This document shows, in pieces, positions 1 through 64,000 of a DNA stretch of 64,000 nt. The notes under the pieces were generated by a model. That model searched no databases. It saw only the letters and a program-made list of their open reading frames with translations, and was not told where the DNA came from. Position 1 is the first letter of the stretch, and every line of letters begins with the position of its first letter. The position numbers and the translations under genes were made by a program. The DNA comes from Gammaproteobacteria bacterium (GTDB lineage Bacteria > Pseudomonadota > Gammaproteobacteria > SZUA-152): positions 1-64,000 of the forward strand of contig JAOUJW010000028.1 in assembly GCA_029882975.1 (NCBI GenBank), given 5' to 3'.

Positions 1-1513
1 GGAAGATGTTGTCGATGAACATGCCCATTAACACTTCAGGGTTGTTGAGCTTGATCTCAAAGCCCTGAATGTTGTGGGACACGGTTTCCACGAACGCTGC
101 GATGATTGCCAATGCGGCTAGTGCGGCAGCACCGATGGCGAAGCCTTTGCCAATAGCGGCTGTGGTATTGCCTAACTCATCCAAAGAGTCGGTAATTTTA
201 CGCGTATCTTCTCCCAGTCCAGCCATCTCCGCAATGCCACCGGCATTGTCAGCCACCGGACCGTAAGCATCAATGGCCATGGTGATACCTACCGTTGCCA
301 GCATGCCAACGGCGGCAATACCCACGCCGTAGAGATCTACCAAAGAAGTGGAGATGTAAATAATGGCGGCAATGGTTAATAACGGTAGCACCACCGATTG
401 CATGCCCACAGCCAAGCCGGTAATCATGACAGTGGCCGGTCCGGTTTCCCCGGATTTGGCAATATTTTTAACGGGTGTGGAAGCGGTGTAATATTCCGTT
501 ACCAGGCCGATAATGATACCGCCTACGCTGCCTGCCAAAACGGCTCCCCAAACCTTGGGTGAAACACCCGTTGCCGTTATCACGAAGTAGGCGACGATGA
601 TAAAGATTATGGAGGCGCCAATGGTTCCTGTGCGTAAAGCTTTTTCCGGCGCTTGTGCGGAAAACATTTTCACCATAAAAATACCAATGGCCGAACACAA
701 TAAACCGGCGGAGGCCAAAGCTAAGGGTAGAAACATCAGTGCGCCTTGGTCGCCGCCCAGTTTGGCAATAAGCGCTGCCGACATGGTAGAGGCAATGGCG
801 ATAGTGGCAATGATAGAGCCGCAATAGGACTCAAATATATCAGAACCCATTCCGGCAACATCGCCGACGTTGTCACCAACGTTATCGGCAATGACACCCG
901 GGTTGCGGGGGTCGTCTTCCGGGATGCCGGCCTCTATTTTTCCTACCAAGTCGGCGCCTACGTCAGCGCTCTTGGTATAAATGCCGCCGCCTACACGTGA
1001 AAACAAGGCAACGGTGGAAGCACCCATGCCAAAGCCATGAATGACGTGGGCGGTTTCCGGGGACGAACCGAAAAACAAATACAATACGCCCAGGCCCAGT
1101 AAGCCGAAAGAGGCCACAGTCATTCCCATAATGGAACCGCCAAAAAACGCAACCGTTAGTGCCGAAGCGGCACCTTGTGTATGCGCAGCTGTGGTAGTTC
1201 GTACATTGGCTTTGGTGGCGGTGTACATGCCGATGTAACCCGCGCCTGCGGAGCACAATGCGCCTACGAGAAATGAAATGGCCGTTCCTGTACCCAGGGA
1301 GAAAAACAATAACACGATAAGGACGCTGGCAAATAGGGCCAGCATGGTGTATTCACGTCGCATAAAAACCATGGCGCCAAGATGAATTTGGTCTCCGATT
1401 TCTGCGACCTTGCCTTCACCCGCGGGATGTTTTTTTACAGACATGTAGATGATAAAGGCGATGGCCAACCCAAGTGAACCCAGGATAGGCGGTATAAGTG
1501 ATACAGTGTTCAT
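1..1513 (-). CDS. hppA: K+-dependent-type membrane-bound pyrophosphatase, C-terminus outside window
   Basis: Membrane enzyme that couples pyrophosphate hydrolysis to H+ or Na+ pumping across the inner membrane. About 504 codons are visible, starting at an ATG read leftward from 1513 behind a GGAGGAAG ribosome site; the 3' end is cut by the window edge. Family motifs seen: the substrate-loop stretch around [16 protein letters not shown], then the DNVGDNVGD acidic motif, and later [10 protein letters not shown]. In this last motif the K+-independent enzymes have Lys (GNTTKA) and the K+-dependent ones Ala, so this copy is of the K+-dependent type (family knowledge). Whether it moves Na+, H+ or both cannot be read from this part. 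It is divergent from the soluble pyrophosphatase gene ppa, sharing a 261-bp intergenic region. Confidence 0.95.
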
Positions 1514-1593
1514 TACTGATACTTCCTCCGCGTTGTTGTTGTTTGCCTCAACCGCTGGCGCAATAGCCGGATTAACGGACCGGCCCCCTCCCT

Positions 1594-1619
1594 GCCTAGT
1601 GCCTTATTGTAAGGTAGGC
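1594..1619 (-). promoter_or_regulatory. possible hairpin in the hppA leader
   Basis: Two nested arm pairs, GCCTA/TAGGC (1594-1598 with 1615-1619) and CCTTA/TAAGG (1602-1606 with 1610-1614), can form a stem of ten pairs with a 3-nt bulge and a TTG loop. It sits about 80 bp upstream of the hppA start. A role in hppA or ppa control is a guess; no known riboswitch consensus was recognised. Confidence 0.25.
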
Positions 1620-1774
1620 CTCCTCTCGGACAAAAAACTAGGCTCCGCTATCATAACTGGGGTACAATTGTTCACACAACTAAAACTGCCCAAGAAAGTC
1701 TTTAAGCAAGCCTTTTCTTTGATTGTTCTTGTTCTAAGTCATCTATTTGATCAATTCATAAGCTGGAGTTACCG

Positions 1775-2323
1775 ATGAATTTGGATAGAGTGACCTCCGG
1801 GAAAGATGTTCCCAATGAGGTAAATGTAATTATTGAAATACCGGCCCACAGCGACCCGGTAAAATACGAAGTTGATAAAGACACCGGTGCTATGTTCGTC
1901 GACCGGTTCATGAACACGGCCATGTATTACCCCTGTAATTACGGGTATATTCCCCACACCCTCTCGGAAGACGGTGATCCGGCCGATGTCTTGGTTGTCA
2001 CGCCTCACCCTTTAATCAGTGGTTCTGTGATTCGATGTCGCCCGGTGGGAATGTTGAAAATGACCGATGAATCGGGGACAGATGCAAAGATTCTGGCGGT
2101 TCCCATTGATAAATTGTGTGTATCCTTCCGCTCCGTTCAACAGCTTTCGGACTTACCGGCCTTGTTAATCGAGCAAATTGCTCATTTCTTTGAACATTAT
2201 AAGGATTTGGAAGCCAATAAATGGGTAAAAATAGAGGGTTGGGCCTCTGTGGATGAGGCAAAACAGGAGATAATTGAAGCGGTTACACGTTTTGAAGCGG
2301 CTCCGGAGAAGCCTTGTTTCTAA
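1775..2323 (+). CDS. ppa: soluble family I inorganic pyrophosphatase
   Basis: Cytoplasmic Mg2+-dependent enzyme that hydrolyses PPi to two phosphates and so pulls biosynthetic reactions forward. The 182-residue length fits bacterial family I. Visible motifs are the substrate-binding KYEVDKDTG, the [10 protein letters not shown] stretch and the metal-binding DGDPADVLV signature. Start ATG at 1775 follows an AAGCTGGAG-like ribosome site. It is divergent from hppA, so this cell has both a membrane and a soluble pyrophosphatase side by side and PPi energy can be either conserved or released as heat. The gene is normal in composition. Confidence 0.97.
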
Positions 2324-2347
2324 TTAGCTATATATAAGTTGTACCAA

Positions 2348-2905
2348 ATGAAAATATGCATAGTTTCTGACAGTCATGATAACCGCCGCTTGCTGGACGA
2401 AGCGGTATTGGATGCGAAAAAATCCGGCGCTGAGGCAGTATTACACTGTGGCGACGTTGTAGCTCCTACTACACTAAGGGTGTTACAGAAGCACGGACTT
2501 CCGGTACACGTCATCCACGGAAATAACACCGGCGATTTGTACAATATGTCCAAATTGGCACAAGAACCGGATAGTGTGATTGAGTTCTACGGTCAGGATG
2601 CCGGTTTAGAGCTGGTAGGTAAAAAAATCTTCCTGGTACATTATCCCCACTATGCTCATGCGATGGGCACCACCGGCGATTGGGACCTGGTTTGTTGTGG
2701 CCATGATCATCGAGCGGAAATCAAGGAATTGGATACTGTGAAACAGGGTAAAACCTGGTTGATTAATCCGGGGACAGTGGGGGGAGTGGGTGCAGCACCG
2801 ACCTACGTCATGGGGGATCTGGAGAAAATGGAATTTGAAATTCGGGTTGTCCCGGTGGATGACTCCATGGCCTATAACAAACCCCACGTGACGGTTCATG
2901 ATTAG
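2348..2905 (+). CDS. YfcE/MJ0936-type metallophosphoesterase
   Basis: Small calcineurin-like phosphodiesterase of 185 residues, probably cytoplasmic. Metal-ligand motifs in order: SDSHDN near the N-terminus (D-x-H), HCGDVV (GD), HGNNTGD (GNxxGD-like), then HYPHY, and CCGHDHRAE (GHxH-like) and NPGTVG near the C-terminus. I prefer the ATG at 2348 (MKICIVSDSH) over an in-frame TTG at 2339, because family members begin directly with the first strand. Physiological substrate unknown. It follows ppa by 24 bp and may be cotranscribed. Confidence 0.85.
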   Translation: MKICIVSDSHDNRRLLDEAVLDAKKSGAEAVLHCGDVVAPTTLRVLQKHGLPVHVIHGNNTGDLYNMSKLAQEPDSVIEFYGQDAGLELVGKKIFLVHYPHYAHAMGTTGDWDLVCCGHDHRAEIKELDTVKQGKTWLINPGTVGGVGAAPTYVMGDLEKMEFEIRVVPVDDSMAYNKPHVTVHD

Positions 2906-2950
2906 AAGCTGTTTTCAATTACTGAAACACCCGGGGAGAGCTTCCCCTCG

Positions 2951-3379
2951 CTATTGTTGGACCCAACGGCGGCTGCTATCGGACAGAGTTTCTTTTTTCC
3001 AAAAAGGCGCACGTTTTTTCAGTTGTTCAATAATAAATCGACAGGCTTGAAACGCTCCATCCCGGTGCGCGGACCAAGCGGCGATTAATACGATAGTGTC
3101 ACCAGGGTCAATATGCCCGAAACGATGCTGTATGAACACGTTTTCCAATGACCACTGTTGAGATGCTTCTGCCGCGATTTTTTCCAGGTGTTGTAATGTC
3201 ATTTGTGGGTAGTGCTCCAAAAACATGGCACTTACCTCATCGCCGGCATTAAAGTCACGCATGGTTCCTACAAATAAGGAGCATGCGCCTATTTTGCCTT
3301 TCTGTTTATCCAGCTCAGACTGATAAGATTGCAGTTCCTGCCAGGGGTCAAACGTTTGTTCCTTCAGCTCAATTTTCAT
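2951..3379 (-). CDS. moaE: molybdopterin synthase catalytic subunit
   Basis: Large subunit of molybdopterin synthase, which inserts two sulfurs into cyclic pyranopterin monophosphate to give molybdopterin. At 142 residues it is typical. Visible: the FVGTMRD N-terminal signature, the HRFGHIDPGD segment, the AAWSAHRDGAF helix and the KKRAPFWKKE motif with the catalytic lysines. It lies 139 bp downstream of moaD on the same strand, and the two products form the heterotetrameric enzyme. The metallophosphoesterase gene converges on it from the left. Confidence 0.96.
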   Translation of the reverse strand: MKIELKEQTFDPWQELQSYQSELDKQKGKIGACSLFVGTMRDFNAGDEVSAMFLEHYPQMTLQHLEKIAAEASQQWSLENVFIQHRFGHIDPGDTIVLIAAWSAHRDGAFQACRFIIEQLKKRAPFWKKETLSDSSRRWVQQ

Positions 3380-3518
3380 AGGCCTCTTTTGCTTGTGTGT
3401 GTTATTAACGCAGGATTTTCGTGATACCGCAATTGTTAGAGGTTTAACCGCAAGGGCTCAATATCCGGGATGTAAACGATTTTGGATATGCTTTAGTCAA
3501 GTACGGGTCAGCAGATGT

Positions 3519-3752
3519 TTAGCCGCCGGAGACCGGCGGGAAAAATGCTACTTCATCACCGTCGCTGACATTAAATTCCGTATCCACATACTCCATATTA
3601 ACCGCTATTAAGGTATTGGGTGGCATATCCGCGCCTTTGGTGGCGTTTTTCCAAACATCGGCAACCGTAGTGCCGTCAGTGCAATTGACGACAGTCTGTT
3701 CCAAGTCCAGCGTTTCACGCAAACTGGCGAAAAATTTTGCGGTAACAGCCAT
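3519..3752 (-). CDS. moaD: molybdopterin synthase sulfur-carrier subunit
   Basis: Ubiquitin-like sulfur carrier of 77 residues that ends in PPVSGG; the terminal Gly-Gly is adenylated by MoeB and becomes a thiocarboxylate. The body keeps the LREL-type opening (FFASLRETL) and the DGDEVAFFPP segment. The ATG at 3752 is chosen because AGAGGA lies 6-7 nt upstream, and the family starts at this point; an upstream in-frame start would add an implausible 16-residue tail. Divergent from moaC, with a 220-bp intergenic region. Confidence 0.95.
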   Translation of the reverse strand: MAVTAKFFASLRETLDLEQTVVNCTDGTTVADVWKNATKGADMPPNTLIAVNMEYVDTEFNVSDGDEVAFFPPVSGG

Positions 3753-3886
3753 AATGCATCCTCTACCGTTAATGAATTCGTACTGGATACTTTGGTGCAA
3801 AATATACTATAACTTCATCCTATTGTGACCGGAGCCAGGCAAAAAGTTCCTTGGATTTGCGTACAACCGCCATTGCAATACCTGCT

Positions 3887-3905
3887 ACTATTCACCAATA
3901 ATAGT
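3887..3905. promoter_or_regulatory. dyad between moaD and moaC
   Basis: Perfect 6-bp inverted repeat ACTATT...AATAGT with a 7-bp spacer (3887-3892 and 3900-3905), followed a few bases later by a short palindrome ATTGTAAGCAAT. It lies in the divergent promoter region and could be an operator for moaD or moaC. I see no molybdenum-cofactor riboswitch here. Confidence 0.3.
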
Positions 3906-3972
3906 TGATTGTAAGCAATTATTAACCACAGGATGATTCGCGTTGGGTGTTTAAGGATAAAAGTTGCGTAAA

Positions 3973-4446
3973 ATGAATAAATTAACCCATTTTGATCAAG
4001 ACGGAAAAGCCCATATGGTGGATGTGGGAAATAAGGCGGTAACGCAACGCCAAGCCGTGGCGGGCGGAAAAATTTGCATGCAAGCCGAAACTTTTGAGCT
4101 GGTACGCAGTGGCGGCCACAAAAAAGGTGACGTCTTGGCGGTGGCTCGTATTGCAGCAATTATGGCAGCGAAAAAAACCGCTGACTTGATTCCCTTGTGC
4201 CATCCCTTAAGTATCAGCAAAGTATCCGTAGAATTTGAGTTATTGGAACATGAACATGCGGTGGGCTGTATCGCCACAGTTCATTGCAGCGGACAAACCG
4301 GTGTGGAAATGGAAGCATTGACTGCGGTGAACATTGGATTGTTGACCATATATGACATGTGTAAGGCGGTGGACAAAGGCATGGTGATGAAGGAAATCGG
4401 TCTACACTCAAAAAGCGGCGGCAAGTCAGGCGATTGGCATAGATAG
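3973..4446 (+). CDS. moaC: cyclic pyranopterin monophosphate synthase
   Basis: Second enzyme of molybdenum cofactor synthesis; it rearranges the MoaA product to cyclic pyranopterin monophosphate. The 157 residues carry the family motifs [18 protein letters not shown] at the N-terminus, the [13 protein letters not shown] active-site stretch and [10 protein letters not shown] followed by [11 protein letters not shown]. Start ATG 3973 is used; a TTG nine bases earlier is in frame but less likely. moaA and moaB are not in the window, so the pathway genes are scattered apart from moaC, moaD and moaE. Confidence 0.97.
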
Positions 4447-4468
4447 ACGAGGGGTCGTAATTACCATT

Positions 4469-5371
4469 ATGGAAGTACAATTTACCAAAATGCATGGTTT
4501 GGGTAATGACTTCGTTGTCATTGACGCTATCAACCAGAAAATAAGTTTAACCACGCAGCAGGTGCGGGCGATCGCCGATCGTCATACGGGTATTGGTTGT
4601 GACCAGGTTTTGATAGTGGCCCCAACGCAGGCGGAAAATACGGATTTCAGATATCGTATTTATAACCGTAACGGTGCGGAGGTGGAGCAATGCGGTAACG
4701 GTGCCCGCTGCTTCGCTCGATTTGTTCATGACAAAGGATTGAGCGATAAAAAAGAGCTGAAAGTACAAACGAAATCCGGGAACATTGTCTTGTATATGGA
4801 GGAAGACGGGCAGGTCAGAGTCAATATGGGGATGCCCGTGTTCGAACCGGATGATGTGCCTTTTGTTGCACAGGTGCGCAAAGACCGCTATGTTTTAGGA
4901 TTGTCAGCGGATTTGTCGGGTGACCGTAACCCCCAAAAAACTGCCTTGGTGGCCACCAAGCCGGGAGAGGTTTCCATGCCGGATAGTGTTACTATTGGGG
5001 TTGTTTCCATGGGTAATCCCCATGCAGTAATTCACGTGGAAGACGTTGATGCCGCACCGGTGGCAAAGGTAGGCGCTGCTGTAGAAAGCCATAAGCGTTT
5101 TCCTAATCGTACCAATGTGGGTTTTATGCAGATTTTGGATCGAAACCATATTCGATTGCGGGTCTATGAGCGTGGCGTGGGAGAAACCCTGGCCTGTGGT
5201 ACCGGCGCCTGTGCTGCGGTGGTATTGGGCCGAAAATGGGGATTGCTGGATGAAGTCGTGAATGTCAGTTTACCCGGCGGCGATTTGGTAATACAGTGGG
5301 GGTTTGAAGAGAAGCCTGTATGGATGACAGGGCCGGCGCAAAGTGTATTTGAAGGGCGGATATCGTTATGA
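4469..5371 (+). CDS. dapF: diaminopimelate epimerase
   Basis: PLP-independent epimerase converting LL- to meso-diaminopimelate for lysine and peptidoglycan synthesis. The two catalytic cysteines are in CGNGARC (about residue 76) and [11 protein letters not shown] (about residue 241); the [10 protein letters not shown] opening is also diagnostic. At 300 residues it is about 25 longer than the usual 274-276, because of an insertion near residues 135-165 (around [11 protein letters not shown]) in the segment joining the two pseudo-symmetric domains. Its stop overlaps the DUF484 start by 4 bp (ATGA), so the genes are translationally coupled. Confidence 0.97.
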
Positions 5372-6063
5372 GTATTCAGACAAGTCAAAATGTAGAACGG
5401 TCACCGGTTCAAGAAAAAGAAGTGGTCAGTTATTTACGACAGCACCCGGATTTTTTTGAACGTAATACCATGTTGTTGGCGGAGCTGAGCGTTCCCCATG
5501 TCAGTGGCAGTGCCGTCTCTCTGGTGGAACGTCAAGTGGCTGTATTGAGAGATAAAAATGAACACCTGCAAAAACAATTAGATGATTTTCTGCAAATTGC
5601 CGCTGACAATGAAAAACTGAGTCGCCAAGTTTACCGTTTTACCCTGGATCTGATTCAGGTTCAGGCCGCCAACCAATTGGCCGAAATGCTGCAACACAGC
5701 ATGCGTAAGGATTTTCTGGCAGACGATGTGAATCTGCTGATTCTGGATGAACAACTGGCCGATATTTCATCCTGTACCCGAGTAGACTCCAGACAATTTC
5801 GAGCGCAGTTTGCCAAATTGTTGGAGGACGGCGGCGCCATGGTGGGGCGGTTTAACGATCGCCAACGGGAATTTCTATTTAAAGGCCGCGCAGAAAAAAT
5901 TGCCTCTATGGCTTTATTGCCCTTAGTTGCCAAGCGACCGGTGGGCGTTCTCGCCATTGGCAGCTACGACGCGACCCGCTTCTACGCCGGCATGGGTACG
6001 GTCTATTTGAATCAAATGTCATCGCTGATTGGCAAAACCTTGGCGCGTTTTGCGCGCAAGTAA
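5368..6063 (+). CDS. DUF484 family GAF-like protein
   Basis: Protein of 231 residues of the DUF484 family, which has a GAF-like fold and is found between dapF and xerC in many gammaproteobacteria. The N-terminus has the typical [12 protein letters not shown] segment, then a predicted coiled coil near residues 50-80 ([20 protein letters not shown]) and a C-terminal GAF-like region with [15 protein letters not shown]. No catalytic residues are recognisable and the function is unknown. It overlaps dapF by 4 bp and ends 7 bp before the xerC start, so the three genes form one operon. Confidence 0.9.
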
Positions 6064-6070
6064 CACTGGT

Positions 6071-6994
6071 GTGAGCCACCACACTCCAGCTGTTCTCGAT
6101 GCTCTCGATCGTTATATCAGTTATCTAGAGCATCAAAAAAGGTTTTCACCACATACCTTGAGTAGCTACCGTCGCGATTTGGACCAGTTGCTGGGTTATC
6201 TCGAACAACACAATAAGCCATTACTGGAATTGGACGCGCACCAAGTACGGGCCTATGTGGCTTGGCGTCATCGTTGCGGTTTGGGAGGGCGCAGTCTGCA
6301 AAGAGAGCTTTCTTCCATTCGACAATTTTTTGCGTACCTGCAACGTGAAGGCGTGCTAAAGCATAATCCGGCTGTGGGAGTCGGTGCACCCAAAGCCCGG
6401 CGCAAATTACCCCTACCATTGGATGTGGATCAGATGGTGCAATTATTGGATTTGGAGACCGCCGGCGTGGTGGAGTTGCGCGATCAGGCTATGATGGAGC
6501 TCATGTACGGCGCCGGTTTGCGCTTATCGGAACTGGTGGGTTTGAATTGTGACCGTGTGGATTTTCAGCAATCCTTATTACCCGTTCTGGGTAAGGGTTC
6601 AAAAACCCGTTTGGTTCCTTTAGGGCGTTTTGCTTTGAATAGCCTGCAGCAGTGGCTGCAAGTTCGTGCGCAATGGGCGCATGGGGACGAGCCGGCACTG
6701 TTTGTGAGCAGGCGCGGTACACGCATTTCACAGCGCAGCGTACAGCAACGTATGAAAACCTGGGGTGAACGCCAGGGTTTAGACAGTCGGGTGCATCCCC
6801 ATCGTTTGCGGCATTCCTTTGCCAGTCATTTACTGGAATCCAGTGGTGATTTGCGGGCAGTACAGGAATTGTTGGGACATGCCGATATATCAACGACTCA
6901 AATCTATACTCATGTGGATTTTCAGCATTTGGCCAAAATTTATGATCAAGCCCATCCGCGAGCCAAAACTCGGCGAAATAAACCACAAAAATAG
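6071..6994 (+). CDS. xerC: tyrosine recombinase XerC
   Basis: Site-specific recombinase acting with XerD at dif to resolve chromosome dimers. The 307-residue product has the SAM-like N-terminal DNA-binding domain (YISYLEHQKRFSPHTLSSY) and the catalytic domain with the full set: Arg in GAGLRLSEL, Lys in GKGSKTRLVPL, His-x-x-Arg in HPHRLRHSFA, His in LLGHADISTTQIYTH, and the nucleophilic Tyr in that same stretch. I choose the GTG at 6071 (GTGAGCCACC), just after the DUF484 stop; a longer reading would overlap DUF484. The dif site itself was not seen in the window. Confidence 0.95.
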   Translation: MSHHTPAVLDALDRYISYLEHQKRFSPHTLSSYRRDLDQLLGYLEQHNKPLLELDAHQVRAYVAWRHRCGLGGRSLQRELSSIRQFFAYLQREGVLKHNPAVGVGAPKARRKLPLPLDVDQMVQLLDLETAGVVELRDQAMMELMYGAGLRLSELVGLNCDRVDFQQSLLPVLGKGSKTRLVPLGRFALNSLQQWLQVRAQWAHGDEPALFVSRRGTRISQRSVQQRMKTWGERQGLDSRVHPHRLRHSFASHLLESSGDLRAVQELLGHADISTTQIYTHVDFQHLAKIYDQAHPRAKTRRNKPQK

Positions 6995-7097
6995 CCAGGA
7001 AATGGTTTTTTAGCGGCGACTATTGAAAAACATGCCGATTCCACCCATTGTATTAAGGATGCGGTAGAATGCAGCGGCAAAGAAAAAGGACCAGTAA

Positions 7098-7640
7098 GTG
7101 GAACAATATCACGGAACCACCATCGTTAGTGTGAGACGGGGTAACAAGGTCGTCATCGGTGGTGACGGGCAAGTGTCTTTGGGCAACACGATAATGAAGG
7201 GGAACGCACGTAAGGTGCGGCGTTTGTATCATGACAAGGTAATCGCCGGTTTTGCAGGCGGTACGGCGGATGCCTTTACCTTGTTTGAACGCTTTGAAGC
7301 GAAGCTGGAAAAACACCACGGACATTTGACCCGTTCCGCAGTGGAATTGGCAAAAGACTGGCGGACAGATCGCATGTTACGTCGCTTGGAGGCCTTACTG
7401 GCCGTGGCTGACCACACTACCTCCCTGATCATTTCCGGGAACGGAGATGTAATTGAACCGGAGCACAGTCTTATCGCCATTGGTTCCGGAGGGCCCTATG
7501 CCCAATCAGCCGCTTTAGCTTTGCTGGAGAACACAGAAATGGATGCTCTGGATATAGTGCAGAAATCTTTGGCCATTGCTGCCAGTATTTGCGTGTTTAC
7601 CAATACACATGTCACCATTGAAGAGCTGGAAATCAGTTAG
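7098..7640 (+). CDS. hslV: ATP-dependent protease peptidase subunit HslV
   Basis: Proteasome-like threonine peptidase that works in the cytoplasm with the HslU ATPase. The 180-residue precursor starts at GTG 7098 (AAGGA ribosome site 9-10 nt before) and has a short propeptide MEQYHG before the catalytic Thr of TTIVSVRRG. Other typical segments are [22 protein letters not shown] and [12 protein letters not shown]. It lies 31 bp before hslU. Heat-shock control is common for this operon, but I did not identify a clear sigma-32 promoter. Confidence 0.97.
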
Positions 7641-7671
7641 TAAATAGTCAGCACAAGACGAGAATTCTATT

Positions 7672-9012
7672 ATGTCGCAAATGACCCCACGGGAAATTGT
7701 TCAGGAACTGGATAAACACATTATTGGCCAGGCCGATGCCAAAAGAGCGGTTGCCATTGCCTTGCGCAATCGTTGGCGTCGTGGCCAGGTGGACGATGCC
7801 CTTAAATCGGAAATTACGCCCAAAAATATACTCATGATTGGGCCCACTGGCGTGGGTAAAACCGAAATCGCCAGACGTTTGGCCAAGTTGGCTCATGCTC
7901 CATTCATTAAGGTGGAAGCCACTAAATTTACCGAAGTGGGTTATGTAGGGCGAGATGTAGAATCTATAGTAAGGGATCTGGTGGATATTTCCATCAAAAT
8001 GAGTCGTGAGTCGGAGATGGCTAAAGTACGTCATCGTGCTGAAGAGGCCGCTGAAGAGCGCATACTGGATATTTTACTGCCTCCGGCTCGAAGCATGAGT
8101 TTTGCTCCGGAAGCGGAAACCTTCGCCGAGGCTCAATCCACCACACGACAAAAATTCCGTAAGAAACTGCGCGAAGGCGAGCTGGATGACAAAGAAGTGG
8201 AAGTGGAATTAACAGCAAACCCCGTAGGGGTTGAGATTATGGCGCCGCCCGGTATGGAAGAAATGACCAACCAGCTACAGGGTATGTTTCAAAATATCGG
8301 TTCCGGCCGTACTAAAACCCGGAAATTACGCATCAGTGATGCCTTTAAGCTGTTGACGGATGAAGAAGCGGCAAAAATGCTTAATGAAGAAGACATTAAA
8401 CTGCGTGCCGTCGCCAATGCAGAACAAAATGGTATTGTTTTTTTGGATGAAATGGACAAAATCTGTCGCCGTAGCGAGAGCAGTGGCCCGGATGTGTCCC
8501 GCGAAGGCGTGCAACGGGACCTGCTGCCTTTGGTGGAAGGGTCCACGGTCAGTACCAAGCACGGTATGGTTAAAACGGACCATATACTGTTCATTGCTTC
8601 CGGTGCGTTTCATTTAGCCAAACCCTCGGATCTGATCCCCGAACTGCAGGGACGTTTCCCCATTCGGGTAGAGCTCTCGGCTTTAACGGTGGAGGATTTT
8701 GTCCGCATACTGACCGAGCCGGATGCATCGCTCACCGAACAGTATTCCGCTTTGTTGGCAACCGAAGGCGTGACATTGAAGTTTTCCCAGGAAGGTTTGG
8801 CTCGTATCGCGGAAATTGCCTGGCAGGTGAATGAACGCACTGAAAACATTGGTGCCCGGCGTTTACATACGGTGTTAGAGCGTCTGTTAGAGGAAATATC
8901 CTTTGATGCCTCGGACAGCGGCGGTCAAACTCTGGAAATCAACGCGGAATACGTTAACGAGCAATTGAGTGCCTTGTCCATGGATGAGGACCTAAGCCGG
9001 TACATCTTGTAA
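7672..9012 (+). CDS. hslU: HslU AAA+ ATPase, unfoldase of the HslUV protease
   Basis: Hexameric AAA+ unfoldase feeding proteins to HslV. The 446-residue protein shows the N-terminal [16 protein letters not shown] segment, Walker [10 protein letters not shown], pore motif GYVGRDVES, the family-specific I-domain (about residues 110-240), Walker [10 protein letters not shown], the arginine-finger region GRFPIRVEL and a C-terminal tail ending SRYIL that docks into HslV. Everything expected for function is present. Confidence 0.98.
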
Positions 9013-9041
9013 GCCGGTTTCAATAACAGAGGTAGTACATC

Positions 9042-9401
9042 GTGACCACGGCAAGACCTACAGATATTAATTTACATCAAAAATCCCGCATGCTGGAAAT
9101 CGCCTTTGATGACGGCAAGCGCTATTCTTTATCCTGTGAATTTCTTCGCGTGTATTCCCCTTCCGCAGAAGTTCGCGGTCATGGACCTGGCCAGGAAGTA
9201 TTGCAGTTGGGCAAAGAGCAAGTGAATATCACAGCTATAGAGCCTATCGGTAACTATGCCATAAAACTGGTATTCGACGACGGCCATGACACCGGTATAT
9301 ACTCCTGGGAAACCTTGTATGAAATGGGGGAAAGCCAGGAAGCATTGTGGCAGGACTATTTGCAACGGTTGCAGCAAGCGGGACACAAACGCAAGGCTTA
9401 A
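9042..9401 (+). CDS. DUF971 domain protein
   Basis: Small protein of 119 residues matching the DUF971 fold, which also forms the N-terminal domain of gamma-butyrobetaine hydroxylases. Features: the LHQKSRMLEIAFDDGKRYSLSCEFLRV opening and a later YAIKLVFDDGHDTGIYSWETLYE segment, both typical. Start is GTG 9042 with AGAGGT about 10 nt upstream. Stand-alone members often sit between hslU and ubiE, as here, and a link to Fe-S or quinone metabolism has been suggested from context only. Function unproven. Confidence 0.85.
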   Translation: MTTARPTDINLHQKSRMLEIAFDDGKRYSLSCEFLRVYSPSAEVRGHGPGQEVLQLGKEQVNITAIEPIGNYAIKLVFDDGHDTGIYSWETLYEMGESQEALWQDYLQRLQQAGHKRKA

Positions 9402-9482
9402 CCTCATATTATAGAGCTGCCAGCTCGCCCTTTATTGGCCACATACTGTTTAACTACGGTAACGGGGAGCCGTGTTGAAATT

Positions 9483-10241
9483 ATGAATCAAGAAAAAGAA
9501 AAAGCACAAACCCATTTTGGTTATCAAAGTGTCCCTGTAGAGGAAAAAGCGGGGAAAGTCGCCGAAGTTTTTCATTCTGTAGCCTCCAAGTACGACATCA
9601 TGAACGATCTGATGTCCATGGGTGTACACCGTTTATGGAAACGATTTACCGTCGAGGCCGCTTCCATTCGCCCGGGCCATAGGGTGCTGGATATCGCCGG
9701 GGGCACCGGTGATCTCACTCGCCAGTTTCTACAGCGCGTCGGCCCTCGGGGCGAAGTGGTGCTGGCAGACATAAATGAGTCCATGTTGCAACAAGGTCGG
9801 GTTCGTCTCACCGATGAGGGTTTGGTAGGAAACATTCGCTATGTGCAAGCCAATGCGCAATGCCTCCCTTTTACTGATAATCACTTCGATTGCATCAGCA
9901 TCGCCTTTGGCTTGCGCAATGTAACGGATATTGATGCAGCTCTGCTATCCATGTATCGAGTGTTAAAGCCGGGCGGCAAGTTACTGGTCTTGGAGTTTTC
10001 CAAACCCGTTGCTCCAGGCTTAGCTCCTCTTTACGATATCTATTCGTTCAAAGTGCTGCCGTTCATAGGAAAGCTGGTGGCCAATGATGAGCACAGTTAT
10101 CGCTATCTGGCTGAGTCCATACGAATGCATCCGGATCAACAGGCGCTGAAAGAAAAAATGCAACATGCCGGATTTGAGCGTTGCGATTACCATAATCTTA
10201 GCGGTGGGATTGTGGCTCTGCACACCGGATATAAGTTTTGA
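9483..10241 (+). CDS. ubiE: ubiquinone/menaquinone C-methyltransferase UbiE
   Basis: SAM-dependent C-methyltransferase of ubiquinone (and menaquinone) synthesis. The 252-residue product has the family signature around [17 protein letters not shown], the SAM motif [13 protein letters not shown], the post-I acidic residue in VVLADIN and the motif [16 protein letters not shown] 9483 gives the normal N-terminus [14 protein letters not shown]; a longer reading from 9435 is improbable. First of four overlapping or adjacent genes (ubiE, RDD, ubiJ, ubiB). Confidence 0.96.
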
Positions 10242-10696
10242 ATTCAGGCACAGCCATTTCCTACGCTGGGTTTGGTCGACGCAGTGCGGCTGCCGTGCTA
10301 GACGGGCTGTTGCTGCTTGTGCTTTTTTCCCTAATCGGAGTATGGCAGTGGCAGGGCTATTGGCAGTTCACTGCGCAAATTGTTTTTGCTTTGCTGTTTT
10401 GCGGGTTCTGTTGGCTCTTTTTTAGTGGTACCCCCGGCAAATTGTTATTAGGGTGCACCGTTGTTGATATGCATAGCTTACAGCGTCTGGGGCCAAAACA
10501 AGTGCTATTGCGTTTTTTCGGTTATTATGTGTCGCAGTTTGTATTATTTCTGGGATTTTTCTGGATGCTGTGGGATGCAAAAAACCAGGGTTTTCATGAC
10601 AAAATGGCTCGCAGTGTGGTGTTGTATCGACCGGATTTGTTTGAACACGACGAATCTAGAAAATCCATACAGCAGCTAGTGAGTGAACTCCGATGA
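10238..10696 (+). CDS. RDD family membrane protein
   Basis: Membrane protein of 152 residues with the RDD signature at the N-terminus ([18 protein letters not shown]). Three hydrophobic segments are visible, at about residues 18-37, 42-62 and 100-120. The start appears to be a TTG at 10238 overlapping the ubiE stop; no ATG gives the whole domain. It overlaps ubiJ by 4 bp (ATGA). RDD proteins have been linked to transport in some bacteria, but no role is assigned here. Its position in the ubiquinone cluster is suggestive only. Confidence 0.85.
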
Positions 10697-11373
10697 ATAA
10701 GGCGGCTCAACATAGCAGCGCCGGTAAAAGTCTGTTGCACAGCACATTTGCCCAGGCAATAGAGCAGGGAGTGAGGGCTGTGTTACAGCTGGACTCGGAT
10801 AGTGCGGCGCAACTGCAGTTATTGCAGGGAAAAGTGCTGGCACTATGTGTTACTGATCTGGATATCCGTTTGTATTTTATTTTCGGCGACCCGATCCAGG
10901 TGGTGTCCTACTACGAAGGTTTCGTGAATACCGAATTACGTGCCGGCTCCGTGGCGTTTGCTGCGATGGGGCTGCAGCGCCAGGGCAGTGATGCTTTGTT
11001 TAAGGGCGATGTTACCCTGCAAGGTGAAATTCAAACAGGCGAGCAATTTCAAAAAATACTGCGTAATATGGATATCGACTGGGAAGAGCTTTTATCCAGA
11101 GTTACCGGCGACATCGTCGCGCATAAAGTCGGAAGCCTGTTTCACAATGTTTTTCATTGGGGTCGTAACACGCTCAGTACCCTGAGCGAAGACGTCGTGG
11201 AGTACGCTCAGCAGGAAATCCAGGTTTTGCCTTCTCCGTATGAAATTCAAAAATATCTGGCAGATGTGGATGTGTTGCGCGCTGATGTGGATCGCCTCAA
11301 TGCACGATTGAACAAACTGCAACAATCAGCCTTCAAAGCAAATCGAAACGACAGCCAAACAGGGAAAAATTAA
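10693..11373 (+). CDS. ubiJ: ubiquinone biosynthesis accessory factor UbiJ
   Basis: Accessory factor with an SCP2 lipid-binding domain (about residues 15-120), known to support the Ubi enzyme complex together with UbiK. The sequence has the characteristic domain (SAAQLQLLQGKVLALCVTDLDIRLYFIF) followed by the ILRNMDIDWEELLSRVTGDIVAH segment and a C-terminal coiled coil (DVDRLNARLNKLQQ). 226 residues. Between ubiE and ubiB as in other gammaproteobacteria; start ATG 10693 overlaps the RDD stop. Confidence 0.93.
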   Translation: MNKAAQHSSAGKSLLHSTFAQAIEQGVRAVLQLDSDSAAQLQLLQGKVLALCVTDLDIRLYFIFGDPIQVVSYYEGFVNTELRAGSVAFAAMGLQRQGSDALFKGDVTLQGEIQTGEQFQKILRNMDIDWEELLSRVTGDIVAHKVGSLFHNVFHWGRNTLSTLSEDVVEYAQQEIQVLPSPYEIQKYLADVDVLRADVDRLNARLNKLQQSAFKANRNDSQTGKN

Positions 11374-13032
11374 GTGGGAGCTCCGGCGCAATTTTTTCGC
11401 CTTATCAGTATCAACCGTGTTTTGGTGCGCCACGGTCTGGGTGAAATTATCCTGGCTACCCATTTGTTTCGTCCTTTACGATTTATCTTTTTACTGTCAC
11501 CCTGGCGCTTGATGCGAAACAAATCCATTGGCCGCGGCGAGCGTATTCGCCGTACCCTGGAAGACCTGGGGCCGATTTTTGTTAAATTTGGGCAGATACT
11601 CTCCACGCGTATGGATTTGTTACCGGAAGATATTGCCGTGGAACTGGCTAAATTACAGGATCGAGTGCCGTCCTTTCCCGGGGCGCAAGCCCGTGCCATT
11701 GTGGAACAGGCCTATAGTCAACCCATAGACGAGCTGTTTTTAGAATTCAATGAACAACCGTTGGCATCGGCTTCCATTGCTCAGGTTCATGCGGCTCGTT
11801 TGCTCAATGGCAAAGAAGTCGTAGTCAAAGTGGTGCGCCCGGACATAGAGCCCACCATAAGACGGGATCTGGCCCTGTTATATACTTTGGCTGAGTTGGC
11901 GCAAACCTATTGGTCGGATGGTCGACGCTTGCGTCCGGTGGAGGTCGTGCGGGAGTACGAGAAAACCATATTGGACGAACTGGACTTGATGCGCGAAGCG
12001 GCTTCAGCGTCACAACTGCGGCGTAATTTTCTCAACTCCAATATTCTATATGTTCCCGAGATTCATTGGCCCTTGGCACGCAAAAATGTCATTGTTATGG
12101 AGAGAATTTCCGGTACCCCTATCAGTGATATCGATGCATTGCGTGAGCAGGGAGTAGATCTGAAACAATTAGCGGAAGATGGGGTAGAGATATTTTTTAC
12201 CCAGGTTTTTCAAGACAACTTTTTCCATGCGGACATGCATCCGGGGAATATATTCGTTTCACCCCAGGGGATGTATTTGGCCGTGGATTTCGGCATTATG
12301 GGGACATTGGGTCCGCAGGACCAGCGCTATCTGGCGGAGAATTTCCTGGCTTTTTTCCATAGAGATTATCGCAAAGTGGCCCAATTGCACGTGGAATCCG
12401 GCTGGGTACCGGGTAATACTCGGGTGGATGAGTTTGAATCGGCCATACGCACGGTATGTGAGCCTATTTTTGAACGTCCGCTAAGTGAGATCTCATTTGG
12501 TCATTTGTTATTGCGCCTGTTTCAAACGGCGCGCCGCTTTAACATGGAGGTGCAACCGCAACTGGTTTTGTTGCAAAAAACCCTGCTGAATATTGAAGGC
12601 CTGGGACGGCGCCTGTATCCACAGTTGGATTTGTGGCAAACCGCTAAGCCCTTTTTGGAAAAATGGATGAGCGAACAAATCGGTCTTCGTTCCTTGGTAT
12701 CCGGCGTAAAGGACAACGCTTCCTTTTGGACCGAAAAACTACCGGAATTACCCACCTTAATGTACAAAACTCTACACAACCTGCAATCACCGCGTGACAA
12801 CTCCCAAGCAGAAATACACATGGCGCGTTTGCTAAGAGAAGTACGCCGTTCCAATCGCCGTATTGTCAAAGTCATTGTCGGTGCCAGCCTGATTTTGGGC
12901 GCTATTGTGCTGCTGCAAAGTTCACAAACCTACACGCCCGTCACTTGGGCCAACGCGCCTGTGCTGACCTGGATGTTAGGTGGCTTGGGCGCGTTAATAC
13001 TGATTTTCGCGTGGCCGGGAGACCGGCGTTAA
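11374..13032 (+). CDS. ubiB: UbiB, atypical kinase-like ubiquinone biosynthesis protein
   Basis: Member of the ADCK/UbiB family, needed for ubiquinone synthesis and probably acting as an ATPase on lipid intermediates. The 552-residue sequence has the N-terminal KxGQ-type motif ([11 protein letters not shown]), an Ala-rich loop ([13 protein letters not shown]), the ATP-site Lys in EVVVKVVRP, the HADMHPGN catalytic loop and VDFGIMG. Two hydrophobic C-terminal segments (about residues 495-515 and 528-546) anchor it to the inner membrane. Start is GTG 11374, directly after ubiJ. No terminator was seen after the gene. Confidence 0.96.
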
Positions 13033-13128
13033 ATAGTTGATTCAAATATTAAAGTTTTCTCTCTCCGTGGCCGTAATCTTAAAAAATCGTTAAAAAATTA
13101 GCCGTTCTATAAAAACAAACAATTCAAT

Positions 13129-14544
13129 ATGTTAAGACTTTCCAAGGCTTGGATGATCGCCGGGATACCATTGGCGTTGGTAATCATTATGCTATTAACA
13201 TGGATGTACGGTTTGGTAGCCCACAGTGATATTGAACACTACTCGGAAAAGAGTAATGTGGTTTTGGGGCGTACGATGGCCAATGTGTTATGGCCTCAAA
13301 TCAGGGGTTTGATGCATTCGGCGGACAAAAATGCGGATTTTGATAAGTCCTGGTTGAGTATGGCGCAGATAGTCATGGATGAAGCGGTGTTGGAGCTGAT
13401 TCGTGAAACCAATGTGCTGGCAGTAGAATTGCACAACATGGAGGGATACACACTGTATTCCACTCTCAAAGATCACAGTGAGTCGCAACATCCGGACAAA
13501 CTGGGGATAGTTCTCGAATCCTCCAAAGGTAAGTTACTGACCCACATTTCGCAGTATCGTGAATTTCGTTTTAGAAACGGTAAAGTGGTAAAAGATCGAT
13601 ATATTTTATCCAGTTTTCTTCCGGTGGCTGACCAGTCGGGCACAGCGGTTGTGGCGGTATTTGAGGTGTACAGTGATGTCACCGATCAATACGACAAGGT
13701 CAAACAGAGTCAGTTACGATTTGCCACGGTATTGGCGGGAGTCTTTTTTTCCATATACATCATTGTCTATTTTCTGATACGCCACTTGGACAAAATGATT
13801 CGAGACAATATAAATTTACGTGTGACGGTTGAAAGTGAGAAGGACGCCAATATAGCCAAGTCACAATTTTTAGCGAAAATGAGTCACGAGTTACGAACTC
13901 CTCTCAATGCCATTATCGGCTACAGTGAGTTGTTGGCGGAAGACTGTGAAGTCAACGGTGACGAGGAAACCATTGATGATTTGGAAAAGATTCACGCAGC
14001 CGCCAATCATTTATTGCACTTGATTAATGAAATTCTGGATCTGTCCAAAATAGAAGCGGGACAAATGTCACTGTACTTTGAGCGTGTGAATGTGGATGCC
14101 CTGGCTCGCGAGATTCTGCAAGTGATCAAGCCTCTGGTGTCGCAACGTAAAAACCGCGTTTCCTATGCCACCAATGGAATCTACGAAGTACAGACGGATG
14201 CTGTCAAGCTGCGTCAGATATTATTCAATTTGCTCAGTAATGCGTCCAAATTTACAGAAAATGGGCGTTTGGAATTGTATGTGACCTTGGAACACCAAAT
14301 GTTAGTGGTGACTGTTAAGGATAACGGTATTGGCATGACTCAAGAGCAGCTCGCACGTTTGTTTAAGCCCTTTTCGCAAGGGGATGAGTCCACCACTCGC
14401 CGCTATGGAGGAACCGGGCTGGGCTTGGTTATTAGTAAGCAATATTGTGAAATGCTGGGGGGTAGTATCAAGGTGGAGAGTGTGCCGGGCTTTGGTACAG
14501 AGTTTGAGGTGCGTATGCCAGTGCAGCTCTGCTTAGGCAATTAA
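13129..14544 (+). CDS. membrane sensor histidine kinase
   Basis: Histidine kinase of 471 residues. A transmembrane helix at about 9-29 and another at about 200-222 enclose a periplasmic sensor region of about 170 residues. HisKA follows with the phosphorylated His in KMSHELRTPLNAIIGYSE, then HATPase_c with N-box NLLSNASKF, G1 DNGIGMT, F-box LFKPFSQGD and G2 GGTGLGLVISK. No HAMP or receiver domain is evident. No response regulator lies next to it or anywhere in the window, so the partner is encoded elsewhere and the signal is unknown. It stands alone between ubiB and the convergent yajL. Confidence 0.92.
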   Translation: MLRLSKAWMIAGIPLALVIIMLLTWMYGLVAHSDIEHYSEKSNVVLGRTMANVLWPQIRGLMHSADKNADFDKSWLSMAQIVMDEAVLELIRETNVLAVELHNMEGYTLYSTLKDHSESQHPDKLGIVLESSKGKLLTHISQYREFRFRNGKVVKDRYILSSFLPVADQSGTAVVAVFEVYSDVTDQYDKVKQSQLRFATVLAGVFFSIYIIVYFLIRHLDKMIRDNINLRVTVESEKDANIAKSQFLAKMSHELRTPLNAIIGYSELLAEDCEVNGDEETIDDLEKIHAAANHLLHLINEILDLSKIEAGQMSLYFERVNVDALAREILQVIKPLVSQRKNRVSYATNGIYEVQTDAVKLRQILFNLLSNASKFTENGRLELYVTLEHQMLVVTVKDNGIGMTQEQLARLFKPFSQGDESTTRRYGGTGLGLVISKQYCEMLGGSIKVESVPGFGTEFEVRMPVQLCLGN

Positions 14545-14555
14545 CGTGAATAAAG

Positions 14556-15107
14556 TCAAGGGCGCTGTAAGGTGCTTTCTACATTATCCCGACACTGCTT
14601 CCCTTCGAGTTCCTCTATCAGCCGTAAGGCGAAATCCATCGCTGTTCCGGGGCCCCGCGAGGTAATCATTTTACCGTCTTGTACCCATGGTGCGGATTGA
14701 ATTTGGATATCGTTCAGGCCCAGTTTTTCCAGAGTGCCTGGAAAAGCGGTGGCACATTTGCCGGATAACAGGCCTGCTTTAGCCAGTACTTTCGGTGCGG
14801 CACATATGGCGGCAATATACTTATCCTGTTGTGCCATGTATTGCAGCAATTCAATCACTCGGGCATCATCCCTGAGGTGATCGGCGCCGGGTAAGCCGCC
14901 CGGCAGCGCAATCATGTCATAGTCCTGTTCCAGTGCTTGGTCTAAGGTGGTGTCTGCTACGAGTACCGAGCCCCGGCTGGCCTTTATCGTGGTGTTGTCC
15001 AGACCGGCCGTGGTGACTTCAATGCCGGCCCGACGTAGTAAATCCACGATGGTTATGGCCTCAAGTTCCTCACAGCCTTGAGCCAGCGGTACCAGTACTT
15101 TTTTCAT
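14556..15107 (-). CDS. yajL: DJ-1/PfpI family protein, YajL-like
   Basis: Cytoplasmic protein of 183 residues in the DJ-1/ThiJ group. The conserved Glu is in GCEELEA near residue 15, and the nucleophilic Cys in AAICAAP near residue 104, with ALPGGLPGADHL between. E. coli YajL has been described as a protective chaperone/deglycase; the enzymatic assignment is debated. Its start overlaps the ctpA stop by 4 bp, so it is the last gene of the leftward gpmI-envC-ctpA-yajL group. Confidence 0.92.
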   Translation of the reverse strand: MKKVLVPLAQGCEELEAITIVDLLRRAGIEVTTAGLDNTTIKASRGSVLVADTTLDQALEQDYDMIALPGGLPGADHLRDDARVIELLQYMAQQDKYIAAICAAPKVLAKAGLLSGKCATAFPGTLEKLGLNDIQIQSAPWVQDGKMITSRGPGTAMDFALRLIEELEGKQCRDNVESTLQRP

Positions 15108-16432
15108 CGTTTTAGAATATGTATACCTTTTAGCAGATTCAATGCTTCATACAGTTGATAGTCGCTGGTGGCTAGAGACAAAATATCTTCTTTCTTGTCT
15201 TGCTTATCATTCTCGCCTTTCTTGTCCTTGGATTTTTTATTGGTGTTATCCAAGCGACCGGCCAGATCCGCTTCTTTGAGGCGGCCTGCACCTTGTTCTT
15301 CAGTGCTGGATATTTTTAACGGGGCCAGCTCAATGTCCGGCTGAATGCCTTCCGCCTGAATCGAGCGGCCTGACGGTGTAAAATAACGCGCGGTTGTTAG
15401 TTTTAAGGCGGTATTGCCTTGCAGTGGCAGTATGGTTTGTACGGACCCTTTACCGAATGTGCGGCTGCCCATGATGATGGCACGTTTGTGGTCCTGCAGT
15501 GCACCGGCGACAATTTCAGAGGCGGATGCAGAACCGCCGTTAACCAGCACTACGACAGGGATACCGCCTGATAAATCCTTGGCGGTGGCATTGAATTTGA
15601 GTTCAGAATCGGGAACCCGGCCCTTGGTATATACAATTAAGCCGCTTTTCAAAAAGGCATCACTCACATCCACAGCCGCCTGCAAAACCCCTCCCGGGTT
15701 GTTGCGCAGATCCAGCACCATACCTTTAAGGCCGCCGGATTTCTTGGATTCCTTGCGCAGTTTTTTAATCGCCTGTTCCAGGTTATCCCCGGTGTGGGAC
15801 TGGAATTGGGAAATACGCACATAGCCGAAGCCCTCTTCCAGGGTTTTGTGTTTCACGCTGCGCACCTTGATGGTGTCACGGGTAATCTTGATTTCCAGGG
15901 GTTTGTCCGAGCCATCTCGTACTACGGTCAGTAAAATATCGGTACCCACCCGACCGCGCATGATATTGACCGCTTGGTGCAGGGTTAAGCCTTTGACCGG
16001 CTGGCTGTCCAGCCGCACGATTAAGTCTCCCGCCTGGATGCCGGCCCGTTGAGCCGGGGTGTCGTCTATGGGAGCGATGACCTTAACAAAACCATCTTCC
16101 ATTCCCACTTCAATGCCCAGGCCGCCAAACTCTCCCGTGGTATTCACTTGTAAATCTTTATAACCCTCCACATCCAAATAGCTGGAGTGCGGGTCCAGAC
16201 CTGACAGCATGCCCTTAATGGCATTATCCAGTAAGGTCTTATCGCTTACGGGCTCTACGTAGTCCTGCTTGATGCGGCCAAACACTTCCGTGAGACTGCG
16301 TAACTCGTTTAAGGGCAGGGCGGGTGCAGCGGCACGGTTTTTGTCCGCAAAGACACTGTGGCCTATGGTCAAAGTGATCCCCAGCAACAAACCGGTGGTG
16401 AGTAGAAGAATTTTGCTAGTCGTAGAGTTCAT
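15104..16432 (-). CDS. ctpA: carboxy-terminal processing protease, S41 family
   Basis: Periplasmic serine protease of 442 residues. A signal peptide or anchor covers about residues 8-29, then a helical region with DPHSSYLD, a PDZ domain (GGLGIEVGMEDGFVKV to LTVVRDG, about 95-190) and the peptidase core: FGYVRISQF, LDLRNNPGGVL, the catalytic Ser in NGGSASASE and the Lys in TFGKGSVQT. The C-terminal region is Lys/Asp-rich (KKSKDKKGENDKQDKK). Encoded after envC, as is frequent in this phylum, consistent with a role in cell-wall hydrolase control. Confidence 0.95.
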   Translation of the reverse strand: MNSTTSKILLLTTGLLLGITLTIGHSVFADKNRAAAPALPLNELRSLTEVFGRIKQDYVEPVSDKTLLDNAIKGMLSGLDPHSSYLDVEGYKDLQVNTTGEFGGLGIEVGMEDGFVKVIAPIDDTPAQRAGIQAGDLIVRLDSQPVKGLTLHQAVNIMRGRVGTDILLTVVRDGSDKPLEIKITRDTIKVRSVKHKTLEEGFGYVRISQFQSHTGDNLEQAIKKLRKESKKSGGLKGMVLDLRNNPGGVLQAAVDVSDAFLKSGLIVYTKGRVPDSELKFNATAKDLSGGIPVVVLVNGGSASASEIVAGALQDHKRAIIMGSRTFGKGSVQTILPLQGNTALKLTTARYFTPSGRSIQAEGIQPDIELAPLKISSTEEQGAGRLKEADLAGRLDNTNKKSKDKKGENDKQDKKEDILSLATSDYQLYEALNLLKGIHILKR

Positions 16433-16754
16433 GTGATTTCCAAGTTAATAAACAAATGAAGTTGTAATCCGTTGTAATGTCGAAGGTTATTACCTTGCCT
16501 GGCCCAAATTTTAGCAGAAACTTATCTTGTACATTTATTTTAGACATTAATCAATATGGAATGCCAATGAAACCTTCGCAAAAAGGTGATTTAAGCAGCA
16601 CTGATTAACTTCTGAGCGCAGTTTTGCCAAGCGCTTCCTTGTTTGCACGGATGTCGTTAAGGAGCGCTGAAGCGTTGAAAAACTTGGAAATATTCCTGCG
16701 TTTTTCGTTTTGTACAAACAAATCTGTGCTCGCATCTGTTCATCCGGAGGTGAA
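16433..16754. other. 322-bp intergenic region with an imperfect dyad
   Basis: Between ctpA and envC, which read in the same direction but are unusually far apart. I see no convincing gene. It contains arms AGCGCTTCCTT (16630-16640) and AAGGAGCGCT (16659-16668) that pair with one bulged base, and several further GCGC-containing repeats around them. A leftward reading frame across part of it also runs into envC and is taken as chance. A structured RNA, a degenerate repeat element or a separate ctpA promoter are all possible. Confidence 0.4.
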
Positions 16755-17939
16755 TCAGGGATTCTTAAGCCATTTAGCGGGATTGACAGGTTTTCCTTTA
16801 TGTCTAAGTTCAAAATACAGACCGCTGCTTTGTTGTCCACCGCTGGAGCCCACCGAGGCTATGACCTCACTGGGTTGTACCCAGGTGCCGGTGTCCTTGT
16901 ACAGGCTTTCGTTGTGACCATATAAGCTCATGTAACCGTTGCCGTGGTCCAAAATGACCAGCAGGCCAAAACCTCTCAACCAATCCGAGTACGCAATGCG
17001 CCCCGCAGCGATCGCTCTAACCGCTTGGCCGGACTTGGAGCCAATTAATACGCCTTGCCACTTTAGGTCGCCAATATGGCGAGAGCTGCCAAATCGCGCC
17101 TTTAGATTGCCTATAGTGGGCCACGGTAACTGTCCTTTTAGCTGGTCAAAGGGACGTTGTTGTAGATCCGGTGGTTGGATTCGAATGGTTTGGACCAGAT
17201 TTAGCAGCTCTTGCTCGTTTTGCAATAGCTTTTCAAGATCCAGTTTTTTTTCATCGAACTCTTTCCGGTATGCCAATAACGATTGGGCCCGCTGTACATG
17301 CAGCTGGCCTATGTGTTGTTTCTCTTTGAGCCGTTCCTCTTGCAGAGCCTGGAGCTGCTGGTTTTTATCGACAATAGCGTTACGAGTTTGGCGTAAGGAG
17401 CTTATATCATTTTGCCAGCGTTGAATTTGTTCCAGTCTGGCGCGATTGTAATAATCATAATAACGCAAGGCGCGCGATACTTTCTGTGGGTTTTGCTGAT
17501 TCAACAGCAATTTGATGTAAGGTTGCCGACCCAGGCGATAACTGGTGCGCACGTGTCGGGCGATGGCCTGGGTATGGTTGCTGAGGCTGTGTTGCAGGGT
17601 TTGCTGGGTGTGGTTCAGTTGTTTCAGTCGGCCTTGTTGTTGATCCAGTTGCTGTTGCAGCTCCTGCAACAGGCGGTTGACCTTGCTGATGCCCAGTTCG
17701 GTGTAGCGTAATTGTTTTTCCGCGCGAATCTTATGCTGCTTACTTTGTTCCAAAGACCGGCGAATCTGTCCAATTTCGCGGCGTAGCGTCTCGAGTTTTG
17801 CATCAGATTCCTGTACGGATGGCGTGTCGAGTTTCGACTCCGGTGATGCGCCGGCATTGTTTGCTAACAGACCCACGGCCAGCATAAGGCTAACCACGGT
17901 GGGAGGGGTTCTAACCAATTTTCCGATCGTTACTGGCAT
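16755..17939 (-). CDS. envC: EnvC-like murein hydrolase activator, LytM/M23 domain
   Basis: Periplasmic activator of amidases at the division site. Signal peptide at about residues 12-32, long coiled coils (about 45-125 and 155-235) rich in Gln and Leu, then a LytM domain beginning [19 protein letters not shown] and ending in [14 protein letters not shown] and [17 protein letters not shown]. The first zinc ligand His of true M23 enzymes (HxGxD) reads LKWQG here, so it is a degenerate, non-hydrolytic LytM domain, as in EnvC. Start is uncertain: ATG 17939 gives 394 residues, while ATG 17969 would add ten and overlap gpmI by 59 bp. Confidence 0.9.
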
Positions 17940-19515
17940 CCTCAACAGGATGTAACTTAGGCGTTCCATCTCTTGCCAGGGTGATCAGGGAATCTCCACC
18001 CATCTCCGGTGGTTTGTCCAAACCCATGAGGTACAGCAGGCTGGGCGCCACATCAGACAATGCGCCACTTTGGACCAGCGTGGCCGGTCGACCCACATAA
18101 ATCAAAGGTACCGGGTTGCTGGTATGCGCCGTGTGCGATTGACCGGTTTGTTTGTCGCGCATTTGTTCCGCATTGCCGTGGTCTGCGGTGATAATCGCTT
18201 CACCCCCCACTTGTTCCAAGGCAGTTATCACTTTAGCCAGGCAGGCGTCCAAGGCTTCAATGGCTTTTACTGTCGCTTCGTAGTTGCCGGTGTGACCCAC
18301 CATATCGGGATTGGCATAGTTACAAATGATGGTGTCGTATTTGTCGCTCTTAATAGCTTCTATGAGTTTCTCGGTAAGTGCCGGGGCGCTCATTTCCGGT
18401 TGCAAGTCGTAGGTCGCTACATCAGGGGAGTTTATCAAAATACGATCTTCGCCTTCGGAAGCCGTTTCGGTGCCGCCGTTAAAAAAGAAGGTGACGTGAG
18501 CATATTTCTCCGTTTCCGCGATGCGCAATTGGCGTAATCCCAAAGAAGCAATATATTCGCCGAACACATTTTGCAGACGATCCGGTGGAAAGGCCACGGG
18601 GACGTCGAACTCCGAGCTGTATTCCGTGAGGCTGATAAAATCACCCAGGCTCGGTGTGCTGACGCGATCGAACTCAGCAAAATCGGTCTCTATGAATGGG
18701 CGAGTGATTTGGCGAGCGCGGTCGGAGCGATAATTCATGGAAATGACCACGTCACCGTCGTTGATGCACACCGGTTTGCCGTTAGTATCGATAATGCGGG
18801 TGGGTTTGACAAATTCGTCGGTCTCGCCCCGAGCATAGGCCATTTCCAATGCTTCGAGAGGGTTTTTTGCTTCATACTCGGCTGTGCCGGAGGTGAGCAA
18901 ATCGTAAGCGGCTTTGACGCGGGGCCAGCGGTGGTCCCGGTCCATGGCGTAATATCTGCCAACTATGGACGCTATGCGGGCCGAAGGGGTCTCCTGGAAA
19001 CACTGCATCATTTCTTCCAGAAATTTTGTCGCACTTTTTGGCGGGGTATCGCGACCGTCCAAAAAGGCATGTAAATAAATGGTTTTGGCTCCCCGTTGGT
19101 GAGCCAGTTGGACCATAGCTTGAATGTGTTCCTGGTGGCTGTGTACCCCACCATCTGATAACAGCCCAATAATATGTACCGCCTTGCCATTTTCTTTTGC
19201 CAAATCAACTGCATCGGTAAGAGTTTGGTTTTTAAAAAAGGAGCCGGTTCGAATGGCACGACTGACTCGGGTAAATTCCTGGTACACCACACGTCCGGCC
19301 CCCAGATTCAGGTGCCCTACTTCCGAATTGCCCATTTGTCCGGTGGGCAAGCCGACGTCAGCGCCGGAACCCTTGATCAGGGCGTGGGGGTGTTGTTTCC
19401 ACAAACGGTCCCAGGTAGGTTTCTTGGCATGATAAATGGCGTTGTTCTCAGGATTTTCGCTGTATCCCCACCCATCGAGAACGATGAGTACGACTGGCTT
19501 GTGATCAATGGGCAT
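17911..19515 (-). CDS. gpmI: 2,3-bisphosphoglycerate-independent phosphoglycerate mutase
   Basis: Mn2+-dependent glycolytic/gluconeogenic mutase interconverting 3- and 2-phosphoglycerate. 534 residues, slightly above the usual 510-515. Visible: VLDGWGYSE at the N-terminus (first metal Asp), the phosphoserine in [40 protein letters not shown] and the second metal site [11 protein letters not shown] and [14 protein letters not shown]. It begins the leftward operon, and its 3' end overlaps envC, giving the conserved gpmI-envC pair. Confidence 0.97.
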
Positions 19516-19706
19516 AAAACTCTTTAACTGGTTGCAAGCGTGGTTAAACTGCTAATTTTAATAAACTCGGGTCTCGAAAACAAAGGTTATTATACATAAA
19601 GGTAACAGAGTTGTTTTGGGTAATCTCTGAGCTTTCGGTAGAAAATGGGATTAAATCGAGGTAAATCAAGGTTTCGTTTTATTTAAAAAGTGTAATAATT
19701 AGTAAT

Positions 19707-19723
19707 ATTAGTAATTACCTAAT
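19707..19723. promoter_or_regulatory. candidate operator, ATTAG dyad
   Basis: Perfect inverted repeat ATTAG-N7-CTAAT centred 120 bp upstream of the ArsR gene; the spacer TAATTAC makes an inner palindrome GTAATTAC. The AT-rich two-fold site fits what winged-helix ArsR repressors bind, but this is a sequence guess. Confidence 0.3.
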
Positions 19724-19755
19724 GAATTATATTGTTTTATAGTTTATTTCTTGTA

Positions 19756-19773
19756 ATGATTGTTAATTATCAT
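19756..19773. promoter_or_regulatory. candidate operator, ATGAT dyad
   Basis: Perfect arms ATGAT and ATCAT around 8 bp, extendable outward to TGT/ACA with one extra base. It ends about 60 bp before the ArsR start and may overlap its promoter, which would suit autorepression. Confidence 0.3.
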
Positions 19774-19835
19774 ACAAAACTCATCGATGCGTAGCATGAA
19801 GGATATATGCCTACAATCAGTGGGGCAACAGAACT

Positions 19836-20156
19836 ATGGTGGTAAATATGCATGAAGAAGCGTTAATAACACGGGATGAAGATATTGAGAGAGCATCCCG
19901 CTCGATCAAGGCTATGTCCCATCCATTACGATTAAAAATACTCTGTGCCCTGGGTGATCAGGAAGTGAGCGTACAGGATATCGTTTCCATGGTGGGGACC
20001 TCCCAAAGTAACATTTCGCAGCACTTGGCTATTTTGCGAGATAAAGGTATTCTTGCCTCGCGCAAGGACGCAAATCGGGTATACTATCGGGTTGGAGACT
20101 CACGTACTTTGCGTTTGATCGGGATGATGCGGGAAGTGTTTTGTAGCACGACTTAA
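19836..20156 (+). CDS. ArsR family regulator, candidate persulfide sensor of the BigR/SqrR type
   Basis: Winged-helix repressor of 106 residues. Helices run from about residue 15, with SHPLRLKILCAL, then the recognition region TSQSNISQHLAILRDKGIL and wing KDANRVYYRV. The metal-site ELCVC motif of ArsR is absent (EVSVQDI here). Instead there are only two cysteines, C37 and C103, 66 residues apart. That is the same spacing and context as the reactive pair of SqrR (C41/C107) and BigR (C42/C108), which form a tetrasulfide bridge with persulfides (established for those proteins). ATG 19836 or 19848 may be the start. The downstream rhodanese-glutaredoxin operon supports a sulfane-sulfur role. Confidence 0.85.
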   Translation: MVVNMHEEALITRDEDIERASRSIKAMSHPLRLKILCALGDQEVSVQDIVSMVGTSQSNISQHLAILRDKGILASRKDANRVYYRVGDSRTLRLIGMMREVFCSTT

Positions 20157-20336
20157 TGAAGTAACTGTGACTGCCGGCTGTAAGAGAATGCTGCGACTGT
20201 ATCAGTATAGCGTTACCGGTATTAATGCCGCTTTACTGGGGTAGATACAGGATTGCAGGTTTTGGCAGAGTTTCAATCGGTCTCCATCGGGGTTTTTGGT
20301 GTTTGAGCTTGCGAGAGGTAATTTCACCGACCCAAG

Positions 20337-20351
20337 GACAGGAGTCCTGTC
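20337..20351. promoter_or_regulatory. dyad GACAGGA/TCCTGTC
   Basis: Perfect 7-bp arms around a single G, in the 325-bp gap between the ArsR gene and the rhodanese-glutaredoxin gene. Candidate regulator site; it could also form a very small hairpin. Confidence 0.25.
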
Positions 20352-20406
20352 GCAGAAATGAATAAGTGGGTAACTTTAGCGGGGTGCTCGTATTCATTTC
20401 CCTCTT

Positions 20407-20426
20407 TGTATGCTTAAAGGCATACA
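20407..20426. promoter_or_regulatory. candidate operator upstream of the rhodanese-glutaredoxin gene
   Basis: Perfect 7-bp inverted repeat TGTATGC-N6-GCATACA, ending 55 bp before the start codon. Its 20-bp span suits a dimeric winged-helix protein, so it is the most likely site of the neighbouring ArsR regulator. Apart from the dyads, the gap 20157-20481 contains no gene I can support. Confidence 0.4.
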
Positions 20427-20481
20427 TAACTATCGGGTACATAATTAAAATTGGGTGCGTAACCAAAGGCAGTAAATCCTT

Positions 20482-21285
20482 ATGGAACAATTTGCAGAAT
20501 TTTTTGGGGAGAACTTGGTACTATTTGCCGCCTTGTTCGTCATATTGTTTTTTCTGATCCGTTCCTGGCTGCCGGGCAGTGTCATTGCCTTGCGGCCCAC
20601 AGAAGCTGTGCGCCTTGCCAATAGTAAAGATGCTGTTTATCTGGATGTGCGCACAGATGAGGAATATAGCGAAGGCCATATCCTGGATGCCCTGCACATA
20701 CCATTGGGCTTGTTGAGCGGGCGCATCAACGAAATCGATCAGTTAAAAACTACACCCATCATCATTTACTGCCGCAGCGGTGCGCGTTCAGCACAAGCCG
20801 GGTCTGTGTTGAAAAAGCAGGGTTTCACCGAGTTGTACCACATCGGTGGCGGTATTGCTGCCTGGCAGCAAGGTAACTTGCCGATTACAAAAAAAAACAA
20901 AAATAAAAGTCGCAAACTAAAACCGGTGAAAACCTCGGAACCGGTAAAAAATGCAGCTGTGGCCCAAAGCAATGAATCCGGAGTTTTGATGTACGTTACT
21001 CGGCGTTGTCCGTTTTGTTTGCAAGCGCAGCGTTTGCTGGATGACAAAGGTGTGGAGTATGCACAAATAGATTTGGATGTTGAGCCGGATAAGCGGGCGG
21101 AAATGGAACAACGTTCCGGTGGCAGAGATTCGGTGCCACAGATATTTATCGGTGCGCACCATGTGGGTGGATGTGACGATCTTTATGCATTGGACAAGCG
21201 CGGCGAATTGGACCCCCTCCTGGGACTGGTGCCGGTGGAAAAAAATTCCGTGATGGACGCCGAGGTAAAATCGCTGGTCCATTGA
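20482..21285 (+). CDS. membrane-anchored rhodanese-glutaredoxin fusion
   Basis: Fusion of 267 residues. An N-terminal membrane helix (about 11-29) leads into a rhodanese domain (about 36-132) with VYLDVRTDEEYSEGHI and the active-site loop YCRSGAR. A basic linker (KKNKNKSRKLKPVK) follows, then a glutaredoxin domain (about 170-253) with the CPFC dithiol and the SVPQIFI cis-Pro loop. The rhodanese Cys accepts sulfane sulfur and the attached glutaredoxin could reduce the persulfide. E. coli has separate yibN and grxC genes at this locus. The domain faces the cytoplasm if the helix is N-out, which is probable but unproven. Confidence 0.93.
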   Translation: MEQFAEFFGENLVLFAALFVILFFLIRSWLPGSVIALRPTEAVRLANSKDAVYLDVRTDEEYSEGHILDALHIPLGLLSGRINEIDQLKTTPIIIYCRSGARSAQAGSVLKKQGFTELYHIGGGIAAWQQGNLPITKKNKNKSRKLKPVKTSEPVKNAAVAQSNESGVLMYVTRRCPFCLQAQRLLDDKGVEYAQIDLDVEPDKRAEMEQRSGGRDSVPQIFIGAHHVGGCDDLYALDKRGELDPLLGLVPVEKNSVMDAEVKSLVH

Positions 21286-21313
21286 TGTCGGGAGGAGGCT
21301 ATTGGTTGAGGCT

Positions 21314-21577
21314 ATGACTACTGTGAAGGTCGAAATGTACAGTACACGCTTCTGCCCTTACTGTGTACGGGCCCGGCGCTTGTTAAAGGAAAAAGGTGTT
21401 GAATACACCGAATATCGGGTGGATCAAGATGTGGAGCTACGCCACGAAATGGAACAGCGTAGTCAACGCACCAGTGTACCGCAAATTTTTATCGAAGACC
21501 GGCACATTGGTGGGTATGATGATATGGCCCAGCTGGATATGAGCCAAGAGTTGGATCTCCTGCTGGGATTGGAATAA
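21314..21577 (+). CDS. grxC: glutaredoxin 3
   Basis: Small dithiol glutaredoxin of 87 residues with active site CPYC, the TSVPQIFI cis-proline motif and the GGYDD GSH-binding segment. ATG 21314 is preceded by GAGG at 5 nt; an in-frame TTG at 21302 is less likely. It is clearly related to the glutaredoxin half of the preceding fusion (both have EKGVEY/DKGVEY and EMEQRS), which suggests a duplication followed by fusion. Reduces disulfides using glutathione in the cytoplasm. Confidence 0.94.
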
Positions 21578-21599
21578 CGGAAATCGGCGGGGGGAAGTC

Positions 21600-22025
21600 A
21601 TGGTGCACGTCGTGTGTCCCGCGTGTGATGCGGTCAATCGCTTACCTGAAGAGAAACTGGGTGCCGGAGGTAAATGCGGTGCCTGTCACCGGCCCTTGTT
21701 TACAGGGCAAGTTCTTGAGCTTAACAACGCTCGGTTTCAAAAGCATATACAAAAAAGCCAACTGCCCATTGTCGTGGATTTTTGGGCGTCCTGGTGCGGT
21801 CCCTGCAAAATGATGGCCCCGGTTTTTGCCCAATTGGCTCAGGAATTGGAACCACAGTTTCGTTTGGTGAAAGTCAATACGGAAACTGAGCAGGCGTTAG
21901 CAGCCCAATTTAATATCAGAAGTATTCCCAGCCTATTATTGTTTGAAAACGGGATAGAAAAAGCCCGCATTGCCGGAGCGATGGATAAGCAAAATTTACT
22001 GGCCTGGATACAGCAAAATCGCTAG
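21600..22025 (+). CDS. trxC: thioredoxin 2 with zinc-binding N-terminus
   Basis: Thioredoxin of 141 residues with an N-terminal zinc ribbon (CPAC and CGAC, about residues 6-30) and a thioredoxin domain with [14 protein letters not shown] and SIPSLLLF. This architecture is that of TrxC, which helps during oxidative stress. Start ATG 21600 follows a GGGGGGAAG ribosome site. Together with the fusion and grxC it makes a three-gene thiol-redox group before secB; trxC is not in this position in E. coli. Confidence 0.95.
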
Positions 22026-22068
22026 ACTGCTTTTTTCCGGTAAAAACCATAGAATGTAGGAAGTAATA

Positions 22069-22563
22069 ATGACCGAATCCAATCAGGGCTCTGGGGAACA
22101 ATCACAAGAGCAACCATCACAGCAATTTGTGCTGCAAAAAGTGTATTTGAAAGACGTTTCATTTGAGACGCCTAATTCGCCCGAAATTTTCACTGAGAAA
22201 TGGGAGCCAACGGTTAATATTGAGCTGAAAACCAACGGCAAGGCTCTGGCCGCAGAGGTGCATGAAGTGGTGTTGGGCATCACTGTGACGGCAAAAGTGG
22301 GTGAAAAAGTCGCCTATTTAGTGGAGGTTCATCAAGCCGGTGTGTTTGGTGTCAGCGGTTTTTCCGAATCCGATATGGGGCCTTTGCTCGGTAGTTATTG
22401 TCCTAATTTACTGTTCCCTTTTGCCCGTGAAGCCATATCGGATTTGGTTACCAAGGGTGGTTTTCCGCAACTGCTGTTACAGCCTGTCAACTTTGATGCA
22501 ATTTACCAGGACCACATAAGGCAGGCAAATCAGGAACCCGTTCAAGAAAACCCCGTACACTAG
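22069..22563 (+). CDS. secB: protein-export chaperone SecB
   Basis: Tetrameric cytoplasmic chaperone that keeps precursors unfolded and hands them to SecA. The 164-residue sequence has the VLQKVYLKDVSFETPNSPEIF start region, the HQAGVFGVSGF segment and CPNLLFPFAREAISDLVTKGGFPQLLLQPVNFDAIY. The N-terminus is Gln/Ser-rich and acidic. Located between the redox genes and gpsA as in E. coli. Confidence 0.97.
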   Translation: MTESNQGSGEQSQEQPSQQFVLQKVYLKDVSFETPNSPEIFTEKWEPTVNIELKTNGKALAAEVHEVVLGITVTAKVGEKVAYLVEVHQAGVFGVSGFSESDMGPLLGSYCPNLLFPFAREAISDLVTKGGFPQLLLQPVNFDAIYQDHIRQANQEPVQENPVH

Positions 22564-22576
22564 CCGAGCGAATACG

Positions 22577-23590
22577 GTGAATACCCGCAAGGACAGCATT
22601 TCTGTATTTGGCGCCGGTTCCTGGGGTACCGCCTTGGCAGTGCTATTGTCCCGCAATGGGTCCCCGGTGACCTTATGGTGTCGCAATAGCACTCAAGCGC
22701 AAACCATGCAGCAGCAACGCAATAATGCCCGCTATCTGCCGGATACCCCCTTTCCTGAGTCACTCCGAATTACGGCTGACCTGGGCGAAGCGGTTCGTGT
22801 TTCTCAGGAATTACTGGTGGTGGTTCCCAGTCACTCCTTTCGCGCTGTGGTGCAGGATATTGCCGGCGCCATGCGTCAAGGCCAACGCCTGGCTTGGGCT
22901 ACCAAAGGATTTGAAAGCCATACCGGGTTGTTGCTTCACGATGTAGTGGCTGAAGTGGTCCACAAGAACTTGTGTACCGCTGTGGTGTCCGGACCCACCT
23001 TTGCGGTGGAGGTGGCCAAAGGCTTACCGACGGCAGTGACCGTGGCGTCTGAGTTTGATGAGTTTGCCTCTGATTTGGCCCAGCGGCTGCACGATGACAC
23101 CTTTCGAGCCTACACCAGTCAGGATATTATCGGCGTGGAGGTGGGTGGCTGCGTCAAAAATGTTTTGGCCATTGCAGCAGGGATTGCCGATGGTCTGGGT
23201 TTTGGCGCCAATACTCGCGCGGCCTTGATTACTCGCGGTTTGGTCGAAGTGATGCGCCTGGGCTTAGCCTTGGGAGGGCGACAGGAGACTTTTATGGGTC
23301 TGGCCGGGTTAGGTGATCTGGTGTTAACTTGTACCGACGATCTATCCCGTAACCGTCGCCTGGGTCTGGCCATGGGCCGCGGTGCTTCGCTGCAACAGGC
23401 GTTGGCTTCTATCGATCAGGTTGTGGAAGGAGTGCAAGCGGCAAAAGAGGTGCGCTCGGTAGCGCAACGAATGAGTGTGGAAATGCCCATAACGGAACAG
23501 GTTTATGATGTTTTGTATAATGCCAAATTGCCCCGTGACGCCGTGCACGATCTGCTGGCGCGGGAACAAAAATCTGAAACACTCATTTAG
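22577..23590 (+). CDS. gpsA: NAD(P)+-dependent glycerol-3-phosphate dehydrogenase
   Basis: Makes sn-glycerol-3-phosphate from dihydroxyacetone phosphate for phospholipids. The 337 residues include the N-terminal Rossmann motif VFGAGSWGTALA, the VSGPTFAVEVAKG segment, the catalytic Lys in EVGGCVKNVLAIAAG and GLAGLGDLVLTC. Start is GTG 22577, 13 bp after secB. The 3' end overlaps trmL by 4 bp in convergent orientation, so the two messages are complementary at their ends. Confidence 0.97.
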   Translation: MNTRKDSISVFGAGSWGTALAVLLSRNGSPVTLWCRNSTQAQTMQQQRNNARYLPDTPFPESLRITADLGEAVRVSQELLVVVPSHSFRAVVQDIAGAMRQGQRLAWATKGFESHTGLLLHDVVAEVVHKNLCTAVVSGPTFAVEVAKGLPTAVTVASEFDEFASDLAQRLHDDTFRAYTSQDIIGVEVGGCVKNVLAIAAGIADGLGFGANTRAALITRGLVEVMRLGLALGGRQETFMGLAGLGDLVLTCTDDLSRNRRLGLAMGRGASLQQALASIDQVVEGVQAAKEVRSVAQRMSVEMPITEQVYDVLYNAKLPRDAVHDLLAREQKSETLI

Positions 23591-24048
23591 AGTGATTTAA
23601 ACTCATTTTGGCGCCAAGCTTCATAAACGACCACAGAGGCGGCATTGGCCAGATTGATGCTGCGGCTGTTGGGTCGCATAGGAATTCGTAATACTTGTGT
23701 CTCCTTTAGGCTGTGCAACAGCGACTCCGGCAGGCCTCGGGTTTCGGGTCCAAATAGGAGTGTATCGCCGCTTTGAAACCGAGCGTCGGCATATTGGGTT
23801 TTTCCCTTGGTGGATAGCGCGTAAACGGTTGTTTCACCGATTGCTGCAAAACAGGCTTGCACATTATCGTGCACTTGAATATTGGCGAACTCATGATAAT
23901 CCAGTCCGGCACGCTTCAGATGTTTGTCAGACAGGGTAAAACCCAAAGGCTGTACCAGATGCAACTGCGAGCCACAATTGGCGCACAGACGAATGATGGC
24001 ACCGGTGTTGTGCGGTATTTCCGGTTCATATAAAACAACATTGAACAT
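23587..24048 (-). CDS. trmL: tRNA (cytidine(34)-2'-O)-methyltransferase TrmL
   Basis: SPOUT-family methyltransferase that 2'-O-methylates the wobble base of tRNA-Leu. 153 residues with the knot motifs: N-terminal LYEPEIPHNTGAIIRLCAN, LLFGPETRGLP and the C-terminal IPMRPNSRSINLANAASVVVYEAWRQ. It converges on gpsA, with which it is also linked in other gammaproteobacteria. Upstream, GAATCC-N5-GGATTC (24079-24095) is a short dyad of unknown meaning. Confidence 0.95.
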   Translation of the reverse strand: MFNVVLYEPEIPHNTGAIIRLCANCGSQLHLVQPLGFTLSDKHLKRAGLDYHEFANIQVHDNVQACFAAIGETTVYALSTKGKTQYADARFQSGDTLLFGPETRGLPESLLHSLKETQVLRIPMRPNSRSINLANAASVVVYEAWRQNEFKSL

Positions 24049-24200
24049 CGAATTTCTCTAAGTGTCACGGCTTATTGGGAATCCCCTAAGGATTCATTAT
24101 ACCACCGTTACCTCAACAGGAACCCGGCGGCTCATGGAGCAAAAACGGGTTTCAGTGTAATATCGGTGTATTCAAATTCCAAAGCGCCAAGGACATCACC

Positions 24201-25142
24201 ATGTTGAAAGAAGACAGGCCCAGCTTACATTCCCAGTTTTGCGGTATGGAGTTTCAAACGCCATTGGTTCTGTTATCCGGATGTGTGGGATTTGGTGAAG
24301 AATACACTCGGGTGGCGGGCTTTTCCAATAAGGATGTGGGGGCGGTGTGTTTAAAAGGTACAACACTGGAACCCCGGTTAGGGAACAAACCGCACCGTGT
24401 GGCGGAAACACCCATGGGAATGTTAAATGCCATTGGTTTGCAAAATCCCGGAGCAAAAGCGGTGGTGCAGGACATTTTGCCGCAGTTGGATTTTGAAGAA
24501 ACTCGCTTTATCGCCAACGTTTCCGGTTCCACCCTGGAAGAGTATGCGGCTGTAACCCGTTTGTTTGATGATTCTCCCATTGACGCTATGGAGATCAATA
24601 TTTCCTGTCCGAATGTAAAGGAAGGCGGGGTGCAATTTGGCAATGACCCGGATATGTCGGCCCGCGTCGTAGCGGCTTGTCGCGCAGTGACACAAAAACC
24701 GTTGATTACCAAATTATCACCCAATCAAACGGATATTGCGGAGAATGCACGTCGTTGTGTTGATGCGGGAACCGATGCTTTTGCAGTCATCAATACCTTA
24801 ACCGGCATGGCCATCGATATCGAAAATCGCGTGCCGATTATTGGTAATAATCAAGGGGGGTTGTCCGGCCCGGCAATCAAACCGGTTGCCTTGCTGAAAG
24901 TGCACCAGGTTTACCAGGTATGCAAACATCACGATATTCCTATTATTGGCCAAGGTGGCATTTGCAGTGCGGAGGATGCCTTGGAATTTCTCATTGCCGG
25001 TGCCAGTGCGGTGGGCATAGGAACGGCATTATTTTACGATCCACTGGTCTGCCCTAAGATCAATCAAGGCATCGTCGATTATCTGAAGCGTCACGATCTG
25101 AGTGAAGTTTCTCAGTTGGTGGGCACGCTCTGTCTCAATTGA
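24201..25142 (+). CDS. pyrD: class 1B-type dihydroorotate dehydrogenase catalytic subunit
   Basis: FMN-binding TIM-barrel enzyme oxidising dihydroorotate to orotate in pyrimidine synthesis. 313 residues. Diagnostic segments: FQTPLVLLSGC, GMLNAIGLQNPG, the catalytic Cys in INISCPNVKEGG followed by FG, TKLSPNQTDI, and the phosphate-binding region GQGGICSAEDALEFLIAGASAVGIGTAL. The VKEGG-FG context and the AIGLQNPG motif are of class 1B, which works with the Fe-S/FAD subunit PyrK and NAD+; gammaproteobacteria mostly use the membrane class 2 enzyme. No pyrK is in the window. Class 1A cannot be fully excluded by eye. Confidence 0.88.
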   Translation: MLKEDRPSLHSQFCGMEFQTPLVLLSGCVGFGEEYTRVAGFSNKDVGAVCLKGTTLEPRLGNKPHRVAETPMGMLNAIGLQNPGAKAVVQDILPQLDFEETRFIANVSGSTLEEYAAVTRLFDDSPIDAMEINISCPNVKEGGVQFGNDPDMSARVVAACRAVTQKPLITKLSPNQTDIAENARRCVDAGTDAFAVINTLTGMAIDIENRVPIIGNNQGGLSGPAIKPVALLKVHQVYQVCKHHDIPIIGQGGICSAEDALEFLIAGASAVGIGTALFYDPLVCPKINQGIVDYLKRHDLSEVSQLVGTLCLN

Positions 25143-25253
25143 ATTGTTGAAAAATTAACACTGTAGCCACAATTGCCCGAGGATTTCGACTCGAGTGGCA
25201 TAGCAATTGCTCGTTCTAACATTCCTAGGTAAAGCGCATGATCAGGGATTGTT

Positions 25254-25871
25254 GTGCAACAGCAAATCAATTTATTTCAGCCTATTTTTTGCAAAGAACG
25301 CAAATTGCTCAGTTTTGCGGTGTTTCTGCAATTTTTGGCAATTGTGTTGCTCGCGCTAATCGGTTTGTACCTGTATAACTTTTGGCAAGTTCGCGCCACG
25401 CAATCACAAATCACGCAATTAAAACAACAACATAACCAGCGGCTGGGGCAATTGGAGCAGATCAGCCGGGAAGCGGCGTCCCGGGATCCGAAGGGCTCAC
25501 CTGAATATAGAATCCAGGCGCTGCAAGCAGAACTGGATGCCGAAAAATACGTTTTGTCCGTGTTGAGCAGCGCACCCCAAAGCCAGACTCACGGATTCTC
25601 CCCTCTAATTCAGGGTATGGCCAACCAGGTTGTGCATGGTTTATGGCTGAAAAAATTCAATATTTCAGAGGGTGGTAAGGATCTGACCATTGTGGGCGCC
25701 TCGGTCAGTCCGGAACTGTTACCCAAGTTTCTCCAAGGCCTGTCTAAGGAACCGCAAATGATGGGCAAACAGTTTAGAGTCATGCATTTGGTGCGTGATG
25801 CACCGGACCGACCCTGGCTGGATTTCATTTTGTCCTCCGATATAAAAACCAAAACGGGGGAATCGCCATGA
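25254..25871 (+). CDS. mshI: MSHA biogenesis protein, PilN-like (MshI type)
   Basis: Inner-membrane protein of 205 residues opening the pilus cluster. A short cytoplasmic start with the conserved INLFQP motif precedes one membrane helix (about 19-43), a coiled coil (about 48-70) and a periplasmic ferredoxin-like domain. This is the PilN fold that pairs with the PilO-like next gene. The usual actin-like PilM partner is not in the cluster. Start is GTG 25254. It overlaps the next gene by 4 bp. Confidence 0.82.
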   Translation: MQQQINLFQPIFCKERKLLSFAVFLQFLAIVLLALIGLYLYNFWQVRATQSQITQLKQQHNQRLGQLEQISREAASRDPKGSPEYRIQALQAELDAEKYVLSVLSSAPQSQTHGFSPLIQGMANQVVHGLWLKKFNISEGGKDLTIVGASVSPELLPKFLQGLSKEPQMMGKQFRVMHLVRDAPDRPWLDFILSSDIKTKTGESP

Positions 25872-26587
25872 AAAGCTATATCCACTATCGGGATAGATTC
25901 GAAGCGCTGAGTCTGCGCGAACGCATTCTCATCCTTCTGAGTTTGTTGGCCATACTGTATATGATGTGGAACATGGTGTTGTTAAAGCCACTGGGCGCGC
26001 GTCATATAACCTTAAACCAACAAGTCAACACAGTCAGCAGCCAAATCCGCGATATAGATACCAAAATCCGATTTATGAGCCATTCCATCAGTGGGCTGGA
26101 CCGGCAAAAAGAAAACTACATTCAAAGTTTGGAAAAACAAATCGCCGATATCCGTAATAAAAAGCAACAACTGGCTGTAGGGTTTGTAAAGCCCAAACAA
26201 ATGGTAGAGATGTTGCAGGTCATGATGAGTAAGGAAAAATCTCTCAAAGTAACTCGTTTTAGGACTCTGGCACCACGCTTATTAGCCCAGAGTTATAAAG
26301 AAGAAGTGCAGCCTGTGGTTCCGAAAAAGCGTAAAAAGCCGACCAGGTCCGGGAAAGCGGCCGCAAAAAAGTCCGAAAAGAAAATACCCAAAGTGTACAA
26401 ACACGGTCTGGAAGTGGAATTTCAAGGTGACTTTAAAAATACACTGGCCTATTTGCAAAAACTTGAAGCGTTACCGTGGCGTTTTTACTGGGATGAGCTC
26501 GACTACGAGGTGACGTCATTCCCCAATGCGATGGTGACTATTCGCATCTATACGCTCAGTCTGGACGAGGTATGGGTCAGTGTGTAA
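25868..26587 (+). CDS. mshJ: MSHA biogenesis protein MshJ, PilO-like
   Basis: Inner-membrane protein of 239 residues with the short LSLRERILIL start, a membrane helix (about 21-40), a coiled coil (about 45-100) and a basic low-complexity stretch near 155-180 (KKRKKPTRSGKAAAKKSEKK). The C-terminal periplasmic part ends with GDFKNTLAYLQKLEALPWRFYWDEL, which is characteristic of MshJ. It should form the alignment complex with the MshI-like protein. Overlaps both neighbours. Confidence 0.85.
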   Translation: MKSYIHYRDRFEALSLRERILILLSLLAILYMMWNMVLLKPLGARHITLNQQVNTVSSQIRDIDTKIRFMSHSISGLDRQKENYIQSLEKQIADIRNKKQQLAVGFVKPKQMVEMLQVMMSKEKSLKVTRFRTLAPRLLAQSYKEEVQPVVPKKRKKPTRSGKAAAKKSEKKIPKVYKHGLEVEFQGDFKNTLAYLQKLEALPWRFYWDELDYEVTSFPNAMVTIRIYTLSLDEVWVSV

Positions 26588-26948
26588 TCCCTTGGGTAAT
26601 AAGACTCGGCACAGCCTGTTGCTGGTTATTTTACTGTTTACCCACAGTGCAGCTACAGTCGCTGATCCTACCCGGCCTTTGTATTCCAAGGGGGCTAAGC
26701 AAAAGCGTGCCGCGATTCCGGCCCCAATCACACCCGCGTCGCGGTTTGATTTGTCTGCTGTGTTGGTGTCGGGGCAGCGTACTGTGGCGGTGGTTAATGG
26801 CCAAATATTGCTGCCGGGAGATAGGGTCGATGGTGCCGTGGTAGCCAAAATCGATCCCGGTTCGGTCACATTGGAGCACAACGGGCGTACCCTGGTGTTG
26901 CGTTTGCGAGAAGACGGCGTCAGTGGCTATATAGATATAAAACGATAG
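26580..26948 (+). CDS. mshK: MSHA biogenesis protein MshK, PilP-like
   Basis: Small exported protein of 122 residues. Signal peptide at about 10-27, then DPTRP, which opens most MshK proteins, and a small beta domain with [25 protein letters not shown] and [14 protein letters not shown]. It probably links the inner-membrane complex to the secretin. Start is GTG 26580, overlapping mshJ by 8 bp. Confidence 0.83.
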
Positions 26949-26967
26949 TGATTTTAAGGACAAAATC

Positions 26968-28632
26968 ATGTGGTTCCAACTTGAAAGACTCAGTTACCTA
27001 CTAGTTGTTTTCGCTCTAATTGCAATGCTCAGTGCCTGTGCTGCCACCGAGGTGGATACCAAGCCTTCAGACATGATGCGCAAGCAACTGGAATGGGCCA
27101 AGGCTGTTAACCGAAGTCTGGCGCAGGCGTCCAAACCGGCGAATCGGGACAGCGTTAAGACACCGGAACATCGGTTTGATCTCACCGTACATAACGCTCC
27201 GGCGCGAGCGGTTTTCCTCAGTCTGGTAAAAGGCACTCCATTTAATATGGTGGTTCATCCCGCGGTGCAGGGTGAGTTGAGCTTAAGCTTAAAGCAGGTA
27301 ACGGTTACGGAGGTCTTGGATGCCTTGCGCCAAATTTATGGATTTGACTATCGGCGTACCGAAAGCGGTTATCAGGTGTTACCGTCCGGTATGCAAGCTC
27401 GAATCTTTCATATCGATTACTTGAATGTAAAGCGAACCGGTGCATCCCAGCTAAAAGTCAGTTCCGGCCGCTTGACCAATGGAGGCGCAGCCTCAGATCA
27501 AAAATCGCAAGGGAAAGAAACCGGCGGTAAAGCATTGTCAGGAAGTCGGGTGGATACGGTTTCCTCCGCAGATTTTTGGGCGGAACTGCGTGCTGCCCTG
27601 GAGACTATTGTGGGAGATACCGATGGCAGGCGGGTGGTGGTCAATCCTCAGTCGGGAGTGGTGGTGGTTAAGGCGATGCCTGCCGAGTTACGGGACGTGG
27701 AAGCCTATTTGGATGCCACTCAGATAATGATAAAACGGCAGGTGGTTTTGGAAGCCAAAATCCTCGAGGTGGAATTACGAGAAGGCTTTCAAGCAGGCAT
27801 AAACTGGTCCTCATTGTTTACTCCCGGTAGTGATCAAATCGTTGCCGGGCAACACGGTTCCGGTAGCGTGTTTAACGGAACCGGTGTTGGTGATACGGCG
27901 GGACAAACAGGGCTGCTGGATACGACTCAACTTCAAAATACCTTACTGAGCCAGTCCTCGGCTTTTGGCGGAGTGTTCTCCATGGCATTAAACTTTGGAG
28001 ATTTCAGTACTTTTATCGAGGCGCTGGAATCGCAAGGGGACGTTCAAGTTCTATCCAGTCCCAGAGTTTCCACCGTCAACAATCAAAAAGCGGTCATAAA
28101 AGTGGGCTCGGATGAGTACTTTGTTACAGGCGTGAAAACCGAAACCACCGTCAGTACCGCGTCATCCCCGCAACAGCAATCCGTCAATGTTGAGTTGACA
28201 CCGTTTTTCTCTGGTGTGGCGCTGGATGTGATTCCGCAAATTGATGCCAATAATGAAATCACGTTGCATGTACATCCTTCCGTGACCGAAGTAAGGGAGC
28301 GTGTAAAAAATATCAATATCAACACCACAGATACCATGAGTGTACCGCTGGCGCTGAGCACCATACGGGAATCTGACAGCATTGTGCGAGCCCGCAGCGG
28401 CCAGGTGGTGGTAATCGGTGGTCTAATGCAAAGTTTAGCGCGTGAAGAAACCTACGGAGTTCCGGTGCTAAGTCGTATTCCTATCCTGGGTGGTCTATTT
28501 CGTCATCAGCGCCATTCGGTGATAAAAAGCGAACTGGTCATTTTGTTGCGCCCTTTCATTGTTGAGGATAATTCTCAGTGGCAACAGCTGATCGGAGAGT
28601 ATTTGGAAGGCTCGAAAAACGGGAGTAACTAG
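26968..28632 (+). CDS. mshL: MSHA outer-membrane secretin MshL
   Basis: Secretin of 554 residues that forms the outer-membrane pore for the pilus. It has a lipoprotein signal with lipobox LSAC (Cys at 24), an N-terminal STN-like domain (about 70-135), an N-domain, and the secretin core (about 250-545). Typical core motifs include [40 protein letters not shown] and [14 protein letters not shown]. It is the MshL type because it is lipid-modified and placed between mshK and mshE. Confidence 0.93.
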
Positions 28633-28636
28633 TCTT

Positions 28637-30352
28637 ATGGGAAACGCTCAACGTAAACCGACACAAAGAATCCGACTCGGAGATTTGTTGGTAGAGCACA
28701 AGCTGATTTCTGAAACACAACTGGCTGCGGCGTTGGATGAGCAGAAAAAAAGTGGTCGCAAACTGGGCCGGGTGTTGGTGGAGAGCGGATACGTCAATGA
28801 AGATATGTTGATGAACTTACTATCCACTCAGTTGGATCTGCCGTACTTGGATTTAACCACCTATACTTTTCAACCCGCTGTGTCCCAAACTATGCCGGAA
28901 ACCCTGGCACGACGCTACCGCGTATTGGTGTTGGAGCAAACCCCAAAGGGTTATGTTGTGGCCATGGCTGATCCGACCAACATTTTTACCTATGATGAAG
29001 TGGTTCGGGTACTGAAAAAACCCATTGACGTGGTGGTGGTAAAAGAAAGTGATTTGGTGCTCGGGATTGATAAAGTGTACCAAAGAGAAAGTGATATCAA
29101 AAACCTGGCCAGCGAACTCGACGAAGAATTATCGGAGAACGTGTTTGATATAACCACTATGGAGCAATCGGTTGGTATCAGTGAAGCGCCGGTGGTCAAG
29201 TTGATTCAAACTCTGTTTGAGGAAGCGGCAAAGATTCATGTTTCAGATATCCACATCGAACCGGATGAAGATGTATTGAGAATCCGTCGCCGTATCGACG
29301 GCGTGCTTCACGAACAAGTCATGGATGAAAAACGCATTGCGACAGCATTGGTTTCCCGTTTAAAACTCATGGCCGGTTTGGATATTTCGGAAAAACGTTT
29401 GCCGCAGGACGGGCGCTTCAATTTGAAACTGAAGCAAAAGTCCATTGATGTGCGTCTATCCACATTACCTATATCGACCGGAGAAGCCGTCGTTATGCGT
29501 TTGTTGGACCAGCAGGGCTTGGTGTTGCGACTGAATAATATTGGATTAACGCCTGTAGTACAGCAGCGTTTTCGCAAAGCCATACATAAGCCCCATGGTT
29601 TGCTGCTGGTCACAGGGCCGACAGGTAGTGGTAAAACATCCACATTGTATGCGGTGTTGAACGAACTCAATGCACCGGAAAAAAAAATCATTACCGTGGA
29701 AGACCCGGTTGAATTTCAATTACCTCGGATTAACCAAGTGCAAGTCAACTCCAAGATAGGCTTGGATTTTGCCCGGGTGCTTCGCTCCAGTTTGCGACAG
29801 GATCCGGATGTGATTTTGATTGGTGAAATACGTGACAAGGAAACCGCAGAGATTGCTCTCAAAGCCGCAATCACCGGCCACTTGGTTTTATCCACGCTGC
29901 ATACCAACGATGCGGCGGGTGCCGCGATGCGTCTAATTGATATGGGAATGGAGAGCTTCATGGTCAGCTCAGCCCTGCACGCGGTGCTGTCACAACGGTT
30001 GGTGCGCAAAGTGTGTGACCAGTGTGCTGAGGACTATATTCCATCTGCCCTTGAGAGGTCATGGTTGGAGCAGCACGGGGTTTTGATGGAAACAGAGGTA
30101 ATCGGAAAAAAGGGCAAAGGGTGCTCGGCCTGCAGTTTCAGCGGATATCAAGGGCGTATAGCGGTACACGAATTTTTGCAAATCACAGGTGGTCTGGCAG
30201 AAACCTTGCGTCTTGGCGACTACACCCGATTCATACAGCAAACTCATGAAGACCCAGCTTATGAAAGTTTGCTGCAACGGGCTGTGCATCTTATGCAGGA
30301 AGGGGTGACTTCATTGGAAGAAGTCGTCCGCATAGCCGGCTGGGTGGACTAA
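28637..30352 (+). CDS. mshE: MSHA extension ATPase MshE with c-di-GMP-binding type N-terminus
   Basis: Hexameric ATPase that powers pilus assembly in the cytoplasm. 571 residues. N-terminal MshEN domain (about 10-150) with the RLGDLL motif, two related 24-residue segments (LVEHKLISETQLAAAL and LVESGYVNEDMLMNLL), and the LPYLDL linker; this domain binds c-di-GMP in V. cholerae MshE. The C-terminal half has Walker A GPTGSGKTST, Asp box EDPVEFQ, Walker B DPDVILIGEIRD and His box STLHTNDA, plus a tetracysteine zinc site (CDQC, CSAC). All catalytic residues are intact. Confidence 0.94.
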   Translation: MGNAQRKPTQRIRLGDLLVEHKLISETQLAAALDEQKKSGRKLGRVLVESGYVNEDMLMNLLSTQLDLPYLDLTTYTFQPAVSQTMPETLARRYRVLVLEQTPKGYVVAMADPTNIFTYDEVVRVLKKPIDVVVVKESDLVLGIDKVYQRESDIKNLASELDEELSENVFDITTMEQSVGISEAPVVKLIQTLFEEAAKIHVSDIHIEPDEDVLRIRRRIDGVLHEQVMDEKRIATALVSRLKLMAGLDISEKRLPQDGRFNLKLKQKSIDVRLSTLPISTGEAVVMRLLDQQGLVLRLNNIGLTPVVQQRFRKAIHKPHGLLLVTGPTGSGKTSTLYAVLNELNAPEKKIITVEDPVEFQLPRINQVQVNSKIGLDFARVLRSSLRQDPDVILIGEIRDKETAEIALKAAITGHLVLSTLHTNDAAGAAMRLIDMGMESFMVSSALHAVLSQRLVRKVCDQCAEDYIPSALERSWLEQHGVLMETEVIGKKGKGCSACSFSGYQGRIAVHEFLQITGGLAETLRLGDYTRFIQQTHEDPAYESLLQRAVHLMQEGVTSLEEVVRIAGWVD

Positions 30353-30361
30353 GGCTGTATC

Positions 30362-31585
30362 ATGCCCGTCTATCGTTATCAGGCGCGAGGTTCTCACGGA
30401 GACTCCATCGTAGGAGAACTGGAAGCGGTTAACGCCGATACGGTAGCATCGCAATTGCTCGATAATGGTTTGGTACCGGTCAACATCGATCCGGTGGAAC
30501 CAACGTCTGCAGCCGAACTAAAATGGGAACGCCTGTTTGCGGAAAAAGTCAAAGATACGGATCTGATTCAATTCAGCCGCCAAATGTACAGCCTACTCAA
30601 AGCGGGAGTTCCGATTTTAACGGCGCTCACCGGATTGCAACAGACCACCCGCAATACCGCTTTGAGTACAGCGATCGGGGGTTTGCTTGATAGTTTGCGA
30701 TCGGGCAGAGACCTGGCAACCGCAATGAGCGAGCATCCACAAGTGTTCAACCTGTTCTATATCAGCATGATTAAAGTGGGTGAAACCAGCGGTAGTCTGG
30801 ATGCGGTTTTATTACAGTTGGCCAAATATCTGGAGCGAGATAAAAAAACCAAGGAACAGATTAAATCTGCAATTCGATATCCAATGTTTGTTATTGCGGC
30901 GATCGGTCTGGCGCTGGTGATTATCAACTTGTTCGTTATTCCTGAGTTTGCCAGTTTGTTCGCCAAGCTTGGGGGAGAGTTACCCTGGGCTTCTAAAATA
31001 TTGATGGGAGTATCCCAATTTACAGTTCGGTTCTGGCCTGTGTTGTTGTTGCTCACGGTGGCGGCTGTATCGGGTACCCGCTACTACCTGGGTACAGTGG
31101 AGGGGAGGTATCTGTGGGATAAAACCAAATTGAAACTGCCTTTGGTGGGATGCTTGATTCATAAAGCCACGATGGCTCGGTTTACTCGTTTGATGGCCAT
31201 GTCCATGCGAGCGGGCGTGCCGCTTATCACCGGTTTGACGGTGGTCGCCAGGGCATTGGATAACACCTATGTCGAAGATCGAGTGCTGAACATGCGCAGT
31301 GGTATAGAGCGAGGTGAATCCATCAATCGTTCTGCAACCACGGTGGGGATTTTCGATCATTTGGTACTGCAGATGATTGATGTAGGGGAGCAAAGCGGCG
31401 CCTTGGACAATTTATTGCAAGAGGTGGCGGAATACTACGAATTGGAAGTGGGCTATGAACTGGATCGAATCAGTGCATCCATAGAGCCCATACTCACGGT
31501 GGTGATCGGTGTCATCGTGCTGATCCTGGCGCTGGGCGTATTTCTACCTATGTGGAACATCGCTAACGTGGCTTTGCAAAAATAG
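30362..31585 (+). CDS. mshG: MSHA platform protein MshG (PilC/GspF family)
   Basis: Polytopic inner-membrane platform of 407 residues that MshE acts upon. Starts with the small PVYRYQARG domain of this family, then two repeated T2SSF domains (FSRQMYSLLKAGVPIL and FTRLMAMSMRAGVPLI) with membrane helices at about 168-190, 220-240 and 375-400. Ends GVFLPMWNIANVALQK, the usual C-terminus. Follows mshE by 9 bp. Confidence 0.93.
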   Translation: MPVYRYQARGSHGDSIVGELEAVNADTVASQLLDNGLVPVNIDPVEPTSAAELKWERLFAEKVKDTDLIQFSRQMYSLLKAGVPILTALTGLQQTTRNTALSTAIGGLLDSLRSGRDLATAMSEHPQVFNLFYISMIKVGETSGSLDAVLLQLAKYLERDKKTKEQIKSAIRYPMFVIAAIGLALVIINLFVIPEFASLFAKLGGELPWASKILMGVSQFTVRFWPVLLLLTVAAVSGTRYYLGTVEGRYLWDKTKLKLPLVGCLIHKATMARFTRLMAMSMRAGVPLITGLTVVARALDNTYVEDRVLNMRSGIERGESINRSATTVGIFDHLVLQMIDVGEQSGALDNLLQEVAEYYELEVGYELDRISASIEPILTVVIGVIVLILALGVFLPMWNIANVALQK

Positions 31586-31715
31586 TCGCACTGGTGGCAT
31601 TAAAATGTGGCCGTCATAGTGTCTTTACTGTTAATTGTTTGTGGCCTGAAGTTAACACTTGGTGGATAGGGCAATGAATTCAGTGGGATGCGTCAAAGGT
31701 GATAATGTGTCCGTT

Positions 31716-31742
31716 TAAAGAGAGAAATAGGTTCGACGATAT
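31716..31742 (+). promoter_or_regulatory. sigma-28-like promoter before mshA
   Basis: TAAAGAGA, 11 bp, then GACGATAT. The flagellar sigma-28 consensus is TAAAGTTT-N11-GCCGATAA, so five of eight and six of eight positions agree with exact spacing. It ends 53 bp before the mshA ATG, at the end of a 210-bp gap (31586-31795) that otherwise has no gene. This would let the pilin be made independently of the upstream assembly genes. Confidence 0.4.
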
Positions 31743-31795
31743 ATGAGTATAAGTAACAGGGAGTTGGTAAGGTCATGGTACATTTCGGAGGAATT

Positions 31796-32167
31796 ATGAA
31801 AGGCAATCAATCGGGTTTTACGCTAATTGAACTGGTGATGGTAATTGTTATTCTGGGGATTCTAGCGGCCACGGCCGTACCCAGTTTTGTTAATGTCAGC
31901 GGTGATGCACGGCAGGCAGCTACGGAAGGTATGGCCGGTGCATTGAGTTCTGCATCTTCCATAAACTATGCGGTTCGCTCTGCCAATGTAGCCAATGGCG
32001 TGGCTGTGGCAGCTTGTGCCGATGTGTCCGGCGCGCTTCAAGGTGGGCTGGATGCAGATTACTCCATCACTGAACCTGCAGCACCTAATGCAGATGGTTC
32101 GCTGACTTGCACCGTTGCACATGTGAACGGTGAAACAGCAACTTTTATTGGTATACCCATACCCTAA
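31796..32167 (+). CDS. mshA: major MSHA-type pilin
   Basis: Type IV prepilin of 123 residues with a 7-residue leader MKGNQSG cleaved before FTLIELVMVIVILGILAA, including the Glu at position 5 of the mature protein. The globular part is short and has two cysteines (ACAD and LTCT) that could form the D-loop disulfide. ATG 31796 is preceded by GGAGG at 6 nt and is preferred over an upstream in-frame start. The first pilin gene after a long gap and with the best ribosome site of the cluster, so it is probably the major subunit. Confidence 0.9.
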   Translation: MKGNQSGFTLIELVMVIVILGILAATAVPSFVNVSGDARQAATEGMAGALSSASSINYAVRSANVANGVAVAACADVSGALQGGLDADYSITEPAAPNADGSLTCTVAHVNGETATFIGIPIP

Positions 32168-32196
32168 AGGACTGAGTTAAGCCCGGTTGCAAGGAA

Positions 32197-32715
32197 ATGC
32201 GGCTGGGTCAATTCAGTCAGCAGCTGATGCAGGGATACCGTTTGCAGGGATTTACTCTAGTGGAGCTGGTCGTTGTTATGTTATTGGCCGGTATTTTATC
32301 CGCGTATGCGCTAACGCAATGGCCATCCAACGCTGAACTGAAGTTGCCCAATCAAACCCAACTGTTTGTCAGCGATATACGCCACATACAATCTTTGTCC
32401 TTGTCATGGGCACAACCGCTACGGTTGACCCTCAGTGCCGGCTCATACAGCGTCAGTTGTGTGACACCGGCAGCTACCGCGCCATGCAATAGCGCTCCTG
32501 TCATCGATCCGGTCACACGCAAACCCTATCAAGTGTTTTTGGAGCCGGGTATAAGTCTAAGCGGTGCCAATATAGATTTTGATGTTTGGGGTCGGCCCGT
32601 GGAGTCTGGTGTTTTAATTGGCGCAACCCCCGCCAGGATATTTACACTTTCGACACCAGGGGATTCGCAACAAGTGTTGCTGCAGCCGCTGACCGGGTTT
32701 TGTCAGCTGTTTTGA
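32197..32715 (+). CDS. mshC: minor prepilin, MshC-like
   Basis: Pseudopilin of 172 residues with an 18-residue leader ending QG before FTLVELVVVMLLAGIL. The globular part has a GspH-like pattern, paired cysteines (SCVTPAATAPC) and ends in GFCQLF. Position after mshA and the length match MshC. It may prime pilus assembly. Confidence 0.8.
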   Translation: MRLGQFSQQLMQGYRLQGFTLVELVVVMLLAGILSAYALTQWPSNAELKLPNQTQLFVSDIRHIQSLSLSWAQPLRLTLSAGSYSVSCVTPAATAPCNSAPVIDPVTRKPYQVFLEPGISLSGANIDFDVWGRPVESGVLIGATPARIFTLSTPGDSQQVLLQPLTGFCQLF

Positions 32716-32726
32716 AAGGGCAGAGA

Positions 32727-33137
32727 ATGACAAACGTCAAACTTAATCGCAGTTACAATCTCCGAGGTTTTACTCTGGTAGAACTCATCATGGTGATTAT
32801 GTTGCTAAGCGTCAGCAGTGCGGTGTTTGTGAGCTTGCTGGGACAAATGGGTGTGGGTGTGCGCAGCAACAAGGATACACAGGCTGCGGCACAATTAGCA
32901 CAGGAATGCGGCGAATATTTACTGGCCTTGCGCAGAATCCAAGGTTATGTCATGGGGGGTGTGAGTGATTGCAGTTCGTTGGGAGCGTTTGGTGCAGACG
33001 GTCCTGCCGCGGTGACTCTGACCGAGCCCTATCTGGGTAATGGTTGTCCGGTCGGTGCCGCGTGCAAACTATTTGATGTGGCCGTTAGTGTCGGGTCGGG
33101 TGCGGCGCGGGTTCAATTGATTTTGGTGGACTACTGA
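32727..33137 (+). CDS. mshD: minor prepilin, MshD-like
   Basis: Prepilin of 136 residues with leader MTNVKLNRSYNLRG before FTLVELIMVIML. ATG 32727 is chosen because it restores a standard prepilin leader; a longer reading would overlap mshC. Contains four cysteines in the globular part (CGE, DCSS, GCPVGAAC). Assigned to MshD by order; sequence similarity cannot be measured here. Confidence 0.75.
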   Translation: MTNVKLNRSYNLRGFTLVELIMVIMLLSVSSAVFVSLLGQMGVGVRSNKDTQAAAQLAQECGEYLLALRRIQGYVMGGVSDCSSLGAFGADGPAAVTLTEPYLGNGCPVGAACKLFDVAVSVGSGAARVQLILVDY

Positions 33138-33138
33138 T

Positions 33139-33651
33139 ATGGCAGGTTATCGCGGTTTTACCTTGGTTGAAATGGTGATGGTGATGCTCATCATCGGTGT
33201 ACTCGCCGGAGTGACAGCCCCCATATTTTCACAGGGTGTTGTGGCTGCAAGGCTTACGTCCGGTAATTTACAGACTCTGGAGAAACTGCGATATACTCTG
33301 GAACGGCTGGCACGTGAGCTGCGCCATGTGAACTACAACGGCTCCGCGTATGAAATGAGTGTGATGAATTCAACAGCGCTGACATTTACTAAAAGTGATG
33401 ATGCCCTCACCACAGTTTCGGTTTGGCAAAATGCACAAGAGCTGTATTTATCCTATTCCAACCCGGCAGTCAGTGCCGTGCTGTGCGATGAAATTTCCTT
33501 ATTTAGCCTTGCTTACTACGACAATAACAATGTCGCTACTCTCAATCCGACGGATGTGGCGTATGTGGAGTTGACCTTAAGTTTACAAAGTTCCCTGACC
33601 ACTGAGGTATTTTCGCAGAGGACTCGAATCAGTTTGCGAGATCGTAGCTAA
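33139..33651 (+). CDS. mshO: minor prepilin, MshO-like
   Basis: Prepilin of 170 residues with a very short leader MAGYRG before FTLVEMVMVMLIIGVL. The beta-rich globular part contains a single cysteine (VLCDEI) and the ELRHVNYNGSAY segment. Assigned as MshO-like by gene order. Its stop overlaps the next start as TAATG. Confidence 0.78.
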   Translation: MAGYRGFTLVEMVMVMLIIGVLAGVTAPIFSQGVVAARLTSGNLQTLEKLRYTLERLARELRHVNYNGSAYEMSVMNSTALTFTKSDDALTTVSVWQNAQELYLSYSNPAVSAVLCDEISLFSLAYYDNNNVATLNPTDVAYVELTLSLQSSLTTEVFSQRTRISLRDRS

Positions 33652-34742
33652 TGCTGTGCAGTACAACGCCCATAAAACAAAACGGCGCGGTCAGCCTCAT
33701 TACCGTACTGCTGTTATCGACAGTCGTCGTCGTGTTGTTGCTAAGCACGATCACGCAAAGTCGTATCGGTATCAGCGATTCACTTGACGAAAGAGCATCT
33801 GTAGCCGCTTTATTTTTAGCGGAAAGTGGGTTGGAGAATGCGGTGCAGCGTTTGTCATCGGCCTCTGTGGCATGTGATGCCAGTTTGGCAGACACGTTCC
33901 TTCTGAGTGGCGGAACCGTAAATATCGCGGCCGGTTCTTCCACACATTTTGACGGTGTGACTCCTTTGTCCGCAGGGGAGTGTCGCGTAAATGTCGAAGC
34001 GACCATGTCGTCACAGGTGACGCGTCGGATTCAGAGTATCGTCAGTTTTGCAAGCGGTGGCGGAGGTATCGCTGTGACCAATGTGGGTTCGCGGGAGCGG
34101 CGTAATCAGAATTTTACCAACTACAATTTCAGTGTGACCGGACCGGATCCGTTTTTAATGGTGGCTGTTGTGGTTTTTACCAGTGCCGGAGAAAGTGTTA
34201 CGTCGGTAACTTATGATGGTATCCCAGTACCCCTGTTCGGAAGCATTGCTTCGGCGGATTCCCGTTTATTGCTACAGTTACACACGTTACCTGCGCCGGC
34301 TTTGGGAGCTAATAATTTACGCGTGGATTTGAGTGATCGTGCTAATTTTGTGGTCGGTGCTATTGCGATGAGTGGAGTGAATCAATCAAATCCGGTGGAG
34401 CCTCTGGGCGCAAATTTTGCGACCGGTAGCAGCAACACGTCCGTTTTGAATATTAATACAACCACCAATTCTGCATGGGTTGTGGATGCGTTTGGAGCCC
34501 TGTTGCAAACGGCAACCCCTGCTCCCGACGTATCCCAAACTATTCAATGGAGTCTGCGCAATAACGGTGGTGCCAATCGGGTCTGGGCGGCTTCCTCCAG
34601 TGTGGGGCCGGTGTCACCGGGCTCGGTGCCCTTGGGCTGGAGCTGGGCGGGTGCCGCCGCCACCTGGATTCAAGGTGCTTTGGCCGTACGCCCAGCCGGT
34701 ACCGCAACGGCAGTACTGGCTTGGCGTGAATCGGGCTTGTGA
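33651..34742 (+). CDS. mshP: MshP/PilX-like minor pilin with large C-terminal beta-rich domain
   Basis: Protein of 363 residues. N-terminus is PilX/MshP-like: a short leader ending NG before AVSLITVLLLSTVVVVLLLST, then ERASVAALFLAESGLENAV, a typical helix of this class, with a region containing two cysteines up to about 135. A glycine hinge (SGGGG) leads to a C-terminal region of about 210 residues with SVTYDGIPVPLF, LHTLPAPALGANNLRVDL, AIAMSGVNQSNPVEP, SAWVVDAFGALL and GALAVRP. I recognise this pattern from secreted bacterial proteins of unknown function. Ordinary MshP proteins have nothing like it, and the large MshQ is missing, so it may be the tip adhesin. Confidence 0.75.
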   Translation: MLCSTTPIKQNGAVSLITVLLLSTVVVVLLLSTITQSRIGISDSLDERASVAALFLAESGLENAVQRLSSASVACDASLADTFLLSGGTVNIAAGSSTHFDGVTPLSAGECRVNVEATMSSQVTRRIQSIVSFASGGGGIAVTNVGSRERRNQNFTNYNFSVTGPDPFLMVAVVVFTSAGESVTSVTYDGIPVPLFGSIASADSRLLLQLHTLPAPALGANNLRVDLSDRANFVVGAIAMSGVNQSNPVEPLGANFATGSSNTSVLNINTTTNSAWVVDAFGALLQTATPAPDVSQTIQWSLRNNGGANRVWAASSSVGPVSPGSVPLGWSWAGAAATWIQGALAVRPAGTATAVLAWRESGL

Positions 34743-34745
34743 TCC

Positions 34746-35075
34746 CTAGTTGGATTTGGCTTCGTGGTCAGCCTGCAGTTGCAGCAGGGTAATGACACAC
34801 TGAGCCAGATCATCATATTCTCTGCGGCCGGTCCCGTAGTGTTCCTTGCGCCCATAAAAAAACTGGCAGTGAAACCGTTCATCGGAGATTTTGCTGATCA
34901 CGAAATGGCAGTTTCTGGCTTCCCAGTAAACGGCCGGGCATTCGGTTAAATGGGGTGAATCGGGATCCAGACGCAGTTCCGTGTCTGCCAACTGCAATTC
35001 TACGGGCTGTCCGTAGCGCTCGTTTACGGTTTGTTGAATGATGTCCAGTTCCTGATGACTAAATTCCATACTCAC
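34746..35075 (-). CDS. hypothetical protein, 109 residues
   Basis: Not recognised. Acidic, soluble-looking protein with several aromatic residues (AVYWEARNCHFVISKISDERFHCQFFYGRKEHYG) and two cysteines in the core. GTG 35075 is supported by a GAGG at 6 nt, although ATG 35069 is also possible. It begins a leftward pair with the DUF3301 gene only 18 bp upstream, and converges on mshP with 3 bp between. Confidence 0.7.
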   Translation of the reverse strand: MSMEFSHQELDIIQQTVNERYGQPVELQLADTELRLDPDSPHLTECPAVYWEARNCHFVISKISDERFHCQFFYGRKEHYGTGRREYDDLAQCVITLLQLQADHEAKSN

Positions 35076-35093
35076 GTGTTACCTCAATTCGAT

Positions 35094-35399
35094 TTATAAA
35101 CGGTAAGCGTCCATGGACAAATCGGCCAATTGGTGGCCTGTCAGTACAATACGTCCTTGGTAACGTAGAGCCCCGTCACTGGTAAACTCAAACAAGTACA
35201 TGCGGCATAATTGCAACCGCCCGTGTTCATTTCGACGCACCCAGGTTCTTTTCTTAATAACAGTGTCGTCAAGAAACTGCACTTGATAACGCTCACAAGC
35301 ATCTTTGCCGACACGGTGGGCGATTTCCTTGCAATGAGTGGAATCCCACCAATACCAACTGATGGCCGCCAGAGCAAGCAGGGGCGCCAGCCCTTCCAT
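35094..35399 (-). CDS. DUF3301 family membrane protein
   Basis: Protein of 101 residues. N-terminal helix (about 5-19), then AHRVGKDACERYQVQFLDDTVIKKRTWVRR, and the pattern RMYLFEFTSDGALRYQGRIVLTG, which fits the DUF3301 family of gammaproteobacteria. No function known. Encoded between the Sel1-repeat gene and the 109-residue hypothetical, all leftward and closely spaced. Confidence 0.8.
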   Translation of the reverse strand: MEGLAPLLALAAISWYWWDSTHCKEIAHRVGKDACERYQVQFLDDTVIKKRTWVRRNEHGRLQLCRMYLFEFTSDGALRYQGRIVLTGHQLADLSMDAYRL

Positions 35400-35403
35400 A
35401 CCT

Positions 35404-35904
35404 CTATTTTTTAGATTTCAGGTATTTTTTCTCGTATTCAGCGCTCAGTTTTTTGGCTTTCTTCAGCTGGGCCGGGCTCATTTGTGTCGCCAAGTAATCT
35501 ATCCCCCACAAGGCGCTGCCCATTTTTTCGACGGCCAAAGCTGAAGCCGCCACACTATACCAGGCATAACTTTGCACAAAATCCCGTTTGGTGCCGGTGC
35601 CTTTGGCATACATTACCCCCAGATTGGCTTGAGCTGAAGTAACACCCTGGAGAGCGGCCTTTTGATACCAGTAAAATGCCTTTTCGTAGTTCTTTTTAAC
35701 GCCGGTTCCGGTGTGATACATAACAGCGATGGTGGATTGCACCTGCGGATCACCTTTTTCCGCTAATTTTTTCCATTCAGAATATGCGGTTTTAAAATCG
35801 TACTTTTTGAAGGCGGTCAATCCCTTGTCATAGTTGGCTACTATAGGGGAACTTATGACAAAACTTAGTAGTACTACGGTATAAATAACTACGGCTTTTT
35901 TCAT
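35404..35904 (-). CDS. exported Sel1-repeat protein
   Basis: 166 residues with a signal peptide (about 1-22, cleavage after IVAN region), then three Sel1/TPR-like repeats, for example AYSEWKKLAEKGDPQVQSTIAVMYHTGTGV, AFYWYQKAALQGVTSAQANLGVMYAKGTGT and SYAWYSVAAS. These helical repeats mediate protein contacts; partner unknown. ATG 35904 is preferred because it puts the signal peptide first. The upstream region has a structured leader-like element (see 36002-36071). Confidence 0.87.
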   Translation of the reverse strand: MKKAVVIYTVVLLSFVISSPIVANYDKGLTAFKKYDFKTAYSEWKKLAEKGDPQVQSTIAVMYHTGTGVKKNYEKAFYWYQKAALQGVTSAQANLGVMYAKGTGTKRDFVQSYAWYSVAASALAVEKMGSALWGIDYLATQMSPAQLKKAKKLSAEYEKKYLKSKK

Positions 35905-36001
35905 TCCTTGCCTCACGATTATTCTCTGGAAACAATGCATTGGGCAAAATATACCATAATCCTGGAGATTGGTGTGAATTCTGGACCCAAAACCAGGGGG
36001 C

Positions 36002-36035
36002 AAAAAAAAGGCCGTAACAGGGCGGCGTCACGGCC
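36002..36035 (-). terminator. orphan intrinsic terminator, minus strand
   Basis: Read leftward: stem GGCCGTGAC / GTTACGGCC (36035-36027 and 36018-36010; eight pairs plus one mismatch), an 8-nt loop, then eight Ts (36009-36002). No leftward gene ends here, and the next leftward gene (Sel1) starts about 100 bp further on. It is therefore either an attenuator in the Sel1 leader or the end of a small RNA. Confidence 0.7.
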
Positions 36036-36036
36036 G

Positions 36037-36071
36037 GACAAACATAAATGGGGGCATGGGTTATGTTTGTC
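36037..36071. repeat. perfect 11-bp inverted repeat
   Basis: GACAAACATAA (36037-36047) and TTATGTTTGTC (36061-36071), 13-nt loop, immediately before the terminator in the leftward direction. Together they form a two-hairpin element of about 70 nt. Confidence 0.65.
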
Positions 36072-36437
36072 TGCGGGGTACGATACAAGAACTTCTATGT
36101 CATTGGAAGTAATTTATATCGATATGTATATAATATTGTATTATATGTAACCAATAACCATGAGAAAATTGGCGGTTAGCAAATGGAGTAAAACTCCAGC
36201 CTGCGCCATAAAAAATTACGTACGTAGTGCATAAGTAGTTTAGTGCGGGGCAAATAATAGGAATTAAAGCTTTTGTGCTGTTTACCGTTACCCGTATAGG
36301 ACGCAAAACCACCCGTTTAGTTCCCGGATTTGGGTCCGCGCAATTTGCGGTTGCTGTACAGAAAATTTGGTGTAACATCTGCAGCAAGCAGGAAGTCCGA
36401 ATTTTAACTTAATTACTGACACTTGGAAGTGAGCTTG
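36072..36437. other. intergenic region with a nested hairpin, no gene seen
   Basis: Between the Sel1 leader element and the twin-CX10C gene. It holds a nested hairpin at 36170-36208 (outer arms TGGCG/CGCCA; inner arms TGGAGT/ACTCCA around AAA). A TA-rich block at 36110-36150 could provide promoters for both strands. A leftward frame of 95 codons across it is not gene-like. Confidence 0.5.
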
Positions 36438-36758
36438 ATGATGAGAGTAAGCGCATGTTTCTTCATTGCTGTGTTTATGGTGGCTGCGCCGGCAAGCGCT
36501 GCAGATAGCGCCAATTCGCCGGAGTATGAAAAAAATCTTGAACAGTTAATGAAAGTGGAAAAACAAATTCGGGAAGAACAAACCAGTAACGAACAAAAAA
36601 AAGAACAGATTAAAAAAATGGAAAAAAAAGTGGATTGCAATTTTAATCTGTTAAACGCTTATAAAAGTTGCGATGAAAGTTTTAAAAAGGGCACCGATCC
36701 TTATTGGGCTTGCATAAAAGAGGCGAAAAAAGACTTCGAGCAGTGTACTTTTGAGTAA
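36438..36758 (+). CDS. periplasmic helical protein with twin CX10C motif
   Basis: 106 residues, not recognised. Signal peptide (about 1-21, ending ASA-A). The mature part is a Lys/Glu-rich coiled coil (about 35-68, with KKEQIKKMEKKV), followed by two CX10C motifs separated by 13 residues (CNFNLLNAYKSC and CIKEAKKDFEQC). Such spacing predicts a helical hairpin held by two disulfides, as in mitochondrial CHCH proteins. That likeness is structural and may be convergent. ATG 36438 or 36441 is the start, with GGAAGTGA nearby. Confidence 0.75.
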   Translation: MMRVSACFFIAVFMVAAPASAADSANSPEYEKNLEQLMKVEKQIREEQTSNEQKKEQIKKMEKKVDCNFNLLNAYKSCDESFKKGTDPYWACIKEAKKDFEQCTFE

Positions 36759-36770
36759 GGCAGACTGGTC

Positions 36771-38075
36771 CTATTTGACCAAACACACCGCATATCCCCG
36801 TTGCGGTTCCCCAAAATCGTATTCGTGTATGACTTCATCCAACCGGGCAACTCTCAGTCCTGCTGCCCCGGCGGTTTTCCGTATATGATCTGCGCTGTGG
36901 GCAAAATGCAAATTGTTGCGAATTTGCACCGCGTCGCCCTGGCTTTTGTAAGTCGTAAATAGAAATACCCCATTCGGTGAGATAGCCTGGGCGGCCGCCT
37001 GCATCATAGCGGACAGGTCGCCAAAAAATATCAGTACACCTGAAGCGCATACTAACTGGTACCGGCCTGGATTCTGCCGCAAAAACCACTCTGCGTCGCC
37101 TTCAGTGAGATGATCATAGAGAGATTTGCTCGCGGCAATTTGCAGCATCTGCTTTGACAGATCGACGCCGTCGAGTTGTTGGGAAAACGGTTTTAGGGCA
37201 GGCCCGCAGAGTCCGGTGCCACAACCGAGATCCAACACCGTGTTTTCCATTGGTCGTAAGGAAAGGTCCTTCAACATTGCTTGGATCAACTGTGGTCCCA
37301 AAAACTCCATATTGGGACGAGAGACATTTTGGTCCCAGTCGCGTGCCTTTAGGGCATAGCTTTGCCGCACCAATTCGGTAGGGTGTCTATCCGGTAATTC
37401 GCCTTCTGACAATCGCGCCATCTTCAGTGCCACACCGCAATCATCTTGCTTGCACAGATGAAGATATTCTTTAAAGTGATACAAAGCCAGGTCTTTTTGT
37501 TGCAGTGACATATAGCAGTCACCCAGTTCATTGTGGCTCAGTATATGGTGCGGATGCAATTTGAGCGCTTGTGTAAAGCAGTCAATTGCGTGTTGCGTGT
37601 TTTGTTCATCCTTATAGGTTTTGCCTAAATTGTAATAGGCAGCCACAAAAGTCGGGTCGGCATTAATGGCGCCTAGGTAATATTGTATGGCCTGCTCATT
37701 ACAGTTCAGACGGCGGTATAGAATGCCCAGATTGTTAAGTGCTTCCGGCATTCCCGGGTCAATAGCCAGTGCATCATTAAAATACTTTTCTGCCTGAGTG
37801 TCGTCACCACTCATGCGATATAGGTTGCCAAGGTTGTTTTTGATGTATGGAGATCGCGTTGTAACTGATTCGGCTTTTAGAGTGTAATGCAAAGCTTTTC
37901 GGGTTTCTCCTTTTTCGGCCAGTAAAGCGCCCAGCAAATAATTGGCGTCGACATGATCCGGGTTGAGTTTAAGGATTTTCTTATACAGTACCTTAGCCGT
38001 TGTATGGTCGCCGGCTGAATGTTTATTTTCCGCTTTTTTCAGCCATTTCTTAATCTGCATTGACTGCTGATCCAT
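36771..38075 (-). CDS. TPR-repeat protein with C-terminal class I methyltransferase
   Basis: 434 residues in two parts. Residues about 8-200 are five to six TPR units (KILKLNPDHVDANYLLGALLAEKG, YIKNNLGNLYRMSG, EALNNLGILYRR). Residues about 240-430 form a SAM-dependent methyltransferase with motif I VLDLGCGTGLCGPAL, LDGVDLSKQML and the downstream SPNGVFLFTTYKS. The substrate is unknown; the TPR part may dock a protein or glycan substrate. Transcribed leftward from a 400-bp gap, convergent with the twin-CX10C gene. Confidence 0.9.
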   Translation of the reverse strand: MDQQSMQIKKWLKKAENKHSAGDHTTAKVLYKKILKLNPDHVDANYLLGALLAEKGETRKALHYTLKAESVTTRSPYIKNNLGNLYRMSGDDTQAEKYFNDALAIDPGMPEALNNLGILYRRLNCNEQAIQYYLGAINADPTFVAAYYNLGKTYKDEQNTQHAIDCFTQALKLHPHHILSHNELGDCYMSLQQKDLALYHFKEYLHLCKQDDCGVALKMARLSEGELPDRHPTELVRQSYALKARDWDQNVSRPNMEFLGPQLIQAMLKDLSLRPMENTVLDLGCGTGLCGPALKPFSQQLDGVDLSKQMLQIAASKSLYDHLTEGDAEWFLRQNPGRYQLVCASGVLIFFGDLSAMMQAAAQAISPNGVFLFTTYKSQGDAVQIRNNLHFAHSADHIRKTAGAAGLRVARLDEVIHEYDFGEPQRGYAVCLVK

Positions 38076-38247
38076 GTTGCGTTTACCGTCCTAAGTGTGT
38101 TAATTATGATATGTTGTTTGTAAGTCTTTGCTCTTTATAACCCAGTTAAACAAGCTTTTAAACCCAGTTGATTCGTTTTTACTAATATAGAATCTTTCTA
38201 CAGGCCCAAGAAATTTTTAATGATTCTCTTGTGTTGGAGAGGTTAAG

Positions 38248-38263
38248 TTAGCAGACATGCTAA
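38248..38263. promoter_or_regulatory. palindrome TTAGCA-N4-TGCTAA, copy 1
   Basis: First of two copies of the same inverted repeat upstream of the exporter gene. The TTA...TAA ends fit the loose LysR-type pattern, which is not specific. About 214 bp before the start codon. Confidence 0.4.
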
Positions 38264-38349
38264 GGGGTTTTTTACCTGGGGTTAGTGAGTAAAAACTTGA
38301 TTGGTAAAGGAAAAATAGTTTCATATGGACTGCGTAGGGAATATTGATG

Positions 38350-38363
38350 TTAGCAGATGCTAA
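38350..38363. promoter_or_regulatory. palindrome TTAGCA-N2-TGCTAA, copy 2
   Basis: Second copy, 102 bp downstream of the first, with a 2-bp instead of 4-bp spacer. TTA-N8-TAA resembles LysR-type boxes such as those of CbbR. Lies about 114 bp before the start codon. Confidence 0.45.
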
Positions 38364-38410
38364 TATAATTAAAGTATTAAGCTTTTATATTCCAATATTG
38401 TTATGGTTCT

Positions 38411-38438
38411 TGCGTTAACATTTGTAAAAATGCGTTAA
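38411..38438 (+). repeat. direct repeat TGCGTTAA, 20-bp phase
   Basis: Two identical octamers at 38411-38418 and 38431-38438, starting exactly 20 bp apart, about two helical turns. This phasing suits side-by-side protein binding near the promoter. About 39 bp before the exporter start. Confidence 0.4.
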
Positions 38439-38476
38439 TTGCAAAATAAATTATTTCATAATAGAGGTGCATCGCT

Positions 38477-40057
38477 ATGGTATATACCAAGAAAAGTCCA
38501 GCGTTGTTCATTATAGGGGTCATAATGTTAGCCATCTGGTTTTTGGCTGATTCAGGTACGATGGCACCCTATATTGAACACTTAGGTGGTAAAAAGTATA
38601 AATATCTGAGTGAATTAACTTCACTGCCCTTATATTTCGGCTCTATTGCCGCACTAATTGGTTTGTGGCAATGGTTGGGCTCACACAAAGAAGGCCACTT
38701 TGACTACTACTCCTCCACTATCGCGGGTGGAATGTTCATCCTGTTGATCGCCATGTTGGTTCGTTGGTTTATCGCGCCGGAAGTTGCCGTTGCCAGCGTA
38801 GCCATGGGTAAAGTGGGAGACACCGATAAATACATTCACAAATTACTGGGTCTGAACTATGTGGTTATGGGGATTGTGACCGGTATTATCATCGTCAACG
38901 TTTTCAAAGTACCCGCATGGGCTGAAAATGGTGTACGTCTTTCCCGTTTGGGTTTGAAAACCGGTGTAATCTTGCTGGGTACTCTTTACAGTGCCGCTGA
39001 GCTGAAAAATCTGGGTGGATTGTCCATCGTCATGATCGGCTTCTTCGTATTGGGTTCTGTCGGCCTGGTATTGTGGTTGGGCGCTAAACGCAATATTCCC
39101 AACTCCATGGGTGGAGTGCTCTCGGCCGGTATGGGTGTTTGCGGTGTGTCCGCCACCGTTGCCGCAGCACCGGTAGTACAGGCCAAGTCAGTGGAGATCG
39201 CGTACACCATCGGTACCATTTTGTTGTGGGGTGTTGGCTGTATGTTCCTGTTCCCCATTATCGGTAACCTGTTAGGTATGTCCTATGTGCAGTTCGGTGC
39301 CTGGGCAGGTACCGGTATTCTGAACTCTGCACAGGTCGCCGGTGCCGCGTTGGCTTATCAACCGGATGGTATTGAAACCCTGAAAGTCGCGGAAATCTTC
39401 AACATTACCCGCGTACTGGTATTGCCGATTATCGTATTGTGGTTGGCGGTTTGGTACGTCAAACGTGAAGAAAGCGCAACTCACACGGTTAGTGTCGGGC
39501 GTGTGGTGTTTGAAAAATTTCCCGTGTTTGTGCTGGGCTTCATCCTGTTGTTTGCCTTGTCCACCACCGGTATTTTCGCTCCAGCTAACCACTACAAGGG
39601 CAAGTACTTCGGCAACACAGCTGAGACCGGCTTCAAAGACTCTAAGCTGCTGAAGGCAGATCAAGTGGCATTATTGCAAGGCGAGATGTCAAAAGTGCAA
39701 CGAGAAGATCGCAAGGCAGCGTTGACCCGACTGCTGGAAAACAAGAAGGTCATGTCTATCGATGATGATGACATTCTGCGCGGTCTGGTAAACGCCAAAG
39801 TGTTGTCCAAAGATGCAAATGGCATTCTTAAAGGCGCACACAAAGCCGTTCGACACACGGCCAAGAAAATAAAGGCATTTCGTGAGTGGATTACCTGGTT
39901 GTTCGCGTTCGGCTTAGTGGGGCTGGGTATGCAAATTACCGTGTCTTCCATGAAACAGGCCGGTGGCCAACCTGCCGTCATAGGCGGTATCGTGGGTTTG
40001 ATCAAAGCAGTGGCTTCACTGGTTGTGGTCATGCTGATTGTTAAAGAAACCATTTAA
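38477..40057 (+). CDS. putative sulfate exporter family (YeiH-type) transporter, long form
   Basis: Polytopic membrane protein of 526 residues. The family core is visible: NGVRLSRLGLKTGVILLGTLYSAAEL, the GMGVCGVSATVAAAPVVQAK loop and GTGILNSAQVAGAALAY. Canonical members have about 340 residues. This one has an N-terminal extension (about 1-145, four hydrophobic segments, none of them in the usual core), and an inserted polar region at about 370-470 with LLKADQVALLQGEM and SIDDDDILRGLVNAKVL, which look like short repeated helical pairs. Substrate unproven; sulfate or sulfite is a family-based guess. Followed 11 bp later by a 40-residue membrane protein. Confidence 0.85.
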   Translation: MVYTKKSPALFIIGVIMLAIWFLADSGTMAPYIEHLGGKKYKYLSELTSLPLYFGSIAALIGLWQWLGSHKEGHFDYYSSTIAGGMFILLIAMLVRWFIAPEVAVASVAMGKVGDTDKYIHKLLGLNYVVMGIVTGIIIVNVFKVPAWAENGVRLSRLGLKTGVILLGTLYSAAELKNLGGLSIVMIGFFVLGSVGLVLWLGAKRNIPNSMGGVLSAGMGVCGVSATVAAAPVVQAKSVEIAYTIGTILLWGVGCMFLFPIIGNLLGMSYVQFGAWAGTGILNSAQVAGAALAYQPDGIETLKVAEIFNITRVLVLPIIVLWLAVWYVKREESATHTVSVGRVVFEKFPVFVLGFILLFALSTTGIFAPANHYKGKYFGNTAETGFKDSKLLKADQVALLQGEMSKVQREDRKAALTRLLENKKVMSIDDDDILRGLVNAKVLSKDANGILKGAHKAVRHTAKKIKAFREWITWLFAFGLVGLGMQITVSSMKQAGGQPAVIGGIVGLIKAVASLVVVMLIVKETI

Positions 40058-40068
40058 GGAGTGGGATC

Positions 40069-40191
40069 ATGAGTGAATTAAAATTTGATCGTGGATCTGC
40101 TTTGTCCATCTTCGGTAGTGATCGAAAAGAAGACGGCATGGCTTTGGTCTTTGCTCTGATAATCGCAGCAGCCGTTTACGTAGTTTATTAA
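40069..40191 (+). CDS. 40-residue single-pass membrane protein
   Basis: Small frame starting ATG with AAGGAGTGG about 8 nt upstream, 11 bp after the exporter stop and immediately before a terminator. A polar start (MSELKFDRGSALSIFGSDRK) is followed by a hydrophobic helix (ALVFALIIAAAVYVVY) to the C-terminus. The strong ribosome site, the tight spacing and the clean helix argue for a real gene. It could be an assembly or stability subunit of the exporter, by analogy to KdpF-like small proteins. Confidence 0.75.
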   Translation: MSELKFDRGSALSIFGSDRKEDGMALVFALIIAAAVYVVY

Positions 40192-40215
40192 GAACGTCTG
40201 ATTCGCGGTATGAAG

Positions 40216-40246
40216 AACCGGCGTCTGTTCCAGGCGCCGGTTTTTT
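40216..40246 (+). terminator. intrinsic terminator after the exporter operon
   Basis: AACCGGCG (40216-40223) pairs with CGCCGGTT (40235-40242), 11-nt loop, then a run of Ts to 40246. Ends the two-gene exporter transcript 25 bp after the small protein. Confidence 0.9.
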
Positions 40247-40340
40247 CTTGATGGAATTTAAACAGGTTTTTAAGGCAGGTTTTTTAAAAACTTAGAAGCA
40301 GGCTTAGAAACAGTAAAGTGGTTTTTGACAGGGTTCCAAG

Positions 40341-40808
40341 ATGAAGTTTTCGAAAATTCTATTAGCCAGTCACGGCAGTGACGGCGCCCAAGCCGCGACT
40401 CGTTTAGCGGTAGAGGTTTGCGATGCAGGCGGGTGTGTGCACCATTTATATGTGGTGCCCAAGTTGTGGGATGGCATAATGGGCGATGACTGGCTCAATA
40501 ATGGCGTGTCTCGCGATCGATTTGCCGGACACATTGAAACTCAGTTGGGTCAGGAAGTGGACCAGCACGCCCAATGGGTACAGGAAATAGTTGAGGCTGC
40601 GGGACTGCAATATGAGAGCACATTTATTTATGGTGATCCCGAAGATTGTTTGTTGAAAGTGGGGCAGCAAATCAGTCCCGAGTTATTGGTTTTGGGGGCA
40701 CCACGTCCCAAAGGCGTTTCCGGCCTGCGTTCGCGTTTGTTGACCGATAAGGTCATGCGGGCGTTAAATGTTCCAATGATGATAGCACCTTATCCCCATG
40801 AGTCCTGA
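40341..40808 (+). CDS. universal stress protein, UspA family
   Basis: 155 residues with the UspA fold: KILLASHGSDGAQAATRLAVEV at the N-terminus and LLVLGAPRPKGVSGLRSRLLTDKVMRALNVPMMIAP at the C-terminus. The ATP-binding G-x2-G-x9-G-S/T pattern is degenerate (no GS before the final helix), so it may not bind ATP. Overlaps the following SRPBCC gene by 11 bp, which implies translational coupling and a joint function. Position after the exporter may reflect a functional link. Confidence 0.87.
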   Translation: MKFSKILLASHGSDGAQAATRLAVEVCDAGGCVHHLYVVPKLWDGIMGDDWLNNGVSRDRFAGHIETQLGQEVDQHAQWVQEIVEAAGLQYESTFIYGDPEDCLLKVGQQISPELLVLGAPRPKGVSGLRSRLLTDKVMRALNVPMMIAPYPHES

Positions 40809-41421
40809 AGCTGCAACAACAACTCCGGATAGTGAGGAGCAGGATCGTGCCTGGGTTTGCGTGGAGCTTCCCATATCAGAGGCCGAATTATTCGAATTTT
40901 GTCAGGACATTGAGCGTTTGTTCCGCATTAATCCCCACTTAGTGTTTAACGAATGGTCTGTTTTGGGAAAGAATGAGTATCGCTTTACGGGTGTAAATTC
41001 CAGTCAGGAACAACCCTTCGAGTTCGATGTTACCATGAGAGTAGAGCCGCAAGATGACGGATTGCTGATTCTTTACAGCGACGGCTTAAAGAAATCCACA
41101 CGCTTAAAAGTAGAACCCCATAGCACCGGCTCAAAACTGACGATTACGGACGAGTATACCGAACTGGGCGCTGAAGAAAAGCAAGAACGACTGCATGAAG
41201 TGGATCGCAGTCTGGTGATTTGGGCGACGGACATTCGTTCTTATCTGCAACAATGGAAACGTTGGGGAAAGCTTGGTTTTTATCGTTGGTACATGCGTCG
41301 CATCTGGCAACCCTTAAAGCCCATGGGGCGTCGAATCACCTATATGTTGATTTGGATCAGCATATTCGAAGTGGCTCTCATTGCTTTAGGTTTCGCCATT
41401 TATTGGGCAGAAAACAGTTGA
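40798..41421 (+). CDS. membrane-anchored SRPBCC-like protein
   Basis: 207 residues. Residues about 15-140 look like a START/SRPBCC (polyketide cyclase-like) barrel: CVELPISEAELFEFCQDIERLFRINPHL and LLILYSDGLKKSTRLKVEP. A C-terminal membrane helix (about 178-200) follows a basic region (RWYMRRIWQPLKPMGRR). The domain could bind a hydrophobic ligand at the cytoplasmic face. Overlaps the Usp gene by 11 bp. Function unknown. Confidence 0.78.
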   Translation: MSPEAATTTPDSEEQDRAWVCVELPISEAELFEFCQDIERLFRINPHLVFNEWSVLGKNEYRFTGVNSSQEQPFEFDVTMRVEPQDDGLLILYSDGLKKSTRLKVEPHSTGSKLTITDEYTELGAEEKQERLHEVDRSLVIWATDIRSYLQQWKRWGKLGFYRWYMRRIWQPLKPMGRRITYMLIWISIFEVALIALGFAIYWAENS

Positions 41422-41484
41422 CCTGAGCCGGGAGCGCCGGCGTAAGCCAAAATCGTGCTGAACACTCCCAATTAACTCTCTGGT

Positions 41485-42837
41485 TCAGGCCTCGGTAAGT
41501 GCGCTTTTTCGGCTGGACTTTTTTTGAGTGTTTATGACAGTGTTTTCAATGTCGGGGAGTCTAATTTGAAATGTGCTGCCTTTACCCAAAGTGCTTTGTA
41601 CCGTTAATGTTCCGCCTAAGCGGTCTATATAATGAGCGCAAATTGCCAGCCCCAGGCCTGTCCCTTGTTGCTCTCGGGTATCGCTGCCGTCTACTTGCTG
41701 AAAGGCATAGAAAATAGAATGTTGTTGTGACTCGGCGATACCGATACCGGTATCCTGGATCTCGATAGTCAGTTCGTCTTTTGTTTGTCGGCAGCTGATG
41801 ACAATATTACCTTGAGTGGTGAATTTGATAGCATTGCTCAACAGGTTTAAAATCACTTGCCGCAATTTTTGTTTGTCGGTATAGAAGTTCGCTGCATCTT
41901 GCTGTGGGTTTAGCTTTATTGTCAGGTCTTTTTGTCGTGCGAGTGCTTGCATGATTCCGATGCAGTCTTGCAACAATGCAATCACATCAAAATGACTTTT
42001 AACGATCTCTATTTTTCCTGCCTCGACCTTGGCCAAGTCCAGAATACTGTTGATCAGCTGCAGCAGATGATGGCTGCAATTGTAAACAATACTAAGTTGC
42101 TTTTTTTGCTCCTCATTGACAGGGCCAACTTGTTCTTCCTTTATCAGGCTGGTGAAGCCGATGATGGAGTTAAGGGGAGTGCGCAGTTCATGACTCATAT
42201 TGGCTAAAAATTCGGATTTGGCCTGAGTGGCAGCGATCGCCATGTCTCTGGCTTGGGCTAATTGCATGCTGTATTCGGACAATTGCTGTTGAACTCGTTT
42301 TTTTTCGGTGATTTCCTCTTGTAACGGGGTTATGGCATTTTTTAACAAAGACCGCCATAACAATACTCCCATGATGGCCACCAAAATAATTGATGCGCTA
42401 AATAACTGTAAAGCGAGATATTGGATGTTGTCGTGGATGTGGGTCAGATCTGCAACAATTTGCAATGTGAGTGTCTTGCCGTCAGTGTAAGCAATATCTT
42501 GTTTGACTTCATACGGGCTGGATTGCTCGCTGTCACGTTCATATTGAGCCAAAACAAAACCGTTGACAGCGGTGACGTGGACCTTGTCGATGTGTGGGCG
42601 CTCTTTGGCCCACTGGGCCAGGAAGTATTCCACGGTGCTGTAGTCGCCTTTCAGCAGGGCTTCGCTGACAAGCTTGCTGATGAGTAAGGACTCGTGGTCG
42701 ACGTGCTGTTTAGCATAATCGAGCCACATGGTACGTTGTTGGTATACGGCCAGCAGATTGCTAATCAATAAAAACAGCACCAGTATTCCCATAAAGGAAA
42801 ATAACGCCTTTCTATTGGTGCTGAATGCCTTTTGCAT
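41485..42837 (-). CDS. sensor histidine kinase paired with a PhnD-like protein
   Basis: 450 residues with two membrane helices (about 12-31 and 140-162), a periplasmic loop of about 110 residues, a coiled-coil linker and HisKA/HATPase_c domains: phosphorylated His in NMSHELRTPLNSIIGF, N-box NLLSNAIKF, G1 DTGIGIA, and G2 GTGLGLAI. No receiver domain. It lies 2 bp after the PhnD-like gene on the same strand, so they form one transcript. No response regulator gene is in the window. Confidence 0.93.
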   Translation of the reverse strand: MQKAFSTNRKALFSFMGILVLFLLISNLLAVYQQRTMWLDYAKQHVDHESLLISKLVSEALLKGDYSTVEYFLAQWAKERPHIDKVHVTAVNGFVLAQYERDSEQSSPYEVKQDIAYTDGKTLTLQIVADLTHIHDNIQYLALQLFSASIILVAIMGVLLWRSLLKNAITPLQEEITEKKRVQQQLSEYSMQLAQARDMAIAATQAKSEFLANMSHELRTPLNSIIGFTSLIKEEQVGPVNEEQKKQLSIVYNCSHHLLQLINSILDLAKVEAGKIEIVKSHFDVIALLQDCIGIMQALARQKDLTIKLNPQQDAANFYTDKQKLRQVILNLLSNAIKFTTQGNIVISCRQTKDELTIEIQDTGIGIAESQQHSIFYAFQQVDGSDTREQQGTGLGLAICAHYIDRLGGTLTVQSTLGKGSTFQIRLPDIENTVINTQKKSSRKSALTEA

Positions 42838-42839
42838 GA

Positions 42840-43688
42840 TTATGGAATGCCTTGTAGCTTCAGCTGGGAGATGACCGAACGAAGATTGTCATAGTCCGCG
42901 TCCGCAGCGGGTTGCATGGAAGTAATGTCTGCTTTGATACGGGACAGAATGGTGCGGCCTTGTTGACTTTCGTGTAAAACATAAAGCAGACCGCGCAAGC
43001 GTTGCACCAGCTCCGGTGGCATGTTTTTACGGGTGACGAACAAATGTTCGGAAAAAGCCGGTGTGGAGGCTAAAACCTTGAGGCCTTTGTTTTTGTATTT
43101 ATAGAACACGGCTTCTTTCACGGCTCCGGCATCATAGTCACCGGTAAGGACGGCGAGCGCCACATTGTCGTGTGAGCCAAGGAATGAGTGCGATGCCAAT
43201 TGATCGGTGTCAACACCGGACTGGATTAACATATATCGTGGCACCAAGTGGCTCATGGTAGAAGAAGGGTCGCCAAAGGCAAAGCGGGTTCCTTTTAGCT
43301 CCGACAAACTGCGGTAAGGGCTGTTATTTCGAATAATAATTTTACCTTGGAACGTGGGTTTACCGTTGATTGCCTGGCGCGCCAAAATGGGTTTTTGCCC
43401 AAATTTTTCCACCATTTCCACATAGGAAGCGGGTCCTAAATAGGCGATGTCTATTTCATCCCTGCCAATTTTCTGAATATGGGTCAAATAGTCCGGAGCG
43501 ATGGTAATGCTTACTTGCATGTTCAGCTTTTGGTGAAGGTAATCAGCTAAGGGACTGTAAGCTTTGATAATTTTAGATGCGGATTTGTAGGGGTGGACGC
43601 CAAGGGTCAGAGTTTCTCCGGCGATAGCGTTACCCAGAGGCACACAAACGAGTGTAATTATCAGCTGGGTAAAGCGGTGTAGGCTCAT
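42840..43688 (-). CDS. PhnD-like periplasmic substrate-binding protein
   Basis: 282 residues with a signal peptide (about 1-23) and the PhnD/SsuA-like fold: LTLGVHPYKSASKIIKAYSPLADYL, IDIAYLGPASYVEMVEKFG, LKGTRFAFGDPSSTMSHLVPRYML and DYDAGAVKEAVFYKYK. The usual ABC transporter genes are absent. With the kinase just after it, the protein probably serves as the ligand-binding part of a two-component sensor. Ligand unknown; phosphate, phosphonate or a related anion are guesses. Confidence 0.88.
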   Translation of the reverse strand: MSLHRFTQLIITLVCVPLGNAIAGETLTLGVHPYKSASKIIKAYSPLADYLHQKLNMQVSITIAPDYLTHIQKIGRDEIDIAYLGPASYVEMVEKFGQKPILARQAINGKPTFQGKIIIRNNSPYRSLSELKGTRFAFGDPSSTMSHLVPRYMLIQSGVDTDQLASHSFLGSHDNVALAVLTGDYDAGAVKEAVFYKYKNKGLKVLASTPAFSEHLFVTRKNMPPELVQRLRGLLYVLHESQQGRTILSRIKADITSMQPAADADYDNLRSVISQLKLQGIP

Positions 43689-43794
43689 ATTCCCGTCCTA
43701 TGGGTGGCTGGAGGATGTCAAATCCACACTAGTGAGTATAGTCTCGGTTGGTGACTGTTGGCTAACTGAAATTTGTTGGGGGGTGGGGTGGCGG

Positions 43795-45828
43795 TTAAAG
43801 TTTTAAATCGTTGACGGCACGGCGCAGCTTGGTTAGCTCGGTTTTGCTATTTCCCATATTACCGTAGCGGATATTGTTGTAAATCTCTCCAACGTACTGT
43901 AATCCCTCCTGCCATTGTGGTTTGACCTTACCAACTCTGGCGGCAAAGGTCAGCGCACCTTCGCTTGCTTGTTTTTCGATACCGTGGCGTCGTAATTTTC
44001 TGCAGAGACGGTCGTAAATTCTTTGCGCCGGATCATATTGCCGGTTGCTGCGGTAGAATATAAACATAGCGATCAAGGCCAAGCTAAGTCCCAATGCGCA
44101 AAATAGGAGCGTCACCAGTGTTTGTTGGCTCACATTTTTTAGACCGATCCATGCCAGCAGAGCTTGCTGTAAGTCACCGTTGTAACCGATGAACCATTTA
44201 TTCCAATAAAGATCTGCATTGTCTAAAGCCAGGCCAATGTTTTTCACCAGGCCGGCAAACCAACCGGGGCCTTGAATTGCCAAACCGTCGGCACGTTGGC
44301 GCCGCTCCAGGCTACGGCGGTCTTCAATCCGGTGTGCTGGAATAGCGGCTGTTGGATCTACCCGCGTCCAACCTTGGTTTTCCAGCCAAACTTCGGCCCA
44401 GGCATGGGCGTCTGATTGTTTAATGAGGAAGTAATTCCCCATCGGGTTATATTCACCGCCCTGGTAGCCGGTGACCACGCGCGCGGGTATGCCGGAAGCT
44501 CGCATTAAAAACACAAACGCAGAGGCATAGTGTTCACAAAACCCTCGACGGGAAGAGAACAGAAATTCATCGATGGGGTCATCATCCAGTAGAGGTGCAT
44601 TACGGGTATAAAAAAACGGTTGTTGTTTGAAATAGTTAATCACCGCTTGTACCAACGCGGCATCCCGGTGGCTGCCGTTGATTTGTGCTGCCATTTGATT
44701 GGATAACGCCTGCGCCTTGACGCCATAACCCGAGGGTAGCTGTAAATAGGTGTGTCGATTGATTAAACTTTGCTTTGATAAAGTGTATTCCAATGCGGAT
44801 TCGATGTGGTATTGCGCCAGGTGGACCACCGGTTTAGGGGCTCGGAGTTCAAATTCACCATTCAAATAGCTGTTTTTAGGTATGTTGACGGGTACATCCA
44901 GGGCAAATAACCAAGTCAGTTTATGCGGCTCCAAAGTGATGCGGTAACTCAGAGGCTGGCTGCCGGAGGTGACGGGTAATTGATTGTGATCCAGTTTGAT
45001 ATTGATATTGTTTGTTTGAGTCCACGTGCGGCCATCATAGGTATTTAATACCGGGCCACGCCAGTACAGTTGCCAGGGAAAGGGGTTGGTTCCGTCAAAC
45101 TCTACTCGAAAGGCGGTTTCATCATTGTCGCTCAAGTTGCTTATTTTCCCGGGGGACATTTGGTCGGTGAGTCCGGTTTTAGCGCCGGCACTGTTTTGTG
45201 CCAGCCCCCATGCGGCGTCTTGTACTCGCGGAAATAGCGCGAACAAGATCAACGCTAACGGAATCGACTGCACCAGCAAGGTAAATCCTAATCGTAAACA
45301 TTCTTTTTCGCGACGTGGTGTGGAGGTCGTTCTGATGCTGTTGTGCGAAATAAGAGCCGTGGTTAGTAAGACAACGGCAAGTAACAGGTACACGCCAATA
45401 AGCATGGTTTGGTTATACAAAAACCCGGCTATGACACCAAAGTAGCCTAAGCAAACAATGATCATAAAATCACGATCCGTACGGACCTCCAGCAATTTTA
45501 GACAGATCATCATTAAGAGCAGTGAAACTCCCGGGTCGCGACCCAGTACAGATTTGTACATGGTTGCTACCGTCAGTAGGGCACCAAGAGCAATAATCAT
45601 GCGTACTAATTTTGATGGCAGCGGTACCCACCCGAAGTCATAAATTACCCTCCAGGTGAAAAGAGCAATACAAACGCTCGTAATGGATGGGGTTTGGTAG
45701 GCGACATGGGGCAACAACACCAGACCCAGGCCGACATAGAGCCAGGCAAAATCGGCGGCGATCGGGTTGCGGTGGGATATGCGGTGTGAGATACGAAATG
45801 TGCGAAACATAGGTGCGGCAGGTATCAC
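43795..45828 (-). CDS. transglutaminase-like membrane protein, TgpA/DUF3488 type
   Basis: 677 residues. Several N-terminal membrane helices (about 25-200, DUF3488 region), then a periplasmic transglutaminase domain with the catalytic Cys in RRGFCEHYASAFVFLMRASGIPARVVTGYQGGEYN, His in DAHAWAEVW and Asp in TRVDPTAAIP. A further membrane helix near 570-592 precedes a C-terminal cytoplasmic part. The GTG at 45828 overlaps the DUF58 stop (GTGA); ATG 45810 is an alternative. Last gene of the MoxR-DUF58-transglutaminase operon. Confidence 0.93.
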   Translation of the reverse strand: MIPAAPMFRTFRISHRISHRNPIAADFAWLYVGLGLVLLPHVAYQTPSITSVCIALFTWRVIYDFGWVPLPSKLVRMIIALGALLTVATMYKSVLGRDPGVSLLLMMICLKLLEVRTDRDFMIIVCLGYFGVIAGFLYNQTMLIGVYLLLAVVLLTTALISHNSIRTTSTPRREKECLRLGFTLLVQSIPLALILFALFPRVQDAAWGLAQNSAGAKTGLTDQMSPGKISNLSDNDETAFRVEFDGTNPFPWQLYWRGPVLNTYDGRTWTQTNNINIKLDHNQLPVTSGSQPLSYRITLEPHKLTWLFALDVPVNIPKNSYLNGEFELRAPKPVVHLAQYHIESALEYTLSKQSLINRHTYLQLPSGYGVKAQALSNQMAAQINGSHRDAALVQAVINYFKQQPFFYTRNAPLLDDDPIDEFLFSSRRGFCEHYASAFVFLMRASGIPARVVTGYQGGEYNPMGNYFLIKQSDAHAWAEVWLENQGWTRVDPTAAIPAHRIEDRRSLERRQRADGLAIQGPGWFAGLVKNIGLALDNADLYWNKWFIGYNGDLQQALLAWIGLKNVSQQTLVTLLFCALGLSLALIAMFIFYRSNRQYDPAQRIYDRLCRKLRRHGIEKQASEGALTFAARVGKVKPQWQEGLQYVGEIYNNIRYGNMGNSKTELTKLRRAVNDLKL

Positions 45829-46802
45829 AATAAGGCCAGGGCTTTGAGGCAGCGGGCTTTGTGAGCCCCGCCATTACCGGGTTCGAGACTCAGGTGGGGC
45901 AGTTGCAGGCCATAGCCCAGTCCCTGTTGTTCTGCATCTATGACCCAGCGTGTCAGTAATGACAGGCGCTGCTCCGTTTCCATGGCGTCTAAGGTATACC
46001 AGTTCAGCCATAGCTCATCGCTGCGGTCGCCGCCGAATTGTTTGATAACCAGATTTTGATTGCGTGCGGCGGCTTTCCAGTAGATATGCCCCGGATGATC
46101 GCCGCGGTTGTAGTTGCGAAAACCGGCGAAATCATCCGAGCCACGTCCTTTATCACCGCTTTGCTTGGTGTATACCGGTTGCTGTGGGAAGGGGCAGCGC
46201 GCCGCAGGCGCAGGGTAAACAATGAAGGTATGGTAAACCGGGATGCGAGACCAGGCGACAAACAAACCCAAAGGAAAGGTTGATGAAAGTTTTAGTTCAT
46301 CCACCTGTTGCTTGCCTCGCTTAAGCGCGGTAACGGGTACTGCTGCAGTGGTGAATGCATTTGCCTCCGCATCAACTCGGACACTGTGAGGCGCCGGATT
46401 GGTCTGGGGCCGTGAAAACAGCATGTTGTACCAGCGCCTAAAAGAGATAGAGGGCGTTCTGGTAGACACCTGTATTTTGAGGTTGCGTTTGCCTGCGGCG
46501 TCATTTTCAATTACCACAGGAATCCAAGTGCGCTCACCAGTGTGGACATCGGCAATGGGCCGTACCGACACACGCAACCCATAAAGATTTTTGTGTGTGT
46601 GGAATATGGATACCGTTGCCAGACCCGCCAGTAAAAACGTCAGTACAAAACCCAGGCTGTTGCTGTAATTAATGGAGCCACTCAGCATGACGCCCAATAG
46701 CATGGCGAACAAAATACCTTGTTTGGTGGGCAGCACATAAATAGTGCGCATCCCCAATCGGTATTTACCGTCAAGCACTGTTGCTGGTATTGCGGTTCGC
46801 AT
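45825..46802 (-). CDS. DUF58 domain membrane protein
   Basis: 325 residues with an N-terminal pair of membrane helices (about 25-65) and a C-terminal DUF58 region containing the KGRGSDDFAGFRNYNRGDHPGHIYWKAAAR signature. ATG 46802 lies 14 bp after the MoxR stop behind a GGGGG; a longer reading would overlap moxR. In other bacteria MoxR ATPases act with DUF58 proteins, which often associate with von Willebrand domain partners; none is seen here. Confidence 0.9.
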   Translation of the reverse strand: MRTAIPATVLDGKYRLGMRTIYVLPTKQGILFAMLLGVMLSGSINYSNSLGFVLTFLLAGLATVSIFHTHKNLYGLRVSVRPIADVHTGERTWIPVVIENDAAGKRNLKIQVSTRTPSISFRRWYNMLFSRPQTNPAPHSVRVDAEANAFTTAAVPVTALKRGKQQVDELKLSSTFPLGLFVAWSRIPVYHTFIVYPAPAARCPFPQQPVYTKQSGDKGRGSDDFAGFRNYNRGDHPGHIYWKAAARNQNLVIKQFGGDRSDELWLNWYTLDAMETEQRLSLLTRWVIDAEQQGLGYGLQLPHLSLEPGNGGAHKARCLKALALL

Positions 46803-46815
46803 AACAACCCCCGCT

Positions 46816-47766
46816 TCAGGGGATGGGTATATCCATGAGTTTTTGAACCAGATCAGAGCTGCCGCTGTCTGATGCGGACCGAAGTCGGTGGTTGACCACA
46901 TGGGGGAGTATGGTTTGAATGTCTTCGGGGATAGCGTGGTCACGGCCTTGCATCATGGCCCAAGCTTTGGCGCAATGCAGCATGGCCAGTCCGGCGCGCG
47001 GTGACAGTCCGTTGGCCAGTTCCGGGGCACAGCGGGTGTATTCCAGCAGTGCCTGCACATAATCCAGCAGTGCATCACTGACATGTATGGTGCTGACATG
47101 CTGCTGCAGGGCGATGAGTTGCTCCTGGGATATACAGGGTACTATGCGTTCCAGCATATCACGACGATCCTCGCCGTTGAGCAGAGCCCGTTCCGCTTGC
47201 CTGTCCGGATAACCCAGTCCAATGCAAATTAAAAATCGATCCAGTTGCGATTCCGGGAGAGGAAACGTCCCTATTTGGTGGGTGGGGTTTTGGGTGGCAA
47301 TGACAAAAAACGGGTCGGGTAAAGGGCGAGTTTGACCCTCCAGGCTCACTTGTTTTTCTTCCATCGCCTCCAGCAAGGCACTTTGTGCTTTGGGTGTGGC
47401 ACGATTCACCTCATCGGCCAAAACCAATTGCGAAAATATGGGGCCGGGGTGAAATTGGAACCCTTTTTGATGATCGTAGACGGAAACTCCGAGAATATCT
47501 CCGGGCAACAAATCGCTGGTAAACTGAATCCGAGAAAATTCCAAGCCCAATACCTTGGCGAAAACATGAGCCAGGGTGGTTTTTCCCACGCCGGGGAGGT
47601 CCTCGATCAGTATATGTCCTTTGGACAATATACAGGCCAAAGCCAGGCGAATTTGCTGCTCCTTGCCCAGGATGATACCGCAAGCCTGGGCGACGATGGT
47701 TTCGGTTAATAGTTGTGGGTCGTCTGTTTGTTGTGCTGCTTGCGCCATGTGTTTTGGGTTACTCAT
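46816..47766 (-). CDS. MoxR-family AAA+ ATPase
   Basis: 316 residues. Walker A EDLPGVGKTTLAHVFAK, Walker B LVLADEVNRATPKAQSALLEAMEE, sensor 1 VIATQNP, arginine-finger region LPESQLDRFLI and sensor 2 near LANGLSPRAGL. Probable chaperone that activates a membrane or periplasmic complex with the DUF58 and transglutaminase products. First gene of the leftward operon; start ATG 47766. Confidence 0.95.
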   Translation of the reverse strand: MSNPKHMAQAAQQTDDPQLLTETIVAQACGIILGKEQQIRLALACILSKGHILIEDLPGVGKTTLAHVFAKVLGLEFSRIQFTSDLLPGDILGVSVYDHQKGFQFHPGPIFSQLVLADEVNRATPKAQSALLEAMEEKQVSLEGQTRPLPDPFFVIATQNPTHQIGTFPLPESQLDRFLICIGLGYPDRQAERALLNGEDRRDMLERIVPCISQEQLIALQQHVSTIHVSDALLDYVQALLEYTRCAPELANGLSPRAGLAMLHCAKAWAMMQGRDHAIPEDIQTILPHVVNHRLRSASDSGSSDLVQKLMDIPIP

Positions 47767-47804
47767 TTAGTGGGTGATTGTGCCGGCCGTAAAGGTCGCT
47801 TGCC

Positions 47805-47993
47805 TCAGCGGGGCTTGCAGGTTTGGTTTTTCCAGCTTTCCCAGGCGTTAATGTATTTTTCAAAGGCCAGTTGCAGCATTTTTTCCGTAATAGGAATTTC
47901 CTTACCGGATTTATCAATGATTCCGCCTTGATGGAAATCCGTATTGATGCAACAAAACTGCGCCCCATCTTTTGGGTTGTTTTTCATGGCCAT
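47805..47993 (-). CDS. 62-residue conserved-looking protein
   Basis: Not recognised. MAMKNNPKDGAQFCCINTDF start, then GGIIDKSGKEIPITEKMLQLAFEKYINAWESWK, ending NQTCKPR. Composition is soluble and amphipathic with a predicted C-terminal helix and three cysteines (FCC, TC). The ribosome-site-like GAGGC lies about 9 nt before the ATG. The overlapping rightward frame is judged not real, because this one has better codon pattern and a normal small-protein composition. Located between the MoxR operon and mnmG. Confidence 0.6.
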   Translation of the reverse strand: MAMKNNPKDGAQFCCINTDFHQGGIIDKSGKEIPITEKMLQLAFEKYINAWESWKNQTCKPR

Positions 47994-48177
47994 GATAATT
48001 GCCTCTTTGTCGAACTATCGGAAAATGCACAGCATTTTTTAGACCAAACTGGGTTCTTTAGGGACATTTATAATTTTCAGAGCGGCATGAAAAGCAGGTT
48101 TTATTGGATCTACGACGAGTGGGGGCGTAAAATGGATGGGTTTTAACTCTTTTCTTGTTTTCCATGATGAGTTTTCC

Positions 48178-50112
48178 ATGAACAATTCCGGGTTTTATGA
48201 TGTGATTGTGGTCGGCGGTGGCCACGCAGGTACGGAGGCGGCTTTGGCGGCAGCACGTATGGGTGCGCGTACCTTATTATTGACCCACAATGTGGATACC
48301 CTGGGTCAAATGTCGTGCAATCCGGCGATCGGTGGGATTGGAAAAGGGCATTTAGTCAAAGAAATCGATGCTTTGGGTGGGATTATGGCCCTGGCAGCCG
48401 ACCAGGCCGGGATTCAGTTTCGTCGCCTCAATGCACGCAAGGGGCCTGCAGTGCGGGCAACCCGGGCTCAGGCGGATCGGGTATTGTACAAACAGGCCAT
48501 TCGATCGGCTCTGGAACAACAGCAAGGTTTGTACCTGTTTCAGCAGGCTGTCGATGATTTAATTGTGGAAAATCAAACCGTAAAAGGTGTGGTCACGCAA
48601 GCCGGTCTGCGTTTTCTCGCCTCCACAGTGGTGTTGACCGTGGGTACTTTTTTGGGTGGTCGCATTCATGTGGGTTTGTCCAACTACGAAGGCGGCCGTG
48701 CCGGCGATCCTCCCGCCAACGCGCTGGCGCAACGGCTGCGCAGTCTGCCATTTCGGGTGGATCGACTCAAAACCGGTACACCACCCAGGATTGATTCCAA
48801 AACCATCAATTACGAAGAGCTGGAAGAGCAGCCGGGAGACGAGCCGGTGCCGGTGTTTTCCTTTATGGGTGCAGCATCACTGCATCCGCAACAAGTGAGT
48901 TGCCACATTACCCATACCAATGAGCATACTCATGACATCATCCGGCAAGGCTTGGACCGCTCACCCATGTTTACCGGTGTTATTGAGGGGGTTGGGCCGC
49001 GTTATTGTCCTTCTATCGAAGACAAAATCGTCCGGTTTGCCGATAAAAGCTCACATCAAATATTCATTGAGCCGGAGGGGCTGAACAGCTGCGAAGTGTA
49101 TCCCAACGGAATTTCCACCAGCTTGCCGTTTGATGTACAGCTGGATTTTGTCCGTTCCATGAAGGGCTTTGAAAACGCACATATAACCCGCCCGGGCTAC
49201 GCGATTGAATACGATTACTTTGATCCCCGCGATTTGCAATCCTCCTTGGAAACTAAGCATATGCAGGGATTGTTTTTCGCCGGTCAGATTAACGGTACCA
49301 CAGGATATGAAGAAGCGGCTGCGCAGGGTTTGATCGCCGGGATGAATGCGGCATTACAGTGCCAGGGTAAAGCGCCTTGGTGTCCGCGTCGGGATGAGGC
49401 CTATATGGGAGTTTTAATTGACGATCTTATCACCAGCGGCACCATTGAACCGTATCGCATGTTTACCAGCCGAGCGGAGTACCGCTTGTTGTTGCGGGAA
49501 GATAATGCGGACTTGCGTCTGACCCCCAAAGGACAGGAGCTGGGGCTGGTGTCGCCGCAGCGCTGGCAGCGCTTTGAGGCCAAACGGTGTGCGGTTGAGG
49601 CGGAGAACCGGCGCCTGGCCACGACTTGGTTGCGCCCTGAACAGATTGCCCCGGAGGATGCGCAGCGGGTGTTGGGAACGGAGCTGAATCGCGAGCATAA
49701 GCTCTTGGATTTACTGCGACGTCCGGAAGTGACTTATGACCGTCTTATGAGTTTGCCGCAAGCGAAAGGTGGGCCCATTGATCCCTTGGCGGCGGAGCAG
49801 GTGGAAATTCAAGCCAAATATGCCGGTTATATCCAAAGGCAGACAGAAGAAATTCAGCGGCAGCGTCGGTACGAAGACCTCAATTTACCCAAGGATTTGG
49901 ACTACAATGCCGTCAGCGGTTTGTCCAATGAGGTGCGCCAAAAGTTGCAGCAGCATCGGCCGGAAACCATAGGCCAAGCGTCTCGCGTGTCGGGTGTAAC
50001 CCCCGCAGCGGTATCATTATTACTGGTGCATTTAAAAAAACGGGCAAAATCGTGTAATAAAGAACCGGTCCAACCGTCATTGGATTCGGTATCATCAAAA
50101 ACTGGAGGTTGA
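48178..50112 (+). CDS. mnmG: tRNA uridine 5-carboxymethylaminomethyl modification enzyme MnmG (GidA)
   Basis: FAD-dependent enzyme that with MnmE installs cmnm5U34 in tRNAs. 644 residues from ATG 48178. Rossmann motif [43 protein letters not shown], the [10 protein letters not shown] catalytic region, [22 protein letters not shown] and the C-terminal GAN-type helical domain ([26 protein letters not shown]). A shorter upstream start in another context would add a spurious leader. First gene of the mnmG-DUF302-rsmG-parA-parB segment. Confidence 0.97.
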
Positions 50113-50114
50113 TA

Positions 50115-50573
50115 ATGAAAAAAGTATTAGTAGCCACTGTATTGTTGGTTTTAAGTGCGCCTTTTGCCACCCTTGCTGCGGATAATGGTTTGATCACTAA
50201 AAAGAGTAAATACAGCGCTACCGAAACCTTAGATCGTCTCAGTAATGTGTTAAAGAAAAAAGGAATCAATATTTTTGCTCGAGTCAGTCATAAAAAAAAT
50301 GCCGAAGGGGTGAATTTGAAGCTGCGCCCAACCGAGTTATTGATATTCGGTAATCCCAAGTTGGGAACGCACTTTTTCACCAGCCGGCAAACCGCCGGTA
50401 TCGATTTGCCCATGAAGGCCCTGGCTTGGGAAGATGCCGATGGGCAAGTCTGGTTGACTTACAATGATCCTGCTTATATTGCCAAGCGCCACGGTATTAG
50501 CGACCGCGACGATGTTGCCGCCAAGATGTCCAAAGCCTTGGACAAAATGAGTTCGGCGGCATCTGGTAACTAG
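50115..50573 (+). CDS. exported DUF302 protein
   Basis: 152 residues with a signal peptide (about 1-20, ALA-A-like end) and a DUF302 domain: KYSATETLDRLSNVLKKKGINIFARVSH, LRPTELLIFGNPKLGT and DGQVWLTYNDPAYIAKRHG. ATG 50115 is two bases after the mnmG stop and follows GGAGG at 6 nt. Function unknown. mnmG and rsmG are normally adjacent, so this gene is an insertion into the operon. Confidence 0.87.
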   Translation: MKKVLVATVLLVLSAPFATLAADNGLITKKSKYSATETLDRLSNVLKKKGINIFARVSHKKNAEGVNLKLRPTELLIFGNPKLGTHFFTSRQTAGIDLPMKALAWEDADGQVWLTYNDPAYIAKRHGISDRDDVAAKMSKALDKMSSAASGN

Positions 50574-50595
50574 TTGTTTTATAATAGATAGCTGC

Positions 50596-51231
50596 ATGGA
50601 ATCTTTGTTAACCCAGTCCTTGCGACAACAGGGGCTGGAACTTGGTCCGCAAGCGATACAAAAAATTGTTGCGTATCTGCAGCTGCTGCAAAAGTGGAAC
50701 CGGGTCTATAATTTAACTGCTGTACGTGAAATCACGGATATGGTGCCCTTGCACATTATGGATGCGCTGTCGGCACTGCCGTTCCTACGGGGGCATCGCA
50801 TACTGGATGTGGGTTCGGGGGCCGGGTTGCCCGGCATACCGTTGGCCATCGCGGCGCCGGAAAGGTCTTTTAAGCTATTGGACAGTAACGCGAAAAAAAC
50901 CCGGTTTTTACAACAAGTTAAAATGGAGTTGGCTCTGGAAAATGTCAGCGTGGAAACACAGCGTGCGGAAAATTACGCAATTGACGAAAAATTTGATACC
51001 GTTATCTCTAGAGCGTTTGCTTCCATTAGTAACATGCTACAATTCACGGAACATTTGTGCGGTCAATCCGGCATTTTTCTCGCCATGAAAGGGGAATATC
51101 CGCAAGATGAGTTACAGCTGGAAGCGCGGTTCCAGGTGGAAGAAGTGCACAAGGTAAACGTGGCTGGACTTGGGGCACAAAGACATATAGTTTGTATAAG
51201 AGCGAATCCAAATGTGGCATTATCCTTGTAA
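50596..51231 (+). CDS. rsmG: 16S rRNA m7G527 methyltransferase RsmG (GidB)
   Basis: 211-residue SAM-dependent enzyme that makes 7-methylguanosine at position 527 of 16S rRNA. Contains LLQKWNRVYNLTAVRE, HIMDALSALPFL, SAM motif ILDVGSGAGLPGIPLAI and VISRAFASISNML. Start ATG 50596. Near-universal neighbour of mnmG and parA. Confidence 0.97.
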   Translation: MESLLTQSLRQQGLELGPQAIQKIVAYLQLLQKWNRVYNLTAVREITDMVPLHIMDALSALPFLRGHRILDVGSGAGLPGIPLAIAAPERSFKLLDSNAKKTRFLQQVKMELALENVSVETQRAENYAIDEKFDTVISRAFASISNMLQFTEHLCGQSGIFLAMKGEYPQDELQLEARFQVEEVHKVNVAGLGAQRHIVCIRANPNVALSL

Positions 51232-51277
51232 GGGCATTAGATATGTATAACGATTATCCAACTCGGGTCAAATTCCT

Positions 51278-52087
51278 ATGACTATTGGAAAAATTATTGC
51301 GATTGCCAATCAAAAAGGCGGGGTAGCTAAAACCACGACCAGTGTTAATCTGGCGGCGTCATTGGTAGCAACCAAGCGCAAAGTGCTGCTCATTGATTTG
51401 GATCCTCAGGGCAATGCCACTATGGGCAGCGGTATCGATAAGCAGAAGCTGACCTATTCCAGCTACCACGTGTTAATGGAAGAATGCGATATTGTAACCG
51501 CTATTACGGCAACCGAAGAAGCCGGGTATGATTTGTTGCCGGCCAATGCCGATTTGACCGCGGCTGAAGTTCAACTGTTGGAAATCGACGGCAGAGAACG
51601 TAAGTTGAGTAATGCCTTGGCCGAGATACGCAATCAATACCATTATATTTTTATAGATTGTCCGCCTTCATTGAATATGCTGACCTTGAACGCATTAGTG
51701 GCGGCAGATGCGGTACTGATACCAATTCAATGTGAATACTATGCGTTGGAAGGTCTGACAGCACTGGTAAATACTATCGATGAGATTCGCAGTTCGCTCA
51801 ATCCCAGCCTGAAAATTGAAGGTTTGTTGCGAACCATGTATGACCCACGCAATCGCTTGGCGGCGGATGTGACCATGCAGTTGCAAAAATATTTCGGTGA
51901 TCGCTTATATCGTACCGTGATCCCCAGAAACGTAAGGTTGGCTGAGGCCCCCAGTTACGGAGTACCCGTTTTGGTTTACGACCGCACTTCCCGTGGCGCG
52001 CAAGCCTATTTGGCGCTGGCGGGTGAGATTGTAAGACGGGAACAACAACAACAACGGGTACGGCCCACTAATGCTGTTCTGGCATAG
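51278..52087 (+). CDS. parA: chromosome partitioning ATPase ParA (Soj)
   Basis: 269 residues. Deviant Walker A KGGVAKTTT, the A-prime motif DLDPQGNAT, Walker B FIDCPPSLNMLTLNALVAAD, and the C-terminal ARS-like RNVRLAEAPSYGVPV. Works with ParB and parS to segregate origins. It follows rsmG by 46 bp and precedes parB by 43 bp. No parS-like palindrome was found nearby. Confidence 0.97.
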   Translation: MTIGKIIAIANQKGGVAKTTTSVNLAASLVATKRKVLLIDLDPQGNATMGSGIDKQKLTYSSYHVLMEECDIVTAITATEEAGYDLLPANADLTAAEVQLLEIDGRERKLSNALAEIRNQYHYIFIDCPPSLNMLTLNALVAADAVLIPIQCEYYALEGLTALVNTIDEIRSSLNPSLKIEGLLRTMYDPRNRLAADVTMQLQKYFGDRLYRTVIPRNVRLAEAPSYGVPVLVYDRTSRGAQAYLALAGEIVRREQQQQRVRPTNAVLA

Positions 52088-52130
52088 TCGTCCATTGCTT
52101 TAACAATATAATAAGCATAAAGAGTCAGTC

Positions 52131-53105
52131 ATGATTGTAAAGAAAAGAGGTTTAGGGAGAGGCTTGGATGCGCTGATGGGTGGGTCGTCCAGAACCCGGT
52201 CCAACGCAGAAGAATCTCAGGATCAAACCGCGGATTTGCCCCCGGCAGCAGAGCTTCCCCAAGCTGCAGAAATTCCTCCGGCAGCAGAAATTTCTCAGGC
52301 TGCACAAGTCAAAGAGCCTAAAGACAGCGAATTGCGGGAATTGCCCATTGATTTGCTGCAACCGGGTAAATACCAGCCGCGTACCGACATGCATAATGAA
52401 AGCCTGGAAGATTTAGCCAATTCCATCCGGGCCCAAGGAATATTGCAACCTATTGTTGTACGCAAGCTGGCCGGTAGCGATCGATTTGAAATCATTGCCG
52501 GCGAGCGTCGTTGGCGTGCGGCGCAGTTGGCTGAATTGCATGAAGTGCCTGCCGTTGTGCGCGATGTGTCAGACAACGCCGCTATTGCCATGGCCTTGAT
52601 TGAAAATATTCAACGGGAAGATCTCAATCCGGTTGAAGAAGCAACCGCGTTACAACGGTTAATCAATGAATTCGAAATGACTCACCAGCAAGCGGCGGAT
52701 GCCGTGGGTCGTTCCCGTGCGGCGGTGAGTAATTTATTGCGTTTGTTGTCATTGGCGGCAGATGTACGCGTTTTACTGGAAAAAGGCGAGCTGGAAATGG
52801 GGCATGCCCGTGCCATACTCAGCTTGGAAAGCAGCGTACAAAGCAGCGTGGCCAGAGAGATTGCCACCAAGCGACTGTCGGTGCGCGAAGCCGAACAATT
52901 GGTGAGAAAGCTGCGCTCAGATAAGGGCGACACCAAACCGAAAAAGAAAGAAATCGATCCCAATATCCAGCAACTACAGGACGGCATCTCAGAAAAACTG
53001 GGTGCTAAAGTCCAATTTCACCATTTGCCTAACGGTAAGGGTAAAGTGGTGGTGCATTACAACAGTCTGGATGAGCTGGACGGAATTCTGGCGCACATCA
53101 AATAG
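52131..53105 (+). CDS. parB: chromosome partitioning protein ParB
   Basis: 324 residues. N-terminal KRGLGRGLDALMG, an Ala/Pro/Glu-rich linker with two 12-residue repeats (about 37-60), the CTP-binding ParB N domain with PGKYQPRTDMH and IIAGERRWRAA, the ENIQREDLNP motif, a helix-turn-helix (QQAADAVGRSRAAVSNLLRLLSL) and the C-terminal dimer domain. Functional residues intact. The adjacent FHA gene converges. Confidence 0.97.
   Translation: MIVKKRGLGRGLDALMGGSSRTRSNAEESQDQTADLPPAAELPQAAEIPPAAEISQAAQVKEPKDSELRELPIDLLQPGKYQPRTDMHNESLEDLANSIRAQGILQPIVVRKLAGSDRFEIIAGERRWRAAQLAELHEVPAVVRDVSDNAAIAMALIENIQREDLNPVEEATALQRLINEFEMTHQQAADAVGRSRAAVSNLLRLLSLAADVRVLLEKGELEMGHARAILSLESSVQSSVAREIATKRLSVREAEQLVRKLRSDKGDTKPKKKEIDPNIQQLQDGISEKLGAKVQFHHLPNGKGKVVVHYNSLDELDGILAHIK
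52239..52310 (+). repeat. two 36-bp tandem repeats in parB
   Basis: Imperfect tandem copies (52239-52274 and 52275-52310), each encoding a P-P/x-AAE-type unit (PPAAELPQAAEI then PPAAEISQAAQV). They lengthen a flexible linker. Copy number may vary between strains. Confidence 0.7.
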
Positions 53106-53120
53106 CCGTTGCTGGTAAAG

Positions 53121-53151
53121 ACAATAATCCGACACGGAATCGGATTATTGT
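53121..53151. terminator. strong hairpin between parB and the FHA gene
   Basis: Perfect 12-bp inverted repeat ACAATAATCCGA/TCGGATTATTGT with a 7-nt loop, directly between two convergent genes. No clear T-run follows on either strand, so it is a likely but weak bidirectional terminator or a transcript-end stabiliser. Confidence 0.55.
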
Positions 53152-53158
53152 ACTCGGA

Positions 53159-54343
53159 TTAATTAAGTGCGCGATAAACGATGTAAACAACTTCCACCAA
53201 CAAAGCCACAATAATCACTGCCCATAGGGCGCTGAGCACACCTTTACGGGGTTTTGGTTCAGTAAATACGATATTGCGGGCTCCGTGAAATGCAGGGTCC
53301 GGCTTAGGTTCGTTCAAATTACGCGCCGCGACAGCCCCGCCAAAATCACTGAAATCCTGGCTGCCAATATTAACTGCGGCCGCTGCGCTGTCTGTGTCTA
53401 TCACCGCCGACGCAATATCCGGTTTTGTCTGGGATAAAGGTCTTTCGGTTATAACGGCTTTGGGTTCGCCGGCGGGTATGGCTGCCGTGTTGTGAATCGG
53501 AATATCATACGGTGCCGGTTTGGGGCGGTCGGTATCCACTTGGATCACCGGTTTGCTATTGCCTTTAGGGCGACGCCCTAAAATTAAGCGTGTATCCGGA
53601 ACAGTTTTCTTGCCGGTGTCCATACTGGCAACAGCGACATCCGGTTCGGTTGTCTTCTGTACCGTGGCTTTGGGGGGAGCGGCAGAAGCTACTGCCGGGG
53701 TATCGTGTTTGGCAACGGTTTGCGCCGCTGCTTTTAAGTGTTCCACATAGTGTTGTGGGATCACCGGTTTTGCGACCGGTCCGTTTTGAGCTTGGGCCGG
53801 GTTTTGGGCATGTGTCGGGCCCTGAGCCTGGTGGGCTTGACTGCCGGCCATGGCCCCGGTTGGGCTAATCTTTGCTGCAGCTGCAGCTGCAGCTGCTTCC
53901 GGCTTGCCGGATTTTGCGGCTGTTGCCCCTGGCTTGGATTCTTGTGGGTTAGTAAATGTCTGAGAGTGCATGTATTCTTTTAAGCTGCGTTCGATGTCAT
54001 CTTGCTGCAATAACATGGTACTGTCGTTTTCGGCGGATGCAGTTGCCGGATTGTCGGACTGATACAGCAACTGATGTTTTCCCAAAGAAATTATATCTCC
54101 GGAATACAGGCTTCGCTTGTGGGTTTTTTTACCGTTTACCAGGGTGCCGTTGGTGCTATTCAAGTCTTGGATATAGCAAGTGTTTAAAATCTTGACGATT
54201 TTAGCGTGGTGATTACTCACAGACGCATCATCCAGTTTGATGTCGTTGTCGGCGGCCCTGCCGATCGTTAGGGAGTTTTGGATAAAGTCGAACTCTTCGA
54301 GTTTAAAAGAGCCTCGGTTAACGATAATTTTGTTCATACTCAT
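53159..54343 (-). CDS. FHA-domain protein with C-terminal membrane helix
   Basis: 394 residues. N-terminal FHA domain (about 10-90) with the binding residues in TIGRAADNDIKL, SVSNHHAKI and NSTNGTLVNG, so it should bind phosphothreonine. A long low-complexity region rich in Ala, Pro and Lys (about 95-360) includes an eight-alanine run encoded by a GCTGCA hexamer repeat. A single C-terminal membrane helix (about 372-392) anchors it. No kinase gene lies nearby. Partner unknown. Confidence 0.88.
   Translation of the reverse strand: MSMNKIIVNRGSFKLEEFDFIQNSLTIGRAADNDIKLDDASVSNHHAKIVKILNTCYIQDLNSTNGTLVNGKKTHKRSLYSGDIISLGKHQLLYQSDNPATASAENDSTMLLQQDDIERSLKEYMHSQTFTNPQESKPGATAAKSGKPEAAAAAAAAKISPTGAMAGSQAHQAQGPTHAQNPAQAQNGPVAKPVIPQHYVEHLKAAAQTVAKHDTPAVASAAPPKATVQKTTEPDVAVASMDTGKKTVPDTRLILGRRPKGNSKPVIQVDTDRPKPAPYDIPIHNTAAIPAGEPKAVITERPLSQTKPDIASAVIDTDSAAAAVNIGSQDFSDFGGAVAARNLNEPKPDPAFHGARNIVFTEPKPRKGVLSALWAVIIVALLVEVVYIVYRALN
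53874..53896. repeat. GCTGCA hexamer repeat in the FHA gene
   Basis: About four copies of GCTGCA in tandem, encoding the polyalanine tract of the FHA protein. Six-base units change alanine number without shifting the frame. Confidence 0.75.
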
Positions 54344-55034
54344 TGCCTGTTCTTTTTTAGTTGCCCCGAAATATATCTGTGACTAAAGACAATCATTTAC
54401 CCCGTGGGCCCGCATTTGGTGCCACAATATTAGCGCCACAATATTAGTGCCACAGCACTAAGTGCCGTCGAAGGGGCATGTGTCTTCTTACATGTGCACT
54501 TAAAACAAGTACCCCGAATCGAGAACCCTCATGGCTACCATGGGCAGTATAAAGGGTATGGGTCTGCACTTAGGTTTCATCCCAGAGTCAACTCCGGAAT
54601 CATGCGGTTTCACGCGGTTATCATATGGGTATCCTGTCGTAAACAGTTTCCCGTCTGAATCCGTCTTTTAGCCACAATATCTGCCATTACCGGGCATTCG
54701 GGATCCATGAATGCTTGGCTGGCGTTATAGTTGTTATTCGCTCTAAATAATAAACCATTGCCCTGCCAAGGGGTAGATAAAAACCGGGGTAAATATTAAC
54801 AATTTGAGAAATGAAAAAAAGTAAGGCATTCGCAATAAAAACAGCAGGATAGCATCTCGATTTTACGGGCTTATATCAGCAATACTTATAATAATCGTTA
54901 GTATTGTATGGAGAATTGGATTTGAATGGGCGTTTGGTCGCGGCTTTTCGTGATGAGGGTCGCGTCTTTATTGTGTTGTTGTGGCCGACGGCGTCGATAT
55001 TAAAGGCTGGAACTACAAAATGAGGCAGTAGCAG
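54344..55034. other. 691-bp region without a supported gene
   Basis: Between the FHA gene and the small CigR-like gene. It holds the 14-bp repeats at 54421-54462, a dyad CAATACT/AGTATTG (54880-54886 and 54900-54906), and a CATGG-CTA-CCATG palindrome (54530-54542). A leftward frame at roughly 54610-54790 stays open for over 50 codons (e.g. NASQAFMDPECPVMADIVAKR) but has no good start; possibly a gene remnant. Confidence 0.5.
54421..54462. repeat. three 14-bp tandem repeats
   Basis: GCCACAATATTAGC, GCCACAATATTAGT and GCCACAGCACTAAG in tandem (54421-54462), the last diverged. A related GCCACAATAT occurs again at about 54671. Possible protein-binding iterons or a small minisatellite. Confidence 0.6.
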
Positions 55035-55334
55035 ATGCAAAAATTATTGATTGTTTTAACCGCCGCTTTGGCTTTGATTGCCACCCAGGCTCCGGCAAAA
55101 CCGGGCAATTCCCAGTTGCCACCGGGTTTGGCGAAGAAAGCTGCCAAAGGCCAGGAGTTGCCCCCCGGTTGGAAGAAAAAGCTGGCGAAAGGTACCACCT
55201 TGGATCCGCTGGTATTTGCCGCCGCGGTTGAAGTGAGTCAACCGGATAGCAAAGGTTTGATTTCCGTTAAAGTTGAAGACAAAGTCCTGCGCTTGGTTAA
55301 GGAAACTCGCGAGATCATTGATATCTTACGATAG
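55035..55334 (+). CDS. small exported CigR-like protein
   Basis: 99 residues with a signal peptide (about 1-20) and two related proline-basic units (LPPGLAKKAAKGQ and LPPGWKKKLAKG), a pattern I know from small periplasmic proteins annotated as CigR-like or RcnB-like. The C-terminal part ends VKETREIIDILR. Role unknown. ATG 55035 has GAGG about 10 nt upstream. Confidence 0.7.
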   Translation: MQKLLIVLTAALALIATQAPAKPGNSQLPPGLAKKAAKGQELPPGWKKKLAKGTTLDPLVFAAAVEVSQPDSKGLISVKVEDKVLRLVKETREIIDILR

Positions 55335-55713
55335 GCTTCGTAGTATTTTTCTGGGGTACCATATCCCGTTGTCGAAATCACAGGCTCCGCCTTTCGCGTC
55401 GGCTGGCGCTGCCGCTAACTCAAACTACCGTTGCGCGCTTCACACGCCGTCTGATGGATGGAGCGCGCAAGCTCCCCCTTCAAAAGCAAACCGTTCCGGT
55501 GTTGTTTTGCTCAATTATTGTTCTTCCAATTTGATATTTATCATTTTTCCCTGCGCCAACGCATTCCTAATGCGAATTGCGTCACAATATTTAACATTAC
55601 TTACCTGCCGATAAGCTTTGCTTATTAGCTCTTGCTGATTTACCCCGTCGGCGGTATACTTTGCGCCCTAATTTTAGGATGTGCCTGGGTTTATTTTGTA
55701 TGAAAAAGCGCAT
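55335..55713. other. gap with an inverted repeat and the atp promoter
   Basis: No gene seen in these 379 bp. Includes a perfect 9-bp inverted repeat TTGCGCGCT/AGCGCGCAA (55431-55439 and 55462-55470) with a 22-nt loop. The atp promoter is at its right end. A rightward frame overlapping this area runs on from within the previous gene and is not supported. Confidence 0.5.
55632..55660 (+). promoter_or_regulatory. sigma-70 promoter of the atp operon
   Basis: TTGCTG (55632-55637), 17-bp spacer, TATACT (55655-55660); four of six and five of six matches to consensus with ideal spacing. It lies about 55 bp before atpZ, the first gene of the ATP synthase operon. Confidence 0.65.
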
Positions 55714-55920
55714 ATGAAAAAGACCAAAGGTCCCGGGCTTTTGCTCATTGGAGTTGGAAGCATTCTAACTTCTATGATTGCAGCCGGATTTATTCTGGGG
55801 TATGCGGTCGATGTTTGGCTAAAGACTGCACCGGTGTTTTTATTTGCCTTTGGCGTTTTAGGTTTTATAGGCGGCATCCTAAAAGTTTACAAAATGTTAA
55901 GTGATCCGCGCATGTACTAA
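55714..55920 (+). CDS. atpZ: AtpZ, ATP synthase-associated small membrane protein
   Basis: 68 residues with two membrane helices (about 7-29 and 37-57) and a basic start. Matches the AtpZ family (ATPase_gene1), which in other bacteria associates with the ATP synthase and, with AtpI, may conduct Mg2+/Ca2+. Start ATG 55714. First gene of the atp operon; both atpZ and atpI are present here. Confidence 0.87.
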   Translation: MKKTKGPGLLLIGVGSILTSMIAAGFILGYAVDVWLKTAPVFLFAFGVLGFIGGILKVYKMLSDPRMY

Positions 55921-56017
55921 GCATGTGATATTCATGCGATAAGTGACAGCAGCGGATAACCACCGATACCGGGATCAATGACAAAAATCGGTAAAACCTG
56001 GCATCGGATACAGAAAA

Positions 56018-57269
<1,252 letters not shown>

Positions 57270-57307
57270 CAGGGCCGAAAGAATTATTGTAAAGAACACA
57301 TAGTAAA

Positions 57308-57646
<339 letters not shown>

Positions 57647-57724
57647 TAATGGGTGTTGCGGGCTCGCTCTGCGTGCGTGCAGTGCGTATAAAAGTGCGGT
57701 CCCAAACCTAAAGGAGAGACGACA

Positions 57725-58195
57725 GTGAACATTACAGTAACTCTCATCGCGCAAATGGTCGCCTTCATCATATTGATCTGGCTGGTCCAGAAATATATGT
57801 GGGGCCCCATGTCAGCCATGATGGAAGCTCGTCAAAAACGCATCGCGGACGGTTTAGCCGCAGCGGAAAAAGGCAAGCACGAACAGGAGTTGGCTGAGAA
57901 GCGTGCCAAAGAGACTTTAAAGCAATCCAAAGAGCAGGCTAATGAAATTCTTGCCCAGGCCAATAAGCGGGCTTCCGAGATCGTTGAGGAAGCAAAACAA
58001 TCCGCTAAGGTTGAAGGCGAGCGCATTATGGCTGCGGCTAACGCGGATATTGAGCGTGAAATCAACCAGGCTCGTGAACACTTGCGTAAGGAAGTGGCGT
58101 CGCTGGTGGTTATCGGTGCCGAACAGGTGCTGAAGCGCGAAATCGATGCAAAGGCTCATGACCAACTCTTAAACGAGTTGGTGGCAAAAATATAG
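57725..58195 (+). CDS. atpF: ATP synthase subunit b
   Basis: 156 residues; one N-terminal membrane helix (about 5-24) and a long charged stalk ([21 protein letters not shown] and similar) that dimerises and binds delta. GTG start at 57725 after GGAGAG. Confidence 0.97.
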
Positions 58196-58204
58196 GGCAA
58201 ACAC

Positions 58205-58741
58205 ATGGCAGAGAATTCTACAGTTGCACGCCCCTACGCTGAAGCTATTTTCGAATTGGCAAAGGACCAATCTCAATATAAGGACTGGTCTGAAATGCTG
58301 GCATTTGCTGCCGCTGTAGCCTCCAACGAGGATATGGCACAGTTGATCGGCAATACCAATGTGAACAAACAACAAATGACGGAATTGTTCTTGGGAGTTT
58401 GCGAAGGCAGACTTAATGCCGAAGGACAAAACATGATTAAGTTGTTGGTGGAAAACCGTCGTTTGAACGTGTTGACCGAAATTGCACAGCAATACGAAAC
58501 CTTAAGAGCCGAAGCGGAAAAAACCATCGAAGCGGAAGTGGTATCGGCGTTTGAAGTCAGTAAGGATCAGCAATCCCTGATTGCCTCGAACCTGAAAAAG
58601 CGTCTGGGTCGTGAAGTTTCGTTAACGTGTCGTGTAGACGAGTCTCTACTGGGTGGCGTTGTCATTAAAGCGGGTGACCTTGTTATCGACGGTTCATCCA
58701 TTGGTCAAATTCGAAAGCTTTCCGTAGAGTTGGCTGGTTAA
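58205..58741 (+). CDS. atpH: ATP synthase subunit delta
   Basis: 178 residues; N-terminal helical domain (VARPYAEAIFELAKD) and the C-terminal signature LLGGVVIKAGDLVIDGSSIGQIRKL. Joins the b stalk to alpha subunits. Confidence 0.97.
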   Translation: MAENSTVARPYAEAIFELAKDQSQYKDWSEMLAFAAAVASNEDMAQLIGNTNVNKQQMTELFLGVCEGRLNAEGQNMIKLLVENRRLNVLTEIAQQYETLRAEAEKTIEAEVVSAFEVSKDQQSLIASNLKKRLGREVSLTCRVDESLLGGVVIKAGDLVIDGSSIGQIRKLSVELAG

Positions 58742-58766
58742 GCTGCGCTACTGAGGGGATACAGAA

Positions 58767-60308
58767 ATGCAATTAAATCCATCAGAAATTAGTGGTCTGA
58801 TTAAAGAAAGAATCAAGAACTTCGAAGTCTCAAGCGAGGCCAAGAACGAAGGTACCGTAGTCAGTGTTACTGACGGGATCGTGCGTATTCACGGTCTATC
58901 CGATGTAATGCTGGGTGAGATGATCGAGTTCCCGGGCAATACCTTTGGTATGGCCTTGAACTTGGAACGTGACTCCGTGGGTGCGGTAGTACTGGGTGCT
59001 TACGAGCACATCACCGAAGGTGACAAAGTGTACTGTACCGGCCGCATCCTGGAAGTTCCCGTAGGCGAAGGCCTGCTGGGTCGTGTGGTTGACTCTCTGG
59101 GTACTCCCATCGACGGCAAAGGCTCAGTTGATGCTGCAGGCACTTCTCCTATTGAAAAAGTGGCTCCCGGTGTTATCGCCCGTCAATCGGTTGATCAGCC
59201 GGTACAAACCGGTCTGAAAGCTATCGACTCCATGGTACCCATCGGTCGTGGTCAACGTGAGTTAATCATCGGTGACCGCCAAACGGGTAAAACCGCTGTA
59301 GCCATCGACGCCATCATCAACCAGAAAGGTACCGGTGTTAAATGTATCTATGTTGCTGTAGGCCAAAAAGCTTCCAGTATCGCTAACGTCGTCCACAAGC
59401 TGGAAGAGCACGGCGCCATGGCCCACACCATCGTAGTCGCGGCCAGTGCCTCTGACGCGGCGGCCATGCAGTTTATCGCCCCGTACTCCGGTTGCGCCAT
59501 GGGTGAATACTTCCGCGACAAAGGCGAAGACGCACTGATCATTTATGATGACTTGACCAAACAAGCTTGGGCTTACCGTCAGGTTTCTCTGTTGCTGCGT
59601 CGTCCTCCGGGTCGTGAAGCTTATCCCGGTGACGTATTCTACCTGCACTCCCGTTTGCTGGAGCGTGCGGCTCGAATCAACGCCGACTATGTTGAGAAGC
59701 TCACCAACGGTGCCGTGAAAGGGAAAACGGGTTCTTTAACTGCGCTGCCAATTATTGAAACCCAAGCCGGTGACGTATCCGCTTTCGTACCGACCAACGT
59801 AATCTCCATTACTGACGGTCAGATCTTCCTGGAAAGTGATTTGTTCAACGCCGGTATCCGACCTGCGATCAACGCCGGTTTGTCCGTATCCCGAGTGGGT
59901 GGTGCGGCACAGACCAAGATCATCAAAAAGCTGGGCGGTGGTGTTCGTTTGGACTTGGCGCAATATCGTGAGTTGGCGGCTTTTGCCCAGTTCGCTTCTG
60001 ATCTGGACGATGCGACCCGCAAACAAATCGAACGCGGCCAACGTGTTACCGAGCTGATGAAGCAAACTCAGTATACTCCTTTGACCGTTGCTGATATGGC
60101 TTTCTCCTTGTTCGCGGCTAACGAAGGTTATCTGGATGATGTGGATGTGTCCAAAGTGGTGGCTTTTGAAGCCGCGTTGCACTCCTTCATTAAATCCGAT
60201 AGCGCCGATTTACGTGACAAGATCAACGCCGGCGGGGATTATAACGACGAAATCGCTGCGGAAATGAAAGCGGCTCTGGATAAATTCAAATCCAGTAGCA
60301 CCTGGTAA
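58767..60308 (+). CDS. atpA: ATP synthase subunit alpha
   Basis: 513 residues. Walker [15 protein letters not shown], the [14 protein letters not shown] segment, and [10 protein letters not shown] (arginine finger region). Regulatory nucleotide-binding subunit of F1. Uses strongly biased codons typical of high expression. Confidence 0.99.
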
Positions 60309-60319
60309 GGAGCGAAACC

Positions 60320-61180
60320 ATGGCAGTCGGAAAAGAAATTCGCACGCAGATTAAGAGCGTTAAAAACACGCAGAAGATCACGCGGGCAATGGAAATGGTT
60401 GCCGCCAGTAAAATGCGCAAAGCGCAGGACCGCATGGCGGCTTCCCGGCCGTACTCGGATAAGATCCGCAATGTGATCGCTCACTTGGCTCATGCTCATC
60501 CTGAATACCAGCACTCTTATATGAAAGAGCGTGAGGTGAAGCGGGTGGGTTTTATCATTATTTCCAGTGATCGTGGTCTGTGCGGTGGTTTGAACTCCAA
60601 TTTGTTCCGCGCCACACTGCGGGCCATGCGCGAATGGAACGACCAAAAGGTCGGTATTGATCTGTGTACCATCGGTTCCAAAGCCGGCGGATACTTTAAA
60701 CGACTGGGTGGCAAGATTATCGGCCAAGCCAGTCACTTGGGTGATGAGCCTCGGGTTCAGGATTTGATCGGTACGGTTAAAGTCATGCTCGACGCTTTCG
60801 ACAACGGTGAAATTGACCGTTTGTACGTGGTGTACAACAAATTTGTTAACACCATGACCCAGGATCCGCAGCTTGATCAGATCCTGCCCATCGTCAAAGA
60901 CGACAATAAAGAACTGGAGCACCACTGGGATTATATCTACGAGCCGGAGGCCAAAGAGGTATTAACCGACCTGTTGACCCGCTATGTGGAATCTTTGGTG
61001 TATCAGGGATCTGTAGAAAACGCGGCCTGTGAGCAAGCGGCGCGTATGGTGGCCATGAAGGCGGCGTCTGATAACGCCGGCAGCATGATAGACGACTTGC
61101 AATTGGCTTATAACAAAGCCCGTCAGGCGGCAATCACGCAAGAGCTGTCAGAAATCGTGGGTGGTGCGGCAGCGGTATAA
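60320..61180 (+). CDS. atpG: ATP synthase subunit gamma
   Basis: 286 residues. Rotor shaft; N-terminal helix ([31 protein letters not shown]), central [15 protein letters not shown] and the C-terminal helix ending near [19 protein letters not shown]. All present. Confidence 0.98.
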
Positions 61181-61218
61181 GGCCGTTAATGGCGCGGGCG
61201 GTTCATGCGGCTGCGTAG

Positions 61219-62631
<1,413 letters not shown>

Positions 62632-62668
62632 GCCGGATAAGCGGTAATCGGATAATCGGAGAGAGTTA

Positions 62669-63094
62669 ATGGCGATGACTATGCATGTGGACATTGTAAG
62701 TGCTGAAGAGGAAATATTTTCCGGTCAGGCGACAATGTTGTTTGCTCCGGCCATCATGGGTGAAGTGGGTATCATGCCACGGCATGCACCACTTCTCACC
62801 AAGATCAAACCGGGAGAAGTCAGGGTAATCACCCCTGCGGATGAGGAACTGACCTATTATGTTTCCGGCGGCATGTTGGAAATCCTGCCTCAAGGCGTGA
62901 CCGTTCTGGCGGACACAGCCCTGCGGGCGGATGACATCGACGAAGCGGCAGCCATTGCCGCCAAAGAGCGCGCTGAGAAACAATTGGCAGATCGCAAAGA
63001 CGACATCGATTACGCGACAGCGGAAGCGGAACTGGCCGAAGCCATCGCCCAGATCCAAACCCTCAAGCGTATCAAGAAAAAACTGGGACGCTAG
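62669..63094 (+). CDS. atpC: ATP synthase subunit epsilon
   Basis: 141 residues; N-terminal beta domain (MHVDIVSAEEEIFSGQATMLFAPAIMGEVGIMPRHAPLLTKI) and C-terminal helices (AEAELAEAIAQIQTLKRIKKKL). Last gene of the operon, followed by a terminator. Confidence 0.98.
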   Translation: MAMTMHVDIVSAEEEIFSGQATMLFAPAIMGEVGIMPRHAPLLTKIKPGEVRVITPADEELTYYVSGGMLEILPQGVTVLADTALRADDIDEAAAIAAKERAEKQLADRKDDIDYATAEAELAEAIAQIQTLKRIKKKLGR

Positions 63095-63127
63095 TACAGG
63101 CAGTGTCGACAGTTGTTCTATTGTATT

Positions 63128-63153
63128 AAAGGGCGGTCTTACCGCCCTTTTTT
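63128..63153 (+). terminator. intrinsic terminator of the atp operon
   Basis: Stem AAAGGGCGGT/ACCGCCCTTT with CTT loop, then Ts to 63153. It ends 59 bp after the atpC stop and separates the ATP synthase operon from glmU. Confidence 0.95.
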
Positions 63154-63252
63154 AGTACTGTGTCAGTGGAGTAACTAAAAACTATTCGGCCGTCAGTTGG
63201 GTGCGCTACAATTAACCGAGCTGGAATACGGTCGAAGCTATGGTGTTCAAAT

Positions 63253-64000
63253 ATGAGTGACTTATCGGTAATCATTTTGGCGGCCGGGCAGGGCACCCGG
63301 ATGAAATCCGCTTTGCCCAAAGTGCTGCACGAACTGGGCGCCAAGCCCATGCTGGAGCATGTCGTGGACACAGCCATGGGCTTGAACGCTTCCTCCTGTT
63401 TTGTGGTTTATGGTCACGGCGGCGAACTGGTACCGAAACAGCTGTCCCATCTGCCGGTGCAATGGGTATTGCAGGCAGAGCAGTTGGGTACCGGGCATGC
63501 GGTGGACCAAGCCACCCCCCATATACAGAACGCTGATACTGTTCTGGTGCTATACGGTGATGTACCGTTAATCACGCCAAAAACTCTCAGTGAACTCATT
63601 AAGAATGTTAGCGACGAACAAATGTCACTGCTGACCGCTACTTTGCCCAATCCCTCCGGTTACGGCCGCATTGTTCGCGATGTGAGTGGCCAGGTGCAAA
63701 GCATTGTGGAACAAAAAGATGCAACGGTGGAACAGTTGCAAATAAAGGAAATCAACACGGGCATGCTGGCGGTAAAAGGCGACTTGCTCAAGCGATGGCT
63801 CAAGCGCTTGGAAAACAACAATGCCCAAGGTGAGTACTATCTTACCGATATCATTGCCATGGCGGTTAAAGAAGGTGTCACGGTTCGCACCTGTAAAGCG
63901 GCCACCCTGTACGAAATCGAAGGGGTGAACAACAAGCTACAACTGGCGGAATTGGAGCGGGTCTACCAACGACAGCAGGCTGACCGTTTAATGCTGGAAG
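63253..64000 (+). CDS. glmU: bifunctional GlmU, N-terminal part, cut by window end
   Basis: Bifunctional enzyme of UDP-GlcNAc synthesis; only the N-terminal uridylyltransferase domain (249 residues) is in the window. Signature IILAAGQGTRMKSALPKVLHELG with the phosphate loop, QLGTGHAVDQA, VLVLYGDVPLI, and EINTGMLAVKG. Start ATG 63253. The acetyltransferase domain lies beyond the right edge. Confidence 0.97.
   Translation, partial: MSDLSVIILAAGQGTRMKSALPKVLHELGAKPMLEHVVDTAMGLNASSCFVVYGHGGELVPKQLSHLPVQWVLQAEQLGTGHAVDQATPHIQNADTVLVLYGDVPLITPKTLSELIKNVSDEQMSLLTATLPNPSGYGRIVRDVSGQVQSIVEQKDATVEQLQIKEINTGMLAVKGDLLKRWLKRLENNNAQGEYYLTDIIAMAVKEGVTVRTCKAATLYEIEGVNNKLQLAELERVYQRQQADRLMLE

Follow-up and report, generated by a model that had tools for sequence, protein, structure and literature searches.

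A conserved ArsR-family regulator ahead of a rhodanese-secB cluster in Gammaproteobacteria is probably a sulfur sensor of a known type

In the window, a 64,000-nucleotide stretch of gammaproteobacterial DNA that was analyzed as a whole, a small ArsR-family regulator stands ahead of genes for a rhodanese, glutaredoxins and a thioredoxin, and the question that this locus raises is which signal the regulator senses and which genes it controls. To our knowledge, little has been learnt of how dsr-bearing gammaproteobacteria regulate sulfur oxidation. The window ArsR has a cysteine pair of the switch type, is followed by sulfur and thiol genes, and has relatives in nearly every sampled genome that carries dsrB, a gene of the Dsr sulfur-oxidation enzyme; it is thus probably a sulfur sensor of a known type, albeit an unstudied one.

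The window ArsR, which has a possible alternative start at Met5 (19848), belongs to the ArsR/SmtB superfamily according to its match to PF01022 (HTH_5; 50.6 bits, cut-off 22). As the original prediction had claimed, C37 (LKILCAL) and C103 (EVFCS) are its sole cysteines, 66 residues apart. This was also said to be the spacing of the SqrR and BigR pairs, and HMMER alignments bear this out: C37 and C103 coincide gap-free with the cysteine pairs of BigR (3pqj), SqrR (13ct/6o8k) and HlyU (3jth, 5znx), and align to that of YgaV (3cuo) with one inserted residue between the two. Homology and not chance thus accounts for the shared spacing of 66. The nearest PDB proteins by sequence are BigR (2.7e-16), YgaV (7.9e-16), HlyU (3.9e-15), SqrR (8e-15), and NolR (2e-14). 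An AlphaFold2 model (pLDDT 85.7, pTM 0.76), for which 29 window and locus sequences served as input, contains helices at residues 14-27, 30-39, 46-53, and 57-69, two strands, and a last helix at residues 89-102. C37 lies within α2 (30-39) and C103 directly past α5 (89-102), which is the α2/α5 cysteine pair of the ArsR proteins that sense reactive sulfur species (RSS) or persulfides (SSN cluster 4; PMC10509353). The solved folds closest to this model are HlyU (Z 14.7) and SqrR (Z 14.2), with CzrA close behind, so that the fold alone is undecisive. Among NCBIfam models, the best match is the generic "metalloregulator ArsR/SmtB" (84 bits, cut-off 55), and the score on the BigR equivalog NF040642 (73.1 bits) stays below its cut-off of 155. 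The metal motif that was said to be missing is indeed absent: the window ArsR has neither the CxC in α3 nor the His/Asp site in α5 of metal-sensing ArsR/SmtB proteins, and its only histidines are H6, H29, and H63.

The genes downstream of arsR are those that had been listed before, a rhodanese-glutaredoxin fusion, a glutaredoxin, and a TrxC with a zinc ribbon (Table 1). With secB and gpsA behind trxC, the locus is therefore an ordinary yibN-grxC-secB-gpsA region, and the window cluster minus arsR and trxC is the well-known cluster of that composition. In E. coli, yibN, grxC, secB, and gpsA form one operon (PMC12282094). At 80 named ortholog loci, which were picked by ArsR similarity and of which many come from Chromatiales and other sulfur-oxidising gammaproteobacteria and some lie on contigs that end early, the rhodanese gene is found downstream in 78, secB downstream in 73, the divergent gpmI in 46, trxC in 24, and a separate grx in 19. 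Neighbouring genes for a sulfurtransferase/rhodanese or for sulfur transport are a further mark of RSS/persulfide-sensing ArsR proteins (PMC10509353), and a rhodanese gene is present here in the window and in those 78 loci. Persulfide-sensing ArsR regulators that adjoin rhodanese genes are already known (PMC10509353, PMC12423496); the genomic context, although made up of the very genes that had been listed, is therefore less unusual than the original prediction held. The proposed name of a thiol-redox operon fits the window genome and some relatives, and is limited to these by the counts for the separate grx and trxC, which vary, whereas the rhodanese gene and secB are the constant partners.

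Across the 80 loci, the median identity to the window proteins is 86% for ArsR, 40% for the rhodanese, 54% for SecB, and 68% for GpmI; the regulator is thus far more constrained than the adjoining rhodanese and SecB. Relatives from other families of the class (L020, L023, L025-L030) have the same gene order as the window, with identities of 77-91% for ArsR, 65-73% for GpmI, 44-66% for SecB, and mostly 36-54% for the rhodanese. At four loci (L183, L184, L186, and L187, in genomes G388, G132, G089, and G211), C37 and C103 are present and no rhodanese gene or secB lies within 1.5 kb; at L186, arsR adjoins a gene that begins like the ctpA-like peptidase gene in the gpmI region of the window. In the window itself, arsR and the rhodanese gene are separated by 325 bp with one weak terminator-like site at 20379, so their co-transcription there is unsure, and no consensus promoter was found in this gap. 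Several relatives have 10-50 bp between the two genes, which suggests a single arsR-rhodanese transcript there.

Three dyads around arsR (at 19707 and 19756 upstream of the gene, and at 20407 downstream of it) had been put forward as binding sites. Four genera of the family conserve the first, at 19707, although two right-arm positions vary in two of the four, whereas those at 19756 and 20407 are absent even from a congeneric genome; with no conservation in the congener or family genomes checked, these two were rejected as operators. The conserved block around the first dyad is likely a candidate promoter and operator of arsR. From about 100 dereplicated ortholog upstream regions, that of the window among the training sequences, a class-wide 30-bp block was derived, T.TATTATTGTATaaTgttTTa.TaATAaa, which includes TATAAT and lies about 55-195 bp upstream of the conserved coding start. 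Within the family of the window, the 30-bp block is preceded by TAGTAATTAnCnAATG (one exception, G for A), kept in four genera, and in the window's own genome the family upstream block occurs within one mismatch at arsR only. The second-best match to the 30-bp motif in the window (36129-36158, 15.4 bits) is apparently intergenic, between ORFs 35404-36003(-) and 36423-36758(+), and is probably due to chance. The 14-mer ATTATTGTATAATG, with up to two mismatches, is present in 39/98 ortholog upstream regions versus 0/93 control stretches and no shuffled sequence; its exact form occurs in one copy per genome, at the arsR promoter, in 14/14 genomes searched. A conserved promoter block that is found once per genome in 14 genomes points to local autoregulation, and the motif is promoter and operator joined, the two being inseparable by motif. 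Matches to the 14-mer with one mismatch elsewhere in the 14 genomes mostly stand without the remainder of the block and share no common target; since the exact 14-mer is found only at arsR, a wider regulon is not claimed. Also rejected were a palindrome 3' of arsR in orthologs, which seems to consist mostly of the first part of the rhodanese gene itself, and in-frame stops in two orthologs as selenocysteine codons, which are only the normal terminal stop.

Table 1. Coordinates of arsR, its upstream elements and its neighbours in the window
Feature	Position	Strand	Evidence
gpmI, divergent, across the arsR promoter region	17911..19515	-	domain match
Conserved arsR upstream block: dyad ATTAG-N7-CTAAT (19707-19723), -10-like TATATT (19728-19733)	19705..19733	+	near-invariant, four genera of the family
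Best window match to the class-wide 30-bp ortholog upstream motif	19728..19757	+	21.7 bits
arsR-family regulator, 106 aa	19836..20156	+	ORF, C37 and C103, domain match
C37 codon	19944-19946	+	in arsR ORF
C103 codon	20142-20144	+	in arsR ORF
Membrane-anchored rhodanese fused to dithiol glutaredoxin (CPFC), YibN-like	20482..21285	+	domain match
Glutaredoxin 3 (CPYC), grxC-like	21302..21577	+	TIGR02181, 112 bits, cut-off 90
Thioredoxin 2, trxC-like, N-terminal zinc ribbon, WCGPC	21600..22025	+	NF008229, 158 bits, cut-off 125
secB	22069..22563	+	domain match
gpsA, cluster end	22577..23590	+	domain match

The distribution of the ortholog follows that of dsrB. In a class sample of 370 genomes, drawn evenly and with an ortholog threshold of E <= 1e-20, the ArsR ortholog is present in 188, dsrB in 126, and soxB in 165. 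The ortholog is found in 121/126 genomes with dsrB versus 67/244 without it, in 56/57 dsrB families when counted by family, and in 145/165 soxB genomes; in a phylum sample (n = 299), it is found in 29/36 dsrB genomes versus 3/263 without dsrB. In both samples, the link with dsrB may come partly from the shared ancestry of whole lineages, which inflates its statistical significance. The window's own genome contains both dsrB (C6) and soxB (C11). Because 67 ortholog-bearing genomes of the class sample lack dsrB, and 33 of the 188 have neither dsrB nor soxB, the robust direction is that dsrB implies ArsR. Among small genomes, the nearly complete ones of 1.0-1.1 Mb at L167-L172 keep the regulator and the rhodanese gene, and secB too in 4/6 loci; in some of them, the regulator is the only ArsR candidate.

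What the analysis itself shows is the fold of the window ArsR with its homology, the conserved pair C37 and C103, the conserved block upstream, the order of the genes, and the dsrB/soxB link. The reading that we favour, and hold to be rather likely, is that the window ArsR responds to sulfane sulfur and represses its own gene together with the rhodanese operon behind it. It would be a homodimeric, winged-helix protein of the ArsR type that senses sulfane sulfur (persulfides, polysulfides) via C37 and C103. In its reduced form, it would bind the AT-rich block at 19705-19757 and keep its own promoter off; upon a rise in persulfides, a polysulfide bridge would join C37 to C103 and DNA binding would be lost. 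The bridge is proposed because SqrR- and HlyU-type proteins work in this way, a mechanism that is established for them (PMC10509353; PMC12423496); an intraprotomer polysulfide bridge that forms with persulfides and abolishes DNA binding is a mark of RSS/persulfide-sensing ArsR proteins (PMC10509353), and all characterised regulators with this cysteine pair sense reactive sulfur species (PMC10509353; PMC12423496). arsR would then be expressed together with the genes for the rhodanese-glutaredoxin fusion, glutaredoxin, TrxC, and SecB, the downstream genes through transcription that reads past arsR or through another promoter within the gap before the rhodanese gene. The role of the rhodanese would be to accept sulfur or hand it on, and the glutaredoxin and TrxC would reduce persulfides. 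For this proposed autorepressor, we infer repression rather than activation, and likewise the inducer, the bridge, the transcription of the operon, and its induction.

The same genes could be induced by a thiol-disulfide (oxidative stress) sensor, in which a plain C37-C103 disulfide forms on peroxide, disulfide or NO stress and turns on glutaredoxin and thioredoxin. The two dithiol glutaredoxin domains and the TrxC of the window operon are classical disulfide reductases and would suit such a sensor, and RexT is an ArsR protein that controls a thioredoxin gene by peroxide (PMC8960804). However, the two proximal α3 cysteines of RexT are missing from the window ArsR, which has no cysteine in α3 (46-53), and HlyU, which has the same pair as the window ArsR, is reported to form a tetrasulfide bridge with persulfides only and does not react with H2O2 or GSSG (PMC10509353). 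Moreover, neither grx nor trxC is a constant partner of arsR, whereas the rhodanese gene is, and the dsrB link points to sulfur. Taken with these points, a disulfide sensor is unlikely.

For the sulfane-sulfur-responsive autorepressor, C37 and C103 would form the switch. The orthologous group of the window ArsR is distinct and very conserved, with 73-95% identity across gammaproteobacterial families. Among the gammaproteobacterial orthologs read (109 close and 21 more distant, selected independently of their cysteines), C37 is present in 130/130 and C103 in 129/130; both occur in 109/109 of the close orthologs, and the more distant ones of the class have C37 in 21/21 and C103 in 20/21. At the one locus that differs (L189, genome G336), C37 is present and a serine replaces C103, so that one site is lost, and the order gpmI-arsR-rhodanese-secB is the usual one. 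Beyond the class, the tree has one deep branch made up of 26 sequences that belong to other classes of the phylum and are 52-61% identical (26 loci in all, including L176, L178, L182, L185, and L193-L212). In 26/26 of them, position 37 is V, A or D, i.e., the α2 cysteine is absent, while C103 is retained and cysteines are found at positions 23 and 89. A rhodanese gene lies downstream in 23/26, in some cases with trxC, and dsrB is present in 26/29 deep-branch genomes examined. As the two new cysteines stand at fixed places in every deep-branch sequence, thiols seem to matter there still. The branch may be a new variant. It is conceivable, if tentative, that an ancestral regulator of sulfur-oxidising proteobacteria had its thiol switch rebuilt, so that the class uses C37-C103 whereas the deep branch senses sulfur (or a metal) at another site, C23/C89/C103, with scaffold and target unchanged. 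The deep branch, lacking the α2 cysteine, is a natural experiment on the thiols that such a sensor needs.

The deep branch bears in two ways on the reading that the signal is not sulfur, for example that the yibN-secB-gpsA cluster has its genes for the envelope and for protein export tied to growth and that the cysteines are inherited and not the main switch. It keeps the rhodanese gene in spite of having lost C37, the constant members of the cluster are the YibN-like rhodanese and SecB, and E. coli YibN is a YidC partner with an envelope phenotype according to a report cited in PMC12282094. Yet the deep branch also gained its two other fixed-place cysteines, within the class almost no sequence deviates at C37 or C103, unlike at other positions, and the ortholog is near-universal in dsrB genomes, all of which makes a non-sulfur signal quite improbable.

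The tree, for which the metal sensors SmtB, NmtR, and CzrA served as outgroup, also leans towards kinship with persulfide sensors. These separate at 100/99 from the ortholog group and SqrR/BigR/HlyU/YgaV, and the ortholog group forms its own clade (100/99) on the side of the latter, close to the characterised persulfide sensors; the alignment has <100 columns, so that the deeper branch order is tentative, and in an AU test union of the ortholog group with the metal sensors is not rejected (p = 0.34). The earlier proposal of kinship with persulfide and not metal sensors thus agrees with the aligned cysteines, the split in the tree, and the dsrB co-occurrence, and is tempered by the AU test and by the group forming a clade of its own next to SqrR, BigR, and YgaV. 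An ordinary ArsR/SmtB metal or metalloid sensor, to which the generic NCBIfam match and the AU test would point, is highly improbable given that the α3 CxC and the α5 His/Asp site are absent, that the only two cysteines are distant from each other, that SmtB, NmtR, and CzrA branch apart, and that the immediate neighbours include no metal transporter.

Among the papers searched, there was no description of the ortholog group, its yibN-secB position, its dsrB link or the branch with rearranged cysteines, and no paper joining ArsR, rhodanese, glutaredoxin, and secB; by title and abstract, none of those on ArsR, sulfane sulfur, and Allochromatium appeared to describe the window gene. The dsrB co-occurrence, the once-per-genome promoter block, and the deep branch with changed cysteines are new in this analysis. 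Its conservation, which far exceeds that of its neighbours, and its presence in almost all dsrB genomes sampled make the regulator a direct candidate for a shared sensor of sulfane sulfur. If the sulfane-sulfur reading is true, rhodanese, glutaredoxin, thioredoxin, and SecB join the target set of persulfide-sensing ArsR regulators.

Among the known regulators, SqrR of Rhodobacter capsulatus is close in fold (1.8 Å over 93 residues at the above Z score), with both cysteines aligned gap-free. In contrast to the window ArsR, to which it is about 33-37% identical, SqrR falls in a separate clade, has a third cysteine (C9), and targets sqr and photosynthesis genes. BigR (Xylella, Acinetobacter) is the best PDB match by sequence and has aligned cysteines, but the window ArsR falls far below the cut-off of the NCBIfam BigR model (73 of 155 bits). 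The BigR operon contains genes for sulfide oxidation and export. HlyU (Vibrio) has the closest solved fold and aligned cysteines; it is, however, an activator of haemolysin genes in another genomic context, with 34-37% identity to the window ArsR. YgaV (E. coli) shares 36-38% identity over most of the protein and has aligned cysteines, but with one extra residue between them, and its gene position and genomic context are other than those of the window arsR. SoxR and sHdrR of Hyphomicrobium denitrificans, which are sulfane-sulfur-responsive ArsR repressors, resemble the window ArsR by description in having the same cysteine pair and a role in sulfur-oxidising bacteria, and differ from it in that they regulate sox and shdr genes (PMC12423496).
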